NCBI GenBank assembly: GCA_016789405.1
Contig: JAEUPQ010000017.1
Coordinates: 1-64,000 of the forward strand
Length of the DNA: 64,000 bases
DNA from: Lysobacteraceae bacterium
GTDB taxonomy: Bacteria; Pseudomonadota; Gammaproteobacteria; Xanthomonadales; Xanthomonadaceae
Reading direction: 5' to 3'
In this document: positions 1 through 64,000 of the stretch, piece after piece
How positions within the stretch are numbered: position 1 is the stretch's first letter
Layout: each line of letters starts with the position of its first letter
Translations under genes and position numbers: made by a program
The notes under the pieces: generated by a model
Seen by the model: the letters and a program-made list of their open reading frames with translations, nothing else
What the model was told of the DNA's origin: nothing
The model's database searches: none

Positions 1-310
1 TCCTTGCACCGACATGCGCCAGACAAAGCCCACACTGAAGGCTAAAAGCGCGTAAGCCTTGCGATACCAGAAACCTACCGAACGAGAGCTGTCAGACAAG
101 AAGGGCTAGTGCGGTCTTCCCACACTAAAATCCGGATACCCTTTTCTTTTGGCGATGCCGGTCTCGTGAGCCGGACCTCGCAGGCCCCGATGCAGGCCCG
201 TCCATCCGCCGGCCGCAGAAAACATCCGCAGCCGATGTCCGTTTCCGGACCGCGATGCCCGTTCGCAGGCCGACACGGGGCATCCGCCCCTGCTGACGAG
301 GCATGCGCAC
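1..310. other. Non-coding leader region before the first gene
   Basis: No convincing gene is seen here. The open frames on both strands look like GC-driven shadows without ribosome binding sites. The stretch presumably carries the promoter and 5' UTR of the outer-membrane protein gene starting at 311; a GAGG sits about 11 bases before that ATG. No clear -35/-10 pair was found. Confidence 0.4.
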
Positions 311-1108
311 ATGGAACTGACATCACATCCGCTGGCGACGCTGTCGCTGATCGCCCTGCTGGCCGCACCTGCCGGCGCCTGGGCCGAGGATCGCAGCTGG
401 AGCGGCTTCCACATCGGCGTGGACGCCGGGCAGACGCGAGGCACGTCCGAATCGAGCGCCCAGACGGGCGGTCTCTGGACGGGCGACGTCGCGGCACCGC
501 ACGTCGCGCGTACGTTGAGTAGTCGCGACAGCCCGTCGGCCGTCGGTCCGGGCATCCGCTTCGGCTATGACCACCAGTTCGCCAATCGCTGGGTCCTCGG
601 CGTCGAGGCCGACTACCGCCAGACGGACATGGACGAATCGACCCAGCGTTCGGCGACGATCGATATCGGTGGCGGCACGATGGCGACGGTGCGCACGACC
701 ACCTCCACCGCGATCGATCGCGCCTATTCGGTCCGCCCCCGTGTCGGCTACGCCGCCGGCAACCTGCTGTGGTACGCCACGGCAGGCTACGCGCGCAGCA
801 ACGGCGACGTGCGCTCCGCCTACACCTTCGAAGTGGCGTCGCTGTCCTCGCGCTTCAGCAAAGCGGGCGGCGCGTCCATCGCTTCCAGCGGCCTGGTCTG
901 GGGCCTCGGACTGGAATGGCGTTTCGCCGAACACTGGAACGCCGGCCTGCGCTACACCCGTGCCGAGGGCGGAAGCGCCACCTACCGTCCGGTCACGACC
1001 AGCCGCGAAGGCCTCTACACCCTCGTCCCCACGGACGACGCCACTGAAACCGTGCGCCGTCGCGTCGACTACGACGACATCGCTCTGTCGGTCAGCTACC
1101 GATTCTGA
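311..1108 (+). CDS. Outer-membrane beta-barrel protein, opacity/immunogenic type
   Basis: A 265-residue protein with a Sec signal peptide (hydrophobic LSLIALLAAPAGAWA, cleavage probably before EDRSW) and a mature part that begins WSGFHIGVDAG. That Trp-x-Gly-Phe-x-x-Gly opening, the alternating aromatic/small residues and the terminal ALSVSYRF ending in Phe are typical of small OmpA-like or Omp25/31-like barrels inserted by the BAM complex. Function is unknown. The protein at 54524-55375 opens with the same pattern ([12 protein letters not shown]) and also ends in Phe, so the two are probably paralogues. It is alone on its strand, with a hairpin about 140 bases downstream. The family assignment is good; ligand and role cannot be read. 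Confidence 0.75.
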   Translation: MELTSHPLATLSLIALLAAPAGAWAEDRSWSGFHIGVDAGQTRGTSESSAQTGGLWTGDVAAPHVARTLSSRDSPSAVGPGIRFGYDHQFANRWVLGVEADYRQTDMDESTQRSATIDIGGGTMATVRTTTSTAIDRAYSVRPRVGYAAGNLLWYATAGYARSNGDVRSAYTFEVASLSSRFSKAGGASIASSGLVWGLGLEWRFAEHWNAGLRYTRAEGGSATYRPVTTSREGLYTLVPTDDATETVRRRVDYDDIALSVSYRF

Positions 1109-1245
1109 AAGGGCATTCCCCGAGCGGCACTCCCCGGGCGGCATCGGATCGAAGCGGAATGCCGCCAAGCCTCCAGGCGCATCGCGCCACGCCTGCCGGC
1201 GAGGGTTGGCCACGTCTCCCGACTCGTGCTGCTTTGCTCAGGGCT

Positions 1246-1273
1246 CGCCAGCAGGATCGACCTCCTGCTGGCG
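1246..1273. terminator. Hairpin between convergent genes
   Basis: A perfect 11-bp inverted repeat (CGCCAGCAGGA / TCCTGCTGGCG) with a 6-base loop lies between the convergent barrel gene and the first effector gene. It has no long T-run, so it may be a bidirectional terminator or an mRNA-stabilising hairpin. Confidence 0.5.
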
Positions 1274-1311
1274 CAAGGGCCGCCGCCGCGATTGCCGCGA
1301 CGCCGCGGAAC

Positions 1312-2238
1312 TCAGCTCATGCGCGGGCTGCTGCGCCCGGGCTCGTCGATGCTGCGCGATGCCACCTGTTCCTGCGCCTGCTGGCGGTTGAGCGTGTCCA
1401 GCCGCTGGAGGTTGTCTGCCAGTGGTTGCTGCGCGGCGGCAAGCTTGTCGACGTGCGGGCGCATCACGTCCTGATCGTTGCCCGGATTAGTCCAGACCGC
1501 GAACAGGTTGCCGTTGGTCCGGCTGGCATGGACCTCCTGAATCTCGGGCAGCGGTGGCGCGTGCATTCTTGCCTGCACCGCCAACGCACCGGCGATGCGC
1601 GCTTTCTCTTCCTGGGTCTGGTAGCCGCCTGCCTCGGGGCCGATCCGATCGAGGCCGGCCAATGCCTGCCGGAACAGCGGATCCTGCTCCGCAGCGGCGG
1701 CATGGCGGGATTCCGACGGCGGGTCCACGGCGCTGAAGGTGCGCCCGGAATTGCCCAGCCCCGGCACCTGCGGCTGGATGTTCGGATCCAGCGTACGACC
1801 GGAGGCGGGTGCCCAATGCCCCGTGAAGCCATCTTGCTGCGGCTGCGGCAGGTTCACGCTGCGCACCACGCTGTCGGCCAGCGTGTTCGAGTTCTGCAGC
1901 AATGGGTCGTACGGGAAGCGGTCGTCCTTGCTCTGCGCATCGGCCACCATCCGCTGCCAGGTCTGCGACAGGTCGGGGCCGGTCGCGATCAGCTCGCGAT
2001 GCTGGCGCTGTCCCGTCGCGTTCGGATTGTCGGGGTGATCCGGGTTCGATGCGTCGAAGGGCAGGTTGGTCTCGACCTGGATACGGCCGTAGGGCAGGCC
2101 GGGCTCCGGGTTGCCGGTCCAGCCGCTGATGGTGTGCTGGTTACCCTGGTTGTCGGTGTAGATCAGGTACTTGTGATGGTAATCCTTGCCCAGCGCCGAC
2201 CCGATGTTGCGGTAGCCGACTTCGATGCGCTCGTCCAT
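1312..2238 (-). CDS. Predicted X-T4SS effector with C-terminal XVIPCD
   Basis: 308 residues with no signal peptide. Residues about 184-308 match the pattern of the Xanthomonas VirD4-interacting C-terminal domain (XVIPCD): a DPLFRQALAGLDRIG block, AGALAVQARMH, a NLFAVWT strand, then a PHVDKLAAAQQPLADNLQRL helix and a Gln-rich tail. In the known family this domain recruits toxins to the antibacterial type IV secretion system. The N-terminal 180 residues (including the segment YHHKYLIYTDNQG) are not recognised, so the toxic activity is unknown. A GAGGA Shine-Dalgarno lies about 8 bases before the ATG. The gene follows a lipoprotein gene by only 10 bases, the usual immunity-then-effector order. 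Assignment rests on the C-terminal pattern and context. Confidence 0.7.
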   Translation of the reverse strand: MDERIEVGYRNIGSALGKDYHHKYLIYTDNQGNQHTISGWTGNPEPGLPYGRIQVETNLPFDASNPDHPDNPNATGQRQHRELIATGPDLSQTWQRMVADAQSKDDRFPYDPLLQNSNTLADSVVRSVNLPQPQQDGFTGHWAPASGRTLDPNIQPQVPGLGNSGRTFSAVDPPSESRHAAAAEQDPLFRQALAGLDRIGPEAGGYQTQEEKARIAGALAVQARMHAPPLPEIQEVHASRTNGNLFAVWTNPGNDQDVMRPHVDKLAAAQQPLADNLQRLDTLNRQQAQEQVASRSIDEPGRSSPRMS

Positions 2239-2248
2239 GGCCGCGTCC

Positions 2249-2683
2249 TCACTGGTTCTTCAGATGCAGTGCCTTCAGCCCGGACAGCTTGCCGTCGGGG
2301 TCGAAGGAAAAGGTCATCACGATCGATCGCGCATCGGGATCGAGCATCGCCTGGCCCTTGTTGTCGCGCACGACCAGCTTGCCCGGGGTGTCCTCGACGA
2401 TCTTCGAGGTGTCCGAGGCCCGGAACGAAGCGACGACGGCCGACTTGTCCGTGCCCAGCGGCAGGTGCCTGAGCACCAGCTCGCTGACGTCGAGCTGCTC
2501 GAAACGAACGGGTTTGCGTGACGCGTAGATTTCTTCCAGCATGGCGCCGACTCCTTGTTTCGTGATCGTGTTGTTCGCCGTGGCGCCGCGCGACGACTCG
2601 GCACTCGCGCATGAAGACAGCGATGCGCCGGCAATGAGGGCGGTCAGGCACAGCGACCAGCCGGTCAGTCTTCCTCGTGACAT
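2249..2683 (-). CDS. Lipoprotein, putative immunity protein of the adjacent effector
   Basis: 144 residues starting at the ATG preceded by GGGAG; an in-frame ATG at 2701 lacks a ribosome binding site. The N-terminus has Arg, a hydrophobic core and the lipobox LSSC followed by Ala-Ser, so it should be a lipid-anchored periplasmic protein. The mature part is not recognised; it contains LVLRHLPLGTDKSAVVASF and ends in a short beta-rich segment. It is 10 bases upstream of the XVIPCD gene. X-T4SS immunity proteins are commonly periplasmic lipoproteins encoded immediately upstream of their toxin, so an immunity role is inferred from position and localisation only. Confidence 0.6.
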   Translation of the reverse strand: MSRGRLTGWSLCLTALIAGASLSSCASAESSRGATANNTITKQGVGAMLEEIYASRKPVRFEQLDVSELVLRHLPLGTDKSAVVASFRASDTSKIVEDTPGKLVVRDNKGQAMLDPDARSIVMTFSFDPDGKLSGLKALHLKNQ

Positions 2684-2997
2684 CGCATGCTCCCGTGACA
2701 TCCATGGCGTATGGCTCGAGACCGGGGCGTCTTTGCGAGAGGCCGGCCTGCGGCAGAGGGTAGCGCTTCGATGCGAGACCTGTCAGCGCCGCTGGGCGGA
2801 AAATCGGCCGGTTTCCTGAACGGGCGTGCTGCCGAACCGATCACCCCGGCGTCTGTGGCCTCGCCTGTGGTCGATCGGCGACCGCATCGACTCGTGGTGC
2901 GAGCGGGATCGCGCAACGTAATCTTGCGAAGTCGTCGGCTGGCTGATGGCGTGCGGCGCGGCGCATGCCGGCCACGATGATTCGAGGAGACGTGTTG

Positions 2998-3792
2998 ATG
3001 CGTGCGCACCTGCTGTCGTTGTCGCTCATGCTGTGGCCGTGCATCGCACTCGCAGGCGACGGCTTCGTCTGGCCGCAGGGCCGCAAGGCGGCGGTGAGCC
3101 TGGCCTACGACGATGCCTTGCCTTCGCATCTGGACACCGCCATTCCTGCCCTGGATCGACATGGACTGAAAGGAAGCTTCTACCTGCAGCTGTCGCGCGA
3201 CACCGTGTGGACGCGCATCGAAGACTGGAGGGCAGCGGCCCGCAACGGCCACGAACTGGGCAACCACAGCCTGTTCCATCAATGCTCGGGTCGCGGACCC
3301 GGGCGCGAGTGGGTGGCGGCGGCGCAGGATCTCGACGCGACCACGGTCGCGCAGATGGCGGCGCAGGTGGAATTCGCAGACGCGCTGCTGGCGCAGATCG
3401 ACGGAGCCCGGCCGCGCAGCTTCACCGTGCCCTGCGGCGATCGCCAAGCGGTGGATGGCGATTACGTGGCCGCCATTGCAGCGCGCTTCATCGGCATCAA
3501 GGTGCCTGGCGACGCCGTGGTGGCGGACATGGCTGCGCTGGATCCCGCAGGTGTCCCGGTGCTGGCACCCGAAGGCCTGAGCGGCGCGCAGCTGATCGCA
3601 ATGGTGGAAGAGGCCGGCGGCAAAGGCACGATGGTGAACCTCACCTTCCACGGTATCGGCGGCGACTACCTGCAGACTTCGAGCGAGGCCCACGACGAAC
3701 TGCTGGCCTGGCTGGACGCGCATCGCGACGAATACTGGGTCGCGACATTCGGGGACATCATGCAGTGGGTGCGCGAGCGGCGGGCCGAGTGA
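2998..3792 (+). CDS. Secreted polysaccharide deacetylase-like protein
   Basis: 264 residues. The ATG at 2998 is chosen because GAGGAGA lies 8 bases upstream and the product then begins with a clear Sec signal peptide (MRAHLLSLSLMLWPCIALAG). The mature protein has a NodB-like layout: AVSLAYDDAL supplies the Asp-Asp motif, LKGSFYL follows, and GHELGNHSLFH carries the metal-binding His pair. NodB-fold enzymes are metal-dependent N- or O-deacetylases of polysaccharides such as chitin, PNAG or peptidoglycan. The substrate cannot be told. The gene is alone and followed by a lipoprotein gene 135 bases downstream on the same strand. Confidence 0.75.
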   Translation: MRAHLLSLSLMLWPCIALAGDGFVWPQGRKAAVSLAYDDALPSHLDTAIPALDRHGLKGSFYLQLSRDTVWTRIEDWRAAARNGHELGNHSLFHQCSGRGPGREWVAAAQDLDATTVAQMAAQVEFADALLAQIDGARPRSFTVPCGDRQAVDGDYVAAIAARFIGIKVPGDAVVADMAALDPAGVPVLAPEGLSGAQLIAMVEEAGGKGTMVNLTFHGIGGDYLQTSSEAHDELLAWLDAHRDEYWVATFGDIMQWVRERRAE

Positions 3793-3927
3793 GGCCGAGC
3801 ATGCATTCGCAGGACTTGCGCAACGGCACGCAGGCGTGGGTGCATGGCGGGTTGTGCGCATGTTCGTTTTGGCATCATCGGCAGCGCGGCATCCGCCGCA
3901 AGGCCTGCGCGGCCAAGGGGATACCAC

Positions 3928-4443
3928 ATGCATCGCCACAACATTCGTCATGCCGGCGTCGCCGGCTCGTCCGCCGGCACGATCGCGAAGTGCCTGGTCG
4001 CCGTTTCGCTCGCGCTGTGCGCTGCGGCGTGCACGGATTCCTCGTCCTCCGGCGCTGCCGAAACTGCTCCGGGCGCGCCTCCTGCCGCTGCTGCGTCGTC
4101 CGCCCCGGCCGAGCATCCCGTGCCGGCCGGCGAGCCGCCTGCGGATGTGGTGCGGGACCTGATCTTCGAGGAATACGCCGAGCTGGAGAAAGCCGGCCCC
4201 ATGCCGGTGACCGTGAGTGCCAGCGGTCAGCCGCTCAAGCTGCGCGCCAAGCTGTTCGATGCGCGCAAGGAGGACTGCCGCCCGCAGCCGCAGCAGCCGC
4301 CCGGACATTTCGAGTGCACCCTCACGATCAAGCTCAGCCTCACCGGCGACGGCAGCGATCCCGCGCGTGAAGAGCCTTCCGAGCAGGGCGCGCGCCTGGG
4401 CGTGAAGTGGGATGCGGCTGCAGGGCGGTGGATCCGGGGGTAG
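3928..4443 (+). CDS. Hypothetical Ala/Pro-rich lipoprotein
   Basis: 171 residues, with AAGGGGAT placed 7 bases before the ATG. The N-terminal hydrophobic stretch VAVSLALCAAAC followed by Thr-Asp-Ser suggests signal peptidase II processing at the second Cys, although the lipobox is not canonical. A flexible Ala/Pro/Ser linker of about 40 residues follows, then a small domain containing VVRDLIFEEYAELEKAGPMP and a Cys-containing strand HFECTLTIKLSL. The domain is not recognised. It lies between the secreted deacetylase and the DUF4253 gene, all on the plus strand but too far apart to assert an operon. Confidence 0.6.
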   Translation: MHRHNIRHAGVAGSSAGTIAKCLVAVSLALCAAACTDSSSSGAAETAPGAPPAAAASSAPAEHPVPAGEPPADVVRDLIFEEYAELEKAGPMPVTVSASGQPLKLRAKLFDARKEDCRPQPQQPPGHFECTLTIKLSLTGDGSDPAREEPSEQGARLGVKWDAAAGRWIRG

Positions 4444-4533
4444 GCGCTGAGGGGGCGGGCGCACCGCGTCACCCCTCAGCGCAGTTCGCATCTTCGATAA
4501 TTCGCACACCTCAGGCATCCCAGGGAATCCCGC

Positions 4534-5379
4534 ATGTCCGTCTACAGTTGTTCCGCTTCCGGTTGCGAACGCATGATCTCGAAGTCGATGTTCCCCGGTG
4601 GCAGTCCTGTCGCCCTTGCCAAGCCCGAGCAGTGGTCGCTGTTCGGCTTTTTCTGTGCGGCATGCAAGACGATGCTCTGCGACCGATGCGCGACCCGCAC
4701 GATCGGGGCCTGCGCTTGCGGCCAGCCGCTGTCGTTGACGATCAGGCCGCAGCCTCCCGAGACGGATGCGGGCGATGCCGCGGCGGCTGTCGCGACATCG
4801 GATGCGTCGAATGACCCGCGCGCGCAGGCGTTCGCCGCTGCGATCGCCGCGCAGGTCGGAGGCGAGGTCGTCGAATACAGCACGGTCGACTTCGGACGCG
4901 AGCGCAGGGCCGGCGCGCGAACCCTGCTGCTGGATCGCAACGGCCAACCGGAAGGAGAGCGGGGCATGGCCCTGGTGACGCATCTGCGCCGCATGGGCTT
5001 GCCGCCGGGGGTGCAGGTGTTCGCGAACACGCTTCGCAACCTGAGCGATGACGCCGGGCACCTTGGACGCGATCACGTGGTCTTCGTCGGGTCTGCGGAT
5101 GCGTTCGACATCATTCGCACCGCCGAAGTCGAACCCGCGAACCACGGGCTGGATGCGGAGGATGTCGCGAACCAGCTGATCCGGTGGCACGAACGATATG
5201 GCGTCGAAATCGTCGCCGCGGACACTGAGACCGTCGTCTTCCGCTTCCTGCGCCTGCCCGAGGACCTGGACGCACTCACGCAGGAGATCGTCGAGTTCTG
5301 TCCGGACCTGGAAGAAACCTTCGAGATGGAACCCGACGCGCTCGCCAAGTCGGCGTGGGTCTGGTTGTGGTGGGATTGA
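4534..5379 (+). CDS. Zinc-ribbon plus DUF4253-type protein
   Basis: 281 residues, no signal peptide, presumably cytosolic. The N-terminal 62 residues hold eight cysteines (C6, C11, C41, C44, C49, C52, C60, C62) arranged as CxxC and CxC pairs, suggesting one or two structural zinc sites. The C-terminal part (HERYGVEIVAADTETVVF, then FCPDLEETFEMEPDALAKS and the terminal VWLWWD) matches the DUF4253 pattern, whose members end in a cysteine-Pro-Asp segment and a Leu-Trp-Trp-Asp tail. The molecular function of DUF4253 is unknown. The two-domain arrangement is what is seen; any role is unassigned. Confidence 0.65.
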   Translation: MSVYSCSASGCERMISKSMFPGGSPVALAKPEQWSLFGFFCAACKTMLCDRCATRTIGACACGQPLSLTIRPQPPETDAGDAAAAVATSDASNDPRAQAFAAAIAAQVGGEVVEYSTVDFGRERRAGARTLLLDRNGQPEGERGMALVTHLRRMGLPPGVQVFANTLRNLSDDAGHLGRDHVVFVGSADAFDIIRTAEVEPANHGLDAEDVANQLIRWHERYGVEIVAADTETVVFRFLRLPEDLDALTQEIVEFCPDLEETFEMEPDALAKSAWVWLWWD

Positions 5380-5431
5380 GCGGTCGAGCGTGATCGATCA
5401 CATGACTGATCGCACGATCGATCATCGGATC

Positions 5432-5458
5432 GCAGGGCGGGTTGTGCACCCGCCCTGC
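5432..5458. repeat. GGGCGGGT hairpin, terminator or REP-like unit
   Basis: Perfect 11-bp inverted repeat GCAGGGCGGGT / ACCCGCCCTGC around TGTGC, between convergent genes. It is preceded by several GATCGATCA-type repeats at 5391-5431. The GGGCGGG core recurs at 8743-8761, so it may be a dispersed repeat reused as a terminator. Confidence 0.55.
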
Positions 5459-5480
5459 GGGTTGCGCATCGGCCGGATGG

Positions 5481-5681
5481 TCAGGGAATGACGCAGCCGA
5501 AATCGTAGGTGCATTGCAGGTATTCCTGCCTGCAGGCCGGGCGAGTGCCGCCATTCGCAATGCATTCGGCGAAGATCGCATCGCAGTACGCGCAGGGGTT
5601 GCCGCCGGCACCGGCGGAAAAGGGCATGGCTGCGGCCAGCGTGGTCGCGAATGCCAGGACGGCGAACAGGGTCGTTTTCAT
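5481..5681 (-). CDS. Small secreted six-cysteine protein
   Basis: 66 residues with a very strong ribosome binding site (GGAGGAG, 4-5 bases before the ATG) and a clear Sec signal peptide (MKTTLFAVLAFATTLAAAMP). The mature peptide of about 40 residues has six cysteines (residues 30, 33, 40, 50, 57, 63) in CxxC-x6-C-x9-C-x6-C-x5-C spacing, consistent with a disulfide-stabilised periplasmic or extracellular peptide. No family is recognised. It stands alone between the DUF4253 gene and the second effector operon, on the same strand as the effectors. The gene is well supported; the function is unknown. Confidence 0.7.
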   Translation of the reverse strand: MKTTLFAVLAFATTLAAAMPFSAGAGGNPCAYCDAIFAECIANGGTRPACRQEYLQCTYDFGCVIP

Positions 5682-5922
5682 CGTACTCCTCCATAAGAAC
5701 GTGATGATCGGGGCGGATTCTCCGCCATGGTGCGCGCGATGCGTGACCGGGCTGCTGGCGCGACACCGCATCCTGCATGGGCGCCGGACCATCATCCGGT
5801 CGCCATCCTGTGCCGTCCGTGTGCGTCCTCACGGTTCGCATGCCTTGGATCGACGACAGCGTCGGTTTTCGCGATCGTTCGGGCGGGTGCGATGGGAGAT
5901 GAACGCCTCGCCTTGCTTGTTA

Positions 5923-7494
5923 CTACACCCTCGGACCTCTCGGCGATGGGTCATCCTGCGTGGGCGCGTTCTGCGTCAGGTTCTGCGCTTGCGACAACTG
6001 GATCTGCTGATTCAGTTGGCCGACGCCCTCGCTGCTCTTGACCAAGGGCTTTCCAACCAGTTCGCCGACGTTGCCTACAGCCGTCCGCGCCCACTCTGCG
6101 GACGGGTTCACGGTGTCGGTCATGCCGACGAGACGGCCATCCTCGAAAAATTTCGCGGAACCGATACTGGTCAAGCCGCGCGCGAGCGCCTGTTCGGTCA
6201 ATCCGCCCGCCAGCTGGCTGCTGAGCGAATCCGGCGTGCGTCCGAGTTCGCGGTCGCGTTCGTGGACGACCTTCAAGAGTGCCGAATACATGGCGTGGTT
6301 CGGATGTGCGGGACTGTCCAGAAGGATGGCTGCAGGTTGTGGATTGTCTCGTGCGGGCGCTGGTGCGTCATGATCGATCGTGCCTTGGGGTTCCTCGCGA
6401 GGCGGCATGGGATATCTGCCCGGAACCATGTAGTCCTGCTGGTCGATCTGGCGCGGTGGCGGGTCGATCTGCTGATACGTCCAGCCATTCGCAGTCAGCT
6501 GGCGATCCGTGCCGTCGGGCCCGCGCACCGTCAATTCGCCCTGCCTGTTGAGCTCCGTGCGCGAAATCTCTTCACGCGCAAGCGCATTGATGCCTTGAAT
6601 GACCACCGGTCTCGCTGCAGCCTGTTCATCGATGGTGGCGACAATACGCTCGCCTGCTGCGGGGTTTCGCATCATGGCGTCGAACAGCTGCACCGAAGGG
6701 TTGGTGTTGAAGCCCTGCGTCATTCCGACATTGCCATTGGCATGCACCTGCTCTCGCCACAAACGGCTCAGCTGTCCATCGCCAGTTTCCAGTTGGTTCA
6801 TCAGGCGGACGCCGGACAGTGCCGCGTCACGACCGGAAAGAATGGCTGCGGTCGCTGCGGTGTTCAGCCCGCGCACGCCTTGGTCACCTATCCAGGCATA
6901 GGTCTGGTCGGCGGTCATCTCCTGTTGTTGCTGCTGCAGATGGCGGAGCAATTGACCGCCGCGATTCTCGTTCTGGTTGAACAGCTTGCTGGTCAAGGTC
7001 ACGATTTCCGCAGCCTCTTGTGGATCACGAGCGCTCAGCCGCTGCAGCCAGGGGATTTCCGAGAGCGGTTCACCGACGTTCGTCCATTTCCGGTCGATCT
7101 GTTCACGGTTGAGGCTGTCCACGAACTCGCGTCCGGAGTCTGAGCGGAGGTACGCATTCATGCGCGACTGCTCGTCAGCCGTCAGCGCGTTGCCAACTTG
7201 TCCACGTGTCTGCAGGCGAGTGGATAGCGACTCGATTTCTTGTTCCGTGAATCGTTGGCTGGGTTGCGCCCATGCCTGATAGCCGTCGAGCATCGGTTCG
7301 ACCTTGTGCCCACGACTAGGCTGTCCGAAGTCCCATTGCACGACGCCTACGGACCAACCCGAATTGCCGGTGCTGTGCACAAGGCCATACGCCGGGTAAG
7401 TACCGACCTCGCTCGCCCTTCCGATCGCGTTATAGGCGATGGCCTCGTAAGTGCGGCGCTCCAACGGGTTGTAGACGTACACGGGTTCGGTCAT
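5923..7494 (-). CDS. Predicted X-T4SS effector, probable peptidoglycan hydrolase, with XVIPCD
   Basis: 523 residues, no signal peptide. Residues about 390-523 are a clear XVIPCD: ILLDSPAHPNHAMYSALLKV, LGRTPDSLSSQLAGGL, the aligned TSIGSAKFFEDGRLVG strand and a Gln-rich tail (QLNQQIQLSQAQ). The N-terminal region (residues about 1-330) has a lysozyme-like opening with AYNAIGRASEVGTYPAYGL and NSGWSVGVVQWDFGQ, and is mostly helical. Together with the LprI/DUF1311-type partner immediately upstream this points to a peptidoglycan-degrading toxin delivered to the periplasm of rival bacteria. The start codon overlaps the stop of the partner gene (ATGA), so the two are translationally coupled. The enzymatic class is inferred, not proven by recognisable catalytic residues. 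Confidence 0.8.
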   Translation of the reverse strand: MTEPVYVYNPLERRTYEAIAYNAIGRASEVGTYPAYGLVHSTGNSGWSVGVVQWDFGQPSRGHKVEPMLDGYQAWAQPSQRFTEQEIESLSTRLQTRGQVGNALTADEQSRMNAYLRSDSGREFVDSLNREQIDRKWTNVGEPLSEIPWLQRLSARDPQEAAEIVTLTSKLFNQNENRGGQLLRHLQQQQQEMTADQTYAWIGDQGVRGLNTAATAAILSGRDAALSGVRLMNQLETGDGQLSRLWREQVHANGNVGMTQGFNTNPSVQLFDAMMRNPAAGERIVATIDEQAAARPVVIQGINALAREEISRTELNRQGELTVRGPDGTDRQLTANGWTYQQIDPPPRQIDQQDYMVPGRYPMPPREEPQGTIDHDAPAPARDNPQPAAILLDSPAHPNHAMYSALLKVVHERDRELGRTPDSLSSQLAGGLTEQALARGLTSIGSAKFFEDGRLVGMTDTVNPSAEWARTAVGNVGELVGKPLVKSSEGVGQLNQQIQLSQAQNLTQNAPTQDDPSPRGPRV

Positions 7495-8072
7495 GGCTGT
7501 TCGCCTTCCATGCGCGCGGGGGCATAAAGCGTCGTCAGTTCATCGATCCGAGCCCGGGTCATCCGCACGCGGCATGCCTCGGCCAGATGTTCCGAAAGAT
7601 CGCGCGACATGCCCTGTGCGAAGGGTTCCAGGGAACATTGCGCTTCGCGGTATGCGTGCCACGCACGATTCGCCTCGCGCGCGGCGGCCTCCAGATCGTT
7701 CAGGTAGGCGGCATCGCCGTCGGCGTAGGAAGCATAGGCCTTTCGGGCAGAGGCGATTGACGACTGTTCGACCTCCGCAAGTTGCCGCTCCGCGAGATGC
7801 ATCTCGCGGTATGGCTTGCACCGCATGGGATGCGTGCGCTCGCAGTCGTCGATCGATGCCTGATCCTGCTTGCTGTAACAGACGCGCTTGTCGATCAGCG
7901 ACGCGAGGCCATCGCAGTCCTGTGGCGCGTCATTGGCAGGCGGCTGTGCCGGTTTCTGACTAGAGCCTGTGACGGCAATACGATGAGGCGAGTCGTTTCC
8001 GGCGCATCCTGACATCGGCGCCGCGAGTGCGAGCAGGAAGAGGGGAGTGCGAAGAAGCATTGGGCACGTCAT
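7491..8072 (-). CDS. LprI/DUF1311-type lipoprotein, putative lysozyme-inhibitor immunity protein
   Basis: 193 residues from the ATG preceded by AAGGGA. The signal peptide ends in the lipobox MSGC, so a lipid-anchored periplasmic protein is expected. The mature part has paired cysteines (CDGLASLIDKRVC, CERTHPMRC) and the long helix AYLNDLEAAAREANRAWHAY followed by REAQC and ending CRVRMTRARIDEL, which is the DUF1311/LprI arrangement. LprI-type proteins are known lysozyme inhibitors, and DUF1311 lipoproteins are recurrent immunity proteins beside X-T4SS peptidoglycan-hydrolase effectors. It overlaps the effector start by 4 bases. Role: to protect the producer's own cell wall. Confidence 0.8.
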   Translation of the reverse strand: MTCPMLLRTPLFLLALAAPMSGCAGNDSPHRIAVTGSSQKPAQPPANDAPQDCDGLASLIDKRVCYSKQDQASIDDCERTHPMRCKPYREMHLAERQLAEVEQSSIASARKAYASYADGDAAYLNDLEAAAREANRAWHAYREAQCSLEPFAQGMSRDLSEHLAEACRVRMTRARIDELTTLYAPARMEGEQP

Positions 8073-8250
8073 GGGCGATCCCTTGTTCGACAATACGTAT
8101 CCGTCCGGCTGTTCAGGAGGGATGTTCGGCGCGAGCGTGCATGGTAGCGCGCGCCCGGGAGGGCAGGGCGGGGCACGGCTCCTGTGCGTTCTGTCAGGTT
8201 GACCGTCCTCACATGCATGCGTAGAGTCGCTGGCGGTGCTCAACACACCT

Positions 8251-8401
8251 TACTAGGCGGTCGACCGCTCCCGAGAGTCTGGCGGTTTTTTTGCGTCCAG
8301 AGGTTCTGGATTGCCCGTGCTTTCGGGCGTCCGCAGCCTATGGCCGGGTGGCGCGCAGCCATACAACACCCGAAAGGGAAAATCTGCGGGCGGGCCTAGT
8401 A
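8251..8401 (+). ncRNA. Structured leader RNA resembling phage C4 antisense RNA
   Basis: A compact structured element upstream of the SymE-like gene. Visible helices are an 8-bp closing stem 8251-8258 with 8394-8401; ACCGC/GCGGT at 8264-8268/8282-8286 followed by seven T; TCCAGA/TCTGGA at 8296-8301/8305-8310; GCCCG/CGGGC at 8313-8317/8324-8328; CCGCAG/CTGCGG at 8331-8336/8384-8389 enclosing TATGGC/GCCATA (8339-8344/8358-8363) and a CCC-GAAA-GGG hairpin at 8369-8378. The sequence around the CCTATGGC and CCCGAAAGGG parts resembles C4 antisense RNA of P1/P4-type phages, from memory. GGCCGGGTG (8342-8350) is perfectly complementary to CACCCGGCC (8413-8421) in the following leader, as expected for a C4-type regulator. 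Structure is well supported; family name is tentative. Confidence 0.6.
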
Positions 8402-8420
8402 CCGTGTTGAAGCACCCGGC

Positions 8421-8466
8421 CGCCTCTCTCAACAGGAGGCGCAATTTGGTCAATCAACGAAACTAG
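8421..8466 (+). promoter_or_regulatory. Leader hairpin and 6-codon mini-ORF before the SymE-like gene
   Basis: CGCCTC (8421-8426) pairs with GAGGCG (8436-8441). A strong AGGAGG (8434-8439) sits 6 bases before TTG at 8446, opening a 6-codon frame (TTG GTC AAT CAA CGA AAC) whose TAG stop at 8464-8466 lies inside the ACTAGGA ribosome binding site of the SymE-like gene. This looks like a coupling leader peptide, comparable to the orf upstream of ant that C4 RNA controls in phage P1. Inference from layout. Confidence 0.4.
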
Positions 8467-8474
8467 GAATCGTC

Positions 8475-8690
8475 ATGACCGTACGCAAAGCAAAGCGCCG
8501 CAAAGAGCGGCGCATCACCGTCAGTTACATCTACCGCGACTACTACGACGACCGCTTCTGGACCGGGTCGCGGAAATTTCCCGTCCTGCGCTTCGGCGGC
8601 GAGTGGCTGGCGCAGGCCGGCTTCGCCGTCGGGCAGCACGTGCGCGTGCAGGTGGGCAGGAAGCGGATCGTAATCGAGCCGGCGACGTGA
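8475..8690 (+). CDS. SymE-family small protein, type I toxin-like
   Basis: 71 residues. A basic N-terminus (RKAKRRKERRITVSYIY) is followed by PVLRFGGEWLAQAGF and VGQHVRVQVGRKRIVIEPAT, the compact beta-strand signature of the SymE/AbrB-like fold. SymE of E. coli is an SOS-induced nucleic-acid-binding toxin whose translation is blocked by an antisense RNA. Here the ATG is 6 bases after AGGA (8465-8468), and the upstream structured RNA could be the controlling element. The length is shorter than E. coli SymE (113 residues), as in many proteobacterial homologues. Toxicity is not established from sequence. Confidence 0.7.
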   Translation: MTVRKAKRRKERRITVSYIYRDYYDDRFWTGSRKFPVLRFGGEWLAQAGFAVGQHVRVQVGRKRIVIEPAT

Positions 8691-8742
8691 GCGTGGCTGC
8701 CTGATCGGCGGCTTGCCGCGTGCGGATCATCGTTCCGTTCGC

Positions 8743-8822
8743 GGCGGGCCGAGCGCCCGCCCTACGTCAGTCATCGTGGTTCAAGCCCTCCTTACGAGTT
8801 CAAGCCCGCCTTACGCGTTCAA
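8743..8822. repeat. GC hairpin and 19-bp tandem direct repeats
   Basis: GGCGGGC/GCCCGCC (8743-8749/8755-8761) forms a REP-like hairpin. It is followed by two adjacent 19-bp units beginning GTTCAAGCCC (8779-8797 and 8798-8816, two differences) and a third partial unit running into the stop codon of the PIN-like gene. These may terminate both flanking genes or mark the edge of an inserted segment. Confidence 0.5.
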
Positions 8823-10192
8823 CTCATACAGCTTTGCGCGTTCAGATCTTCTCGGACATGGCATCCAAGGTGCTTGTATGTCTCACCTTCGACGTATCCC
8901 GCACAGAGGATGAGGCGGTTCGAAGGCCACGTTATGTCGCGAAGATACTCAAAGGCTGCCCTTGCTGTTTCAATATTCGTGCATACAAGTGTAACGCGCA
9001 CATCGAAATCGGTTGTTTCTTCTAAGAAATCAGAAAGAAGGGAGAAGCGAGATTCAAGGCGCTGATGTATCGATTCGTCGAGTCGCGACACGGAAATGAC
9101 TTCATATGCCCGAACAGTTCTTTCGCCTGACTTGACAAGAAAGTCGGGGATAAATTCTTCCTCTATAGTCTCTTGAGGTGTTAGTGATTCTCGCAACCAG
9201 GTCGCGAAAGCTAACTCAGAGATTATGCCAAATGATTGGTTTGTGTGTCTGACACTGGATCGCCTCGAAACATCCCTTGCTTCAGATACGCTTTCCGGTT
9301 TAATGCTTGCGCCAGCGAATTCATTCATTGCTTCGAGAAATGCATCAGGGGTGTAAATATGGAAGAAGCTGGTTCCGGCTTCACGCCGAATTTCCTCAAT
9401 AAGTTCCGGTCTCGCGCCGAGTCGTTTTGGGCCGCCTGACTCAATTATCCACCACCAGTCCGCTTTCACATCGTCAGTAACAAAGCAGATTGGTGCTTTC
9501 TTTAACTCTGAGGCGGCCCATGAAATTATTTGCTTCCATATATATAGGTCGCCGTATTTTGACTGATACTCCAAGCCTGCGTATGAAAATGCTTGTGCGC
9601 CTTTTTTGTCTTCTTTGGATGCGTCCAGATAGCCGGGCGGCTGCTCTCTGGAAAATCGAGCCGATCCCTCCTTGTCTAGGGAGATTATATCTGCCTGACT
9701 GCTCGGTGATGAGCCGATTCGTCCCGCGAAGAGCTCGACAATTTTTTCTCGAACAAAATCCCGCTCGTGAACGTCGCCAGTGATTTTTTCAAGTTCACTG
9801 AGCTCGTTGCAGAATTCATCGCTCAACTTCGTGAGGCTCTCTAGGAATTTCTGCATTTCAATATGCGAGTGACGGCGAAATACATCAACGCCGCTGAGCG
9901 AAGACTTTACAAGCTCAGGAAGACTGGACATTTTTTCTCTGACCTTCCTTATCGCGCTTCTCTTGCTGGAAATTACTGATAAGCGATTCCTTTCATATTC
10001 CAGTGCGACATGAAATGGAATCCACAGTCTCTCTTTCACTTTTTCCATGGCGAGCAAGACATCGCGCCGTGCCGGCTCTCTGTACCGGTAGAGGTTTAGG
10101 AGAACACTTGTGTCAAGAACAAAAAATCCTTCCTGCCAAAGGTGGGCAAGATCTTTTTTGCTCGGTTGCTCGAAGCCTGTTAGCAAAGCCAA
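8819..10192 (-). CDS. PIN-like (DUF4935/PIN_8-type) nuclease-domain protein
   Basis: 457 residues, cytosolic. The start is TTG at 10192, chosen because GAGGAGGGG lies 8 bases upstream and no ATG fits. The N-terminal third reads as a PIN-like nuclease domain: FVLDTSVLLNLYRY carries the first acidic residue, then WIPFHVALEYERNR, and later APICFVTDDVKADWW with a Thr-Asp-Asp acidic motif. A second region from about residue 310 (ISELAFATWLRES, then TVRAYEVISVSRL) could be a separate effector or sensor domain. Base composition is visibly more AT-rich than its neighbours and codon choice differs, a sign of horizontal acquisition. PIN_8-type proteins occur in defence islands, so an RNA- or DNA-cleaving defence role is plausible but unproven. 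Confidence 0.65.
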   Translation of the reverse strand: MALLTGFEQPSKKDLAHLWQEGFFVLDTSVLLNLYRYREPARRDVLLAMEKVKERLWIPFHVALEYERNRLSVISSKRSAIRKVREKMSSLPELVKSSLSGVDVFRRHSHIEMQKFLESLTKLSDEFCNELSELEKITGDVHERDFVREKIVELFAGRIGSSPSSQADIISLDKEGSARFSREQPPGYLDASKEDKKGAQAFSYAGLEYQSKYGDLYIWKQIISWAASELKKAPICFVTDDVKADWWWIIESGGPKRLGARPELIEEIRREAGTSFFHIYTPDAFLEAMNEFAGASIKPESVSEARDVSRRSSVRHTNQSFGIISELAFATWLRESLTPQETIEEEFIPDFLVKSGERTVRAYEVISVSRLDESIHQRLESRFSLLSDFLEETTDFDVRVTLVCTNIETARAAFEYLRDITWPSNRLILCAGYVEGETYKHLGCHVREDLNAQSCMS

Positions 10193-10217
10193 TTTTCACC
10201 CCTCCTCATGAAGGAAA

Positions 10218-10241
10218 GGCGGCCATCTGGCCGCCTTTTTT
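10218..10241. terminator. Rho-independent terminator downstream of aceE
   Basis: GGCGGCC-ATCT-GGCCGCC with T6 on the plus strand and CCTTTCC-type tracts on the minus strand. It lies 8 bases past the aceE stop and ends that transcript before the PIN-like gene. Confidence 0.8.
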
Positions 10242-10248
10242 GTTGAAC

Positions 10249-12939
<2,691 letters not shown>

Positions 12940-13148
12940 GCCGTGGGCTCCGCTGCGGCCACCTGGCCGCGATTGTGTGGGGGTATACGAAATCTGGAGC
13001 AGAGATTCTAACAGGCGCTGCCGCACGGCCCGATGGCGCAAAGGCATGAGCGCCGGGCCTGCGGGGGCGAAAACGATTCCATACGGCGGGGGATGTCGCG
13101 GGACATCCGGAATGACACGCGGAACGCGGTGCGGGGGACGCTGTTGTA

Positions 13149-13296
13149 GAGCGGAGCTTGCTCCGCTCGCCCTCTCCGGAGAGTTCATAGGGTGCGCCCT
13201 GGCGCACCGCATGGCTTCACGGGAGATTGCGTGGGCGGTGGCGGCGCACCGTTCGAATACGTGCGCGACAAGGCCGGTGCGCCGGGGCGCACCCTA
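13149..13296. repeat. BIME-like cluster of REP hairpins
   Basis: GAGCGGAGC-TT-GCTCCGCTC (13149-13168) is followed by GGTGCGCC-CT-GGCGCACC (13191-13208) and, inverted about 70 bases later, GGTGCGCC-GG-GGCGCACC (13274-13291). The last two carry the outer ATAGGG / CCCTAT extension in opposite orientation. The first unit recurs at 18595-18612 and 18680-18697. Together with 12940-13148, which shows nothing else, this makes up the aceE upstream spacer. Confidence 0.75.
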
Positions 13297-13304
13297 TGGC
13301 GCGA

Positions 13305-14003
13305 TCAGCGCTGCGCGACGATCAGCCAGTGGTTGAACGGCGTGTTGCCGTAGAGCGGACGGAACTCGGTGCGCAGGCCGGCTTCGCCGAGGATGGCTTC
13401 GAGCCCTTCGCGGGTCGGGTAGTGCCGCGGGCGCGAACCCATCCAGCCGATGAGGTTCGCGAGGCGATCGGTGATGCGCGTGGTGCGCGAACGACGGCCG
13501 CCGCCGTCCAGCGCGGCGCGCATGACCAGGCGGGCATCGCCTTCGAGCATGCGTGCGACGGCATGCAGCAGGCCGCGCTGCGATTCGGCATCGAGGTACT
13601 GCAGCACGTCGAGGATGGCGACCGAGCCGGTGTGCGTGGGCAGCGTGTTCGCCAGATCGACCACTTCGAAATGGGTGTCGCGCAGGCCGGCCTTGGTGGC
13701 GACGCGGCCGGCGCGCAGGATCTTGGCGCTGTCGTTGTCGACGCCGCGATACACCTGCGACTGGCCGTCCTGGCGCAGCGTGTGCGCGAGCAGGCCGAGG
13801 CCGCAGCCGAGGTCGAGGACCGGCGCGGTGGTGCCGCGCAAGGCATGGAGCACGCCGGGGTAGAGCGGGTCGCTGCGCAGCTTGGCGCCGACGTAGTAGT
13901 AGTCGTAACGGTTGCCGATCGGGAGATTCGGCAGGAAGGCGCGGGCGATGTCCTTCGCGCGGCCGGCGGGCAGCGGGCGGCCGGAGACTGCAGCGTCGGT
14001 CAT
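13305..14003 (-). CDS. SAM-dependent class I methyltransferase
   Basis: 232 residues, cytosolic. Motif I for SAM binding is PVLDLGCGLGLLAHTL, followed by YRGVDNDSAKI with the acidic residue that contacts the ribose, and VAILDVLQYLDAE at motif IV. The substrate is not evident. Its ATG overlaps the stop of the SGNH hydrolase gene by 4 bases (ATGA), and it is the last gene of an aminotransferase/SGNH/methyltransferase operon. The C-terminus ends NTPFNHWLIVAQR. The fold is certain enough; the acceptor is unknown, though a small-molecule or lipid substrate is possible given the neighbours. Confidence 0.8.
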   Translation of the reverse strand: MTDAAVSGRPLPAGRAKDIARAFLPNLPIGNRYDYYYVGAKLRSDPLYPGVLHALRGTTAPVLDLGCGLGLLAHTLRQDGQSQVYRGVDNDSAKILRAGRVATKAGLRDTHFEVVDLANTLPTHTGSVAILDVLQYLDAESQRGLLHAVARMLEGDARLVMRAALDGGGRRSRTTRITDRLANLIGWMGSRPRHYPTREGLEAILGEAGLRTEFRPLYGNTPFNHWLIVAQR

Positions 14004-14743
14004 TCGGTGCGTGCTTCCGTCTTGGCTTCGTTGAGGCGTCGCTGCGCGACCGGCAGTGCCAGCGCGGTCCACTCGGCGTACATCGCGGCCGACGGATGCA
14101 GCGCATCCTCGACCAGCATGGCGGTATCGGCGCCGCGCGCGCGGCTGACCGGGGTGATGTCGACGAAGGCGACGCCGCGATCGGCGCAGATGCGCGCTGC
14201 AGCCGCGTTGTAGGCATCGAGCGCTTCGGCGATGACCTCGGGATCGAAGCTGCCGGCGAACGCGAACGGCGTGACGCCCCAGTCCGGGATGCTCAGCACG
14301 AGCACGCGCTTCGCATCGCCGCCGGCGTAGGCGATCGCACGGTCGAGCAGCGCGGTGAACTCCGGCACGTAGTCGTCGACCGGGCGGCCGCGATACTGGT
14401 TGTTCACGCCGATCAGCAGGCTGACCAGCGCCCAGTCCTTGCCCAGCGGTTCGGCGGCATCGAGCGCGGCAGACAGTTCGTCGGTGGTCCAGCCGGTGGT
14501 GGCGATGATGCGCGGGTCGTCGATGGCGATGCCGGCATCGCGCAGCTGGCGGACCAGTTGCATCGGCCAGCGATCAGCGGCGTCGACGCCTTCGCCGATG
14601 GTGTAGCTGTCGCCGAGCGCGAGATAGCGGTTGCGCCGCTGCAGCGCTTCGTCCGCGCCGCCCTGGATTGCGGCATTGGCAGCGGTGGTGATGGCGACGA
14701 TGGCGGGAACGATGGTCGCCACGGTCATGTTCGCCGGGATCAT
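14000..14743 (-). CDS. Exported SGNH/GDSL-family hydrolase
   Basis: 247 residues. The N-terminal hydrophobic segment MTVATIVPAIVAITTAANAA could act as a Sec signal peptide; the ATG at 14743 or the one at 14728 could be used. SGNH blocks are visible: ALGDSYTIGEG (nucleophile Ser), LLIGVNNQYRG (oxyanion Asn) and EDALHPS (Asp-x-x-His dyad). The family includes esterases, lipases and acyl-hydrolases acting outside the cytoplasm. It starts 2 bases after the aminotransferase stop and overlaps the methyltransferase start, so the three are co-translated. The natural ester substrate is unknown. Confidence 0.85.
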   Translation of the reverse strand: MIPANMTVATIVPAIVAITTAANAAIQGGADEALQRRNRYLALGDSYTIGEGVDAADRWPMQLVRQLRDAGIAIDDPRIIATTGWTTDELSAALDAAEPLGKDWALVSLLIGVNNQYRGRPVDDYVPEFTALLDRAIAYAGGDAKRVLVLSIPDWGVTPFAFAGSFDPEVIAEALDAYNAAAARICADRGVAFVDITPVSRARGADTAMLVEDALHPSAAMYAEWTALALPVAQRRLNEAKTEARTE

Positions 14744-14745
14744 GC

Positions 14746-16008
14746 TCAGGCCACCGCGACCTTCTGCGCGCGGGCGCGCTCGGCGCGGCGAGCCAGCACG
14801 CGGTCGATGCGTGCGAACACTTCGCGCAGCATGTTCGCTTCCGGCAGCAGGGTGACGCGGAAGTGGTTGCGCTCGGGCACGTTGAAGCTGGAACCCGGCA
14901 CGATCAGCACGTCCTCGTGCTCGAGCATTTCCAGCGCGAACGCGTGATCGTCGAAGCCTTTCGCGGCATCGCCGACCACGGCCGGGAAGCCGTACAGCGC
15001 GCCGGCCGGCGCGACCAGCGACAGGTGTTCGCTGGCGTCGCAGCATTCGATCAGCGCGCGGCGGGTTTCGTAGAGCCGGCCGCCGGGCGCGGTGAGTTCG
15101 CTGATGGTGTCGGTGCCATGCAGCGCGGCATCGATCGCGAACTGGCCCGGCACGTTGGCGCACAGGCGCAGCGCGCCGAGCAGGTCCATCGCGTGGTGCA
15201 GGTCGCCGCTGCGCAGCGGATCGCCGCTGAGCACGGCCCAGCCCACGCGCCAGCCGCAGGCGCGATGCACCTTCGACAGGCCGCCGAACGACAGGCAGGG
15301 CAGGTCGCCGGCCAGCGGCGCGAGCGGCTGGAACGATGCGTCGTCGTAGAGGATGTGGTCGTAGATCTCGTCGGCCATCAGCAGCAGGTGGTGCTTCGCG
15401 GCGATGGCGACGATGCGTTCGAGGATGTCGCGGCTGTAGTTCGCGCCGGTCGGGTTGTTCGGATTGATCAGCACGATCGCGCGGGTGCGCGAGGACACCA
15501 GCTGCGCGATTTCGTCCGGATCCGGCAGGAAGCCGTTATCGGCCTTGCAGCGGTAGTAGACCGGGCGGCCGTCGTTGAGGATGGTCGCGGCCGACCACAG
15601 CGGGTAGTCGGGCGAGGGCAGCAGCACTTCGTCGCCGGGATTGAGCAGCGCGCGCAGCGACAGGTCGATCAGTTCGCTCACGCCGTTGCCGACGAACACG
15701 CGCTCGGGCGATGCATTCGGCGTGCCGCGCTGCTTGTGGAACGCGGCGATGGCTTCGCGCGCGGCAGGCAGGCCCTGCTGGTGGGTGTACGGGTCGGTGT
15801 CGGCGATGTGGTCGGCGATGGCGCGCTGCAGGTGCTCCGGCGCGCGGAACCCGAATGCGCCCGGGTTGCCGATGTTCAGCTTGATCAGCGTCCGGCCCTG
15901 GCCTTCCAGCTCGCGAGCTCGCCGGGCCAGCTCTCCGCGGATCTCGTAGCGGACTTCGGACAGGCGTTCACGGGTCTTGAGGGCGGGCTTCGGGCTGGAA
16001 GTTGACAT
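14746..16008 (-). CDS. PLP-dependent aminotransferase, alanine type (AlaA-like)
   Basis: 420 residues, class I/II aminotransferase fold. Visible are LIKLNIGNPGAFGF, YTHQQGLPAAREAIA, VLINPNNPTGANYS (PLP-contact Asn), MADEIYDHILYDD and SFGGLSKVHRACGWRVGW containing the Schiff-base lysine. The opening MSTSSPKPALKTRERLSEVRYEIRG is close to AlaA/YfbQ-type glutamate-pyruvate aminotransferases, which make alanine from pyruvate. It heads a three-gene operon. It diverges from rsgA across a 126-bp spacer containing ATAGAATC. Substrate assignment is by overall resemblance. Confidence 0.85.
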   Translation of the reverse strand: MSTSSPKPALKTRERLSEVRYEIRGELARRARELEGQGRTLIKLNIGNPGAFGFRAPEHLQRAIADHIADTDPYTHQQGLPAAREAIAAFHKQRGTPNASPERVFVGNGVSELIDLSLRALLNPGDEVLLPSPDYPLWSAATILNDGRPVYYRCKADNGFLPDPDEIAQLVSSRTRAIVLINPNNPTGANYSRDILERIVAIAAKHHLLLMADEIYDHILYDDASFQPLAPLAGDLPCLSFGGLSKVHRACGWRVGWAVLSGDPLRSGDLHHAMDLLGALRLCANVPGQFAIDAALHGTDTISELTAPGGRLYETRRALIECCDASEHLSLVAPAGALYGFPAVVGDAAKGFDDHAFALEMLEHEDVLIVPGSSFNVPERNHFRVTLLPEANMLREVFARIDRVLARRAERARAQKVAVA

Positions 16009-16111
16009 CGGGGCGGCAGCGGTCGGGTGGAGGACAAAAAAGTGTCGCCAGCCTAGCGGAAAACAGCCCCCCGTGCTGGGACCTGCGCGCCGGGCGGCAT
16101 AGAATCGCCGG

Positions 16112-16138
16112 ATGATCGCCAATCCCCGCTCCGCTTGA
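16112..16138 (+). other. Possible leader mini-ORF overlapping the rsgA start
   Basis: ATG at 16112 opens an 8-codon frame (MIANPRSA) whose TGA stop (16136-16138) overlaps the TTG start of rsgA (16135). A TAGAAT -10-like box at 16100-16105 would place transcription initiation near the ATG itself. Either a coupling leader or the remnant of the original start after a one-base indel. Confidence 0.35.
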
Positions 16139-17265
16139 ATTCCGCCGCCCCTGTTCCGTCCGTCGCCGTACTGGCGGCGATCGGCTGGCCCTGGCCCGGC
16201 ACACTGACCGGCGATGTCGACGACCCGACGTGGGCGCGATTGATCGAAGCGCACCCCGATGCGCGGCCGGCGCGGGTGATCGAACAGCACCGCACCGGCT
16301 ACGTCGTCGCCGAGGCCGCCGGACACGCGCTGGCGGTGGAATCGCCGCCGGAATGGATGCGGCGCCGCTTCCCGGCCCAGGACCGTGCTGCCGTCGGCGA
16401 CTGGGTGCTGATCCGCGAGGCGAGCCCGCGACCGCAGATCGCGGTCCTGCTGCCGCGCCGGAGCACGATCAAGCGTGCCGCCGCAGGCGAGCACTACCAG
16501 CAGCAGATGATCGCCGCGAACATCGACACGGTGTTCGTGGTCTGTGGCCTGGACGCCGATTTCAATCCGCGCCGGATCGAGCGTTACCTGCTGCTGGTGC
16601 GCGGTGGTGGCGCGGAACCGGTCGTGGTGCTTACCAAGGCCGACCAGGACGGCAGCGACGCCGATGCGTCGCTCGCGGCGCTGGCCGAACTGGCGGCGCA
16701 GGGCATCGTGGCGGTGGCCGTGAACGCGAAGGACCGCGAGAGCGTGGCCGCGCTGGATCCGTGGCTGGGCCCGGGGCGCACGGCGGTGCTGGTCGGGTCG
16801 TCCGGCGCGGGCAAGTCCACGCTGACTAACACCCTGCTGGGCACCGAGAAGATGAAGACCGGCGAGGTACGCGAAAGCGATGCCCGCGGTCGCCACACCA
16901 CGACCTATCGCACGTTGATCCCGCTGCCGTCGGGGGCCTGCCTGATCGACACGCCGGGCATGCGCGAACTCAAGCCGACCGGCGAGGAAGACCTGGCCGA
17001 TGGCGGCTTCGCCGACATCGAAGCGCTGGCCGGCGACTGCAAGTTCCGCGACTGTCGACACGCGAAGGAACCGGGCTGCGCGATCCGCGCGGCGATCGAT
17101 GCCGGCAAGCTCGATCGCGCCCGCTTCGCCAACTACCTCAAGCTGCGCGACGAAGTGGCCGGCGCCGCGAACGTGCTGGCGACCCGCCTGGCGCAGAAAT
17201 CCGATGCGCGCGTGCAGGGCAAGGCGCTGAGCAAGCGGCTGGACGAGAAGTATGGGAAGCATTGA
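16135..17265 (+). CDS. rsgA: Ribosome small-subunit-dependent GTPase RsgA
   Basis: 376 residues; a circularly permuted GTPase that checks maturation of the 30S subunit. GTPase motifs appear in the permuted order: LTKAD (G4), then GSSGAGKSTLTN (G1/P-loop), then LIDTPGMREL (G3). The C-terminal zinc motif CKFRDCRHAKEPGC is intact. The OB-fold occupies roughly residues 35-110. The only in-frame start before the domain is TTG at 16135, without a recognisable Shine-Dalgarno; see the mini-ORF that overlaps it. A QEGLA-family gene follows 42 bases downstream. Confidence 0.93.
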   Translation: MNSAAPVPSVAVLAAIGWPWPGTLTGDVDDPTWARLIEAHPDARPARVIEQHRTGYVVAEAAGHALAVESPPEWMRRRFPAQDRAAVGDWVLIREASPRPQIAVLLPRRSTIKRAAAGEHYQQQMIAANIDTVFVVCGLDADFNPRRIERYLLLVRGGGAEPVVVLTKADQDGSDADASLAALAELAAQGIVAVAVNAKDRESVAALDPWLGPGRTAVLVGSSGAGKSTLTNTLLGTEKMKTGEVRESDARGRHTTTYRTLIPLPSGACLIDTPGMRELKPTGEEDLADGGFADIEALAGDCKFRDCRHAKEPGCAIRAAIDAGKLDRARFANYLKLRDEVAGAANVLATRLAQKSDARVQGKALSKRLDEKYGKH

Positions 17266-17307
17266 GCGCTGCCGGCATCACGCCCGCACGCGTGCGGATG
17301 ACGCGCG

Positions 17308-18573
17308 ATGAGCACGCCCCGCGACATCGCCCACCATGCCGCGCTCGATGCGCGCCTGGTCTCGGCGGTGCGCGGCATCCGCCTGCTCGAAACCCTCAGC
17401 TGGCCGGCGAGCGCGCAGGAAACCTTCCTCGGCGCGTGGAAGATCGGCCGCATCCACCTGCCGAAGATCGATTATCCGAAGGACGATCACGCGGACGTGC
17501 GCGCCGAACTGGATGCGGTCACGCGCGCGGCCGATCCCGATCATCCGCTGGGCCATTACCTGATCCAGACCGCCGACAGCTGGCGCATCGCCACGCGTCT
17601 GCTCGACGCGGCCGGCAGCTACAGGGTGACTGCCTACTCGACGCGCCTCTACGGCCGTCCGGTCGAACTGCTGCCCGGGGATGGCCCGACCAATCTCGAG
17701 GCCGCGCAGCACTTCGTGACCCTGGCCGACGACATGGACCAGGAGCTGCGGGTGATCGAGCCCGACGCGGTGGTCGCTGCGGAAACCGTGCGCGACGAAC
17801 TGCAGGCCGCGGTCGATGCCTTCTTCACCGACCATCGCGTCAAGGTCGAACTGGACCCGGCGCTGATCGCCAAGGCCGCAGCGAGCCCGACCCGCATCCG
17901 CGTGCGCACCAACACCGGCTTCAGCGAATACGACCGCCATCAGTTGCTCGTCCACGAAGCCTTCGTGCACACGCTGACCGGCATCAACGGCCGCGAACAG
18001 CCGCACCTGAAATCGATGACGCGCAGCGCCCCGCGCACCACGGCGACGCAGGAAGGCCTGGCGACCTTCGCCGAACTGATTTCCGGTTCGATGGACATCG
18101 AGCGCATGAAGCGCATCAGCCTGCGCATCGTCGCCATCGACATGGCGATCGGCGGCGCGGATTTCGTGCAGGTGTTCCGCTTCTTCCTCGACGCCGGGCA
18201 GAGCCCGGAAGACAGCTTCGCTTCGGCGCAGCGCGTGTTCCGCGGCGCGCCGCTCGGCGGCGGCGCGGCCTTCACCAAGGACACCGTGTACCTGCATGGC
18301 CTGCTGAGCGTGCACACCTTCTTCCGCTGGTGCCTGCGCCATCGCAAGCTGACGATGGCGCGGCAGCTGTTCGCCGGCAAGCTGGCGCTGGAGGACGTGT
18401 TCGCCCTGCAGCCGATGTTCGACAGCGGCGCGATCGCCCAGCCGCGCTACCTGCCGCCGTGGATGCAGCGCGCCAACGGGCTGGCCGGGATGCTGGCGTT
18501 CTCGCTGTTCGCGAACAAGATCCGCCTCGACCGGGTCGAGGCCGACGACCTGGTGCTGGGCCTGGGGGTCTGA
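17308..18573 (+). CDS. QEGLA-motif (DUF1704) metallopeptidase-like protein
   Basis: 421 residues. The diagnostic segment TATQEGLATFAELISGS is present, with the upstream LLVHEAFVHTLTG resembling the HExxxH metal-binding helix of this family. Proteins of this type are annotated as flavohemoglobin-expression-modulating QEGLA proteins or as tyrosine-carboxypeptidase-like (MATCAP-type) metallopeptidases; the bacterial function is not firmly known. A MRFFLD-like helix-rich C-terminus follows. It is 42 bases after rsgA on the same strand and is followed by a BIME repeat and maeB. Confidence 0.85.
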   Translation: MSTPRDIAHHAALDARLVSAVRGIRLLETLSWPASAQETFLGAWKIGRIHLPKIDYPKDDHADVRAELDAVTRAADPDHPLGHYLIQTADSWRIATRLLDAAGSYRVTAYSTRLYGRPVELLPGDGPTNLEAAQHFVTLADDMDQELRVIEPDAVVAAETVRDELQAAVDAFFTDHRVKVELDPALIAKAAASPTRIRVRTNTGFSEYDRHQLLVHEAFVHTLTGINGREQPHLKSMTRSAPRTTATQEGLATFAELISGSMDIERMKRISLRIVAIDMAIGGADFVQVFRFFLDAGQSPEDSFASAQRVFRGAPLGGGAAFTKDTVYLHGLLSVHTFFRWCLRHRKLTMARQLFAGKLALEDVFALQPMFDSGAIAQPRYLPPWMQRANGLAGMLAFSLFANKIRLDRVEADDLVLGLGV

Positions 18574-18590
18574 CGACCCGCCCTGCTGTC

Positions 18591-18702
18591 GTAGAGCGGA
18601 GCTTGCTCCGCTGCCTTGTTTCGGAGAGCCATATCGACGCCAGCGGCTCCCGGTGCCGGTGCCGGTGCTGGTGAGGGACAGCGGAGCAAGCTCCGCTCTA
18701 CA
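18591..18702. repeat. BIME: two inverted GAGCGGAGC REP units
   Basis: TAGAGCGGAGC-TT-GCTCCGC (18593-18612) and its inverted copy GCGGAGC-AA-GCTCCGCTCTA (18681-18700) flank about 65 bases that include short GGTGCC tandem repeats. Same family as the hairpin at 13149-13168. Confidence 0.8.
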
Positions 18703-18825
18703 GGGATGCCCGTGCCAAGCGGATGCCGGATGCACCATCCGTCACCGCACGGTTCCGGTCATGCTTTGGGGCTAGAATCGGGGGCCCAACGTGCACGGCC
18801 GGCGCACGGCCCTCCCAGACCCAGA

Positions 18826-21105
18826 ATGTCCGACAACGCCAACGATCTGAAGCAGTCCGCCCTCGACTACCACCGTCAGGATCCCCCCGGCAAGATCAAG
18901 GTCGCCCCGACCAAGCCGCTGGTCACCCAGCGCGATCTGGCCCTCGCGTACTCGCCCGGCGTGGCCTATGCCTGCGAGGCGATCGTCGAAGACCCGAATG
19001 CCGCCAGCGAAATGACCGCGCGCGGCAACCTGGTCGCGGTCATCACCAACGGCACCGCGGTGCTCGGCCTGGGCGACATCGGCCCGCTCGCCGGCAAGCC
19101 GGTGATGGAAGGCAAGGGCGTGCTGTTCCAGAAGTTCGCCGGCATCGACGTGTTCGACATCGAAGTCGACGAACGCGACCCCGACAAGCTGGTCGACATC
19201 ATCGCCTCGCTTGAACCCACGTTCGGCGGCATCAACCTCGAAGACATCAAGGCGCCGGAGTGCTTCATCGTCGAGCGCAAGCTGCGCGAGCGCATGAAGA
19301 TCCCGGTGTTCCACGATGACCAGCACGGCACCGCGATCATCGTCGGCTCGGCCGTTCTGAACGCGCTGGAGATCGTCGGCAAGAAGATCGGCGACGTGAA
19401 GCTCGCCACCTCCGGCGCCGGTGCCGCCGGCATCGCCTGCCTCGACATGCTCGTCGCGCTGGGCATGAAGCCGGAGAACATCCTCGCGGTGGATCGCGAC
19501 GGCGTGCTCTACACCGGTCGCGGGAAGATGGATCCGGACAAGGAGCGCTACGCGCGCGACACCGACAAGCGCACGCTGGCCGATATCGTCAATGGCGCGG
19601 ACGTGTTCCTCGGCCTGTCCGCCGGCGGCGTGCTCAAGCCGGAGATGGTCGCGACCATGGCCGACCGGCCGATCATCCTTGCGCTGGCCAATCCGAATCC
19701 GGAAATCCTGCCGGAAGACGCGAAGAAGGTGCGGCCGGACTGCATCATCGCCACCGGCCGTTCGGACTATCCGAACCAGGTCAACAACGCGCTGTGCTTC
19801 CCCTACATCTTCCGCGGCGCGCTGGACGTCGGCGCGACGGAGATCAACGAGGCGATGAAGCTGGCCTGCGTGCGCGCGATCGCCGCGCTGGCGCGCATGG
19901 AAGCGTCCGACCTGGGCAGTGCCTACGGCGGCGAGGTGCCGAAGTTCGGCGCCGAATACATCATCCCGCGTCCGTTCGACCCGCGCCTGCTGACCGTGCT
20001 GGCCCCGGCGGTGGCGCAGGCGGCGATGGAATCGGGCATCGCCCAGCGTCCGCTGCCGTCGCTCGACGCCTACCGCGAGAAGCTCGGCCAGTTCATCTAT
20101 CGCACCGGCCTGCTGATGAAGCCGATCTACGATCGCGCGCGCAGCGAGCAGAAGCGGGTCGTGTATTCCGAAGGCGAAGAGGAAACGGTGCTGCAGGCGG
20201 TGCAGACCGTCATCGACGAACAGCTGGCGCGCCCGATCCTGATCGGTCGCCCGGACGTGATCGAGACGCGCATCCAGCGCCTGGGCCTGCGCATGAAGGC
20301 GGGCGTCGATTTCGATCTCACCAACATCCACGACGACCCGCGCTTCAACGACTACTGGCAGCATTACCACGCGCTCACCGAGCGTCGCGGCGTGACCCCG
20401 GCCGCGGCCAAGAACCTGCTGCGTTCGCGCCCGTCGCTGATCGCCGCGATCATGGTCGAGCGCGGCGAAGCCGACGCGATGATCTGCGGCCTGGTCGGTC
20501 GCTTCCACAAGAAGCTCGGCTACCTGCGCAGCGTCTTCAATTTCGACAAGGGCGTCACCGGCACGGCCGCGATGACCGGCGTGATCAACAACCAGGGCGT
20601 GTGGTTCTTCCTCGACACCCACGTGCAGGTGGATCCGTCGGCCGAGCAGATCGCCGAAGCCACGCTGCAGGCGAGCTATCGCCTGAAGCTGTTCGGCATC
20701 GAGCCCAAGGTCGCGCTGCTGTCGCATTCGAACTTCGGCAGCCACGACAACCCGAGTGCCGCGAAGATGCGCCGTGCCTACGAGATCATCCGCGCGCGCG
20801 CGCCGAAGCTGGAGATCGATGGCGAGATGATGGCCGACACCGCATGGGACGAGGGCCTGCGCAAGCGCATGTTCCCGAACACCACCCTGAGCGGTCGCGC
20901 CAACCTGTTCGTGATGCCGAACCTCGACGCCGCGAACATCACCTACAACATGGTGCGGGTGATGACCGACGGCGTGGCCATCGGCCCGATCCTGATGGGC
21001 CTGAACCGTCCGGCGCACATCCTGACGCCGGCCTCCAGCCCGCGTCGCGTGGTCAACATGACCGCGATCGCCGCAGTCGAGGCGCAGATCCGCAAGCTGC
21101 GTTGA
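18826..21105 (+). CDS. maeB: NADP-type malic enzyme with C-terminal phosphotransacetylase domain
   Basis: 759 residues, the usual length of MaeB (E. coli 759). Residues 1 to about 430 form the malic enzyme: [51 protein letters not shown] (nucleotide-binding glycines) and [11 protein letters not shown]. Residues from about 450 form the phosphotransacetylase-like regulatory domain, ending [24 protein letters not shown]. It decarboxylates malate to pyruvate, supplying NADPH and feeding the pyruvate dehydrogenase encoded nearby. A TAGAAT -10-like box lies at 18773-18778, and a strong hairpin follows the stop. Confidence 0.95.
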
Positions 21106-21129
21106 GGCGTTCTCGCGATTTCGCGAGGT

Positions 21130-21158
21130 GACGTCGACCGGTCGCTCCGGTCGACGTC
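21130..21158. terminator. Bidirectional terminator between maeB and deacetylase gene
   Basis: Perfect 11-bp stem GACGTCGACCG / CGGTCGACGTC with a 7-base loop, placed between convergent genes 25 bases past the maeB stop. T-run is weak (ATTGC). Confidence 0.75.
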
Positions 21159-21171
21159 ATTGCATGTCGGA

Positions 21172-21975
21172 TCAGGGCAGCAGCGTGCGATAGCCCAGTG
21201 CATCGAGCCGCTGCAGCAAACGACGGATGGTCTCGACGTTGCCGCCGTGCGTGGCGCCCTCGTGCAGCAGCACGATCGCGCCCGGCGCGAGATTGCGTTC
21301 GATGCGCGTCACCACGGTCTCTGGATCGGCGGCGACGCCATCGAAGCCGCGCGCGCTCCACGCCGCGCGCGCCAGGCCGAGCGATTTCAGCGGTGCCTGC
21401 ACGAAGGGATTGCTCATGCCCACCACGGCGCGGAACCAGCGTGGCGGCGTGCCTGCGATCTCGCCGAGGATGCGTTGCGTCTCCGTGATCTCGCGACGCA
21501 TGCGCGAAGGCCCCAGTGCCCAGAACCAGCGCGCGGGATGCGAATGGCTGTGGTTGCCGAGGTCGTGGCCGCGACGCAGGATTTCGCGAACGAGTTCGGG
21601 TCGCTGCGCCGCGCGCTCGCCGACGAGGAAGAAGGTCGCCTTCGCGCCGTGGGTGTCGAGCGCGTCGAGGATCGGCACGGTGTCGTTCGAGGGACCATCG
21701 TCGATGGTGAGCCAGACGCGCTTGTCGTCGATCGGCAGGCGGTTCAGTACCGGGCCGTAGACCGACGAGTGCGGCCAGAGGATGCCCCACCAGAACGGCG
21801 CATGGCTGGCGACCATCGCCGGCAGGCCGACCGTCCAGCCCCAACGCCACCAGATCAGCAGGAATGCGATCTGGGACAGCACGAGGAACAGGAGCCACGC
21901 GTGGGGATGGCGCGGTACGCGGTGGATGCCGGCGAGAGCGGCATCGGCGGGCGGACTGGCGGAGCGATCGGTCAT
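21172..21975 (-). CDS. Membrane-anchored polysaccharide deacetylase (NodB-type)
   Basis: 267 residues. Two hydrophobic segments (HAWLLFLVLSQIAFLLIWW and WTVGLPAMVASHAPFWWGIL) anchor the N-terminus. The catalytic domain has VWLTIDDGPS (catalytic Asp and metal Asp), HGAKATFFLVGE, GHDLGNHSHSH (metal His pair), RWFRAVVGM and GAIVLLHEG, the full NodB motif set. It would remove acetyl groups from a cell-surface glycan at the periplasmic face. It is distinct from the secreted deacetylase at 2998-3792. Convergent with maeB. Confidence 0.88.
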   Translation of the reverse strand: MTDRSASPPADAALAGIHRVPRHPHAWLLFLVLSQIAFLLIWWRWGWTVGLPAMVASHAPFWWGILWPHSSVYGPVLNRLPIDDKRVWLTIDDGPSNDTVPILDALDTHGAKATFFLVGERAAQRPELVREILRRGHDLGNHSHSHPARWFWALGPSRMRREITETQRILGEIAGTPPRWFRAVVGMSNPFVQAPLKSLGLARAAWSARGFDGVAADPETVVTRIERNLAPGAIVLLHEGATHGGNVETIRRLLQRLDALGYRTLLP

Positions 21976-22033
21976 CGCGGCATGATGCCACGCCTCGCTT
22001 CACGCCCTTCGTCCCTTGCCTCCGGAGTCGACC

Positions 22034-22354
22034 ATGGCCTTCCGCAACCTGTCCGTCGCCGATGCCGACGCCCGTGCCCGCGACGGCAGCGTCACGCTCG
22101 TCGACGTCCGCCCGCCGGACGAGCGCGCCATCGCCGCGGTCACCGCACCCTTCCAGGGCCTGGAAGACGGCGGCCTCGAACGCCTGCTCGCCCTGCCCAA
22201 GGACGCGCCGCTCGCCTTCCTCTGCCACCACGGCGGCCGCAGCGCCCAGGCCGCGATGTACTTCGCCCAGCAGGGCTTCAGCGACCTCTACAACGTCGTC
22301 GGCGGGATCGATGCGTGGAGCCTGCAGGTCGATCCGGCGGTGCCGAGGTATTGA
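22034..22354 (+). CDS. Rhodanese-like sulfurtransferase domain protein
   Basis: 106 residues, single rhodanese domain. VTLVDVRPPDERAIAAV is the CH2A-like start, and LAFLCHHGGRSAQAA carries the active Cys in the six-residue loop CHHGGRS, followed by YNVVGGIDAWS. GGAG lies 8 bases before the ATG. Single-domain rhodaneses transfer sulfane sulfur or act as partners of glutaredoxins. The gene stands alone, divergent from the deacetylase gene. Confidence 0.88.
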   Translation: MAFRNLSVADADARARDGSVTLVDVRPPDERAIAAVTAPFQGLEDGGLERLLALPKDAPLAFLCHHGGRSAQAAMYFAQQGFSDLYNVVGGIDAWSLQVDPAVPRY

Positions 22355-22414
22355 GGAAGCAGACGATTTTTCAAAACGAGATCAGAAACATCGAGGCATC
22401 TGGCCAGGCTGACG

Positions 22415-22867
22415 TCACAGAGCCGGCCCGGGCATGCCGATGGTGATGGCGCCGTCGGGTTTGTGCACTTCGACAAAACAGGCTCCATCCGGCGCGGACG
22501 CATGCGCAGCGCATCCGATTCCATGGATTTCCGCAATCACGTCCGCGTGTTCCGCTGCCTTCAGTGGCAACACCCAAAGGGTCGAAATTTCGCTGCTTGC
22601 GCGTCGTTTCCAGTCGCTGAAAAAAGTCGTGACTTGATTGCTGCGGCGGAGCGATTCAATCAGCCCTTTCTGCAGGACGACAAGCGTGCTGGTTGTTCGT
22701 CCGGGCCATATTTCGTCCAGCTTCATATTGATCGAATTCCAGTCGCCGTCGTTACCATAGTCAACGACAAGGATCCCGCATTGAAGCTGGCCGATGCGTG
22801 CAACGTCGGAAGGATGTACGACGATGATCTGATGACCTTCGGGAATCGTCACGGTGTTCGATGTCAT
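22415..22867 (-). CDS. Hypothetical protein, last gene after the bkd operon
   Basis: 150 residues with AGGAG 9 bases before the ATG, no signal peptide. Visible segments are EGHQIIVVHPSDVARIG, a Trp-containing LDEIWPGRTTSTLVVLQ, and a basic stretch FSDWKRRASSE. The last third is rich in small residues (AEIHGIGCAAHASAPDGACF) and ends MPGPAL. No family is recognised. It is one of three small same-strand genes (22415-23799) downstream of the bkd E2 gene; it lies 65 bases after the membrane-protein gene. Confidence 0.6.
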   Translation of the reverse strand: MTSNTVTIPEGHQIIVVHPSDVARIGQLQCGILVVDYGNDGDWNSINMKLDEIWPGRTTSTLVVLQKGLIESLRRSNQVTTFFSDWKRRASSEISTLWVLPLKAAEHADVIAEIHGIGCAAHASAPDGACFVEVHKPDGAITIGMPGPAL

Positions 22868-22932
22868 AGCGCTTGCTCCTGTCGCACCAAGGGATCGCGA
22901 AGCTAGATGATCCACTGGAATCATCTTCCAGA

Positions 22933-23265
22933 TCAGCTCGCCGTTAGAAACCCGTATAACGCCAGCCCGCCGAACAGTACGCAGAGTCCGCCCACGAACA
23001 CCATCGTGCCGATCACGCCGCGCTGCCAACCGGCGAGTGCATTCCATTTCTCGGACATTCCGGAAAACGGCAGGCCCGTGATCGCCTGGAGCAATCCGGC
23101 GAACATCAGTCCGCCGGGCGCCGCCAACACGATGAGGCCGAACGGACCGCCGGGCAGCGAGCCCCTGGGATTCGTCTGCTGCCGGTCCATGAACCACCAC
23201 AAGGCCATGGCGAAGACGGCGCCACCGGCGAGGCATTGCATGAGGCCGCGCATACGAATAGTCAT
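22933..23265 (-). CDS. Small predicted membrane protein with three helices
   Basis: 110 residues with an ideal GGAGGTGA ribosome binding site before the ATG. Predicted membrane helices are LMQCLAGGAVFAMALWWFM, GLIVLAAPGGLMFAGLLQA and GVIGTMVFVGGLCVLFGGLA, separated by a short hydrophilic loop with MDRQQTNPRGS. No family is recognised. It lies between two other unknown genes, downstream of the bkd operon on the same strand. Confidence 0.65.
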   Translation of the reverse strand: MTIRMRGLMQCLAGGAVFAMALWWFMDRQQTNPRGSLPGGPFGLIVLAAPGGLMFAGLLQAITGLPFSGMSEKWNALAGWQRGVIGTMVFVGGLCVLFGGLALYGFLTAS

Positions 23266-23349
23266 GAAGTCACCTCCGGCGGGTGTTGTCTCGTGGATGC
23301 TGCTGCAGATGCATGAATGGCCCGGCAAGAGAAGTGTTGTCTGACTGCG

Positions 23350-23799
23350 TCAGCTCTCGGCCTGTCCTGCCTGGCTTCGCTCAGCTTGAGCACAGGCAAG
23401 CGCCAGCCTGGATTGTGCTTCCCGCAATTCGTCGATCAGTTCGATCGGGAGAATTGGGGTGGCGATCATTTGTCCATCTTCTAGCCTGCGGCATGCCAGA
23501 TACAGCGTGCCCCAGATCGGTATGAGAAAACACCGCGCATCATCCGTGATCGGCCCCCAATCGAAGATGCGGAGCTTCCAACGAAGCTCTTCGTCCTCTT
23601 CTGTGCCACATGAGACGAGTCGATCAAGGGCAGACTCGACGCTGCACTCAAGGAATGTGCTTTCGCCTTCACGGAAGTTCAGGGTTCGCTCCAGCCTCCT
23701 GATGCAGCCTGCAATACGGGAAGAGAGGTGCGGAATCCAGTCGGTGGTATCGAATGTATTGAGTTGACGATTGTCGACGAACAGACGGACTTCGACCAT
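23350..23799 (-). CDS. Hypothetical protein downstream of bkd E2
   Basis: 149 residues from the ATG 41 bases after the E2 stop; the ribosome binding site is weak. The sequence begins MVEVRLFVDNRQLNTFDTTD, has the helix LSSRIAGCIRRLERTLNF, and later IFDWGPITDDARCFLIPIWG with a C-terminal helical segment LIDELREAQSRLALACAQ. It is acidic and has no signal peptide. The compact alpha/beta look resembles small immunity-type proteins, but no specific family can be named. Confidence 0.55.
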   Translation of the reverse strand: MVEVRLFVDNRQLNTFDTTDWIPHLSSRIAGCIRRLERTLNFREGESTFLECSVESALDRLVSCGTEEDEELRWKLRIFDWGPITDDARCFLIPIWGTLYLACRRLEDGQMIATPILPIELIDELREAQSRLALACAQAERSQAGQAES

Positions 23800-23840
23800 C
23801 TGCCCGTCGACAGAGCCGAATTCGATATGAAACGGTCGCC

Positions 23841-25199
23841 TCAATTCGCCAACGCAAGATCGTCCAGCATCGCGCGGAGGAAGCGCGCGGCTTCGCCGCC
23901 GGTGCAGGCGCGGTGGTCGAAGGTGACCGACAGCGGGATGACCTTGTGCGATTCGAAGCCGCCAATGACAGGCGTGATCTGGTGGCGTGCGCGGCCGGCG
24001 GCGACGATGGCGACGCAGGGCGGCACCACCACGGGCGTGGCGTAGCGACCGGCGAACATGCCGAAGTTCGACAGCGAGATGGTGTAGCCGCTGAGTTCGC
24101 TGGCCGGGATGCTGCGGTCCTCGACCTGCGCGCGCAGGCGGTTGATGCCCTGGCGCACGCCGTTGGCGTCGAGCACGTCGGCATTGCGCAGCGCGGGCAC
24201 GAAGAGGCCGTCGTCGGTGTCGACTGCGATGCCGATGTCGACCTGCGGATGCAGGGTGCGCACCAGCTTCTCGCCGTCGAACCACGCGTTCATTGCGGGA
24301 ACGGTCTTCGCGGCGACGCAGATCGCGCGGATCAGGCGCACGGTGACGTCGTTGCCCTGTGCCCAGGCATGGATGTCGGCGTCGTCGCTGAGCGTGGTCG
24401 GCACGACCTTGCTGTGAGCGTCGGCCATCACGCGCGCCATGTTGCGGCGCACGCCCTTGAGCTGTTCCGGCTGGCCGGTGACCGACACCGACGGCGGCTG
24501 CGTGCGCATCGGCTTGCCGGTGGCGGAGAGCGCGGTGCGCTGTGCGGCAGCAGCAGGTGCGGCGACCGGTGCAGCGGCAGGCGACGCAGCGGCGCGCGGT
24601 GCCGGTGCGCCGGGCTTCGCCGAACCATCGGCGGCGGCGCGCTTCACATCGTCCATCGTCACCACGCCGTCGGCGCCGGTGGCGCGCACGCGTGCGATGT
24701 CGACGCCGAGCTTGCGCGCCGTTGCGCGCACTGCCGGCATGGCCTTCACGCCGCCGACCGCGACCGCGGCTTCGGTGTGCACCGCATCGGAGGACTGCAT
24801 GGCGCCGACCACGGTGCCGGCGTCGTCGCGCTTGGCTTCGGTGGCGGCGGGCGCGGGCGCAGGTGCGGGCTCGGCTTTCGCCGGTGCCGGCGCTGCGTGG
24901 CCACCACCGTGGTGATGTCCAGTGTCCTGGCCTTCGGCGCGCTGCGGCATCGACGGATCGATCTCGAATTCGGCGAGCATCGTGCCGGTGACGATCACGT
25001 CACCTGCGCCGCCAGCGAGCTTCAGCACTTTGCCGGACACCGGCGACGGCACTTCGACTACGGCCTTCGCGGTCTCCATCGACACCAGCGGCGCATCGAG
25101 CTTGATGACGTCGCCGGGCTTCACGAACCATTCGACGATGGTGGCGTCCGGCAGGCCTTCGCCGAGATCCGGGAGGAGGAAGGTCTTGGTCTGGCTCAT
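23841..25199 (-). CDS. bkdB: Branched-chain 2-oxoacid dehydrogenase E2 (dihydrolipoyl acyltransferase)
   Basis: 452 residues from the ATG overlapping the SH3 gene stop (ATGA). One N-terminal lipoyl domain (LLPDLGEGLPDATIVEW, lipoyl lysine in SMETAKAVVEV), an Ala/Pro/His-rich linker, a peripheral-subunit-binding domain (AVRATARKLGVDIARVRATG), a second linker and the acyltransferase domain from about residue 235. The usual active-site HxxxDG near the C-terminus reads DHRACTGGEAARFL, so the Asp is replaced by Thr. The enzyme transfers branched acyl groups to CoA, supplying primers for iso- and anteiso-fatty acids. No E3 gene is in the operon. Confidence 0.88.
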   Translation of the reverse strand: MSQTKTFLLPDLGEGLPDATIVEWFVKPGDVIKLDAPLVSMETAKAVVEVPSPVSGKVLKLAGGAGDVIVTGTMLAEFEIDPSMPQRAEGQDTGHHHGGGHAAPAPAKAEPAPAPAPAATEAKRDDAGTVVGAMQSSDAVHTEAAVAVGGVKAMPAVRATARKLGVDIARVRATGADGVVTMDDVKRAAADGSAKPGAPAPRAAASPAAAPVAAPAAAAQRTALSATGKPMRTQPPSVSVTGQPEQLKGVRRNMARVMADAHSKVVPTTLSDDADIHAWAQGNDVTVRLIRAICVAAKTVPAMNAWFDGEKLVRTLHPQVDIGIAVDTDDGLFVPALRNADVLDANGVRQGINRLRAQVEDRSIPASELSGYTISLSNFGMFAGRYATPVVVPPCVAIVAAGRARHQITPVIGGFESHKVIPLSVTFDHRACTGGEAARFLRAMLDDLALAN

Positions 25200-25555
25200 G
25201 AAGCGTCTCTCTCTTCGATTGTTCGGAAATGCGTGTCCGGAATCCATCCGGCACGTCCATCGTCATGTCTTGCCCACCACCAGCCGCCGAGTTCGTGCAG
25301 CAGTGCGATCTCGTCGCCCGGATCGGCATCCAGTTCCTGCGCCGAGTAGTCGCGCAGGGCTTCGGCGCGGCCGTCGCCCAGCGGCTTCAGCCAGTCGAAC
25401 GGCGCCCAGCCGGCGTTGCCGTCGGAGGTGATCGTCCAGATGAAGGCGGGCCATTCGGTGTCGCGTTCGCCGAGGGTCACGATCTCGCCGGACGCGAACC
25501 CGATCGGGTTCGCGTACTGGGTGCGATATCGCTGCACGACCCGGGCGCGCTGCAT
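25196..25555 (-). CDS. Two-SH3-domain protein inside the bkd operon
   Basis: 119 residues, cytosolic. The second half reads as a classic SH3 domain: ALRDYSAQELDADPGDEIALL, then GGWWWARHDDGRAGWIPDTHF, with the ALxDY, Trp-Trp and Gly-Trp-x-Pro positions. The first half (FASGEIVTLGERD to GNAGWAPFDWL) is a weaker SH3-like repeat. It is located between E1 beta (6-base gap) and E2 (4-base overlap), so it is made together with the complex. A role as an assembly or regulatory partner of the dehydrogenase is an inference from position; SH3 domains bind proline-rich segments, and E2 linkers are Pro/Ala-rich. Confidence 0.75.
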   Translation of the reverse strand: MQRARVVQRYRTQYANPIGFASGEIVTLGERDTEWPAFIWTITSDGNAGWAPFDWLKPLGDGRAEALRDYSAQELDADPGDEIALLHELGGWWWARHDDGRAGWIPDTHFRTIEERDAS

Positions 25556-25561
25556 CGAGAA

Positions 25562-26551
25562 TCAGCCCGCCGCCAGCGTCCGCTTCGCCGCGGCGACGAT
25601 CTTCTCGACGCTCGGCAGGTACTTCATTTCGAGGCGGAACAGCGGGATGTGCGTGTCGTAGCCGGTGACGCGTTCGACCGGCGCGAGGAGGTCGTACATC
25701 GATTCCTCGGCCAGGCGCGCGGCGATTTCCGCGCCGAAACCCGCGGTCTTCGGTGCTTCGTGCACGATCACGCAGCGGCCGGTCTTGCACACCGATTCGG
25801 CGATGGTGTCGAAGTCGAGCGGCTTGAGCGTGGCGACGTCGATGACTTCGGCGCTGATGCCGTCCTTCGCGAGTGCGTCGGCGGCTTCGAGGCATTCCTT
25901 CACCTGCGCGCCCCAGGTCACCAGCGTGACGTCGGTGCCGTCGCGCAGCACGTAGCACACGTCGAGCGGCAGTGCCTCGCCGTCGTCCGGAACGAGTTCC
26001 TTGTACTGGCGATAAATGCGCTTGGGTTCCATGTAGATGACCGGATCCTCGTCGCGGATCGCGGCGAGCAGCAGGCCGTAGGCGCGCGCGGGCGATGACG
26101 GCATCACCACGCGCAGGCCGGGCACGTTGGTGAAGATCGATTCGTTGGCTTCGCTGTGGTGTTCCGGTGCGCGGATGCCGCCGCCCCACGGTACGCGCAG
26201 CACCATCGGGCAGGTCAGGCGGCCACGCGTGCGGTAACGGAAGCGTGCGGCATGGCAGATGATGTGATCGACCATCGGGTAGACGAAGCCGTCGAACTGC
26301 GCTTCGGCGACAGGGCGCATGCCCTGTGCGGCGAGGCCGACGGTCAGGCCCGCGATGGTGGTTTCGTCCAGCGGCGTGTCGAGCACGCGTTCGGAACCGA
26401 AGATCGACTGCAGGCCGGCGGTGGCGCGGAACACGCCGCCGTTGACGCCGACGTCCTCGCCCAGCACGAGCACGCGCTCGTCCTTGCGCATTTCGTAGGC
26501 GAGCGCCTGGGTGATGGCCTCGATGAGGGTGATGGGTGCGATGTCAGCCAT
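25562..26551 (-). CDS. bkdA2: Branched-chain 2-oxoacid dehydrogenase E1 beta subunit
   Basis: 329 residues. Typical E1 beta features are VLVLGEDVGVNGGVFRATAGL, DTPLDETTIAGLTVGLAA, AEAQFDGFVYPMVDHI, RVPWGGGIRAPEHHSEANES and the C-terminal transketolase domain GTDVTLVTWGAQV. It pairs with E1 alpha to form the heterotetrameric ThDP-dependent decarboxylase. Its ATG overlaps the E1 alpha stop by 8 bases. The branched-chain assignment over pyruvate rests on the presence of a separate homodimeric aceE and the known need of this group for iso-branched fatty acids. Confidence 0.9.
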   Translation of the reverse strand: MADIAPITLIEAITQALAYEMRKDERVLVLGEDVGVNGGVFRATAGLQSIFGSERVLDTPLDETTIAGLTVGLAAQGMRPVAEAQFDGFVYPMVDHIICHAARFRYRTRGRLTCPMVLRVPWGGGIRAPEHHSEANESIFTNVPGLRVVMPSSPARAYGLLLAAIRDEDPVIYMEPKRIYRQYKELVPDDGEALPLDVCYVLRDGTDVTLVTWGAQVKECLEAADALAKDGISAEVIDVATLKPLDFDTIAESVCKTGRCVIVHEAPKTAGFGAEIAARLAEESMYDLLAPVERVTGYDTHIPLFRLEMKYLPSVEKIVAAAKRTLAAG

Positions 26552-27626
26552 GCTTGCGGCCCTCCGCGGCGACGGCTTCGTCGCGCTGCGCGCGCACGTC
26601 CGGCGGCATGTCTGCATAGAGAAAATCGAACATCGCGCTCACGGGCTGCACGGGCGTTTCCAGGTAAGCATTGATTTCGACGTCGATGCGCTTGCCGCAT
26701 TCTTCGGCCCACGCAGTTTCCTGTGCTTCGTCCCACAGGCCGGCCTTGGTGAGGTAGGTGCGCAGGCGCGTCATCGGATCGCGGGTCCAGGCGGCCTTCA
26801 CTTCCTCTTCGCCACGGTAGCGTCGCGCATCGTCGGCGGTGGTGTGGTCGTGCAGGCGATAGGTCATGAATTCGATGACGCTGCCGCCTTCGCCGCTGCG
26901 TGCGCGCTCGAGCGCGCGGCGCATGCCTTCCATCACGGCGATGAGGTCGTTGCCGTCGACCTGCAGGCAGTGCAGGCCGCCAGCCAGGCCCTTCTGCGCG
27001 AGCGTGGGCGCGCCGGTCTGCGCCGAGCGCGGCACGGAGATGGCCCAGCCGTTGTTGATGATGCACTGCACGAAGGGCAGGGCGTAGGCACCGGCGGAAT
27101 TGATCGCGGCGTAGGTGTCGGTCTTCGAGCTGCCGCCGTCGCCGCAGCATGCGACGGCGACGCGCGGTTCCTTGCGCAGCTTGAATGCAAGCGCGGCGCC
27201 TGCCGCGTGCAGGCACTGCGTGGAGATCGGCACGCACCAGCTGTAGTCGTGCTTCGGCGCTTCCGCGAAATCGTTGCCGCGTTCGTCGCCGCCCCAGTAG
27301 AGCAGGATCTCGCGCGGACGCACGCCGCGCACGAGCTGCGCGCCGTACTCGCGATAGCTCGGCGCGAACACGTCTTCCGGTCGCATCGATGCGCCGATGC
27401 CGACGTGCGTGGCTTCGTGGCCGAGGCATGCGGCGTAGGTGCCGAGCTTGCCGGTGCGCTGCAGTGCGATCGCCTTGCTGTCGAAGGTGCGCACGAACAG
27501 CATCTGCTTGAACAGCGGCAGCAGGGTGGCCGGATCGGCGAAGGCCGCCGGCGGTTCCGCGACGAGCGTGCCGTCGGGTCCGAGGTACTGCAGGTATTCG
27601 ATTTCGAATCGGGCTGCGACGGTCAT
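26544..27626 (-). CDS. bkdA1: Branched-chain 2-oxoacid dehydrogenase E1 alpha subunit
   Basis: 360 residues. ThDP-binding and phosphorylation-loop regions are visible: GKLGTYAACLGHEATHVGIG, YREYGAQLVRGVRPREIL, the ThDP motif AVACCGDGGSSKTDTYAAIN with PFVQCIINNGWAISVPR, and MTYRLHDHTTADDA. It decarboxylates the 2-oxo acids of Val, Leu and Ile. The ATG at 27626 lacks a strong ribosome binding site; an in-frame upstream ATG would add 17 residues. It is the first gene of the bkd operon, with two palindromes about 60-95 bases upstream. Confidence 0.92.
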   Translation of the reverse strand: MTVAARFEIEYLQYLGPDGTLVAEPPAAFADPATLLPLFKQMLFVRTFDSKAIALQRTGKLGTYAACLGHEATHVGIGASMRPEDVFAPSYREYGAQLVRGVRPREILLYWGGDERGNDFAEAPKHDYSWCVPISTQCLHAAGAALAFKLRKEPRVAVACCGDGGSSKTDTYAAINSAGAYALPFVQCIINNGWAISVPRSAQTGAPTLAQKGLAGGLHCLQVDGNDLIAVMEGMRRALERARSGEGGSVIEFMTYRLHDHTTADDARRYRGEEEVKAAWTRDPMTRLRTYLTKAGLWDEAQETAWAEECGKRIDVEINAYLETPVQPVSAMFDFLYADMPPDVRAQRDEAVAAEGRKHG

Positions 27627-27685
27627 CGTGTTCGGTCGTTCCGAGGGGCGAACGCGCATGATAGCCGTTGTGGGCATGGCGGCGT

Positions 27686-27722
27686 TTGCGCACTGCGCAA
27701 CGAACGGGGTGCATGAATGCAC
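27686..27722 (-). promoter_or_regulatory. Two palindromes upstream of the bkd operon
   Basis: TTGCGCA-C-TGCGCAA (27686-27700) and GTGCAT-GA-ATGCAC (27709-27722), both perfect, lie 60-96 bases upstream of the E1 alpha start. They are candidate operators, for example for an Lrp/AsnC-type (BkdR-like) regulator. No such regulator is encoded in the window. Confidence 0.45.
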
Positions 27723-27846
27723 TTGACAGTGCTTGGAATCGAGGCGTTCGTGAAGAAAGCGTATACGACGTGCGGAGAGGTATGGATTCCCGGTGCGTTC
27801 GCTGCGTGTGCCCGGGACGGATGTCGCTGCGGGAATCCCGCAGCGC

Positions 27847-27878
27847 AAAAAAAAGAAGCGCGGCCGGAGCCGCGCTTC
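27847..27878 (-). terminator. Rho-independent terminator of the first nuclease gene
   Basis: 10-bp stem GAAGCGCGGC / GCCGCGCTTC with a 4-base loop, followed on the minus strand by eight T (27854-27847). It lies about 30 bases past the nuclease stop. Confidence 0.88.
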
Positions 27879-27909
27879 TTCTGTGTTGACGGTGATGCGA
27901 CGCGGTGGA

Positions 27910-30900
27910 TCAGGGCGCGACGATGTTCACCGAATAGCTGGCGCTGTTGTTCGCCGGCACCGGATCGGTCGTGCCCGTGGAGTTCACGCTGCTGTTCAGG
28001 TTCAGCGTGGCCTGCGTCAGGTGCGACGGCGCGATCGTGGTGTAGGTGAACGTGGCGCGCGCATTGACCGCGAACGTGCCGTTCAGGCGACAGGAGATGA
28101 TGTGGCTGCTGCCGTCGCCATTGCGCACGCAGATCCAGCCTGACGGCGCGACCACGGTGGTGCGGTCGATCGACGAATTGCCGGTGAAGGTCACCACTGC
28201 CTGTTCCGTCGGGTTCGGGCCGGTATTGCGCACCGGCACCGAGAACTGCGCGGTGCCGCCACTGCGGATGTAGCCATAGGGGCCGCCGATCATGCGCAGC
28301 GAGGTATCGGCATTCGGTTGTGCGACGGCGGCGACCGAGACGCTGACCGTTGCCGAGTTGTCGGCGTTGGCGCGGTCGCGGGTCTGCGACTGCACCGATG
28401 CGGCCATCTCCAGCGTGCTGGCGGTCGGCAGCGAGGGTGCGGTGGCGGTCGCGGTGAACACCGCCTGGCCGGCTTCATCCAGCGACGTGGCCGTGCAGGT
28501 GACGGTCGTCGTGCCGCCGGCCTGTACCGGCGCGCCGCAGGTCCAGCCTGCAGGCGCCGAAACGGTCACCGGCACCAGTGCGTTGAACACCAGCGCCACC
28601 GCCGGGAACGAGGCCTTGTTCGGGCCCGCGTTGTCGACGGTGATGGTGAACGGCACGGCTGCGCCGGCAGCGACGTTCGCGGACGGTGTCGTCGCACCGA
28701 GCGACAGGTCGGCGGTGCGGAAGTCATTGACGCCCACGACGACGCGTACCGGATCGTGGTCGGACACGCGGATCGCATTGCCGGCCACGCCGTAGTTGTG
28801 CACGCCGAAGTCGGCATTGATGCGCGCATGGTCCACCGACAGCGTGGCCACCTCCATCAGCATCGCTTCGTTGACGACGACGTGGTCCAGCGTCTGGGCG
28901 TTGCCTTCGAACACGTACGAGTACTTCTCGGCGCCGTCGATGATCAGGTCCGAACCGTCGATGAGCGGCGTGGTGATCGGGCTGGCGAGGTCGTAGACGA
29001 CCTGGTCGGCCGGCACGGCGTCGCCGCGCACGATGCCCATCACGTCGACATAGCCGTCGTTGAACTCGAACGCATTGAAGTCGCCCAGCAGCACGATGTG
29101 CTCGGACGGGTTCGCCTGCTGGCGGGCCTGCACCAGGTTGGCCAGGTAGAGCGCCTGCTGGCCGCGCTTGGCGCGCACGCGATGGCCTTCGCTGGCCCAG
29201 CCGCCGCTGCCCGGACCGGTGTCGTCGACCCCGTTGAGCGAACGCAGGTGGTTGACGAACACGGTGACCGGATAGCTGGCGCCGTTGTCCTGGTGAACGC
29301 GCGCACGCAGCATCAGCGGCGGGCGATCGTTGAGCAGCGAGGTGCTGCTGTCCGGATTGGTGAACAGCGTGTCCTTGCCGAACTGCACCACTTCCAGCAC
29401 TTCGACGCGGTTGGTCGTGCCGAGGCTGCGGTTGCTGACCAGGAAGCCGACGTTGATGCCGCCCTGGTCGTTGCCCTGCACCAGGTACGGCACGTACTGC
29501 GGCGCGCGCGCGCAGGTGCTGTTGATGCGATCGGCGAGCAGCCCGAGCACGCGGAGATTCTCGACTTCGACCACGCCCAGGATGTCGGGCGCCTTCATGT
29601 AGTCGCAGATCGCCAGCGAGGTCTTCGTGAGGCGCTTGTCCAGCGCGGCGGCCTGGATCGTCGGACCGCCGTTGCTGTCGTTCACTTCATCGAAGAAGCG
29701 CAGCAGGTTGAAGCCGCCGATGGTGACGTCTTCATAGCGGGCGTCGGCGACCGCGGTCGGCGTCTTGCCGCCGCTCACGGAAACCGTGCCGGCGTCGGGC
29801 AGCAGCGCCCAGGTGCCGGAGAAATAGTCGAGCACGCCGACCATGCCGTTCACGTCGGTGCCGGCGTCGATGGCCACGGCAGTCGCGCCGACCTGGCCGC
29901 GGCTGCGCACCATCAGGCGTTCCTGGTTGGTGTCGAAGCGCGGCGGGGTCTTGCCACCCGGGACCGGGAACACGTCCATGACGCTGATGCCCGGCTCGCG
30001 GAACGGTCGTTCGACGCCCGGCAGGGTCACGTGGAAGACGCCGGTGGTCGACGAGGTCGCCGGGCCTTCACTGATGTTGCCGTCCGAGCCCGAGACCGAG
30101 AACGCGCGCGGCACGCTGACGCGCATGCCTTCGAACTTCTCCGCGGTGCCCGGGAGCGCCGTCGGCCCGAAGTCGGCGGAAGTCAGTTCGACCGGCGTCG
30201 GCAGCGCATTGCCGGTCGACAGCACCTGGATCCCGGTCACCGACACGATTTCGGTGATCGACAACTGGTTGAGGTTGGTGCTGGGCGTGAACTCGGTGAC
30301 CGTGCCGCTGACGCGGACGCGGTTTCCCACGGCAGCGGTGGCCGGCGGAGCGGTCGAGGTGAAGACGAAGATGCCCTGCGACGTGTTCGGATCGGCGTCG
30401 ACGTTGGCGTCGGCGGTCTGCAGGAAGAAGCCGTTGTTGAATTTCTGCGCGGTGACGATGCCTTCGGTGACGACCACGGCGCCGTTGATCGGCGACACGA
30501 GACCGTTGCCCTGGATGTCGTGGATCTGCACGACGCTGACGTCGTCGTTCTGGATGGTGCCCAGTCCCTGGCCGTCCGCGACGATCGCACCGGTGACCGA
30601 GTCGATGTTGACGAAGAAGGTCTCGTCCGCTTCGGTGGTGGTGTCGCCGTTGACCAGCACGCTGAACGCGATCGCGTTGTCGCCCTCGGCAATGACCACG
30701 GTGCCGCCGGTGGCGATGTAGTCGCTGCCCGCGGTGGCCGTACCGTTCGCGGTGCTGTAGGTGATCGTCACGCCGCCCGGGCCGGCCGGCTGGCTCAGGC
30801 CGAAGGCGAAGAAGAACGCGGTGGTGCCGCTGTCGCCTTCGATGGCGCTGACGTCGTTGACGGACACCACGGGCGAGGCGCTGCCGCCGACGCTGATCGA

Positions 30901-31614
30901 GAAGTCGTCGATGGCCAGCCCGTCGTCGGACGAGCTTGCGTCCGAATCGTTCCAGCGCACGCAGAAGCTGCCGCCGTTGGCGATCACCACGCTGCCGACG
31001 TTCGCGCTGAGCGCCGTGCGATTGCCGGCGGCGTTGCCGTCCTTCGCACCGATCGTGGCGGTGTTGGGCGTGGTGAAATCGAGCGTGTCGACGTCGACCC
31101 ACGTGCCCGTGCTCAGCGACGTCGCATCGAGGCTGTACTGGAAGTCGAGGCGATCGGTGCGCGCGGCCGTGCCGAGGCGCCACTGTTCGCCGGTGTAGGC
31201 GATGTCGAAACTCGTGAGAGTATTGCCGGTCGCATTGTTGAAGCAGGCGCCGTAGGTCGCGATCAGCGTGCCGCTGCGCAGGCTGCCGAGCGCGCGTTCG
31301 GTGCTGCCCGCCGCGCCGTAGCTGTAGGTGTCGCCGGTGTTGCTGCCGCCGGTATCGACGGCGTACTGCTCGTTGTCGCGCGCGCCGCCGCCGGTTTCGT
31401 TCAGCAGCCACCCGGTCGGCAGGTTGCTGTTGGTGGTGCTGCCCGCGGTATTCGACAGGGTGTCGAAATCCTGCGCGTACGTACCGCCGGTGAGTTGTAT
31501 GTTCTGGGCCAGAGCAGGCGCGGAGGCGCCGCACAGCAGGAGCGCCGCCAGCACGAAGCGTGCAGGCAGTGGCATGAGACCGGCCGGTTTGGCGCGGCCA
31601 ACGTGACGAAGCAT
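27910..31614 (-). CDS. Extracellular nuclease, ExeM/NucH type, copy with intact catalytic His
   Basis: 1234 residues from the ATG preceded by AGGGGA. Signal peptide ends ALAQ at about residue 37. Order: a jelly-roll-like N-terminal region, a Calx-beta domain (VSVNDVSAIEGDSGTTAFFF), an OB-like segment (VQIHDIQGNGLVSPINGAVV), the endonuclease/exonuclease/phosphatase domain, and C-terminal CARDB/DUF11-like repeats. Catalytic motifs are ILGVVEVEN (metal Glu), HIVLLGDFNAFEFNDGY (Asp, Asn) and RVSDHDPVRVV (catalytic His). Known relatives are secreted DNases used for eDNA turnover and phosphate supply. A paralogue lies immediately upstream on the same strand. No lipobox is seen. Confidence 0.88.
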   Translation of the reverse strand: MLRHVGRAKPAGLMPLPARFVLAALLLCGASAPALAQNIQLTGGTYAQDFDTLSNTAGSTTNSNLPTGWLLNETGGGARDNEQYAVDTGGSNTGDTYSYGAAGSTERALGSLRSGTLIATYGACFNNATGNTLTSFDIAYTGEQWRLGTAARTDRLDFQYSLDATSLSTGTWVDVDTLDFTTPNTATIGAKDGNAAGNRTALSANVGSVVIANGGSFCVRWNDSDASSSDDGLAIDDFSISVGGSASPVVSVNDVSAIEGDSGTTAFFFAFGLSQPAGPGGVTITYSTANGTATAGSDYIATGGTVVIAEGDNAIAFSVLVNGDTTTEADETFFVNIDSVTGAIVADGQGLGTIQNDDVSVVQIHDIQGNGLVSPINGAVVVTEGIVTAQKFNNGFFLQTADANVDADPNTSQGIFVFTSTAPPATAAVGNRVRVSGTVTEFTPSTNLNQLSITEIVSVTGIQVLSTGNALPTPVELTSADFGPTALPGTAEKFEGMRVSVPRAFSVSGSDGNISEGPATSSTTGVFHVTLPGVERPFREPGISVMDVFPVPGGKTPPRFDTNQERLMVRSRGQVGATAVAIDAGTDVNGMVGVLDYFSGTWALLPDAGTVSVSGGKTPTAVADARYEDVTIGGFNLLRFFDEVNDSNGGPTIQAAALDKRLTKTSLAICDYMKAPDILGVVEVENLRVLGLLADRINSTCARAPQYVPYLVQGNDQGGINVGFLVSNRSLGTTNRVEVLEVVQFGKDTLFTNPDSSTSLLNDRPPLMLRARVHQDNGASYPVTVFVNHLRSLNGVDDTGPGSGGWASEGHRVRAKRGQQALYLANLVQARQQANPSEHIVLLGDFNAFEFNDGYVDVMGIVRGDAVPADQVVYDLASPITTPLIDGSDLIIDGAEKYSYVFEGNAQTLDHVVVNEAMLMEVATLSVDHARINADFGVHNYGVAGNAIRVSDHDPVRVVVGVNDFRTADLSLGATTPSANVAAGAAVPFTITVDNAGPNKASFPAVALVFNALVPVTVSAPAGWTCGAPVQAGGTTTVTCTATSLDEAGQAVFTATATAPSLPTASTLEMAASVQSQTRDRANADNSATVSVSVAAVAQPNADTSLRMIGGPYGYIRSGGTAQFSVPVRNTGPNPTEQAVVTFTGNSSIDRTTVVAPSGWICVRNGDGSSHIISCRLNGTFAVNARATFTYTTIAPSHLTQATLNLNSSVNSTGTTDPVPANNSASYSVNIVAP

Positions 31615-31979
31615 TCGATGTCCCCTTGGCTTGTTGGTCAGGAAACGCACCCCGTGTCCGTTTCCCGCATCTCCCTACCGATCCCGACCGGGAGGGCTCC
31701 CCATGGACCGGCGCCGCACGGCACCCGTCCCTCGTTGCGGCCTTCCTTGCTCGCACGGTCCAGCGTGAATCGCCGGGTTGCTGCATCGCCAGGTCGAGCT
31801 GTGGCGGAACAGAAACCATTCGCCCCCGTCTGGGAGTGATCCCGGATTGTGACGGAAATCCTGCGGCCTGTGCATTGCAGGCCGATGACCGGGTCGGAAT
31901 CCTGCCGCCGTATACGGTTTTCGCCTTCCATACCCGCAAGAGAAGGGCCGTATGGGAGGCGGCGGTGCTTCCGGCAGTC
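31615..31979. other. Spacer between the two nuclease genes
   Basis: 365 bases with no supported gene. AAGGGGA at 31625 (minus strand) is the ribosome binding site of the downstream nuclease gene. No convincing terminator for the upstream copy was found, so read-through is possible. Confidence 0.4.
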
Positions 31980-34900
31980 CTACTCGTTCAGCAATTTCGC
32001 CCTTCTGGCCGCAGATCCTGGCCTGAGCATCGGGCGCGCGCGGCCGTGCAGCACCAGCCGGACCGCATTGTTGGCGGGATTGCGATCAGCGGTTCCGGCA
32101 CCCGGTGCGATTGATGCGGAGATCGAGGTATCTCTCAAACCTGAGCTCGCGACGGACAGGGTGAACGGCGCTTCGCTTCCCGCCGGCATCGCCAGCGTGG
32201 AGTGGCAGTCCTGACGGAAACCATGCGATGTCGCGACTTCCGTGCATGTCCAGTTCGCTGCCGGCACGATGGTCACGTTGCGCGCAGGCGCGTCGCCGAC
32301 GATGGTGAGGCGCGGCGCGACGATCGTCCGACGGTCATTGTTGCGCACGGCGAGAACCCGGGTGCCCTTGCGCTTGCCCTCGCCATTCACCTGGACGGAA
32401 GGGTCGATCGCATCGACAGTATCCTCGCCCAGATCAGTCGAGCGCCGGAATACAAGCGATGTCAGTGCCTGGTTGTTGCCGGGTTCGGGATCCTTGTCGA
32501 ACGATGTTGTTGCGGCCGCCATCGCCAAGGACCAATCAAGGTCGTGGCCGGCGTAGGGGGCGGTGATGTCGGCGGTGATGGCCGCCCTTTCGCCGCTGGG
32601 GAATTCGTTCGAAACACAGGTGACCGTCGTTGTCGAATCGAATAGGTTGCGAACGCCATCCGTGCAGCGCCAGCCGGCAGAGGCTGTGGCGGAGACCGAC
32701 TCCAGCAACTTGTCGAACACGAGCGCGACGCTGGCGTACGACACTAGGTCCGGACCATGGTTTTCGACGTTGGCGATGAAACGTGCCTTGCTGGTGCCAA
32801 CGACGTCGCCCCCGTTGCTGGCGACTACGCTGAGGTCGGCGAGCGCGAACATCCGCACCGCGACCATGGTTTGATTGTTGCCGTTCACCGGGTCCGCCAC
32901 GGACGACGCAATGGCCGCATGCATATGCAGTGCACGGTCACGCCGGAGCGGGTCGGTAGCGGTATTGATGCTGAAGATGGCTTTTGCAGCATTTGCGAAT
33001 GATGCCGTGGTGCAGGTCAGGGTCGTGTCGATCGTGCTTGCCAGCGGAGCCGCGCAGGTCCAACCCGCGGGAGCCACGACGACCGGCGATACGGGGGCAT
33101 CGAAAGTCAGCCTCAGCGAGGCGGATCCCGCATCGTTCGGTCCGACATTGTCGACGATGACCGAATGGATCACGATCCCGCCCATCCTGGCTTCGTCATC
33201 CATCGCGCTTGCGCTCACGGCAAGGTCGGCGCTCCTGAATGCAGCGACGGAGATTGCCACGCGAACCGGGTCGCGGTCCGACACGCGGATCGCGTTTCCG
33301 GCTACGCCGTGATGGTGCGCCCCGAAGTCGGCGTTGATGCGCGCGTGCTCGACCTTGATGTCTCCGGCGTCCATGACCAACGCCTCGTTGAGCACGACGT
33401 GATCGAGCATCTGGGCGTTTCCATCGAGCACGTACGAGTACTTCCCGGCGGCATCGGTGATCAGGTCCGAAGCATCGACGAGAGGCGTTTCGATCGGGCT
33501 TTCGAGGTCATGGACGACCTCTTCGGCCGGCACTTCGTCGCCGCGCACGATGCCCATCACGTCGACGTAACCGTCGTTGAACTCGAACGCATTGAAATCG
33601 CCGAGAAGCACGATGTGCTCGTCGCGATCGGCGGTTTGCATCGATTGCACGAGCTCGGCGAGAAACAGCGCCTGCTGGCCGCGCTTGGCGCGGACACGGT
33701 GGCCTTCCGTCGTCCAGCCCGAACTGCCGCCGCTGCCGTCGTCGATACCCTGGATCGAACGCAGGTCGTTGGCGATCACCGTGACCGGATAGATTGCACC
33801 GTTGTCATGATGCACGCGGGCACGCAGCATCAGTGGCGGATGCTCGTACAGCGGCGAAGCACTGCCGTCGGGGTTGGCGAGAAAGCTGTTCCTGCCGTAT
33901 TGCGTCAGCTCCGCCACTTCGACGCGCGTGCCCGTGCCGACGATGCGATTGCTGATGAGGAAGCCCACGTTCATGCCCCCCGGGTCGTTGCCCTGAATGA
34001 GGAAGGGAACGTACTGTGGAGCGCGCGTGCACTCGCTGTTGATGCGATCGGCCAACAGACCGAGCACGCGAACGTTCTCGACTTCGACGACACCGAGGAT
34101 GTCCGGGGCCTTCAGGTAGTCGCAGATCGCCAGGGAGGCTTTGCCGACACGCGTGTCGAGGGCGACCTGGCTCAGCGTCGGCCCTCCGTTTCCGTCGTCG
34201 ACATCGTCGTAGAAGCGCATCAGGTTGATGCCGCCGATGGTCATGTCTTCGTAGCGTGCGTCCGAGACGGGGGTGGCGGTCTTGCCGCCAGCCACGATCA
34301 TCGCGCCGGGATCGGGAAGGATCGTCCATGTGCCCGAGGCGTAGTCGAGCACGCCAGCCCCGACCTGAACCATGGCATCCGCATCCGCGGCGATGGCGAC
34401 CGTGCCGGCTTGCCCGCGGCCGTGCACCGCCAGGCGTTCCGGATTGGTGTCGAAGCGGGGTGGGGTTTTACCGCTCGGCAACGGAGACCGGTCCAGGACG
34501 CTGATGCCGGGCTCGCGGAACGGCCGGGCGACCCCATTCAACGCGATGTGGAACGTGCCGGTCGTCGACGCGCTGGCCGTGGATTCGCTGATGCTGCCGT
34601 CCGTGCCCGAAATCGTCCGGGCGCTGGCCACACTCACGCGCATGCCTTCGTACTTCTCGGCGGTGCCCGGAAGCGCCGACGGGCCGAAATCGGCATCGTT
34701 CAGTGCGATCGGGTGTGGCAGTTGGTTACCCGTCGAGAGTTCCTGGATGGATCTCACTGACCCGATCTGCGTGATCGTCAGCTGGTTCAGGCTGGTGCTT
34801 GGCAGGAGCTCGGCGACCGTGCCGGTCACGCGGATGCGGTTGCCCACCGTGGCAGCGGCTGGCGGCGCGCTCGCGGTGGACACGAAAATGCCCTGCGAGG

Positions 34901-36110
34901 TGTCTGGATCTGCGTCGACATCGGCGTCCGCGGTCTGCAGGAAGAAGCCGCCAACCGCCTTCTGCGCAGTGACGATGCCCTCCGTGGCGACCACGGTTCC
35001 ATTCAGCGGCGATGTCAGGCCGCTGCCCTGGATGTCGTGGATCTGCACCAGCGGGAAATCGTCGTTCTGGATCGTGCCGACTGCCTGTGCGTCCCCCACG
35101 GCTGCACCGCTGACGCTGTCGATGTTGAAGAACAGGGTCTCGTCGGGTTCGATCGTGGTGTCGCCATTGATCGCCAAACTGACAGTGGCAAGGCGACCAC
35201 CGGCCGGGATGGCGATGCCCGTGGCGTTGATGGCCTGGTAGTCGCTGCCGGCGAGGGCAGATCCATCCGCAGTACGGACGTTGAAGGTCACGCCGCCTTC
35301 GCCCGCCGGCTTGCTGAGAAGCACGTAGAACAAAAGATTGGTGGCGCCCGCGTCACCTTCGAGTCTGGACTCGTCACTCACGGTGATCGTCGGGAGCGAC
35401 GTGGGACCCGCCGTGATCCAGAAGTCGTCCACCGCGAGGCCGTCATCCGCGCCCGATGCATCTGAATCGCTCCAGCGGATGCAGAACGTATCTCCCGGCG
35501 GAAGGCCGCCGGCCACGAGCGCACCCACGGCGGCGCTGCGCTGTCGGCGATTACCCGGGCTGTTGCCATCTCGGGGGCCTATCCCTCCGGTTGTGTTCGG
35601 GGTGGTGAAGTCCAGCGCCGTGATGGGATGCCATGTGCCGCTCGTCAGCGACGCAGAATCGAGACTGTATTCGAATACGAGCGAGTCGGTACGGCCTGCG
35701 GTGCCGAGCCGCCAGTGTTCACCGGTATAACCCATGGTGAATTCTGTGAGCGGGGCGCTCATGTAGTTCCGGAAGCATGTGCCGAATACTGTCGCCACGC
35801 TGCTGGTGCGGAGGCCTCCCAGCGCGCGATCTGTGCTTCCCGTGGCGCCGTAGCTGTAGGTGTCGCCGACTTGGCTGATCCCTCTGTCGACGGCATATCG
35901 CTCATCGTCGAGCGAGCCGCCGCCAGTTTCGACGAGCATCCAGCCCGTCGGCAGCGTGTTGAATGTCGAGCTGCCATCGCTGTTGGACAGCGAGTCGAAG
36001 TTCTGTCGGTATGTCGCACTCGTAAGCGGAATGGGTTGAGCCTGCGTTGCGCCCACGATCCCGATGAAAAGCAGAATGATCGCGAGACTGCGACGGAAAG
36101 AACTTGCCAC
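31980..36110 (-). CDS. Extracellular nuclease paralogue with catalytic His replaced by Arg
   Basis: 1376 residues from a GTG preceded by GAGGGGA. Signal peptide SLAIILLFIGIVGATQA. The domain order is as in the downstream copy (N-terminal region, Calx-beta with VSDESRLEGDAGATNLLF, OB-like VQIHDIQGSGLTSPLNGTVV, EEP nuclease, longer C-terminal DUF11-like region). ILGVVEVENVRVL and HIVLLGDFNAFEFNDGY are intact, but the final motif reads RVSDRDPVRVA: CGC (Arg) replaces the CAC (His) of the paralogue, a single transition. In the DNase I/APE1 fold this His is essential, so this copy may be inactive or altered. The frame is open throughout. Confidence 0.85.
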   Translation of the reverse strand: MASSFRRSLAIILLFIGIVGATQAQPIPLTSATYRQNFDSLSNSDGSSTFNTLPTGWMLVETGGGSLDDERYAVDRGISQVGDTYSYGATGSTDRALGGLRTSSVATVFGTCFRNYMSAPLTEFTMGYTGEHWRLGTAGRTDSLVFEYSLDSASLTSGTWHPITALDFTTPNTTGGIGPRDGNSPGNRRQRSAAVGALVAGGLPPGDTFCIRWSDSDASGADDGLAVDDFWITAGPTSLPTITVSDESRLEGDAGATNLLFYVLLSKPAGEGGVTFNVRTADGSALAGSDYQAINATGIAIPAGGRLATVSLAINGDTTIEPDETLFFNIDSVSGAAVGDAQAVGTIQNDDFPLVQIHDIQGSGLTSPLNGTVVATEGIVTAQKAVGGFFLQTADADVDADPDTSQGIFVSTASAPPAAATVGNRIRVTGTVAELLPSTSLNQLTITQIGSVRSIQELSTGNQLPHPIALNDADFGPSALPGTAEKYEGMRVSVASARTISGTDGSISESTASASTTGTFHIALNGVARPFREPGISVLDRSPLPSGKTPPRFDTNPERLAVHGRGQAGTVAIAADADAMVQVGAGVLDYASGTWTILPDPGAMIVAGGKTATPVSDARYEDMTIGGINLMRFYDDVDDGNGGPTLSQVALDTRVGKASLAICDYLKAPDILGVVEVENVRVLGLLADRINSECTRAPQYVPFLIQGNDPGGMNVGFLISNRIVGTGTRVEVAELTQYGRNSFLANPDGSASPLYEHPPLMLRARVHHDNGAIYPVTVIANDLRSIQGIDDGSGGSSGWTTEGHRVRAKRGQQALFLAELVQSMQTADRDEHIVLLGDFNAFEFNDGYVDVMGIVRGDEVPAEEVVHDLESPIETPLVDASDLITDAAGKYSYVLDGNAQMLDHVVLNEALVMDAGDIKVEHARINADFGAHHHGVAGNAIRVSDRDPVRVAISVAAFRSADLAVSASAMDDEARMGGIVIHSVIVDNVGPNDAGSASLRLTFDAPVSPVVVAPAGWTCAAPLASTIDTTLTCTTASFANAAKAIFSINTATDPLRRDRALHMHAAIASSVADPVNGNNQTMVAVRMFALADLSVVASNGGDVVGTSKARFIANVENHGPDLVSYASVALVFDKLLESVSATASAGWRCTDGVRNLFDSTTTVTCVSNEFPSGERAAITADITAPYAGHDLDWSLAMAAATTSFDKDPEPGNNQALTSLVFRRSTDLGEDTVDAIDPSVQVNGEGKRKGTRVLAVRNNDRRTIVAPRLTIVGDAPARNVTIVPAANWTCTEVATSHGFRQDCHSTLAMPAGSEAPFTLSVASSGLRDTSISASIAPGAGTADRNPANNAVRLVLHGRARPMLRPGSAARRAKLLNE

Positions 36111-36424
36111 GGAATCCCCTCGGCTTGATGTGACAGCGGGTCTGCGCCAGCGCTCGCGCTCTGGATTTCCCGACCCTTCCCCCGACTGCGTGCGATCCGG
36201 CGTGCAACCGCAGTCCCCAGCGTATTGTGGAGGAGATGGTTGTCGGCCACACCTCTCTCGATCCCATCCGGAGGCGGAATCCGGCTGTTCCGCGTCTCGA
36301 CGGAGAATGCGACGGACGTCCGGACGTTCGTGTGCTGCAGGTGTGGCCTGCGGCATTCCGCTGGGCCTTCCTTGCCCCAACGAATTGCCTGCGTCTCCAT
36401 ACGCTTGTGCGCTATCCTGTACGG
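36111..36424. other. Divergent spacer between nuclease and dioxygenase genes
   Basis: 314 bases that must hold the promoters of both divergent transcripts. The GAGGGGA ribosome binding site of the nuclease is at its left edge. No gene, strong palindrome or clear -35/-10 pair is seen. Confidence 0.4.
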
Positions 36425-37285
36425 ATGAGCATCGAACGCAACGAGCGCCCGCTCGAATCGGGCATCCACACCGACCTGGCCGGTCGCATCACCTACGGCG
36501 GCTACCTGCACCTGGACCGCCTGCTGTCTGCCCAGCACCCCCTCTCTGATCCGCCGCAGCACGACGAAATGCTGTTCGTGATCCAGCACCAGGTCGCCGA
36601 ACTGTGGATGAAGCTGCTGGTCCACGAACTGACCGCTGCCGTGGAGCACCTGCGCAACGACCGCGTGTGGCAGTTCGGCAAGGTCACCGCGCGCTGCAAG
36701 CGCGTGCAGGAGCAGTTGACCGGCATGTGGTCGGTGCTGGAAACGCTCACGCCGTCCGAGTACATGGAATTCCGTGCGGCACTGGGTCCGTCGTCCGGCT
36801 TCCAGTCGCTGCAGTACCGCACCATCGAATTCCTGATGGGCAACAAGAACGCGGCGATGCTGAAGGTCTTCGACTACGACCCGGTCGCCCAGGACGGGCT
36901 GCGCGCTGTCCTCGAAGCGCCGAGCCTCTACGACGAGTTCCTGAGTTACCTCGCGCGCTGGGGCCACGCGGTGCCATCGGTGCACCTCGAACGCGACTGG
37001 ACGAAGGCGCACGTGCACGATCCTGCGCTGGTGCCTGTCTTCGAACGCATCTACGAAGACACCGGCACCTACTGGCGCGAATACGCACTGTGCGAAGACC
37101 TGGTCGACCTGGAGAACCAGTTCCAGATCTGGCGCTTCCGTCACTTGCGCACGGTGATGCGCGTGATCGGCTTCAAGCGCGGCACCGGCGGCTCCAGCGG
37201 CGCGGGCTTCCTCAAGCAGGCGCTGGACCTGACCTTCTTCCCCGAGCTGTTCGACGTCCGCACCTCGATCGGCCCCGGGCGCTGA
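36425..37285 (+). CDS. kynA: Tryptophan 2,3-dioxygenase
   Basis: 286 residues, the length of bacterial TDO. A heme enzyme that opens the indole ring of L-Trp to N-formylkynurenine, the first step of the kynurenine pathway. Family segments are [52 protein letters not shown] and the C-terminal [16 protein letters not shown] loop that binds substrate. It is alone on its transcript, divergent from the nuclease gene; a POT peptide transporter and the tyrosine catabolic genes follow, forming an aromatic amino acid neighbourhood. kynB/kynU are not in the window. Confidence 0.96.
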
Positions 37286-37477
37286 GTTGCGCGGACGCAA
37301 GCGGACGTCCGCTTGCGGAGGCCCTCGGCGATAGAACGATGAATCCGCTGCGTCTGCAGCGGATGCTGCATTGCAGCAATACGGATGCGGTTTGACGCGC
37401 CGGGACGGGTCGGTCATTCTCCGGCGGCCCGGCGACTGCCCGGGATCATTTCGTTTCCTTTCTGAGAGAGAAGCCGC

Positions 37478-38980
<1,503 letters not shown>

Positions 38981-39014
38981 GACAGCACGTCGCAAGCCCG
39001 CAAGGGCTGCACAT

Positions 39015-39087
39015 GCCGCGACGCTTGTCGCGGCGTACCATCCGGGGGATCCGGATGGCTGGACGGGCCCGCAGATGCGGGCCCGTC
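39015..39087 (+). terminator. Tandem hairpins after the peptide transporter
   Basis: GCCGCGAC-GCTT-GTCGCGGC (39015-39034) and GACGGGCCCGC-AGAT-GCGGGCCCGTC (39062-39087, followed by TTCG). The second 11-bp stem is a likely terminator; the first may be a stabilising hairpin. Confidence 0.7.
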
Positions 39088-39150
39088 TTCGTTCCGGCAC
39101 CATCATCCATCGAGATCATCCATCGTGTGTGTGCATCCTGGGGAGGACGC

Positions 39151-39582
39151 ATGGCTCTGCGCGAGAAACCGCCGCTGTGGTTCTGGATCGTCGGCGTGCT
39201 GATGCTGTTGTGGAACGGGGTCGGCGTGATGGCCTACGTCGCCGAGGCGACGATGTCCGCCGAAACGCTGCGGGCGCTGCCCGAGGGGCAGCGCGCATTG
39301 CTGCTCTCGCGACCCGCATGGGCCACGGCCGCATACGCGGTGGCGGTCTTCGGTGGCGTTGCCGGCTGTCTGCTGCTCCTGATCCGCCGTCGCCTGGCGA
39401 TCCCGGTGCTCGTGCTGTCCTTGCTTGGCGTGCTGGTGCAGCTGGGACACGCGTTCGGCATCGCAGGGGCACTGCATGTCCTCGGCCCGACAGGTGCCGT
39501 GCTGCCCGCGCTTGTGCTGGCGGGCGCGCTCTTCCTGGTCTGGTTCGCTCGCCGGGCCCGCATGAAGGGTTGGCTGCGCTGA
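39151..39582 (+). CDS. Small four-helix membrane protein
   Basis: 143 residues with GGGGAGG before the ATG. Four predicted membrane helices: WFWIVGVLMLLWNGVGVMAYV, AAYAVAVFGGVAGCLLLLI, IPVLVLSLLGVLVQLGHAF and AVLPALVLAGALFLVWFA. The layout resembles uncharacterised inner-membrane proteins often labelled sugar-transporter-like, but no function is known. It sits convergent to the MarR-type regulator. Confidence 0.75.
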   Translation: MALREKPPLWFWIVGVLMLLWNGVGVMAYVAEATMSAETLRALPEGQRALLLSRPAWATAAYAVAVFGGVAGCLLLLIRRRLAIPVLVLSLLGVLVQLGHAFGIAGALHVLGPTGAVLPALVLAGALFLVWFARRARMKGWLR

Positions 39583-39603
39583 CCGCCTCCCGCGGCTGCC
39601 GGC

Positions 39604-40161
39604 TCAGTCTTCCGGCAGGCCCAGGCCGGTGAGGCGCTCCAGGCCCTTGCCGAGCTTCGACAGGAGGCCGTCGAGCTGGCGGCGATCTTCCTCGCTGAAA
39701 TGGGCGAGCAGGGCCTGTTCGCAGGCCTGGGCCAGCGGCGCGACTTCGTCGTAGATCGTGTAGCCAGCTTCGCTCAGCTCCAGGACCGAGCGGCGGCGAT
39801 CGTCGCCGTGGATGTCGCGCTGCACCAGGCCGCGCTCCAGCAGCTTCGCGATGGTGCGGCTCACGGCCACCTTGTCCATCGCGGTCCGTTCCGCCACGCC
39901 GTTGGCCGACAGGCCGGGGTGGCGGCCCAGGACGGCGATGACCCGCCATTCGGTGATGACCAGGTTGAAGCGGTCCGCGTAGGTCTGGGCGATCGTCTGG
40001 CTGATCCGGTTCGACAGCACGCTGAGCCGATAGGGCAGGAAGTGCTCCAGGTCGAGCTCGACGTGCGTCGCCGAGCGGGCAGGGCGCGCCGCTTCAGTGC
40101 CCTGGGGCGCGCGCATCGCGGAATCGGTCGTCTCGGGATCGGTAGTCGCAGGATCGGTCAT
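39604..40161 (-). CDS. MarR-family transcriptional regulator of the hppD region
   Basis: 185 residues from the ATG at 40161 (an upstream in-frame ATG would start inside the operator). After an acidic 40-residue N-terminus comes the MarR winged helix: ITEWRVIAVLGRHPGLSANGVAERTAMDKVAVSRTI as the HTH and RGLVQRDIHGDDRRRSVLEL as the wing. It is divergent from hppD, with a perfect 18-bp palindrome in the intergenic region. Regulators of this type control aromatic catabolism (HpaR/HmgR-like roles), so repression of hppD and possibly hmgA is inferred. Confidence 0.85.
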   Translation of the reverse strand: MTDPATTDPETTDSAMRAPQGTEAARPARSATHVELDLEHFLPYRLSVLSNRISQTIAQTYADRFNLVITEWRVIAVLGRHPGLSANGVAERTAMDKVAVSRTIAKLLERGLVQRDIHGDDRRRSVLELSEAGYTIYDEVAPLAQACEQALLAHFSEEDRRQLDGLLSKLGKGLERLTGLGLPED

Positions 40162-40182
40162 CGGTCGGAACTGTCTTGTCTG

Positions 40183-40200
40183 TAGTTTCAATTGAAACTA
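40183..40200. promoter_or_regulatory. MarR-type operator palindrome upstream of hppD
   Basis: TAGTTTCAATTGAAACTA is a perfect 18-bp palindrome 22 bases upstream of the regulator start and 180 bases upstream of hppD. AT-rich, inside otherwise GC-rich DNA, and of the size bound by MarR dimers. Confidence 0.75.
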
Positions 40201-40380
40201 TATTCCCGTGCTCGGTCCGTCGAATGCACGGGGCCTGTCCGCGCCTCCCGCCAGGCCCCTGTGTCGGCGATGGCCGTCGCAGGCGTGGAACCCGGCAGTG
40301 TACGTGGCGTGGCGTCCGGTGTGCGGACGGCCGTCGCGGGTTCAGCGAGCCGCATCCCTCCCATCCCAGGAAGCACGTCC

Positions 40381-41469
40381 ATGAGCGCCCAGCCCAATCT
40401 CGGCATGCAGGTCACCACCTTTGAGAACCCGATGGGGATCGACGGTTTCGAGTTCGTCGAATACGCCGCGCCGGCCGATCGCGCCGCGGCCCTGCACGCG
40501 TACTTCCGCAGCATGGGCTTCACCGCCGTGCTGCGCCACAAGACCCGCGCCATCACGGTCTACCGCCAGGGCGGGGTGAACTTCCTGGTCAACGAGGATC
40601 CCGATTCCTTCGCCGCCGACTTCGCCGCCGCCCACGGCCCCTGCGCCTGCGGCTTCGCGATCCGCTTCCGCAAGCCCTCGGCCGAGGTCCAGGCCGAAGT
40701 GCTCTCGCGCGGCGGCGAGCGCATCGAGCGCGAAGACACCCGCGCGATCGATCGCCCGGTGGTGATGGGCATCGGCGGCGCCATGCTCTACCTCGTCGAC
40801 GACTACGGCAGTGGCAGCAACGTCTACGCCGACTACGCGCCCATCGACGGCGTCGACCAGAACCCGGTCGGCTTCGGCCTGACCTTCATCGACCACCTCA
40901 CGCACAACCTCTACTTCGGCAACATGGAGAAGTGGTCGAACTACTACGAGAACCTGTTCAACTTCCGCGAGATCCGCTACTTCGACATCAAGGGCGCGAA
41001 GACCGGCCTGGTCTCGAAGGCGATGACCGCGCCGGACGGCGTCGTGCGCATCCCGCTGAACGAGTCGAGCGACCCGAAGTCGCAGATCAACGAATACCTC
41101 GACCAGTACAAGGGCGAGGGCATCCAGCACATCGCGTGCTTCACCGACGACATCTACGGCACGGTCGAGGCGATGCGCGCGCAGGGCGTCGAGTTCCTCG
41201 ACACCCCGGACACATACTTCGAAGTCATCGACCAGCGCGTGCCCAACCACGGCGAAGATGTCGCGCGCCTGCAGAAGAACAAGATCCTGATCGACGCCGA
41301 CGCCGAGACCAAGCAGCGCAAGCTGCTGCAGATCTTCACCCAGAACGCGATCGGACCGATCTTCTTCGAGATCATCCAGCGCAAGGGCAACGAAGGCTTC
41401 GGCGAAGGCAACTTCCAGGCGCTGTTCGAGAGCATCGAGCGCGACCAGATGAAGCGCGGCGTGCTGTAA
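40381..41469 (+). CDS. hppD: 4-hydroxyphenylpyruvate dioxygenase
   Basis: 362 residues. Converts 4-hydroxyphenylpyruvate to homogentisate in tyrosine degradation. The non-heme iron ligands are visible: His in [14 protein letters not shown], His in [14 protein letters not shown] and Glu in [20 protein letters not shown], the last also being the family C-terminal signature. The start at 40381 gives the normal family length; the preceding 180 bases carry the palindromic operator. A small unknown gene follows 2 bases after the stop, then hmgA, giving a tyrosine-to-homogentisate operon. Confidence 0.96.
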
Positions 41470-41471
41470 CG

Positions 41472-41963
41472 ATGCAGCGCGCGGAGATTCGCGAACTGCT
41501 CGCCCTGCTGGCGTGCGGCGCGGCGGAAGATGCCGAGCTGGACGCCATGGCGACGGCCGTGGAGAACGCGGAAAGCGATCCGGAGCTGGAATTCATGCGG
41601 ACGCTGGATGCCGATGCCGCGTGGTATCGCGAAGTCGCGCTGCAGTCCGCGCTCGGAGGCTACACGGTCGTGTCCGACAAGATCGACGAGCTGCACGAGC
41701 AGGTCAGCGACCAGTTCGAAGAGCCGCTGCCCGAGTTTCCCGAAGCGTTCTGGGCCGAGCCCGTGGACCACTACTTCGCGTGGCTGGACACCGAGCTCGC
41801 CGCGCGAGGCGAAGCGCATGGCGGCTACCGGCTGGTGATGCTCGAATCGGGGCTGGACGACAACATGGTCGCATGCGTCGTCCGCAAGCCCGATGTCGCG
41901 CGGATCCTCGAACTCGCGGTCTCGGGAAGCGTGAGGATCGAACCGGCTTCGGCAGCACCGTAG
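41472..41963 (+). CDS. Hypothetical acidic protein between hppD and hmgA
   Basis: 163 residues, strongly acidic, no signal peptide. It starts 2 bases after the hppD stop, so it is co-translated. Seen in it: a helical N-terminus ([19 protein letters not shown]), the segment [17 protein letters not shown], and a C-terminal strand pair [20 protein letters not shown]. No family is recognised. Its insertion between two enzymes of tyrosine degradation suggests a linked role or a neutral passenger; sequence alone does not decide. Confidence 0.65.
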
Positions 41964-42094
41964 CGGTTCCGGCGCGGCGTGCGATCAGGACGGATCCGTC
42001 CCCCGCACCCTCGTCGCCGATGCCGCTACCATCGTCGGCAGCATCGAGCGCGTTCAAGGCGCGGGCCCGGCCCGCCAATCACAGGATGAATGCA

Positions 42095-43414
42095 ATGAAG
42101 TCCAACGGTTACCAATCCGGTTTCGGCAACGAATTCGCCAGCGAGGCATTGCCCGGCACGCTGCCGGTGGGGCGCAACTCGCCGCAGCGCGTGGCGCACG
42201 GCCTTTACGCCGAGCAGATCAGCGGCACCGCGTTCACCGCACCGCGCCACGAGAACCGCCGCAGCTGGCTGTACCGCATCCGCCCGGCGGCGATGCACGG
42301 CAGCTTCACTGCATATTCCCAGCCGCAGTTCCACAACGACTTCGGTGATGGCCCGGTGTCGCCGGACCAGCTGCGCTGGAGCCCGCTGCCGCTGCCCGGC
42401 AGCGACGAGATCGCGCCGCGCGTGGACTTCGTGGATGGTTTGTTCACCATGGCCGGCAACGGCTCGCCGGCTGCGATGAGCGGCATCGGCATCCATCTGT
42501 ACGCGGCGAACGCCGACATGCAGGGGCGCTTCTTCTACAACGCCGATGGCGAGCTGCTGATCGTGCCGCAGCAGGGGCGGCTGAAGCTCGACACCGAGCT
42601 CGGCGTGATCGAGCTGGAGCCGCACGAGATCGCAGTCATCCCGCGCGGCATCCGCTTCCGCGTGTCGTTGCCGGATGGCGTGGCGCGTGGCTATGTCTGC
42701 GAGAACTTCGGCGCGTTCCTGCGCATTCCCGACCTCGGCCCGATCGGCAGCAATGGCCTGGCCAACCCGCGCGATTTCCTCACGCCGAACGCGGCGTTCG
42801 AGGACATCGACGGCGCGGCTGTTGGACAGGATTTCGAACTGATCGCGAAGTTCCAGGGGCACCTGTGGCACGCCAGCATCGGCCATTCGCCGCTGGATGT
42901 GGTTGGCTGGCACGGCAACCACGCGCCGTACAAGTACGACCTGCGCCACTTCAACGCGATCGGTTCCATCAGCTTCGACCACCCGGATCCGAGCATCTTC
43001 CTCGTGCTCACCTCGCCCAGCGACACGGCGGGTGTGGGCAACATGGATTTCGTGATCTTTCCGCCACGCATCCTGGCGATGGAGAACACGTTCCGGCCGC
43101 CGTGGTTCCATCGCAACGTCGCCAGCGAGTTCATGGGCCTGATCCACGGTGCCTACGACGCCAAGGCCGAAGGCTTCGCGCCGGGCGGCTGCTCGCTGCA
43201 CAACTGCATGACCGGTCACGGCCCCGACGCGGCGACCTTCGAGACGGCGAGCAATGCCGACACTTCGAAGCCGCACTACATCCGCGACACGATGGCCTTC
43301 ATGTTCGAGGCGCGTGCGGTGATCCGCCCGACGCGACAGGCCTTGCACGCGCGTCATCGCCAGAGCGACTACCAGCAGTGCTGGGCGGGCCTGGCGAAGC
43401 ACTTCAAGGACTGA
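42095..43414 (+). CDS. hmgA: Homogentisate 1,2-dioxygenase
   Basis: 439 residues from the ATG preceded by AGGA at 8 bases; an in-frame ATG at 42086 is too close to that site. Opens the ring of homogentisate to maleylacetoacetate. Family segments: [19 protein letters not shown], the iron-site [21 protein letters not shown] (His and Glu ligands) and [12 protein letters not shown] (third His region). It completes the hppD-hmgA pair. Maleylacetoacetate isomerase and fumarylacetoacetase are not in the window. A hairpin follows the stop. Confidence 0.96.
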
Positions 43415-43435
43415 CTCCCCAGCAGTCTTGCGCGC

Positions 43436-43464
43436 GGTGCGCGGTGGCATGAGCCCCGCGCACC
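43436..43464. terminator. Hairpin between hmgA and the paralogue cluster
   Basis: GGTGCGCGG (43436-43444) pairs with CCGCGCACC (43456-43464) around an 11-base loop, between convergent genes. No T-run. Confidence 0.5.
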
Positions 43465-43486
43465 GGCCGTGTGCGAATCGTCCGGG

Positions 43487-43786
43487 TCACTTGCCGCGCA
43501 GCAGGCCGCCGATGCGGTCGGCGGGCGACAGCACGAAACGATCGATGGCCTTGTCGCGCGGACGTGCGACGAGGTAACCCTGTTCGACGAGATGATGCAC
43601 GGACGGCATGATCGCGACGCCCAGCGTGTCGACGAGATCCTTCAGGCTGCGCTGGCCGTTGGTGAGGATCAGGATGCGCCGTTCGGCGAGGCTGATCTTC
43701 TCGGCGCAGGTCTTCGACAGGATCGCGTGCGCCTTGTCGGTCTTGTCCAGCATGACGCGGTGGGGCTTGAGCGAGCGCAGTGGCAT
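43487..43786 (-). CDS. Short member of a three-gene paralogue cluster (KTxKA/RRILIL domain)
   Basis: 99 residues, with AAGGAAGG just before the ATG. The N-terminal 70 residues (VMLDKTDKAHAIL, ISLAERRILILTNGQRSLKDL, then SVHHLVEQGYLVA) match the N-terminal domains of the next two genes. The helix-helix-helix-hairpin look suggests a winged-helix-type domain. The C-terminus (SPADRIGGLLRGK) aligns with the middle of the second paralogue (SEQLGERLGHLLRG), so this gene lacks their second domain. Function is unknown. Confidence 0.65.
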   Translation of the reverse strand: MPLRSLKPHRVMLDKTDKAHAILSKTCAEKISLAERRILILTNGQRSLKDLVDTLGVAIMPSVHHLVEQGYLVARPRDKAIDRFVLSPADRIGGLLRGK

Positions 43787-43934
43787 GGGCCTTCCTTGGT
43801 GCGTGCGGCGCCAGGCCGCGGACTACCCCGGTTCCGTCGGGGCGAGAGGATGCGGTGCGCGAGTGCCGCCGCGTCCGCGCGCGAATGCTAGCGGCTGTTG
43901 CGTCCCGGGTCCGTGAAGTCCAACTCAGTTCCGG

Positions 43935-44630
43935 TTATGCCTCGGTGCGATCCAGGGCACGCAGCGCGGGCAGGAAACGTTCGGGCATCAGCGGGTCGAG
44001 CAGGGCGACCGTACCGGACACCAGTTGCGGTTCGCCCATGTCGCGCAAGGTCGCCACGGCTTCGAGAATGGTCCGTGCGACGTCGCTTTCGCCACGGGCC
44101 TTGCGAATCGCCTCCACGGCAGCGACCAGGCGGGGATCGGCATGCAGGGCTAGCAGGTCGACGGCATGGCTCTTCGCCGAGATGATCGATCTGGGCGCGA
44201 CTTCCCTGGGGAGCGGCGAGGCGCGCGAGGAGCGCCCGGACAGCACCACGATGTCGTCTGCGCGTGGATCCGGCGCGACATCGTCGGTTTCCTCGCCTCG
44301 TGGACGGGCCTGCCGGATCAGCGAGGCACCACGCAGCAGATGGCCGAGGCGCTCGCCCAGTTGCTCGCTGCGGCCGGGGGGCGGGTCTTCCACGGCTTGC
44401 GGCCGGGCGCGGGCCAGGTAGTCCTGGTCGACCAGCGCCTGCACGGCCGGCAGGATGTCGCCGCCCAGCACGCCCGCGATGTCGGCCAGGCTGCGGCGAC
44501 CGTCGGCGAGGATCAGGATGCGCCGCTCCGACACGCCCAGGCCGGACGCGCGGGTGCTGGCCAGCACGCCGCGTGCCTTTTCGGTCTTTTCAAGCCGGAT
44601 GTCTTCCGGGCGCATGTGGTCGATCCGCAT
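43935..44630 (-). CDS. Two-domain paralogue of the KTxKA/RRILIL cluster, middle gene
   Basis: 231 residues; the start could be 44630 or 44615 as neither has a strong ribosome binding site. N-terminal domain: IRLEKTEKARGVLASTRAS, VSERRILILADGRRSLADI, LPAVQALVDQDYLAR. A charged linker (about residues 80-150) is followed by a second domain, SHAVDLLALHADPRLVAAVEAI to LLDPLMPERFLPALRALD. Both domains are shared with the gene at 44805-45497. Soluble, no signal peptide. The family is not recognised; a regulatory or scaffolding role is only a guess. Confidence 0.65.
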   Translation of the reverse strand: MRIDHMRPEDIRLEKTEKARGVLASTRASGLGVSERRILILADGRRSLADIAGVLGGDILPAVQALVDQDYLARARPQAVEDPPPGRSEQLGERLGHLLRGASLIRQARPRGEETDDVAPDPRADDIVVLSGRSSRASPLPREVAPRSIISAKSHAVDLLALHADPRLVAAVEAIRKARGESDVARTILEAVATLRDMGEPQLVSGTVALLDPLMPERFLPALRALDRTEA

Positions 44631-44804
44631 TGCCTGCCGCCAGTCCATTGTGGCCAAGTCGCGGCGCATGCTCTGCGCCAACGGTCACGTCCGGCGCGCC
44701 GATGCGGCCGGCCGGGGGCGTCACTGGGACGTCCGCGGGGGCGGGATGTTAGCGCATGGCGGCCTGCGCGTCCGGATGGCCCGGAGCGGGCGCCATCGGT
44801 CGGC

Positions 44805-45497
44805 TCAGGCTGCGTTGGTGATCGCCAGCACGGGTTTGCCGGTGAGTTCCGACTGCAGGGCCCTGAGCGCGGGCAGATAGGGCTCGGGCAGCACTTCGTC
44901 GAGGCGAGCGAGGATCCGCGTGGCCATGCCGGCGGAGACCAGCGGGATCAGGTGGCGAACGCCGTCCAGCAGAGCGACCACCGCGGCGGTCTCGTCCTGC
45001 GCGCACTGGATCTCGGTGCGGCATTCGGCGATGCGCAGGTCGCGCTGCATCTGCAGCAGATCCATGACATACATCTTCGATGCCGCCAATGAGCGACGCG
45101 AAGCCGTCGCGATCGTGCGTTCCGTGGCGTGCCGGGGCGCTGCGCGCGCGTCGTCGCTCTGCGCTGGCGCTTCGAGGGAGGCGGCCGCTGTGGTCTGCTC
45201 TTCGCCGGCGACGTCCGCACCGGCGGGGCGCAGGCGAGCGGCGGCATCGCGCAGGCGCTGTCCCAGGCCTGCGCCAGACGATGCGCGCGGGGACGCGGCA
45301 TCCGTGGTCGCGAGATAGCCGGCACGCATCAGGGCATCGATGTCGCCGAGGATGCCGTTGCCCAGCATCGCCATGAGATCGTTGATGCTGCGCTTGCCGT
45401 CGGTGAGGATGAGGATGCGGCGATGGTGCAGCGACAGGTCGCCGGAACGGGTGTCGGACAGCGCGGCGCGCGCCTGTTCGGTCTTGTGCAGCAGCAT
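44805..45497 (-). CDS. Two-domain paralogue of the KTxKA/RRILIL cluster, first gene
   Basis: 230 residues from the ATG at 45497. N-terminal domain: LLHKTEQARAALSDTRSG, SLHHRRILILTDGKRSINDL, ILGDIDALMRAGYLAT. An Ala-rich linker precedes the second domain with SKMYVMDLLQMQRDLRIAEC to LARLDEVLPEPYLPALRALQ. The conserved ending PEPYLPALRAL matches PERFLPALRAL of the middle paralogue. Divergent from the CaCA transporter gene. Three adjacent copies in one orientation, of decreasing completeness, imply tandem duplication. Confidence 0.65.
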   Translation of the reverse strand: MLLHKTEQARAALSDTRSGDLSLHHRRILILTDGKRSINDLMAMLGNGILGDIDALMRAGYLATTDAASPRASSGAGLGQRLRDAAARLRPAGADVAGEEQTTAAASLEAPAQSDDARAAPRHATERTIATASRRSLAASKMYVMDLLQMQRDLRIAECRTEIQCAQDETAAVVALLDGVRHLIPLVSAGMATRILARLDEVLPEPYLPALRALQSELTGKPVLAITNAA

Positions 45498-45642
45498 GTG
45501 TCGTGCCTGGTGGGGAGGCGAATGCGCGCAATCTAGCGGCGTGCCGTGAATCCCCCGTGACATTCGCATCCGTACGCTCGCGGGCGACAGGCCAGGCCAC
45601 GTGTCATAGAATCGGGACTGACCTGCACGACGGAGACACGCG

Positions 45643-46593
45643 ATGGGCATGGCGATCGGCTGGTGCTTGCTGGCCTTGCTGCTGCTGGCGCTGGGCGGCG
45701 ACTCGATATTGAAGGGCGCATCGGGTCTCTCGCGGCGATCAGGCTTGCCGCCATTCGCGACCGGCCTCCTGCTGGTGGCGTTCGGGACTTCGATTCCCGA
45801 GCTTGCCGTGAACCTGCGTGCCTTCGTCGTCGGCAGCCAGAGCCTTGCGCTCGGCAATGCGATCGGCAGCAACATCGTGAATTTCGGGCTGACGCTCGGC
45901 GCCGCAGCGATCGCCGCGCCTCTGCTGGTGCGCTGGCGCACGCTTGCGCCGTTGCTGCTGTGCCTGGTCGTGGCGACCATCGCGCTGGCGGCCTTCGGCT
46001 ACGACGGCGTGCTCACGCGCACGGAAGGCCTGCTGTTCGTGGCGGCGTTCGTCGCGATCATCGCCTGGGCCTGGATCCGCGGGCGCCGCGAGCCAGAGGA
46101 ACTGCAGGCGCAGATCGGCGAGTACCTGCGTACCGGCGACAACCTGGGCCTGAACCTCCTGCGCTTCGCACTCGGCGGCACGCTGCTGTTCTTCGGTGCG
46201 AAGTGGCTGGTCGCGCACGCGCCGATCGTGGGTGCCGGCTGGGGATTCACGCCGCTGCTCACCGGCATGATCGTGGTCGCGATCGCCACTGCGTTGCCGG
46301 AAGCGGTCGCGGCCGTGGCGGCGGCGCGGCGCGGGCAGGGCGACATCGTCGTCGGCCACGTCATCGGCTCCAGCCTGTTCAACCTGCTCATCGTGGTGGG
46401 GGGCATGGCGGCGCTGCGCCCGCTGCCGATTCCCGCATCGTTCGTCGGCTTCGAACTGCCGGCGGCGCTTGCGGTGTCGCTGCTGCTGTATCCGATGCTG
46501 CGCAAGGACCTGCAGATCAGCCGTGCGGAAGGCTGGGTGCTGTTCCTGGCCTTCGTGCTCTGGGCCATTTTCGAAATCGTTTTGACGCGCTGA
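45643..46593 (+). CDS. Sodium/calcium exchanger-type antiporter (CaCA, YrbG-like)
   Basis: 316 residues, about ten membrane helices in two inverted halves. Both alpha-repeats are visible: LLVAFGTSIPELAVNLRAF with GNAIGSNIVNFGLTLGAA, and MIVVAIATALPEAVAAVAAA with GHVIGSSLFNLLIVVGG. The Glu and Asn residues of these repeats bind cations. GGAGA precedes the ATG, and a TAGAAT -10-like box lies at 45606-45611. NhaA follows 22 bases downstream, so the two probably form an ion-homeostasis operon. Confidence 0.92.
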   Translation: MGMAIGWCLLALLLLALGGDSILKGASGLSRRSGLPPFATGLLLVAFGTSIPELAVNLRAFVVGSQSLALGNAIGSNIVNFGLTLGAAAIAAPLLVRWRTLAPLLLCLVVATIALAAFGYDGVLTRTEGLLFVAAFVAIIAWAWIRGRREPEELQAQIGEYLRTGDNLGLNLLRFALGGTLLFFGAKWLVAHAPIVGAGWGFTPLLTGMIVVAIATALPEAVAAVAAARRGQGDIVVGHVIGSSLFNLLIVVGGMAALRPLPIPASFVGFELPAALAVSLLLYPMLRKDLQISRAEGWVLFLAFVLWAIFEIVLTR

Positions 46594-46615
46594 AGCGCGG
46601 GAGGGCCGTCGCAAC

Positions 46616-47872
46616 ATGTCCGACAGCGGTAAAGAGTCCGTCATCATCCGTGTCCTGCCGGGGCGCGCCGCGCGCGCGCTGCAGGATTTCTTCCAGATGG
46701 AGGCCGCGGGCGGCATCCTGCTGATCTTCGCCGCACTGCTGGCGATGGTGTTGGCCAATTCGCCGCTGTCGACGGGGTACGAGGCGTTTCGCGGCCTGCC
46801 CGTGCAGGTCCGCGTAGGCGAGTTGAACCTCGCCAAGCCGCTGCTGCTGTGGATCAACGATGGCCTGATGGCGATCTTCTTCCTGCTGGTGGCGCTGGAG
46901 ATCAAGCGCGAGGTGCTGAGCGGCCAGTTGTCCAGCCGCGCGCAGCTGATCCAGCCCCTGATCTGTGCTGCGGCCGGCGTGGCCGTGCCGGGCGCCATCT
47001 ATGCCTGGATCAACATGGGCGATGCGGAGGCGACGCGCGGCTGGGCCATCCCGACCGCCACCGACATCGCCTTCGCGCTCGGCATCCTGTCGCTGCTGGG
47101 GTCCCGCGTTCCGCTGGCGATGAAGCTGCTGCTGTCGACGATCGCGGTGATCGACGACCTGATCGCGATCATCATCATCGCCGTGTTCTACACCAGCGAA
47201 CTGTCGACGAGCGCGCTGACCGGCGCCTTCGTGGTGCTGGGCGTGATGATCGCGATGAACCGGATGCGCGTGCGCGCGCTCACGCCCTACCTGCTGCTGG
47301 GCGCGGTGATGTGGGTGTTCGTGCTGAAGTCCGGCGTGCACGCCACGCTTGCCGGCGTCGCCACCGGCCTGCTGATCCCGCACGTCGACAAGGAGAACCG
47401 CATCGACGACGAGGTCGAATACTCGCCGCTGGAATGGCTGGAGCATGCCCTGCACAAGTGGGTGGCCTACGTGATCCTGCCACTGTTCGCCTTCGCCAAC
47501 GCCGGTCTCGCGCTCGGTGGCATGGCGGTGTCCGACCTGCTCGAGCCGGTGCCGCTGGGCATCGCGCTGGGCCTCGTCGTCGGCAAGCCGATCGGCATCG
47601 TCGGCGCCGCGGTGATCGCGCATGCCACCGGGATCGCGCGTTTCGCGGAGGGCATGAGCTTCAAGGCGGTGGTCGGACTGGGCATGCTGTGCGGTATCGG
47701 CTTCACGATGAGCCTGTTCATCGCGTCGCTGGCGTTCACCGCCTCGCCGGCGCAGGCGGAGGCCAGTGTCCTCGGCGTGCTGTGCGCTTCGGTGATATCC
47801 GCGGTGATCGGCTTTGTGTGGCTGCGCTGGGCCTTGCCGGCGAAACCCGCCGTCGCTTCGGACGGCGCATGA
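46616..47872 (+). CDS. nhaA: Na+/H+ antiporter NhaA
   Basis: 418 residues, inner-membrane antiporter. The NhaA signature PTATDIAFALGILSLLGSRVP is followed by STIAVIDDLIAIIIIAVFYT with the tandem Asp pair that binds Na+/H+, and GFTMSLFIASLAF near the end. The N-terminal DFFQMEAAGGILLIFAALLAM is typical. It expels Na+ in exchange for protons at alkaline pH. Follows the CaCA transporter and precedes an NAD-binding protein gene by 25 bases. Confidence 0.96.
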   Translation: MSDSGKESVIIRVLPGRAARALQDFFQMEAAGGILLIFAALLAMVLANSPLSTGYEAFRGLPVQVRVGELNLAKPLLLWINDGLMAIFFLLVALEIKREVLSGQLSSRAQLIQPLICAAAGVAVPGAIYAWINMGDAEATRGWAIPTATDIAFALGILSLLGSRVPLAMKLLLSTIAVIDDLIAIIIIAVFYTSELSTSALTGAFVVLGVMIAMNRMRVRALTPYLLLGAVMWVFVLKSGVHATLAGVATGLLIPHVDKENRIDDEVEYSPLEWLEHALHKWVAYVILPLFAFANAGLALGGMAVSDLLEPVPLGIALGLVVGKPIGIVGAAVIAHATGIARFAEGMSFKAVVGLGMLCGIGFTMSLFIASLAFTASPAQAEASVLGVLCASVISAVIGFVWLRWALPAKPAVASDGA

Positions 47873-47897
47873 TCCTTGCTGCATCGCGCGCTGCCGC

Positions 47898-48776
47898 ATG
47901 AAGACCGCGTTCGTGTTCGGCGCCAGTGGCCAGATCGGCATGCCGCTGCTCGACCGGCTGCGCGACGATGGCTGGCGGGTGTATGCGGTCTCGCGCGACG
48001 CGCGTGCGGAGCAGCCTGGGCTGGTGTGGCTGCAGGGTGAGTTGCCAGGCTTCCAGTGGCCTCGCGACGATGCGCCGGCACTTCGAGCCGACACGATCAT
48101 CAGTTGCGGCCCCCTGGATCTGTTCGCGCAGTGGTATGCACGCAACGACATCGATGCGCCGCGTGTCGTGGCTTTCGGATCCACCAGCATCGAGATCAAG
48201 CGTGGCTCGGCCGATGCGGAGGAACGCGATCTCGTCGCGCGCCTGCGCGAGGCGGAACGCGCCCTGATCGACACGGCCGCGGCGCGTGGCGCGGCCGTCA
48301 CCGTGCTGAGGCCGACGCTGGTGTACGGCAGCGCACGCGATCGGAACCTCAGCCGCATCGCGCAGGTCGCACAACGCTTCGGCCGCATCGTGCTGCCGCG
48401 CGACGCGACCGGCCTGCGCCAGCCGGTGCATGCGCACGACCTCGCGGATGCCGCGTTCCGCTGCATCGAAAAGGAAGCCACGTTCGGTCGCACCTACGCG
48501 CTGCCGGGCGGCGAGACGCTGGCCTATCGCGACATGGTGGCGCGCGTGCTCGCCGCGCTGGAACCGCCGCCGCGACTGCACGAGGTACCGTCCCCGGTGT
48601 TCAACCTCGTGCTGGCGCTGGCGCACGCCGCGGGTTTCGCCCTCGACTTCAACGAAGCCGCGGTCGCACGCATGCGCAGCGACCTGGTGTTCGACCCGGC
48701 CGATGCGCAGCGCGATTTCGGTTACGCGCCGCGCGGCTTCCACCCCGTCGCGGACATGTTCCCGCGACCGGAGTAG
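47898..48776 (+). CDS. NAD(P)-binding epimerase-like (extended SDR) protein
   Basis: 292 residues, cytosolic, Rossmann fold. AFVFGASGQIGMPLLDRL is the GxxGxxG dinucleotide motif, with VYAVSRDAR after the second strand, VVAFGSTSIEIK at the catalytic-Ser position, TVLRPTLVYGSARD, and a substrate-domain helix MVARVLAALEPPPRLHE. The usual YxxxK is not evident, so the enzyme class is uncertain; atypical SDRs include epimerases and complex I assembly-like proteins. It lies 25 bases after nhaA and converges on the LolA-like gene. Confidence 0.8.
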   Translation: MKTAFVFGASGQIGMPLLDRLRDDGWRVYAVSRDARAEQPGLVWLQGELPGFQWPRDDAPALRADTIISCGPLDLFAQWYARNDIDAPRVVAFGSTSIEIKRGSADAEERDLVARLREAERALIDTAAARGAAVTVLRPTLVYGSARDRNLSRIAQVAQRFGRIVLPRDATGLRQPVHAHDLADAAFRCIEKEATFGRTYALPGGETLAYRDMVARVLAALEPPPRLHEVPSPVFNLVLALAHAAGFALDFNEAAVARMRSDLVFDPADAQRDFGYAPRGFHPVADMFPRPE

Positions 48777-48789
48777 ATCCAGCGTCGTC

Positions 48790-49422
48790 TCAGAGCTTCC
48801 AGGTGTCCGGCGGCAGCTGCAGGTTGCGCTGGAACGTCAGTACGGCGACGAACATCCTGCGACCATCCGCGAGGCGGAATTCGTAGCCGATCGGCTGGCC
48901 GTCGCTGCTCAGCCAGACCAGCCCCTGCGTCACGCTGCTGCCCCAGCCCTTCGGCGTGAGCGATGCGCCGAGCAGCTTGCTGCCCTTCGCCAGCGGCAGG
49001 TCCTTCGCGCCACTGAATCGGGCGAGTTCGCCTGCGGTGCCGAGCAGGGCGACCGCCAGGGGGTCGACGAGCGCATCGATCCTGTCCTTGCCGGAGAAGC
49101 CGGTCGACAGGTCGAGCCAGCGGACGATGCCGGCCTCGGCGACGGCGCGGTACTCATTCTTCTGGCCCGGATACAGCACCATGCGGAAGCGGTCGGGACG
49201 CTGGAACAGCAGTTTCGCGGGATAGCGCTGGGGCTGGCCGACCTTGCCGTACTTGTCCGGCGCGGGATACAGGTCGACGCGCACGTCGAGCGCACCGCTC
49301 CAGGTGGATTTGTCGAGCGATTGCAGATAGCTGGTCGCGGACTGCGCAAGGCATGCGGTCAGCGGTGCGGATGCGAGGCCGAGCGCGAGCGCGGCGACGA
49401 TGAGGGCGCGAGTGCGTTTCAT
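48790..49422 (-). CDS. LolA-like outer-membrane lipoprotein-carrier-fold protein
   Basis: 210 residues, with GGAGTGA 8 bases before the ATG. The signal peptide contains LTAC, a possible lipobox, so the protein is periplasmic and may be lipid-anchored. The rest is beta-rich: WSGALDVRVDLYPA, LLFQRPDRFRMVLYPG, then GYEFRLADGRRMFVAVLTF. A half-barrel LolA/LolB-like fold is suggested by the Arg-Pro-x-Arg-Phe-Arg strand. It precedes nothing obvious in an operon; two paralogous lipoprotein genes lie upstream on the same strand. Substrate unknown. Confidence 0.65.
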   Translation of the reverse strand: MKRTRALIVAALALGLASAPLTACLAQSATSYLQSLDKSTWSGALDVRVDLYPAPDKYGKVGQPQRYPAKLLFQRPDRFRMVLYPGQKNEYRAVAEAGIVRWLDLSTGFSGKDRIDALVDPLAVALLGTAGELARFSGAKDLPLAKGSKLLGASLTPKGWGSSVTQGLVWLSSDGQPIGYEFRLADGRRMFVAVLTFQRNLQLPPDTWKL

Positions 49423-49466
49423 GGGGACGGTCACTCCGTGGGGGACTGGACGGGGGCTGGTTGGCA

Positions 49467-50249
49467 TCAGCCGCAGCTGAGATACACCTGGGTGGTGAGT
49501 GTCTGCGGTGGTTCGCCGGTCTCGATCGAACCGCATGGCTCGCCTGGCGTGATGGTTGCGGGCCTGACTGTCACCAGGCCAAACGGTGGAAATCCAAGCG
49601 CAAGGCAGGCATGTGGCGCGACCGTGCCGGAAGCGCTCGCACTTGGACTGGAACCCGATACGTCGATGACGATCGGTATCTCATTCACGTTGCATATCCG
49701 CTGCGCGATCAGGCCGGACGAGGTGTCCGGTCCGCCGGGCAACTGCGCGGGGGCGTTCACCGGCATCCGACCCGAGCACATGCCGTTGTGCGTCAGGGTC
49801 TGGGCGATTTCGCCATCGATGCGTCGCAGCGGAATGGTGACCGGGCGCAAGTCGCCGCTGAGGAGGATTTCGCGGCCGTTGGCGTCGAGCGACGGGAAGA
49901 TGAGCGTTTCCGGCGTCGCGGTAAAGCGCACCGACACGGCGGCCTCGGTCGGCCTGAACGTGCGCGACCACCCGAATGCCGTGACGGTTTCGGCAGGCAG
50001 GGCCGCGGAATCGCTGGCGATCGTCACGCGCGGCATGATCGCCGCGCAATCGATGCCGGAGTGCGGAACACAGGCTCGGTTCGCGAGCGCCTGGTACTCC
50101 GCGAGCACGCTATCGCCGGGACAGTATTGCCGCGGCGTGGCATTCGCGTAGGTTGGTGGCGCGTTGGGTGGCACGCAACCATTGGTGAGCAGCACGCCTG
50201 CGGCGAGCGAGGTCAGTGCGAAACGAATCGGAACACGGAGCGATGGCAT
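49467..50249 (-). CDS. Hypothetical lipoprotein of the YCxGD pair, downstream copy
   Basis: 260 residues, AAGGAAT before the ATG. Signal peptide with lipobox TNGC. The mature protein starts with a region PRQYCPGDSVLAEYQAL, then two predicted beta-sandwich segments, and shares with its neighbour the motifs THNGMCSGRMPVNAPAQLP and QRICN. Cysteines are paired along the chain. No family is recognised. Its paralogue at 50360-51148 lies 110 bases upstream, so the two arose by tandem duplication. They may be surface or periplasmic binding proteins. Confidence 0.65.
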   Translation of the reverse strand: MPSLRVPIRFALTSLAAGVLLTNGCVPPNAPPTYANATPRQYCPGDSVLAEYQALANRACVPHSGIDCAAIMPRVTIASDSAALPAETVTAFGWSRTFRPTEAAVSVRFTATPETLIFPSLDANGREILLSGDLRPVTIPLRRIDGEIAQTLTHNGMCSGRMPVNAPAQLPGGPDTSSGLIAQRICNVNEIPIVIDVSGSSPSASASGTVAPHACLALGFPPFGLVTVRPATITPGEPCGSIETGEPPQTLTTQVYLSCG

Positions 50250-50359
50250 ACGGGTGATTCCTTTCGTGAGACGCGGCCTGGATGGGGCGATGGAGTCCGG
50301 CGCATGTCCGTGCGCCGGATGATGCCGATGGTGGATGGCCTTCCCTGCCGTGCGCCTGC

Positions 50360-51148
50360 TCAGGGGCAGGACATGATCGCGCGCGTGCGCAGCGTTGCCG
50401 GCGGCGAATTCGGGCCGGTGGCGCTGCAGCGCACGGACGGATCGAAGAACAGGGGGCGAACGTCGACAACGCGCGATGCCGCGATCTCCGCGGGCACGCC
50501 AGGCATGCTGGTGTCGATGCAATCGCCCGGCGTCAGCATCTGCGAATAGGTCACGCCCGGTGCGCCACCACTGAGCGTCGCCGTCACCTGCACGCCGCTG
50601 TCGTTGCACAGCCGGCGCAGTTGCAGGTTCTGCGAGAAGCGCGGGCGCGTCGGCAACTCGGCGGGTGCGTTCACCGGCAGCGAGCCGGCGCACATCCCTG
50701 CGTGCGTCTGGGTGAACTCGCGCGAACCGGTGATGCGGCTGGCGGTGATGGTGAGGTCGCTGATTCCGGTGATCTGGCGAAGACCGCCTTCCATGGGCTG
50801 CGAGACGGCATCGCGATCGATGTCGAACGTGACCGCCACGCTGTCACCGCTGGCGGGGAAATCCACGCTGCCGCGATAGGCGTTGAACGGTGTGCTCGGG
50901 AACAGCGACGGCATGCTGCTGATCGTCACGTTGGGCGTGTAGAGCGTGCAGTCCGCGCCAGCGGGGCAGGCGCCGTCGAAGAACTGGTACGAGGCCTGCA
51001 GGGTGTCGCCGGCACAATATTCGCGTGGCGACACATCGCCCCATGGTGCGCGGATCGGGCTGCGATCGAGCACGCATCCGTTGGCGACGATGGTCGCGCA
51101 TGCAGCGATGGCGCAATAACGAAACAGCTTGTGTTCGAGGATTCGCAT
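50360..51148 (-). CDS. Hypothetical lipoprotein of the YCxGD pair, upstream copy
   Basis: 262 residues, GGAGGACACC before the ATG. Signal peptide with lipobox VANGC followed by Val-Leu-Asp. PREYCAGDTLQASYQFFDG corresponds to PRQYCPGDSVLAEYQAL of the paralogue, and THAGMCAGSLPVNAPAELP to its THNGMCSGRMPVNAPAQLP. It has an extra Cys pair in GACPAGADCTLYTPNV. Predominantly beta. Function unknown. It lies about 150 bases downstream of the DMT transporter gene on the same strand. Confidence 0.65.
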   Translation of the reverse strand: MRILEHKLFRYCAIAACATIVANGCVLDRSPIRAPWGDVSPREYCAGDTLQASYQFFDGACPAGADCTLYTPNVTISSMPSLFPSTPFNAYRGSVDFPASGDSVAVTFDIDRDAVSQPMEGGLRQITGISDLTITASRITGSREFTQTHAGMCAGSLPVNAPAELPTRPRFSQNLQLRRLCNDSGVQVTATLSGGAPGVTYSQMLTPGDCIDTSMPGVPAEIAASRVVDVRPLFFDPSVRCSATGPNSPPATLRTRAIMSCP

Positions 51149-51298
51149 GGTGTCCTCCGGGGGATGACGCCTGCCTGGCGTCGCGGACCTCAACCCGAAG
51201 TCACGGCAAGCATTTCTCGGACCGGACAACCGCTCGACGGCATGCGCATGCTGTCCTGTAAGCGGCAGGCATCGCGTTTCTGCGCCCGGTGTCGTGAA

Positions 51299-52186
51299 TC
51301 AGGCCTTGGCGAGCGCCTTGCTTCTCGCGCGCAGCGCGATCGCGAGTACGCCGCCGAGTACCATCGCGCCGCCGATCCAGAGGTTCGCGCCGGGGCGATC
51401 GCCCCAGGCAAGAATGCCCAGCGCCACCGCGAACACCGGCGTGAGCAGCAGGTAGGGCATCACCTGCACCACCGGGTGGCGCTGCACGAGCTTGAAGAAC
51501 AGGGTGTGTCCGATCAGTGACGCGAATACCGCCGAGTACACGGCCGAACCCCAGCTCGACCAGTGCGCATCGCGCAGTGCGTTGAAACCGCCGGGTTCGA
51601 TCACCGCGCTGATCGCCAGCAGCGGCGCGATGCCGATCACCGCGGTCCAGCCCTGCAGGCTCACGCCATCGATGCCGCTCAGGCCGCGCATGAACACGGT
51701 GCCCAGTGCGATCAGGAACGCGGAGAACAGCATCATCATCAGCGATGCCGGATGGTCCAGCACCAGCGGATCGAACCCCAGCACCAGCACGCCGGCGAAG
51801 CTCAGCGCGATCGCCGAGCCGGTGCGCCACGCGAAGCGTTCGCCGAGGATCGCCCAGGCCAGCAGCACCGACATCGGGATGTAGCTCTGCATCACGATCG
51901 CCGGCGAGGACAGGTCGCCGGCCATGCGCAGGGCCCACAGGCTGGTGCCGAAATGCAGCGCGCCATTGAGCAGCGCCACCGCGACCAGGCGCGGCCACTG
52001 TTCGCGCGGCGGCGGTTTCAGGAATGCGACCAGCAGCAGCGCGAGGATGGTCATGCGCAGCGCGCTGAACAGGAACGGCGGGATCTCCTGCAGGGCATGC
52101 GCCGAGGTCAGGAAATTGCCCGCCCACACGACGCAGATCACCAGTGCGAGCGTGAAATCCCGCCCGCCGAAACGCGATTCGCTCAT
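51299..52186 (-). CDS. EamA/DMT-superfamily transporter
   Basis: 295 residues with ten hydrophobic helices in two EamA repeats: FTLALVICVVWAGNFLTSAHAL begins the first, and SLMMMLFSAFLIALGTVFMRGL the second. ALRMTILALLL and SYIPMSVLLAWAILGERF are standard DMT segments (the latter with the conserved Glu-Arg before the last helix of the repeat). Such proteins export amino acids or other small metabolites; the substrate cannot be read. A basic C-terminus (RARSKALAKA) lies in the cytoplasm. Confidence 0.88.
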   Translation of the reverse strand: MSESRFGGRDFTLALVICVVWAGNFLTSAHALQEIPPFLFSALRMTILALLLVAFLKPPPREQWPRLVAVALLNGALHFGTSLWALRMAGDLSSPAIVMQSYIPMSVLLAWAILGERFAWRTGSAIALSFAGVLVLGFDPLVLDHPASLMMMLFSAFLIALGTVFMRGLSGIDGVSLQGWTAVIGIAPLLAISAVIEPGGFNALRDAHWSSWGSAVYSAVFASLIGHTLFFKLVQRHPVVQVMPYLLLTPVFAVALGILAWGDRPGANLWIGGAMVLGGVLAIALRARSKALAKA

Positions 52187-52232
52187 CGACCGCTGCCGAT
52201 CGACATGCCGCTCGCCACAGGAGGCTGCGGCA

Positions 52233-52718
52233 TCAGAACTTCAGGCCGAACGCGCGGAACGACTTGCCGAGGATCCATGCCGGACCGATCAGCAGGTAGA
52301 CCAGGTCGGTGAGGAAGCTCGGCTTCTTGCCTTCGATCTTGTGGCCGATGAACTGCGCGATCCATGCGATCACGAACACCGCGATCGCGACCTTGAGCAG
52401 CGTCGCGCCACCGATCGTGGCGTACAGCCAGCGGTTGAGCCAGGCCATCGCGATGAACACCGCCAGCATGCCGAAACCCAGCGGCCGCGATGCGCGGTAG
52501 TAGAAGCTCCACGCCGCGAACATCGCCAGCGCGCACCAGAAGCCCGCCTGGAAGAAGGTGCCCGGCACCGGGATGCACCACAGCAGCGCGGTCACCGTCC
52601 ACAGGATCAGCGGGACCGCGATGTAATGGATCTTCTGGTTCGTCGGGTTGACGTGGTCGGCGGAATAGCTTGCGAACCAGCGGTCGACGGGGCGTTCCGA
52701 GGTCATTGCGTCAGACAT
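52233..52718 (-). CDS. DUF962/Mpo1-like membrane protein
   Basis: 161 residues from the ATG preceded by GAGGATGA; it overlaps the upstream gene by 8 bases. The family signature YSADHVNPTNQKIHYIAVPLI places His and Asn residues at the first helix, followed by three further membrane helices and AQFIGHKIEGKKPSFLTDLVYLLIGPAWI. Yeast Mpo1 of this family is an iron-dependent dioxygenase in fatty-acid alpha-oxidation of phytosphingosine; the bacterial role is not established. Confidence 0.85.
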   Translation of the reverse strand: MSDAMTSERPVDRWFASYSADHVNPTNQKIHYIAVPLILWTVTALLWCIPVPGTFFQAGFWCALAMFAAWSFYYRASRPLGFGMLAVFIAMAWLNRWLYATIGGATLLKVAIAVFVIAWIAQFIGHKIEGKKPSFLTDLVYLLIGPAWILGKSFRAFGLKF

Positions 52719-53142
52719 TGTTGTCATCCTCGATGCGAGTGACATTGCCGAAGGAGTATTGCGGCTCTTGCAGGTTCGATTGTGCGGACAGTCTTGTAAT
52801 CGTGAAAGCCACCGATTGACCGATGCCGTCGCCGCTGGCGTCGAAGACATCTTCGAATTTGGCCAGCCCGCAATCGACCGTGACGGGAGACAGCGAGCTG
52901 ATGATCCCGAAGGCACGGTAGGACCAGCCTTCGATGCGTTCGAGGTCACGCTTCCCTTCGGGATTCCCATCCAGGATGTCGTTGTTGGATTCGTCCTCGT
53001 CAAGCATCGGGACGAGTTCGATGTCCAGCATGTCTCCGCATGAGGCCGGGCTGAATTCGTCCATGACATGCAGCACGGCGCCGTCGATGTCGATCCGGGC
53101 TTCGAGATATTCGCCGTCGGTCGAGATCAGACGTGCGCGCAT
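52711..53142 (-). CDS. Hypothetical acidic protein upstream of the DUF962 gene
   Basis: 143 residues, strongly acidic, no signal peptide or membrane helix. It opens MRARLISTDGEYLEARIDIDG, has the acidic run LDEDESNNDILDGNPEG, and later GWSYRAFGIISSLSPVTVDCG and a C-terminal DDNNV. No family is recognised, although the alternating beta pattern suggests a small compact domain. It begins 10 bases after the purC stop and overlaps the DUF962 start, so purC, this gene and DUF962 appear co-transcribed. Confidence 0.6.
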   Translation of the reverse strand: MRARLISTDGEYLEARIDIDGAVLHVMDEFSPASCGDMLDIELVPMLDEDESNNDILDGNPEGKRDLERIEGWSYRAFGIISSLSPVTVDCGLAKFEDVFDASGDGIGQSVAFTITRLSAQSNLQEPQYSFGNVTRIEDDNNV

Positions 53143-53151
53143 ACAGGCAAA

Positions 53152-54081
53152 TCAATCCACCGAAATCCCCGCCAGCCGCTGCAGCGCTTCGGCGTACTTG
53201 GCGCGGGTGCGTTCGATCACGTCGGCCGGCAGGGCGGGGCCCGGCGCGGTCTTGTTCCAGTCGAGCGTTTCGAGATAGTCGCGCACGAACTGCTTGTCGT
53301 AGCTCGGCGGACTGATGCCGATTTCATACTCGTCGGCCGGCCAGTAGCGCGACGAATCCGGGGTCAGCATTTCGTCCATCACGTAGAGGCGGCCGTCGGC
53401 ATCGGTGCCGAATTCGAACTTGGTGTCGGCCAGCAGGATGCCGCGTTCGGCGGCGTAGTCGGCGGCGTAGCGGTAGATGCGCAGCGTCGCGTCGCGCACC
53501 TGCTCGGCCAGTTCCGCGCCGACGGTCTTCACCATCGTGTCGAAATCGATGTTCTCGTCGTGGTCGCCGACGGCGGCCTTGGTCGAGGGCGTGAAGATCG
53601 GTTCGGCCAGCTGCTCGGCCTGGCGCAGGCCGTTCGGCAGGGTGATGCCGCTGACGCGGCCGGTGCGCTGGTAATCCTTCCAGCCGCTGCCGATGAGGTA
53701 ACCGCGTGCGATCGCTTCCACCGGCACCGGCTTGAGTTTCTTGGTCACCACCGCGCGCTTGGCGTACAGCGCGGCGTCGGTGCCGGCGGGCAGGACGCGG
53801 GCGACATCGATCCCGGTCAGGTGGTTTCGCAGGATGTGCGCGGTCTTGTCGAACCAGAAATTGCTGATCTGGCAAAGCATCTCGCCCTTGCCCGGGATCG
53901 GGTCGGGCAGGACCACGTCGAAGGCGCTCAGGCGGTCGGTGGCGACCATCAGCATCAGCGGGCCATGTTCGCGTGCCTCGGCGGGCAGGATCTCGGCCGG
54001 GAGGTCGAAGACGTCGCGGACCTTGCCGCGATGGCGCAGGGTGAGGCCGGGAAGGTCGGATTGAAGCAGGGTGGTCGCCAC
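53152..54081 (-). CDS. purC: Phosphoribosylaminoimidazole-succinocarboxamide synthase
   Basis: 309 residues, the longer PurC form; GTG start with AGGA 6 bases upstream. It joins aspartate to CAIR using ATP in purine synthesis. Family segments: [11 protein letters not shown] (ATP-binding start), [48 protein letters not shown] and [19 protein letters not shown]. It heads a transcript with two small downstream genes. Diverges from the J-domain gene. Confidence 0.96.
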
Positions 54082-54172
54082 GCGCAGTCCTGGGGGAAGC
54101 GTTCGGGCCAGCTAGTGTAAGGGCAATCCCGCCCGGCCGCCCGGACGAGGCCCGCGCGGTACACTCCCGGCC

Positions 54173-54505
54173 ATGAACACGCGCTGGTACGGAAAAGTCC
54201 TCGGTTTCATCGCAGGCTGGCTGCTGATCCGGCATCCCGCCGGTGCGGTGCTCGGCCTGCTGCTGGGCCATGCCTTCGACGCCGACTGGTTCCGCAGCAA
54301 GCGGGACACGCCCTACCGGGTGCTGGGGCTCACCGAAGACGCCACGGATGCCGAGATCGACCAGGCCTACCGCCGCCTCATCAGCCAGTACCACCCCGAC
54401 AAGCTGGCCGGGGTGGCCGAGGAGCTGCGACAGCAGGCGGAGCGCAAGGCAGGCGACATCAATGCCGCCTACGACCGGATCAAGGCCCTGCGCAAGCGCG
54501 GCTGA
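54173..54505 (+). CDS. Small membrane-anchored J-domain protein (DjlA-like)
   Basis: 110 residues. An N-terminal membrane segment VLGFIAGWLLIRHPAGAVLGLLLGH resembles that of DjlA, followed by a C-terminal J-domain: TPYRVLGLTEDATDAEIDQAY, the invariant HPD in SQYHPDKLAGV, and ERKAGDINAAYDRIKALRKR. The central DjlA (TerB-like) domain is absent, so this is a short version. It should stimulate a DnaK-type Hsp70 at the inner membrane. Confidence 0.85.
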   Translation: MNTRWYGKVLGFIAGWLLIRHPAGAVLGLLLGHAFDADWFRSKRDTPYRVLGLTEDATDAEIDQAYRRLISQYHPDKLAGVAEELRQQAERKAGDINAAYDRIKALRKRG

Positions 54506-54523
54506 AGGTCGTTCCCCGCAGGC

Positions 54524-55375
54524 TCAGAACCGCCAGCTGGCGGTCAGGCGCAGGCTGCCGACGCTGAAATCCTCGTCGCTGCGCCGGAAGTTCGTGCCGG
54601 CAGGATTCACCAGCAGGAAGGGGTTGGTGGCCGGCGCCGTGCCGCGTTCGACGCGCACCCGTGCATCGCCATCGTCGAGGCGCGTGTAGAGATATTCGAG
54701 GCCGATCGACAGGTTGCCGATGACCTGCCGCTCGATGCCCAGGCCCGCCTGGTAGCCGTCGGCGTCGTCGCTGCCGGTCGGCGTGAAACGGTTGGCGGCA
54801 TTGCTCGTCGCGAAACTGTTGGAGATCCGGCCGCGCACCGCGCCGGCAGTGACGTAGCCCAGCCATTGGCTGTCGCCGCCGAAGCTCATGCCCATGCGGC
54901 CGCGCAGGGCCATGGAATGCTCCAGGTCGCGGGTCATGGTGTAGAAGGCCGGCGTGGTGCTGAAGGCCGCGACGCTGTCGCGCGCATCGTGGTCGGTGTA
55001 TTCGCCCAGCACGCCGTAGACCCAGCGTCCGCGCTGCCAGTCGTAGCCGATGCGCAGGCTGGTTTCGGCGCCGCCGCTGTCTTCGCGGCATCCGCTGGCA
55101 GGGGTGCGCCCGTAGGCCGCGCCGCCGCAGAATCCCGGGGAAAAGGCATCCGCCCCGGTACCGGTGCGGACCGTGTCGCCGAACTGGCCATCGAGGTTGG
55201 TATCGAACAGGATGCGGCCGCCATCGCTGGACATGGGCTCGCTCCCGCCCAGGCTGCCGCCGACGTGGAAACCCTGCCATGGGGCGTCGTTGGCGAGGGC
55301 GCTGGCCGGCAGGGCGGCGGCGATCAGGACGGCGGACATCAAAGTGGAGAACGGGGTCGTACGGGTCGTGCGCAT
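54524..55375 (-). CDS. Outer-membrane beta-barrel protein, second copy
   Basis: 283 residues with GGAGCAGTCATC before the ATG. Signal peptide ([18 protein letters not shown]) then a mature start [19 protein letters not shown], the same pattern as the barrel at 311-1108. Repeated amphipathic strands ([46 protein letters not shown]) and a terminal SWRF support an eight-stranded barrel. One Cys pair ([15 protein letters not shown]) is unusual for this family. Convergent with the J-domain gene. Function unknown. Confidence 0.78.
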
Positions 55376-55492
55376 GATGACTGCTCCGGTTGGCGTGGCG
55401 CTCCACGAGTACACATGCCTACGCCCGCCGGAGGCGGGCGGATGCAGGCGCCCTGTAGAATTGGGCCCACATCTCCGCTGCAGCCGGCCCCC

Positions 55493-56188
55493 ATGTCCTC
55501 CTCCGTGCAATCCACCGTCATCGCCCCGTCCATCCTGTCCGCCAATTTCGCCAAGCTCGGGGAAGAGGTCGACAACGTGCTCGCCGCCGGCGCCGACTGG
55601 GTGCATTTCGACGTGATGGACAACCATTACGTGCCGAATCTCACCATCGGGCCGCTGGTCTGCGAGGCGCTGCGGAAACATGGCGTCACCGCGCCGATCG
55701 ATGTGCACCTGATGGTCGAACCCGTGGACCGCATCGTCCCGGACTTCGCCAAGGCCGGCGCTTCGCTGATCAGCTTCCATCCCGAAGCCAGCCGCCACGT
55801 GCACCGCACGATCCAGCTGATCAAGGGCAGCGGCTGCCAGGCCGGCCTGGTGCTGAATCCGGCGACGCCGGTCGAGGTGCTGGACTACGTGCTCGAAGAG
55901 CTCGACCTGGTGTTGCTGATGTCGGTGAATCCCGGCTTCGGCGGCCAGGGTTTCATTCCGTCCGCGCTGGACAAGCTGCGTGTCGTACGCCAGCGCATCG
56001 ACGCGGTGACCGCGCGCACCGGCAAGGCCATCCGCCTGGAAATCGATGGCGGCGTGAAGGTCGACAACATCGCCGAGATTGCAAAGGCCGGTGCCGATAC
56101 CTTCGTCGCCGGCTCGGCGATCTTCGGCCAGCCAGACTATCCCGCCATCGTCTCGGCGATGAAGGCCGCCGTGGCGGCGGTGCGCTGA
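55493..56188 (+). CDS. rpe: Ribulose-phosphate 3-epimerase
   Basis: 231 residues, TIM barrel enzyme of the pentose phosphate pathway. [17 protein letters not shown] (catalytic Asp region follows in [19 protein letters not shown]), [29 protein letters not shown] and [14 protein letters not shown] (second catalytic Asp) and VAGSAIFG are all present. A TAGAAT -10-like box lies at 55456-55461, 32 bases upstream. The lipid kinase gene follows 3 bases after the stop. Confidence 0.96.
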
Positions 56189-56191
56189 CGC

Positions 56192-57127
56192 ATGCATCTC
56201 GGTCTCGTCCTCAACGGCAAGGCCGTCGCGGACGAGGCCCTGCGCCAGGCCGTTGCGGATCTCCGCAGCGAACACATGCGGGTCGACGTGCGCGTCACCT
56301 GGGAAGCCGGTGATGCTGCACGCTGCGTCGACGAATTGATCACGCTCGGGGTCACCGTGCTGGTCGCGGCCGGTGGCGACGGCACCCTGGGCGAAGTCGC
56401 TTCCGCGCTGGCGACGCGACCGGATGCGGGGGATGCCCTGCCGTCGCTCGCAGTCCTGCCGCTCGGTACCGCCAACGATTTCGCCGCAGCGGCAGCCGTC
56501 TCCGCAGTTGCCGGCGAAGCCCTGGCACTGTGTCGCAGCGTACCCGTGGCGGTGGATCTGCTCCGCATCGACGCCGATGGCCAGGCGCGCCACTGCATCA
56601 ACCTCGCCAGTGGCGGTTTCGGCACCTCGATCACCCGCGACACCGGCGAAGGACTGAAGAAGGCGCTGGGCGGCTTCGCCTACGTGCTGCAGGGCCTGCT
56701 CAGCCTGGGCCGCATCGAGCCGCTGCGCGCGCGCTTCGAAGGCCGGGACATCGCGGGCGAAGGCTTCGCATGGGAAGGCGACTACATCGCGCTGGGGGTC
56801 GGCAACGGTCGCCAGGCCGGCGGCGGGCAACCGCTGTGCCCGGAGGCCTGCATCGACGACGGCCTGCTCGACCTGACCATCGTGCCTCCGCTGGAAGGGG
56901 AGTTGGCCGCGACACTCGGCACGCTGCTCGCAGAAGGCCGCGAAGCTGCGCTCGACCAGGCCTCGGTGCATGCGCGACTGGCGACGCTGCGGATCGTGGC
57001 GGATGCGCCACTGGTGCTGAATCTCGATGGCGAGCCGCTGGAGGCGACGCGCTTCGACATCACCTGCGAACCCGCGCGGCTGCGCATGCATCTGCCGCCA
57101 GGCTGTCCACTGTTGTCGGGGGCGTGA
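56192..57127 (+). CDS. Diacylglycerol/lipid kinase, YegS type
   Basis: 311 residues. The nucleotide-binding motif VLVAAGGDGTLGEVASAL is at residues about 57-74, preceded by the N-terminal LGLVLNGKAVADEALRQAV, and followed by LAVLPLGTANDFA (conserved Gly-Thr-x-Asn-Asp). The C-terminal beta-sandwich includes YIALGVGNGRQAGGGQPLCPEA and LVLNLDGEPLEA. It phosphorylates a lipid such as phosphatidylglycerol or diacylglycerol. Co-transcribed with rpe. Confidence 0.92.
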   Translation: MHLGLVLNGKAVADEALRQAVADLRSEHMRVDVRVTWEAGDAARCVDELITLGVTVLVAAGGDGTLGEVASALATRPDAGDALPSLAVLPLGTANDFAAAAAVSAVAGEALALCRSVPVAVDLLRIDADGQARHCINLASGGFGTSITRDTGEGLKKALGGFAYVLQGLLSLGRIEPLRARFEGRDIAGEGFAWEGDYIALGVGNGRQAGGGQPLCPEACIDDGLLDLTIVPPLEGELAATLGTLLAEGREAALDQASVHARLATLRIVADAPLVLNLDGEPLEATRFDITCEPARLRMHLPPGCPLLSGA

Positions 57128-57476
57128 TGGCCATGCACCGATGCGTCCGTGCTGGGCCGCATGCGTTCCGGCAAGAAAAAGAGCGACGCCTTTCGGCGCC
57201 GCCCCGGTGAGATTGGAAGCAATCCCGCTTCCGTCAGTCGTCCCTGCGATGGACTCCCATGTTCCGGGCGAACGGTGACAGCCTGATGACGGGGACGGGT
57301 CGAAGGCGTGTCGCCACGGATGCGGGGCGGGGCGCGAGCCGCTAGCATGGGGTCCATGCGTGACAGTCCCTCCCCCTGCCTGGCGGCCAAGAAGGCCCGC
57401 TGGAACGCGAACCGGCAATGGCGGCCCCCGGCCTGACCTTTCGCCCGCCGTTCCCATCGTCCTCAAGGATTCCTGC
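57128..57476. other. Spacer before trpE
   Basis: 349 bases without a supported gene. An imperfect hairpin GCGACGCC-TTTC-GGCGCCGC at 57181-57200 follows the lipid kinase and may end the rpe transcript. No Trp-rich leader peptide or attenuator pair was seen, so trpE attenuation is not supported. AAGGA at 57465-57469 is the trpE ribosome binding site. Confidence 0.45.
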
Positions 57477-58967
57477 GTGATCTCGTTCGAACAATTCCAG
57501 CAGCATGCCGCCGACGGCCACACCCTCATTCCCGTCGTGCGCGAGGTGCTGTCCGATCTCGACACGCCGCTGTCGGTCTATCTCAAGCTCGCCGACGGCC
57601 ACAACACCTATCTCTTCGAATCGGTCGAAGGCGGCGAACGCTTCGGCCGCTACTCGATCATCGGCCTGCCCGCGCATCGCGTGTATGCCTTCGCCGGGCA
57701 CACGCTGTTCGTCAGCGAACTGGGCGAACTGGTCGACAGCCGCGTCGTCGACGACCCGCTCGAAGAAGTGGAGCGACTGCGCAGCGCGCAGAAGATCCCG
57801 CGCCTGCCGGGCCTGCCCGGGTTCACCGGTGGGCTGGTCGGCTGGTTCGGCTTCGAGTGCATCGAATACATCGAGCCGCGCCTGCGCGGCGGCGGCAAGC
57901 CCGACGAACTGGGCACGCCCGACATCCTGCTGATGGACAGCCGCGACGTCGCGGTGTTCGACAACCTCAAGGGCCGCCTGTACCTGATCGTGCACGCCGA
58001 TCCGCGCGAGCCGCAGGCCTGGGCGCGCGCGAACCGCCGCCTCGACGAGCTCACCCATCGCCTGCGGCAGGGGGGCGCGGGCTATCCCGAGCCGCGTCAC
58101 AGCGCCGGGCTCAACGAGGGCGACTTCGTCTCCGGCTTCACGCGCGAGGGGTTCATCGCAGCGGTCGAGAAATCGAAGGAATACATCCGCTCCGGCGACA
58201 TCTTCCAGGTCGTGTTGAGCCAGCGCCTGTCGGTGCCGTTCAACGCACGGCCGGTGGATGTGTACCGCGCCCTGCGCGCGCTCAATCCCTCGCCGTACAT
58301 GTATTTCCTCGATGTCGGCGGCACACAGGTGGTGGGTTCGTCGCCGGAGATCCTCGTCCGGCTCGAACATGACGGGAAGGGGCCCGGCAAGGTCACCGTG
58401 CGTCCGCTCGCCGGCACCCGCCCGCGCGGCAGGACGCATGAAGAAGACCTGGCACTGGAAGCCGAGCTGCTGGCCGACCCGAAGGAACGCGCCGAGCACG
58501 TGATGCTGATCGACCTGGGGCGCAACGACGTGGGCCGGGTCAGCGAGCCGGGCACGGTGGAGCTGGGCGACCGCTTCGTCATCGAACGCTACAGCCACGT
58601 CATGCACATCGTCAGCGAGGTGACTGGCCAGCTGAAGGACGGCCTGAGCTATGCCGACGTGCTGCGCGCGACCTTCCCGGCAGGCACGGTCAGCGGCGCG
58701 CCGAAGATCCGCGCGCTCGAAGTGATCCGCGAACTGGAACCGATCAAGCGCAATGTCTACGCCGGCAGCATCGGCTACATCAGCTGGCATGGCGATGCCG
58801 ACACGGCCATCGCGATCCGCACCGCGGTCATCCAGGACGGCAAGCTGCACGTGCAGGCCGGCGCCGGCATCGTCTACGACTCCGATCCGCAGAAGGAGTG
58901 GGAAGAGACGATGAACAAGGGCCGCGCGCTGTTCCGCGCGGTGGAGCAGGCGGCGCAGGGGTTGTAG
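57477..58967 (+). CDS. trpE: Anthranilate synthase component I
   Basis: 496 residues from a GTG with AAGGA 7 bases upstream. It makes anthranilate from chorismate with the TrpG glutaminase, the first committed step to Trp. The feedback-inhibition site LFES lies in TYLFESVEGGERFGRYSIIG. The C-terminal catalytic domain has VRPLAGTRPRGRT, HVMLIDLGRNDVGRVSEPG and FPAGTVSGAPKIRALE. trpG is not adjacent; downstream comes a terminator and a convergent effector gene. The window therefore encodes both entry to synthesis (trpE) and to degradation (kynA) of Trp. Confidence 0.96.
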   Translation: MISFEQFQQHAADGHTLIPVVREVLSDLDTPLSVYLKLADGHNTYLFESVEGGERFGRYSIIGLPAHRVYAFAGHTLFVSELGELVDSRVVDDPLEEVERLRSAQKIPRLPGLPGFTGGLVGWFGFECIEYIEPRLRGGGKPDELGTPDILLMDSRDVAVFDNLKGRLYLIVHADPREPQAWARANRRLDELTHRLRQGGAGYPEPRHSAGLNEGDFVSGFTREGFIAAVEKSKEYIRSGDIFQVVLSQRLSVPFNARPVDVYRALRALNPSPYMYFLDVGGTQVVGSSPEILVRLEHDGKGPGKVTVRPLAGTRPRGRTHEEDLALEAELLADPKERAEHVMLIDLGRNDVGRVSEPGTVELGDRFVIERYSHVMHIVSEVTGQLKDGLSYADVLRATFPAGTVSGAPKIRALEVIRELEPIKRNVYAGSIGYISWHGDADTAIAIRTAVIQDGKLHVQAGAGIVYDSDPQKEWEETMNKGRALFRAVEQAAQGL

Positions 58968-59008
58968 GCGCGTCGTTCGATTGGGGCAGAACAAGAAGCA
59001 AAAACAGT

Positions 59009-59034
59009 GTCATCCCCGCTTGCGCGAGGATGAC
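59009..59034. repeat. GTCATCC-type REP hairpin
   Basis: GTCATCCCCGC-TTGC-GCGAGGATGAC, with one mismatch, resembles widespread GTCATTCCCGC REP elements. It is located just past trpE. Confidence 0.6.
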
Positions 59035-59076
59035 GCTGGATGTCCTGCCCTCGATGATCCCGGCACGCGAAAACAA

Positions 59077-59100
59077 ACGCCCCGCATCACTGCGGGGCGT
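59077..59100. terminator. Bidirectional terminator between trpE and the third effector
   Basis: Perfect 10-bp stem ACGCCCCGCA-TCAC-TGCGGGGCGT, extended by an A-T pair, between convergent genes. Confidence 0.82.
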
Positions 59101-59133
59101 TCGCGTTTGTACAGTGTCCGATGACGTGTGCGC

Positions 59134-60450
59134 TTACATGCCCACCGCGCGCTGCGGCTGGGCCTGCTCCTGGCGCTGCGGGGCCTGCTGCTGCAACTGG
59201 CCGAGGTCGCTCAGCGACTTGTCGGCAGGCGCGTCCTTGGCCTGCGCAGGGTCGACCGTCGAACGCTTGGCGTGATCCTGTTCCGGATCGCCCTGGTAGG
59301 CGATCAGGTTGCCGTTGTTGCCGCGCACGACGCCGCTGATCTCGGTGATGCCGTCCTTCTGCGCCTGCAGCGCCATCGCGGCGGCGACGTTGCGCAGTTC
59401 CGTGCCCTGCGGTGCGCCGTCGAGCTTCTGCAGCGCGGTGGCAGCCTGGGTGTAGAGCGTGGGTTCCGCACCGCCGACGCCCTGTTCGATCGGTTTCTTC
59501 GGCGGCGTGATGTCGGTGTAGCTCAGGCCGGTGGTCAGCACGGACTTGCTCAGGCCGAGCTTGCCGAGGTCCACCTGCACTTCGGCGCCGGTGTACGAGG
59601 CATCCGTCTTCTTGAAGTGGTCGGTGTACGCCTTTTCGTAGGCCTGCACGCGGTTGAGCGCGTAGTCGCCGTAGTAGTTCGGGTAGTTCTGGTTGCCGTT
59701 GGTGCCCAGCGAGCCCTTGCTGAGCGGCTTGTCGAAGTAGTAGCCGCCCATCGCCTTCACGTTGGCGGCATCCAGCGGCAGCTGCATGTCCTTGTCGACC
59801 GTCAGTCCTGCCTTCATCGCGTAGGCGAACTTCGGTGCGGTGCCGGTGCGATCGATGAAGTCCTGCATGCGGCCGGGATTCGCGTCGTACATCTCCTGCA
59901 GCGTCGGCGCCGAACCCTTGTCCTTGGCGAGCTTGGACGAGAGCGCGTTCCAGCCGCTGAGGTGTGCCTGCGCTTCGTTGTCGCGATAGTGCTGGATGTA
60001 GCCTTCCACCGCTGCGGTGTAGTCGTGCTTGCCGCCCTTGACCTTGGCGATGCTTTCCAGCGACTTGTTGAACGCCTCGCCAGCGACCTTCTCTGCGGGA
60101 TTGTTCAGGCCGTGGCGCGTCTCGTGGCCGAGCACGAACACCACTTCGTTCGCGGCGGCCTTGTCGGTCGCGGCCTTGTTCAACTTGGAGACCGGGATCT
60201 CCATCGTGGTGCCGGAGTACTGGCCACCGGCATTGGTGCCGGGCGGCAGTCCCTTGAATTCGGTCAGCTCGCCCTTGGCGACGGCGTCCTCGAGCTGCGT
60301 CTTGAGGGCCGGCGACGAAGCGATCAGTTCGCGCAGGACCTTGCCCGGATCATCGGTGGCGGTCTTGTTGGCTTTCTGGAAGGTGTCGACCAGCGCTTCG
60401 AGCTGCTCGGCCGGCGTCTTTTTCTGCATGTGTTCGGGAGCGACGGACAT
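59134..60450 (-). CDS. Predicted X-T4SS effector: HExxH metallopeptidase-like domain plus XVIPCD
   Basis: 438 residues from the ATG at 60450, with GAGGTG about 7 bases upstream; a GTG at 60459 has no site. No signal peptide. Residues 109-113 are HETRH in EVVFVLGHETRHGLNNP, the zincin active-site motif, with E159 in DNEAQAHL as a candidate third ligand. Residues 329-438 form the XVIPCD: EPTLYTQAATALQKL, NVAAAMALQAQKDG, the GNLIAYQGD strand and a Gln-rich tail QLQQQAPQRQEQAQPQR. The combination suggests a peptidase toxin injected into competitors. It follows its putative partner by 10 bases. The substrate is unknown. Confidence 0.82.
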   Translation of the reverse strand: MSVAPEHMQKKTPAEQLEALVDTFQKANKTATDDPGKVLRELIASSPALKTQLEDAVAKGELTEFKGLPPGTNAGGQYSGTTMEIPVSKLNKAATDKAAANEVVFVLGHETRHGLNNPAEKVAGEAFNKSLESIAKVKGGKHDYTAAVEGYIQHYRDNEAQAHLSGWNALSSKLAKDKGSAPTLQEMYDANPGRMQDFIDRTGTAPKFAYAMKAGLTVDKDMQLPLDAANVKAMGGYYFDKPLSKGSLGTNGNQNYPNYYGDYALNRVQAYEKAYTDHFKKTDASYTGAEVQVDLGKLGLSKSVLTTGLSYTDITPPKKPIEQGVGGAEPTLYTQAATALQKLDGAPQGTELRNVAAAMALQAQKDGITEISGVVRGNNGNLIAYQGDPEQDHAKRSTVDPAQAKDAPADKSLSDLGQLQQQAPQRQEQAQPQRAVGM

Positions 60451-60460
60451 GGTCGGCACC

Positions 60461-60967
60461 TCAGGCGTTGATGACGATCATGGACACGCAGGCGTGCTCT
60501 GCTTTCGCATCGCTCTCGCCGCGCACGTGCACCTGCAGCGAGACATCGCCGCGCTGGTACTCCCAGAATTCGACCTGGCCGTAACGGCCGCGGTTGGGGT
60601 TGCCGGTATAACCGGCGGACGCCAGCGCCTGGTCGCAGGCATCGAAAGCGAGCGGGCCAATCGGCGCCATGTCGGCGTTGGCATCGGCGCTCTGGTCCTC
60701 GAGCGAGAACAGCAGGCGGTGCGGCTTGCTGCCGTCCAGTTCGGTCAGCGAGACCAGGTTGTAGCTCCACTCGGGCGACAACTGGCCGCCGAAGCCGTAC
60801 TGCTGCGGGTTGTCGTCGTTGAATTCGACCTTGATGCCGGTGACGCGCTCGATGTGGGCGGCGTCGACCTGCTCGGGGCCGTGGATGGTGTCGATCAGCT
60901 GCAGCACGCGGCGGCCGATCTCGGCGGCATTCGCGGGGGCGGCAGTCGCGGGAGAGGGGGTGGTCAT
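60461..60967 (-). CDS. Putative immunity partner of the metallopeptidase effector
   Basis: 168 residues from the ATG with AAGGAA upstream; extension further upstream lacks a site. Contains IERVTGIKVEFNDDNPQQYG, LVSLTELDGSKPHRLLFSLE and a terminal strand VSLQVHVRG before the last Cys-containing segment. There is no signal peptide or lipobox, unlike the partners of the other two effectors in this window. If it is the immunity protein, it would act in the cytoplasm, hinting at a cytoplasmic target for this toxin. The family is not recognised and the assignment is by position only. Confidence 0.55.
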   Translation of the reverse strand: MTTPSPATAAPANAAEIGRRVLQLIDTIHGPEQVDAAHIERVTGIKVEFNDDNPQQYGFGGQLSPEWSYNLVSLTELDGSKPHRLLFSLEDQSADANADMAPIGPLAFDACDQALASAGYTGNPNRGRYGQVEFWEYQRGDVSLQVHVRGESDAKAEHACVSMIVINA

Positions 60968-61121
60968 GGCGGTTCCTTGCGAGGTGGGGCAGTGTCGGTG
61001 CCGGCGAAATCGGTCGAAGGCATCAGGCATTCGAGTTCCATTCGCGTGCAACCGGGGGACGGACGGCCATCGGCCGCGCTGTAACGAACGGCGTCGGCGG
61101 TCCCGGGCGGCCAGTCGGCTG

Positions 61122-62963
61122 TCAGAACAGCAGGTTGGCCACCAGGACCACGATACCCGTGTAGACCAGGCTCAGCGGGCCGCCCACCTTCCACAGTTCC
61201 TTGGCGCTGTAGCCGGCAGGGCCGGTGATCATGGACATCACGGGGTTGGAGGCCGTCATGAAGTTGTTCGAGGCCGAGAGGGCGACGATCAGCGCGAACG
61301 CGGTCGGGTCGCTGCCAGCGGCCAGGGCCAGGTTGATGGCGATGGGCACCATGACGATGGTGGCGCCGACATGGCTGATGACCAGCGAGAAGGCGGTGGT
61401 CAGCAGGCCGACGGCGATCTCCAGCAGCCAGGTCGGCGTGCCCTCGGGGAGGCGGTCGAGCGTGTGCGCGGCCACCCACGCGGCCGCGCCGCTGGAGTCC
61501 ATCGCCCAGCCGAGGGGAATGAGACAGGCCATCAGGAACACGGTCTTCCAGTTGATGGCGGCGTAGGCCTCGTCCATCTTCAGCACGCCCGTGATCAGCA
61601 TGCCGGCGACGCCGGTCATCAGCGCCACGGAAGCCGGGATGCGCGAGGACAGCGCGATGAGCATGGTGATCGCGAAGATCGTCATCGCGAGCTTGAACTT
61701 GTGCGGCCGCTGCTCGGCCTTCGGGAAGTCGGTCACCGGCACGAAGTCGCGGTTGCCCGATGCCTGTGCGAGGTCGGTCCAGATGCTGTGCACGACCAGC
61801 AGGTCGCCCGCGCGCAATGGCACTTCGCGCACTTCCTCGCGCAGCACCTGCTTGTCGCGGTTGATCGCGAGCAGGCGCAGGTTGTACTGCTTGCGCAGCT
61901 TCAATTGCGTGGCGGTCTTCCCGATCCACGTCGAGGTGGGCGGGATGACCGCCTCGGAAATGCCCGCGCGCGCCGGGTTGAACAGGTCGGCGAACTCGCG
62001 CAGCCGCGCGCTCATGCGCAGGAAGCGGTTCTGCGCGAAATCGGCGATGTCCTGGCGCGGCCCCATCACGCCCAGCACGCTGCCGACCCAGATGCGCGCG
62101 TCGCCCGGTGGTGTCAGGCGCGATTCGTTGCCGGTCTTCAGCGCGAGGATCAAGGGCGCGTCGTGCAGCGTTTCGGCTTCGCGCATGGACATGCCTACCA
62201 GCGGGCTGTCGGCGGTGACCGTGAGTTCGTACACGTCGCCGTCGATGCCGTAGGCGCTGGCGAAGTAGCTTTGCGTGCGCGCCGGGGTGACGCCGGTGTC
62301 GGCGTCGTCTTCGTGCAGGCGCTGGCCGCCGTAGAAGTGGAAATACGCCAGGCCCGCGACCAGCAGCGCCAGGCCGATCGGCAAGGGCGCGAACATCGGC
62401 AGCGGCTTGAGCGTGGTCAGGCCCGAGGGCAGGTTGGCGTTGGCCGAGACCAGCAGGTCGTTGAGCAGGATCAGCGGCGAGTTGCCGACCATGGTCAGGC
62501 CGCCGCCCATCACGATGGCCACCGCGATCGGCAGCAGCAGGCGCGACAGCGGCATGCCGGTGCGCGAAGACAGTCGCGAGGCCACCGGCAGGTACAGGGC
62601 CATCACCGACGGGTTCTGCATCACCGCCGAGTTCAGCCCCGAGATCGCCGAGGTGTACAGGATCAGGCGCTTCTCGACGCCATCGGCCCGGCGCAGCAGC
62701 CAGGCCGCGAGCCGGTTCAGCGCGCCGGTACGATCGAGGCCGGCGCCGAGGATCATGGTCGCGATGACGCTGATGACCGCGTTGCCCGAGAAGCCGTTGA
62801 ACAGGTCTTCCGGCGCCACCAGCCCGGTCAGGCCCAGCAGCACCAGCACCACCAGCGCCACCACGTCCGCGCGCAGGCGTTCGAACAGGAACAGCACCAT
62901 CGTCAGTACCGTCAGCCCGAGGACGAGCTGCATGTCGCTGGTGAGGGTGAGCTGGTTCTCCAT
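61122..62963 (-). CDS. SLC13-family permease with two TrkA-C domains
   Basis: 613 residues. Two blocks of membrane helices (residues about 12-200 and 395-613) flank a soluble region with two RCK_C (TrkA-C) domains: YELTVTADSPLVGMSMREAE and AVIPPTSTWIGKTATQLKLR start them. Family segments include NAVISVIATMILGAGL, GLNSAVMQNPSVMALYLPVA and AFSLVISHVGATIVMVPIA, ending with NNFMTASNPVMSMI. Such permeases transport dicarboxylates, sulfate or similar anions with Na+. It begins 8 bases after trmB. Confidence 0.9.
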   Translation of the reverse strand: MENQLTLTSDMQLVLGLTVLTMVLFLFERLRADVVALVVLVLLGLTGLVAPEDLFNGFSGNAVISVIATMILGAGLDRTGALNRLAAWLLRRADGVEKRLILYTSAISGLNSAVMQNPSVMALYLPVASRLSSRTGMPLSRLLLPIAVAIVMGGGLTMVGNSPLILLNDLLVSANANLPSGLTTLKPLPMFAPLPIGLALLVAGLAYFHFYGGQRLHEDDADTGVTPARTQSYFASAYGIDGDVYELTVTADSPLVGMSMREAETLHDAPLILALKTGNESRLTPPGDARIWVGSVLGVMGPRQDIADFAQNRFLRMSARLREFADLFNPARAGISEAVIPPTSTWIGKTATQLKLRKQYNLRLLAINRDKQVLREEVREVPLRAGDLLVVHSIWTDLAQASGNRDFVPVTDFPKAEQRPHKFKLAMTIFAITMLIALSSRIPASVALMTGVAGMLITGVLKMDEAYAAINWKTVFLMACLIPLGWAMDSSGAAAWVAAHTLDRLPEGTPTWLLEIAVGLLTTAFSLVISHVGATIVMVPIAINLALAAGSDPTAFALIVALSASNNFMTASNPVMSMITGPAGYSAKELWKVGGPLSLVYTGIVVLVANLLF

Positions 62964-62971
62964 CGCCTCGC

Positions 62972-63739
62972 TTATTCCGCCGTGACCTTGTCGTACAGCA
63001 GGTCCCATACCCCGTGGCCGAGTTTCTGGCCACGGGTCTCGAAGTGCGTCTGCGGCCGCCACTCGGGTCGCGGCACCGCGCCGCGTGGGCCGGCGACATT
63101 GCGCAGGCCCGGCGTCGCGTCGAGCACGTCCCACATGTGCTCGGCGTACGGTTCCCAGTCGGTCGCCAGGTGCACGCGGCCGCGGGTGCGGAGCTTGCGC
63201 GCGATCAGCGCGGCGAACCCGGGTTGCACGAGCCGGCGCTTGTTGTGGCGCTTCTTGTGCCAGGGATCCGGGAAGTAGATGCGGATCTCGTCGAGCGAAC
63301 CGTCGGCGACTTCGCGTTCCAGCACTTCGACCGCGTCGTGGCGATAGACGCGCACGTGGTCGCTGTCGTCGTCGGCCAGCCAGTTCAGCAGGCGACCCAC
63401 GCCGGGCGCATGCACTTCCAGGCCGATGTAATTGCGCGACGGATCCTGTTTCGCGGCGAAGCGCAGGGCCTCGCCATTGCCGAAGCCGATCTCGAACACC
63501 CGCGGCGCGGCGCGGCCGAACGCGGCATCGTAGTCGCGCTCGGTGCCGGTGTAATCCAGGCCGAAACGCGGCCAGAGTTCGTCGAATGCACGCTGCTGCG
63601 CGGGGCTGAAGCGGCCCTGGCGCAGCACGAAGCTGCGGATCTTGCGCTGGCCCGGTTCGACCGTGAACGGCTGGTCGAGCTCGCGGCCGTCGGTGGCGAC
63701 GTCCGCGTCGTCGCGGGGCGGGCGCATCGTGCCCGTCAT
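62972..63739 (-). CDS. trmB: tRNA (guanine-N7-)-methyltransferase
   Basis: 255 residues. Methylates G46 of tRNA using [24 protein letters not shown] is motif [16 protein letters not shown] follows, and [20 protein letters not shown] is the family's catalytic and RNA-binding signature, with [10 protein letters not shown] near the end. Its ATG overlaps the thiG stop (ATGA), and the SLC13 gene follows 8 bases later; thiG-trmB linkage is common in proteobacteria. Confidence 0.96.
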
Positions 63740-64000
63740 CCGATCAGCCCGTCCACCGGCGACGAGGCCGAAGCGAAACGCTTGCGCGGAATGCGCCCGG
63801 CGAGGAAGGCGTGGCGGCCGGCCTCGATCGCCAGCTTCATCGCCAGCGCCATGCGCACCGGATCCTTCGCGCCGGCGATCGCGGTATTCATCAGCACGCC
63901 GTCGCAGCCCAGTTCCATCGCAATGGCCGCATCGGACGCCGTGCCGACGCCGGCGTCGACCAGGATCGGCACCTTCGCGTTCTCGATGATTTCCATCAGG
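63736..64000 (-). CDS. thiG: Thiazole synthase ThiG, 3' part only
   Basis: The window ends inside this gene; only the C-terminal part of about 87 residues is present, with the stop at 63736-63738. [11 protein letters not shown]-type sequence ([20 protein letters not shown]) and [18 protein letters not shown] are the phosphate-binding end of the ThiG barrel. ThiG makes the thiazole moiety of thiamine from deoxyxylulose phosphate, dehydroglycine and ThiS-thiocarboxylate. It overlaps trmB by 4 bases. Confidence 0.92.

Follow-up and report, generated by a model that had tools for sequence, protein, structure and literature searches.

A 64,000-nucleotide stretch of a Lysobacteraceae bacterium genome (assembly GCA_016789405.1, contig JAEUPQ010000017.1; hereafter the window) carries, immediately upstream of a SymE-like gene, what is quite probably a C4-type antisense control unit for this toxin-like protein. 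This reading is based on how the unit is laid out and folded across the family and on its three-way covariation there, and it provides a new explanation for a known RNA, sRNA-Xcc1 (RF02221), and its known neighbour: the RNA would act as a C4-type antisense guard, following a phage-immunity logic common to antirepressors and a toxin-like gene. sRNA-Xcc1 is common in Xanthomonadaceae and has been discussed as a candidate virulence RNA in plant pathogens without a known mechanism; the match between its variable tag and the adjoining ribosome-binding site likely gives the family a job. An earlier note on this DNA had described here a C4-like structured RNA with antisense boxes controlling the gene. 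Its observation is confirmed and its interpretation is partly supported, the core being right and the details corrected. The core claim of C4/ant logic ahead of SymE appears, from sequence comparison, well supported by the three-way covarying boxes, the arrangement shared with C4 loci and the antirepressors found behind other members of the family; one box of that account was misidentified, the C4 model does not match, and the mini-ORF is not conserved.

All elements of the unit lie on the forward strand. A sigma-70-type promoter (TTGACC-N17-TAGAGT, 8199-8227) is the sole promoter-like site in 8000-8900, where shuffled sequences average 0.1, and the transcript is expected to start at a hairpin (GGTG-CTCAACA-CACC, 8235-8249) that displays box a1 (TCAACAC, 8240-8246). 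Box b1 (TACTAGG, 8251-8257), recognized by its covariation with b', is followed by a hairpin with an ACCGC/GCGGT stem and a T run (8264-8292), which is terminator-like and may function in the manner of IsrK. The sRNA-Xcc1 match itself extends over 8342-8429 (model positions 1-87; 82.3 bits against a gathering score of 53) and is the single strong Rfam match in 7500-9500, among eight matches at E<=10. It is closed by P1, a 9-bp stem between GGCCGGGTG (8342-8350) and CACCCGGCC (8413-8421), and folding of 8342-8429 adds P2 (8354-8358/8384-8388) and P3 (8391-8393/8402-8404), as well as the GAAA-loop hairpin CCCGAAAGGG (8369-8378) already pointed out in the earlier note. Box b' (CCTAGTA, 8395-8401) occupies the P3 loop and complements b1 and also, for 6 nt, b2; box a' (GTGTTGA, 8404-8410) sits after P3, ahead of the 3' strand of P1. 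Downstream, a hairpin with TCAACA in its loop (8422-8440) precedes box a2 (TCAAC, 8454-8458), with 5 nt of complementarity to a', and box b2 (ACTAGG, 8462-8467), identified through the comparison of own and foreign tags described below and located at the ribosome-binding site of a 71-aa SymE-like gene (8475-8690; PF08845, E 9.5e-14, 51.7 bits, cut-off 29). In the window, the antisense boxes thus pair over 7+7 nt with the upstream boxes and over 6+5 nt with the downstream ones. The source genome contains two RF02221 copies and two SymE genes, each SymE behind one copy.

This layout recasts several of the pairings first proposed. The 8-bp helix between TACTAGGC (8251-8258) and GCCTAGTA (8394-8401) is present in the sequence, but it had been taken for the closing helix of a 151-base element; it is really the b1/b' tag pairing, and P1 closes the sRNA. 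Likewise, the 9-bp complementarity now assigned to P1 is real, but its strands do not constitute an antisense box, since they form a stem in all 27 aligned copies; GGCCGGGTG was accordingly rejected as the second box, which is instead the TCAACAC/GTGTTGA/TCAAC triplet. The complementarity behind the proposed alternative pairing of CCTAGT (8395-8400) with ACTAGG just 5' of the symE start at 8475 is present, and this tag match recurs in the family. A mini-ORF ending on the same site also exists (TTG at 8446, six codons, stop inside ACTAGG), but it lacks conservation, a closed short ORF being found in 4 of 27 copies by the rule applied, and a conserved icd-like mini-ORF was rejected. Finally, although the pairings within the 151-base element exist, its extent has to be revised, for conservation spans from the promoter to the start codon. 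The unit conserved in relatives comprises the promoter, the a1 hairpin, b1, the T-run hairpin, the sRNA, a further hairpin, a2, b2 at the ribosome-binding site and the start codon, and exceeds the Rfam RF02221 model, which spans just the 87-position core.

Folding energy separates the element from shuffled sequences poorly, barely beating chance, with z values of -2.07 for 8251-8401, -0.95 for 8342-8429 and -1.70 for 8240-8480, the segment whose folding had been suggested as a check. The helices are nonetheless more than chance because they are supported by comparison across copies, and not by folding energy alone. This comparison used a MAFFT alignment of 27 copies, which leaves out eight copies without a recognized start and those with a differing a1 hairpin. 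P1, P2, P3 and the flanking hairpins are paired in 99.0% of cells, with eight pairs changed on both sides, and neither figure is reached by any of 500 shuffles; the number of further pair types in the fold, 19, does not stand out from shuffles (245/500). The T-run hairpin is 99.2% paired and the hairpin behind the sRNA 94.1%, each with two pairs showing two-sided changes, and the stem of the a1 hairpin is invariant, its consensus in relatives being GGTG-CT(C/G)AACA-CACC. A promoter site with at least 8 of 12 matches lies 7-8 nt 5' of this hairpin in 29 of 33 distinct upstream stretches from relatives, a count that has no shuffled baseline.

The search for covariation in homologues from relatives gave a strong result. 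The a1/a' and b1/b' helices are paired in 96.3% of cells and contain 54 two-sided cells (0/500 shuffles in both cases), with seven pairs changed on both sides (22/500 shuffles). Box a' pairs with a1 in all 27 copies, and the a boxes are nearly invariant, with two-sided changes in one of seven pairs as opposed to six of seven in the b boxes. Where the a box is altered, as in copies L083 and L084 from viral contigs and in four copies of the XAC4 type, its partner boxes are altered to match. An additional test of b1/b' relied on fixed anchors, and 19 of 80 copies lacking them were dropped before merging duplicates. It yielded 13 distinct combinations for the RNA type of the window, 97.8% paired against 61.6% when partners were re-dealt, and 24 for the XAC-type RNAs, XAC4 copies included, 95.2% paired against 60.9% (0/2000 for both).

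The b-tag thus occurs three times in the unit, and it is hypervariable between copies yet complementary within each of them. Examples of such triplets are CTCGAAG/CTTCGAG/CTCGAAG in locus L005, CTACTAG/CTAGTAG/CTACTAG in L006 and TGCAAAG/CTTTGCA/TGCAAAG in an Escherichia phage (L135), and each of ten copies examined from phages, plasmids and E. coli contains a 7-nt tag in triplicate. We compared each b' with the 24 nt 5' of the start codon, requiring a complement of at least 6 nt; seven copies had no recognized start. For 12 of the 14 distinct windows, own b' had its match in the own ribosome-binding site, compared with 10 of 182 foreign pairs (0/5000 permutations). With four XAC4 copies and the ten just mentioned added, the match was found in 22 of 24 windows and in 19 of 552 foreign pairs (0/10,000 permutations); the pooled windows are distinct, but L001/L068 and L057/L134 carry identical tags pairwise. 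The XAC4 copies alone match in four out of four cases, a result equalled, with only four copies, by 224 of 5000 permutations. The two failures in the pooled set are L068 and L003, the latter being the first copy, and hence the one kept, for its distinct window: its b' matches its own ribosome-binding site over 4 nt, and four copies with an identical b' window match over 8. Duplex energies concur, at -19.7 kcal/mol between the sRNA segment and its own leader and -14.9 kcal/mol with foreign leaders (0/5000; 16 distinct copies), with the own leader ranked first by 8 of the 16 copies. The case is weak for the window copy, whose own duplex reaches -14.3 kcal/mol, compared to -13.0 with the leader of the other symE of the genome, and five foreign leaders bind better. 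The b'/b2 helix also fails on the MAFFT alignment in the register of the window, where 57.5% of cells are paired and all 500 shuffles do equally well or better; sliding it by one column gives 67.3% pairing and 22 two-sided cells. We attribute this failure to misregister around the Shine-Dalgarno sequence, because the alignment-free tag tests are strong.

In C4 (RF01695; c4-a1b1, RF03163), as in the window unit, a1-b1, a hairpin with a T run and an RNA folded into P1, P2 and P3 are followed by a2-b2 at the ribosome-binding site, and both RNAs share a three-stem fold in which the P3 loop carries b' and a' separates P3 from the 3' strand of P1. Boxes a' and b' facing a1-b1 upstream and a2-b2 at the ribosome-binding site are found in the family and in the window, the alignment register of b'/b2 being contrary. 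Antirepressor genes, the kind whose translation C4 represses, are found behind other RF02221 copies, whereas the adjoining gene in the window is SymE. The window RNA also differs from C4 in its shorter P1 and different P2, and the base of P1 reads ATGGCGG in eight of ten C4 loci and ATGGCCGG in the window. The two families are not joined by their covariance models. The C4 model, with which the earlier note had suggested a scan, finds nothing at E<=10 in 7500-9500 and nothing at E<=5 in 11 other loci, and the sRNA-Xcc1 model finds nothing in the C4 loci of relatives; an Rfam match was obtained, by sRNA-Xcc1 instead of C4. Membership in Rfam C4 was therefore rejected and the RNA is best called C4-like. 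Given that neither model matches the members of the other, common descent is unproven, and the similarity in layout may reflect either remote descent or convergence. C4 itself matches in 11 of 99 related genomes at E<=0.01, nine of them above the cut-off, and the comparison set consisted of ten loci above the cut-off. All ten show isrK and c4-a1b1 matches 5' of C4, mostly below gathering scores (exceeded by isrK at L118 and L122, and by c4-a1b1 at L118 and L124), and, in a looser test, nine of them have a leader complement of at least 7 nt, the one without being L123. The order at locus L116, leaving out the spacers and the two bases that separate the boxes, is TTTGACAG, CACAAGG, CCTTGTG, CTGTCAA, TTGACAG and CACAAGGAG-ATG. 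A second C4-like family, c4-2 (RF02944), judged here by name alone, is named together with RF02221 in a table of PMC11701678 and has no match in 7500-9500.

By analogy with C4, transcription from a single promoter would yield an RNA comprising a1-b1, the terminator-like hairpin, sRNA-Xcc1 with b' and a', a2-b2 at the ribosome-binding site and symE. An sRNA-Xcc1 of about 88 nt would be excised from this transcript, probably by RNase P, and its b' and a' boxes would pair with b2 and a2, blocking ribosomes from starting on symE and thereby repressing a presumably toxic protein. The upstream a1-b1 copy may serve as a decoy that vies for b'/a', and on a short terminated RNA it could lift repression in an IsrK-like fashion. 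C4 is described as an RNA of about 77 nt that RNase P cleaves at the base of P1, with b' blocking the ribosome-binding site and a' providing specificity (PMC5320573), and the sRNA-Xcc1 reported in Xanthomonas campestris, about 100 nt long by Northern blot and 88 nt by RACE (PMC2996969), is compatible with an RNase P cut at the 5' base of P1 as in C4. The discrete species of about 88 nt observed in other organisms argues against an arrangement that we deem rather unlikely, an IsrK-type switch in which free antisense RNA would be irrelevant, b'/a' would sequester the ribosome-binding site in cis and a terminated a1-b1 RNA would activate in trans. IsrK of Salmonella Gifsy-1 has been demonstrated to act in a dual fashion, and it resembles the window layout in its short terminated RNA, read-through mRNA and alternative pairings, with a toxic outcome; it differs in its published target, orf45-anrP (PMC4825925). 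The order of a1-b1, hairpin and T run is also found in the window unit, with covariation, and the isrK model (RF01394) does respond at 8215-8292, but at 13.4 bits (E 8.4) against a gathering score of 50 the response is at noise level and membership in Rfam isrK was rejected; moreover, a terminator scan with a loop limit of 8 does not call the 8264-8292 hairpin.

The C4-type reading also has to be set against two others that dissociate the RNA from its neighbour. sRNA-Xcc1 could be a virulence sRNA that acts in trans on numerous distant targets, with symE an incidental neighbour, and the title of Chen 2011 reportedly announces positive control by HrpG and HrpX. Target prediction yielded a long list of genes (PMC2996969), and XAC-type RNAs mostly lack a matching site at the next gene. 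We nevertheless hold this to be very improbable, in view of the tag match at the next gene in 22 of 24 distinct windows, of the SymE gene directly behind 25 of 37 copies of the window's RNA type, near-identical copies included (it is absent behind 12, two of them truncated by contig ends), and of the antirepressors that the family also precedes. The notion of a DNA-level element, such as a recombination site or a mobile-element hairpin, draws on the report of the cassette in integrons (PMC12444791) and on copies located amid repeated integron-type motifs, with GTTAGGC/GCCTAAC occurring nine times in the 3-kb locus of L005. A crude motif count, as opposed to an attC search, finds no such motif in the 3-kb locus of the window copy, and the conserved promoter position, the covariation with the ribosome-binding site and the RNA expression seen elsewhere make this notion barely credible.

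RF02221 is found in 20 of 99 related genomes at E<=0.01. Among 395 genomes of the family, 149 carry it at E<=1e-4, copy numbers per genome being lower bounds since no more than 10 candidates were scored in each; 75 of the 395 carry SymE. Bro-N proteins lie behind RF02221-type units in Thauera, Pseudomonas putida and Delftia (E 5.7e-25 to 5.8e-16), the Thauera protein matching the PHROG anti-repressor Ant at 2.7e-50. A plasmid of P. aeruginosa has the RNA 5' of a BRO gene, and plasmids of Providencia and Arsenophonus have it 5' of Rha regulators. Escherichia phage PPwrbA_EC3734 has a unit before an ORF, and the same leader in E. coli AMSHJX01 precedes a gene annotated as 'phage antirepressor Ant'. 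Of 5426 complete E. coli genomes, 125 carry the RNA, at 141 places in all; among the matches listed, 34 of 40 are at antA/AntB, Ant, BRO or P22AR genes and six lie over no antirepressor-type gene, one of these having a BRO gene directly behind. With the window DNA as a blastn query no phage match was obtained at E<=1e-5; phage matches were found with copies from relatives as queries. At one E. coli locus (L138), two successive antA/AntB genes each lie behind their own RF02221 RNA (783-872 and 1323-1408), the two RNAs differing in subtype and tags; in the second, which is XAC-type, a2 and a near b2 seem, by eye, to be kept. A Thauera copy (L057, 382-469) and its antirepressor lie between CRISPR-DR4-like repeats (96-123, with an array from 2634) that score up to 34.5 bits, just below the gathering score of 35. 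Copies L060, L064 and L066, on two contigs of Pseudomonas putida 31753, share an identical promoter stretch and protein start, which suggests recent mobility.

In the main XAC-type class, the tag is found at the next ribosome-binding site in 1 of 27 copies (3406/5000 permutations), an approximate figure in that the automatic rule misassigned some start codons, as is visible from wrong-frame proteins. A start-codon-free test demanding a complement of at least 7 nt gave 40% for own, 32% for foreign and 16% for shuffled sequences. Within loci of about 3 kb or less, no a2-b2 pair was found 3' of XAC-type copies except at L099, L100, L103 and L104, and isolated single-box matches occur at L025, L040 and L044. 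The main class hence retains b1/b' without a copy at the ribosome-binding site, so this pairing must serve something else too; a structural or decoy role is the only explanation we can offer. The XAC-type copies among L007-L055, which lie mostly before XAC0095-like genes, show the covarying a1/b1-a'/b' helices and no tag at the next ribosome-binding site. Of the small genes that follow the main class, four were compared with NCBIfam: two belong to the XAC0095 family (84.3 and 67.9 bits, cut-off 34) and the other two fall just under the cut-off (30 and 32). Of the 39 main-class XAC-type copies, 7 have a SymE gene in the 1 kb that follows. At L099, L100, L103 and L104, a further small protein family lies behind the XAC-type RNA with all three tags intact; the proteins of the first three are alike and that of L104 is more distant, and the L099 protein has no Pfam match at E<=0.1.

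The association of the RNA with SymE has precedents. The symE/sRNA-Xcc1 pair is reported as the most widespread Xanthomonas integron cassette, present in 13 species, and a 'divergent regulatory mechanism' has been proposed for it (PMC12444791). The published cassette has the same RNA family before SymE in the same orientation (PMC12444791; PMC2996969), to which we add a1-b1, the boxes and the match to the ribosome-binding site; no integron-type motif is found near the window copy, in contrast to that cassette, and the integron integrase of the source genome is on another contig. The SymE/SymR type I toxin-antitoxin system of E. coli shares the toxin family, but SymR is encoded in cis opposite symE, whereas the window RNA is upstream on the same strand (PMC1891008); among described RNA families, no SymR match was found on either strand of 7500-9500 at E<=10. 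Expression is documented in other bacteria: in Xylella, transcripts of all seven sRNA-Xcc1 copies of one strain were detected and the RNA was found in vesicles, with C4 listed separately in another strain (PMC12189769); in EHEC, an 89-nt RNA had 40,293 transcriptome reads and a ribosome coverage of 0.02 (PMC5331693). C4 and sRNA-Xcc1 are also given as separate items in STEC (PMC12370729). In the open-access papers searched we found nothing joining sRNA-Xcc1 with antirepressor, in the hyphenless spelling, or C4 antisense with SymE, and no published account of a C4-type mechanism for sRNA-Xcc1; the identifier RF02221 appears in two of them.

Should sRNA-Xcc1 be C4-type, the tag in the adjoining ribosome-binding site would reveal its nearest target, the long lists of predicted targets would come into doubt, and the cassette reported as most widespread in Xanthomonas integrons would turn into a testable RNA-guarded SymE module. 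Rather speculatively, the hypervariable tag might constitute a self/non-self code, each module being immune to its own tag only, such that a cassette or phage entering a cell that lacks the matching RNA would switch on its SymE or antirepressor (zygotic induction) and loss of the module would kill the cell. Were this true, the system would represent a type of toxin-antitoxin whose antitoxin RNA is cut from the mRNA of the toxin itself, taken over from phage immunity and disseminated by integron cassettes.

The surroundings of the unit in the window include, on the reverse strand upstream, an XVIPCD-type X-Tfe protein (5923-7494; PF20410, E 6.4e-08) adjoined by a small LprI-like protein (7491-8072; PF07007, E 3.5e-07), a pair resembling a type IV secretion effector of Xanthomonadales and its immunity protein. 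Just downstream of symE, also on the reverse strand, lies a gene for a 457-aa protein with a PIN-like domain (8819-10192; PF18476, E 7.4e-55).
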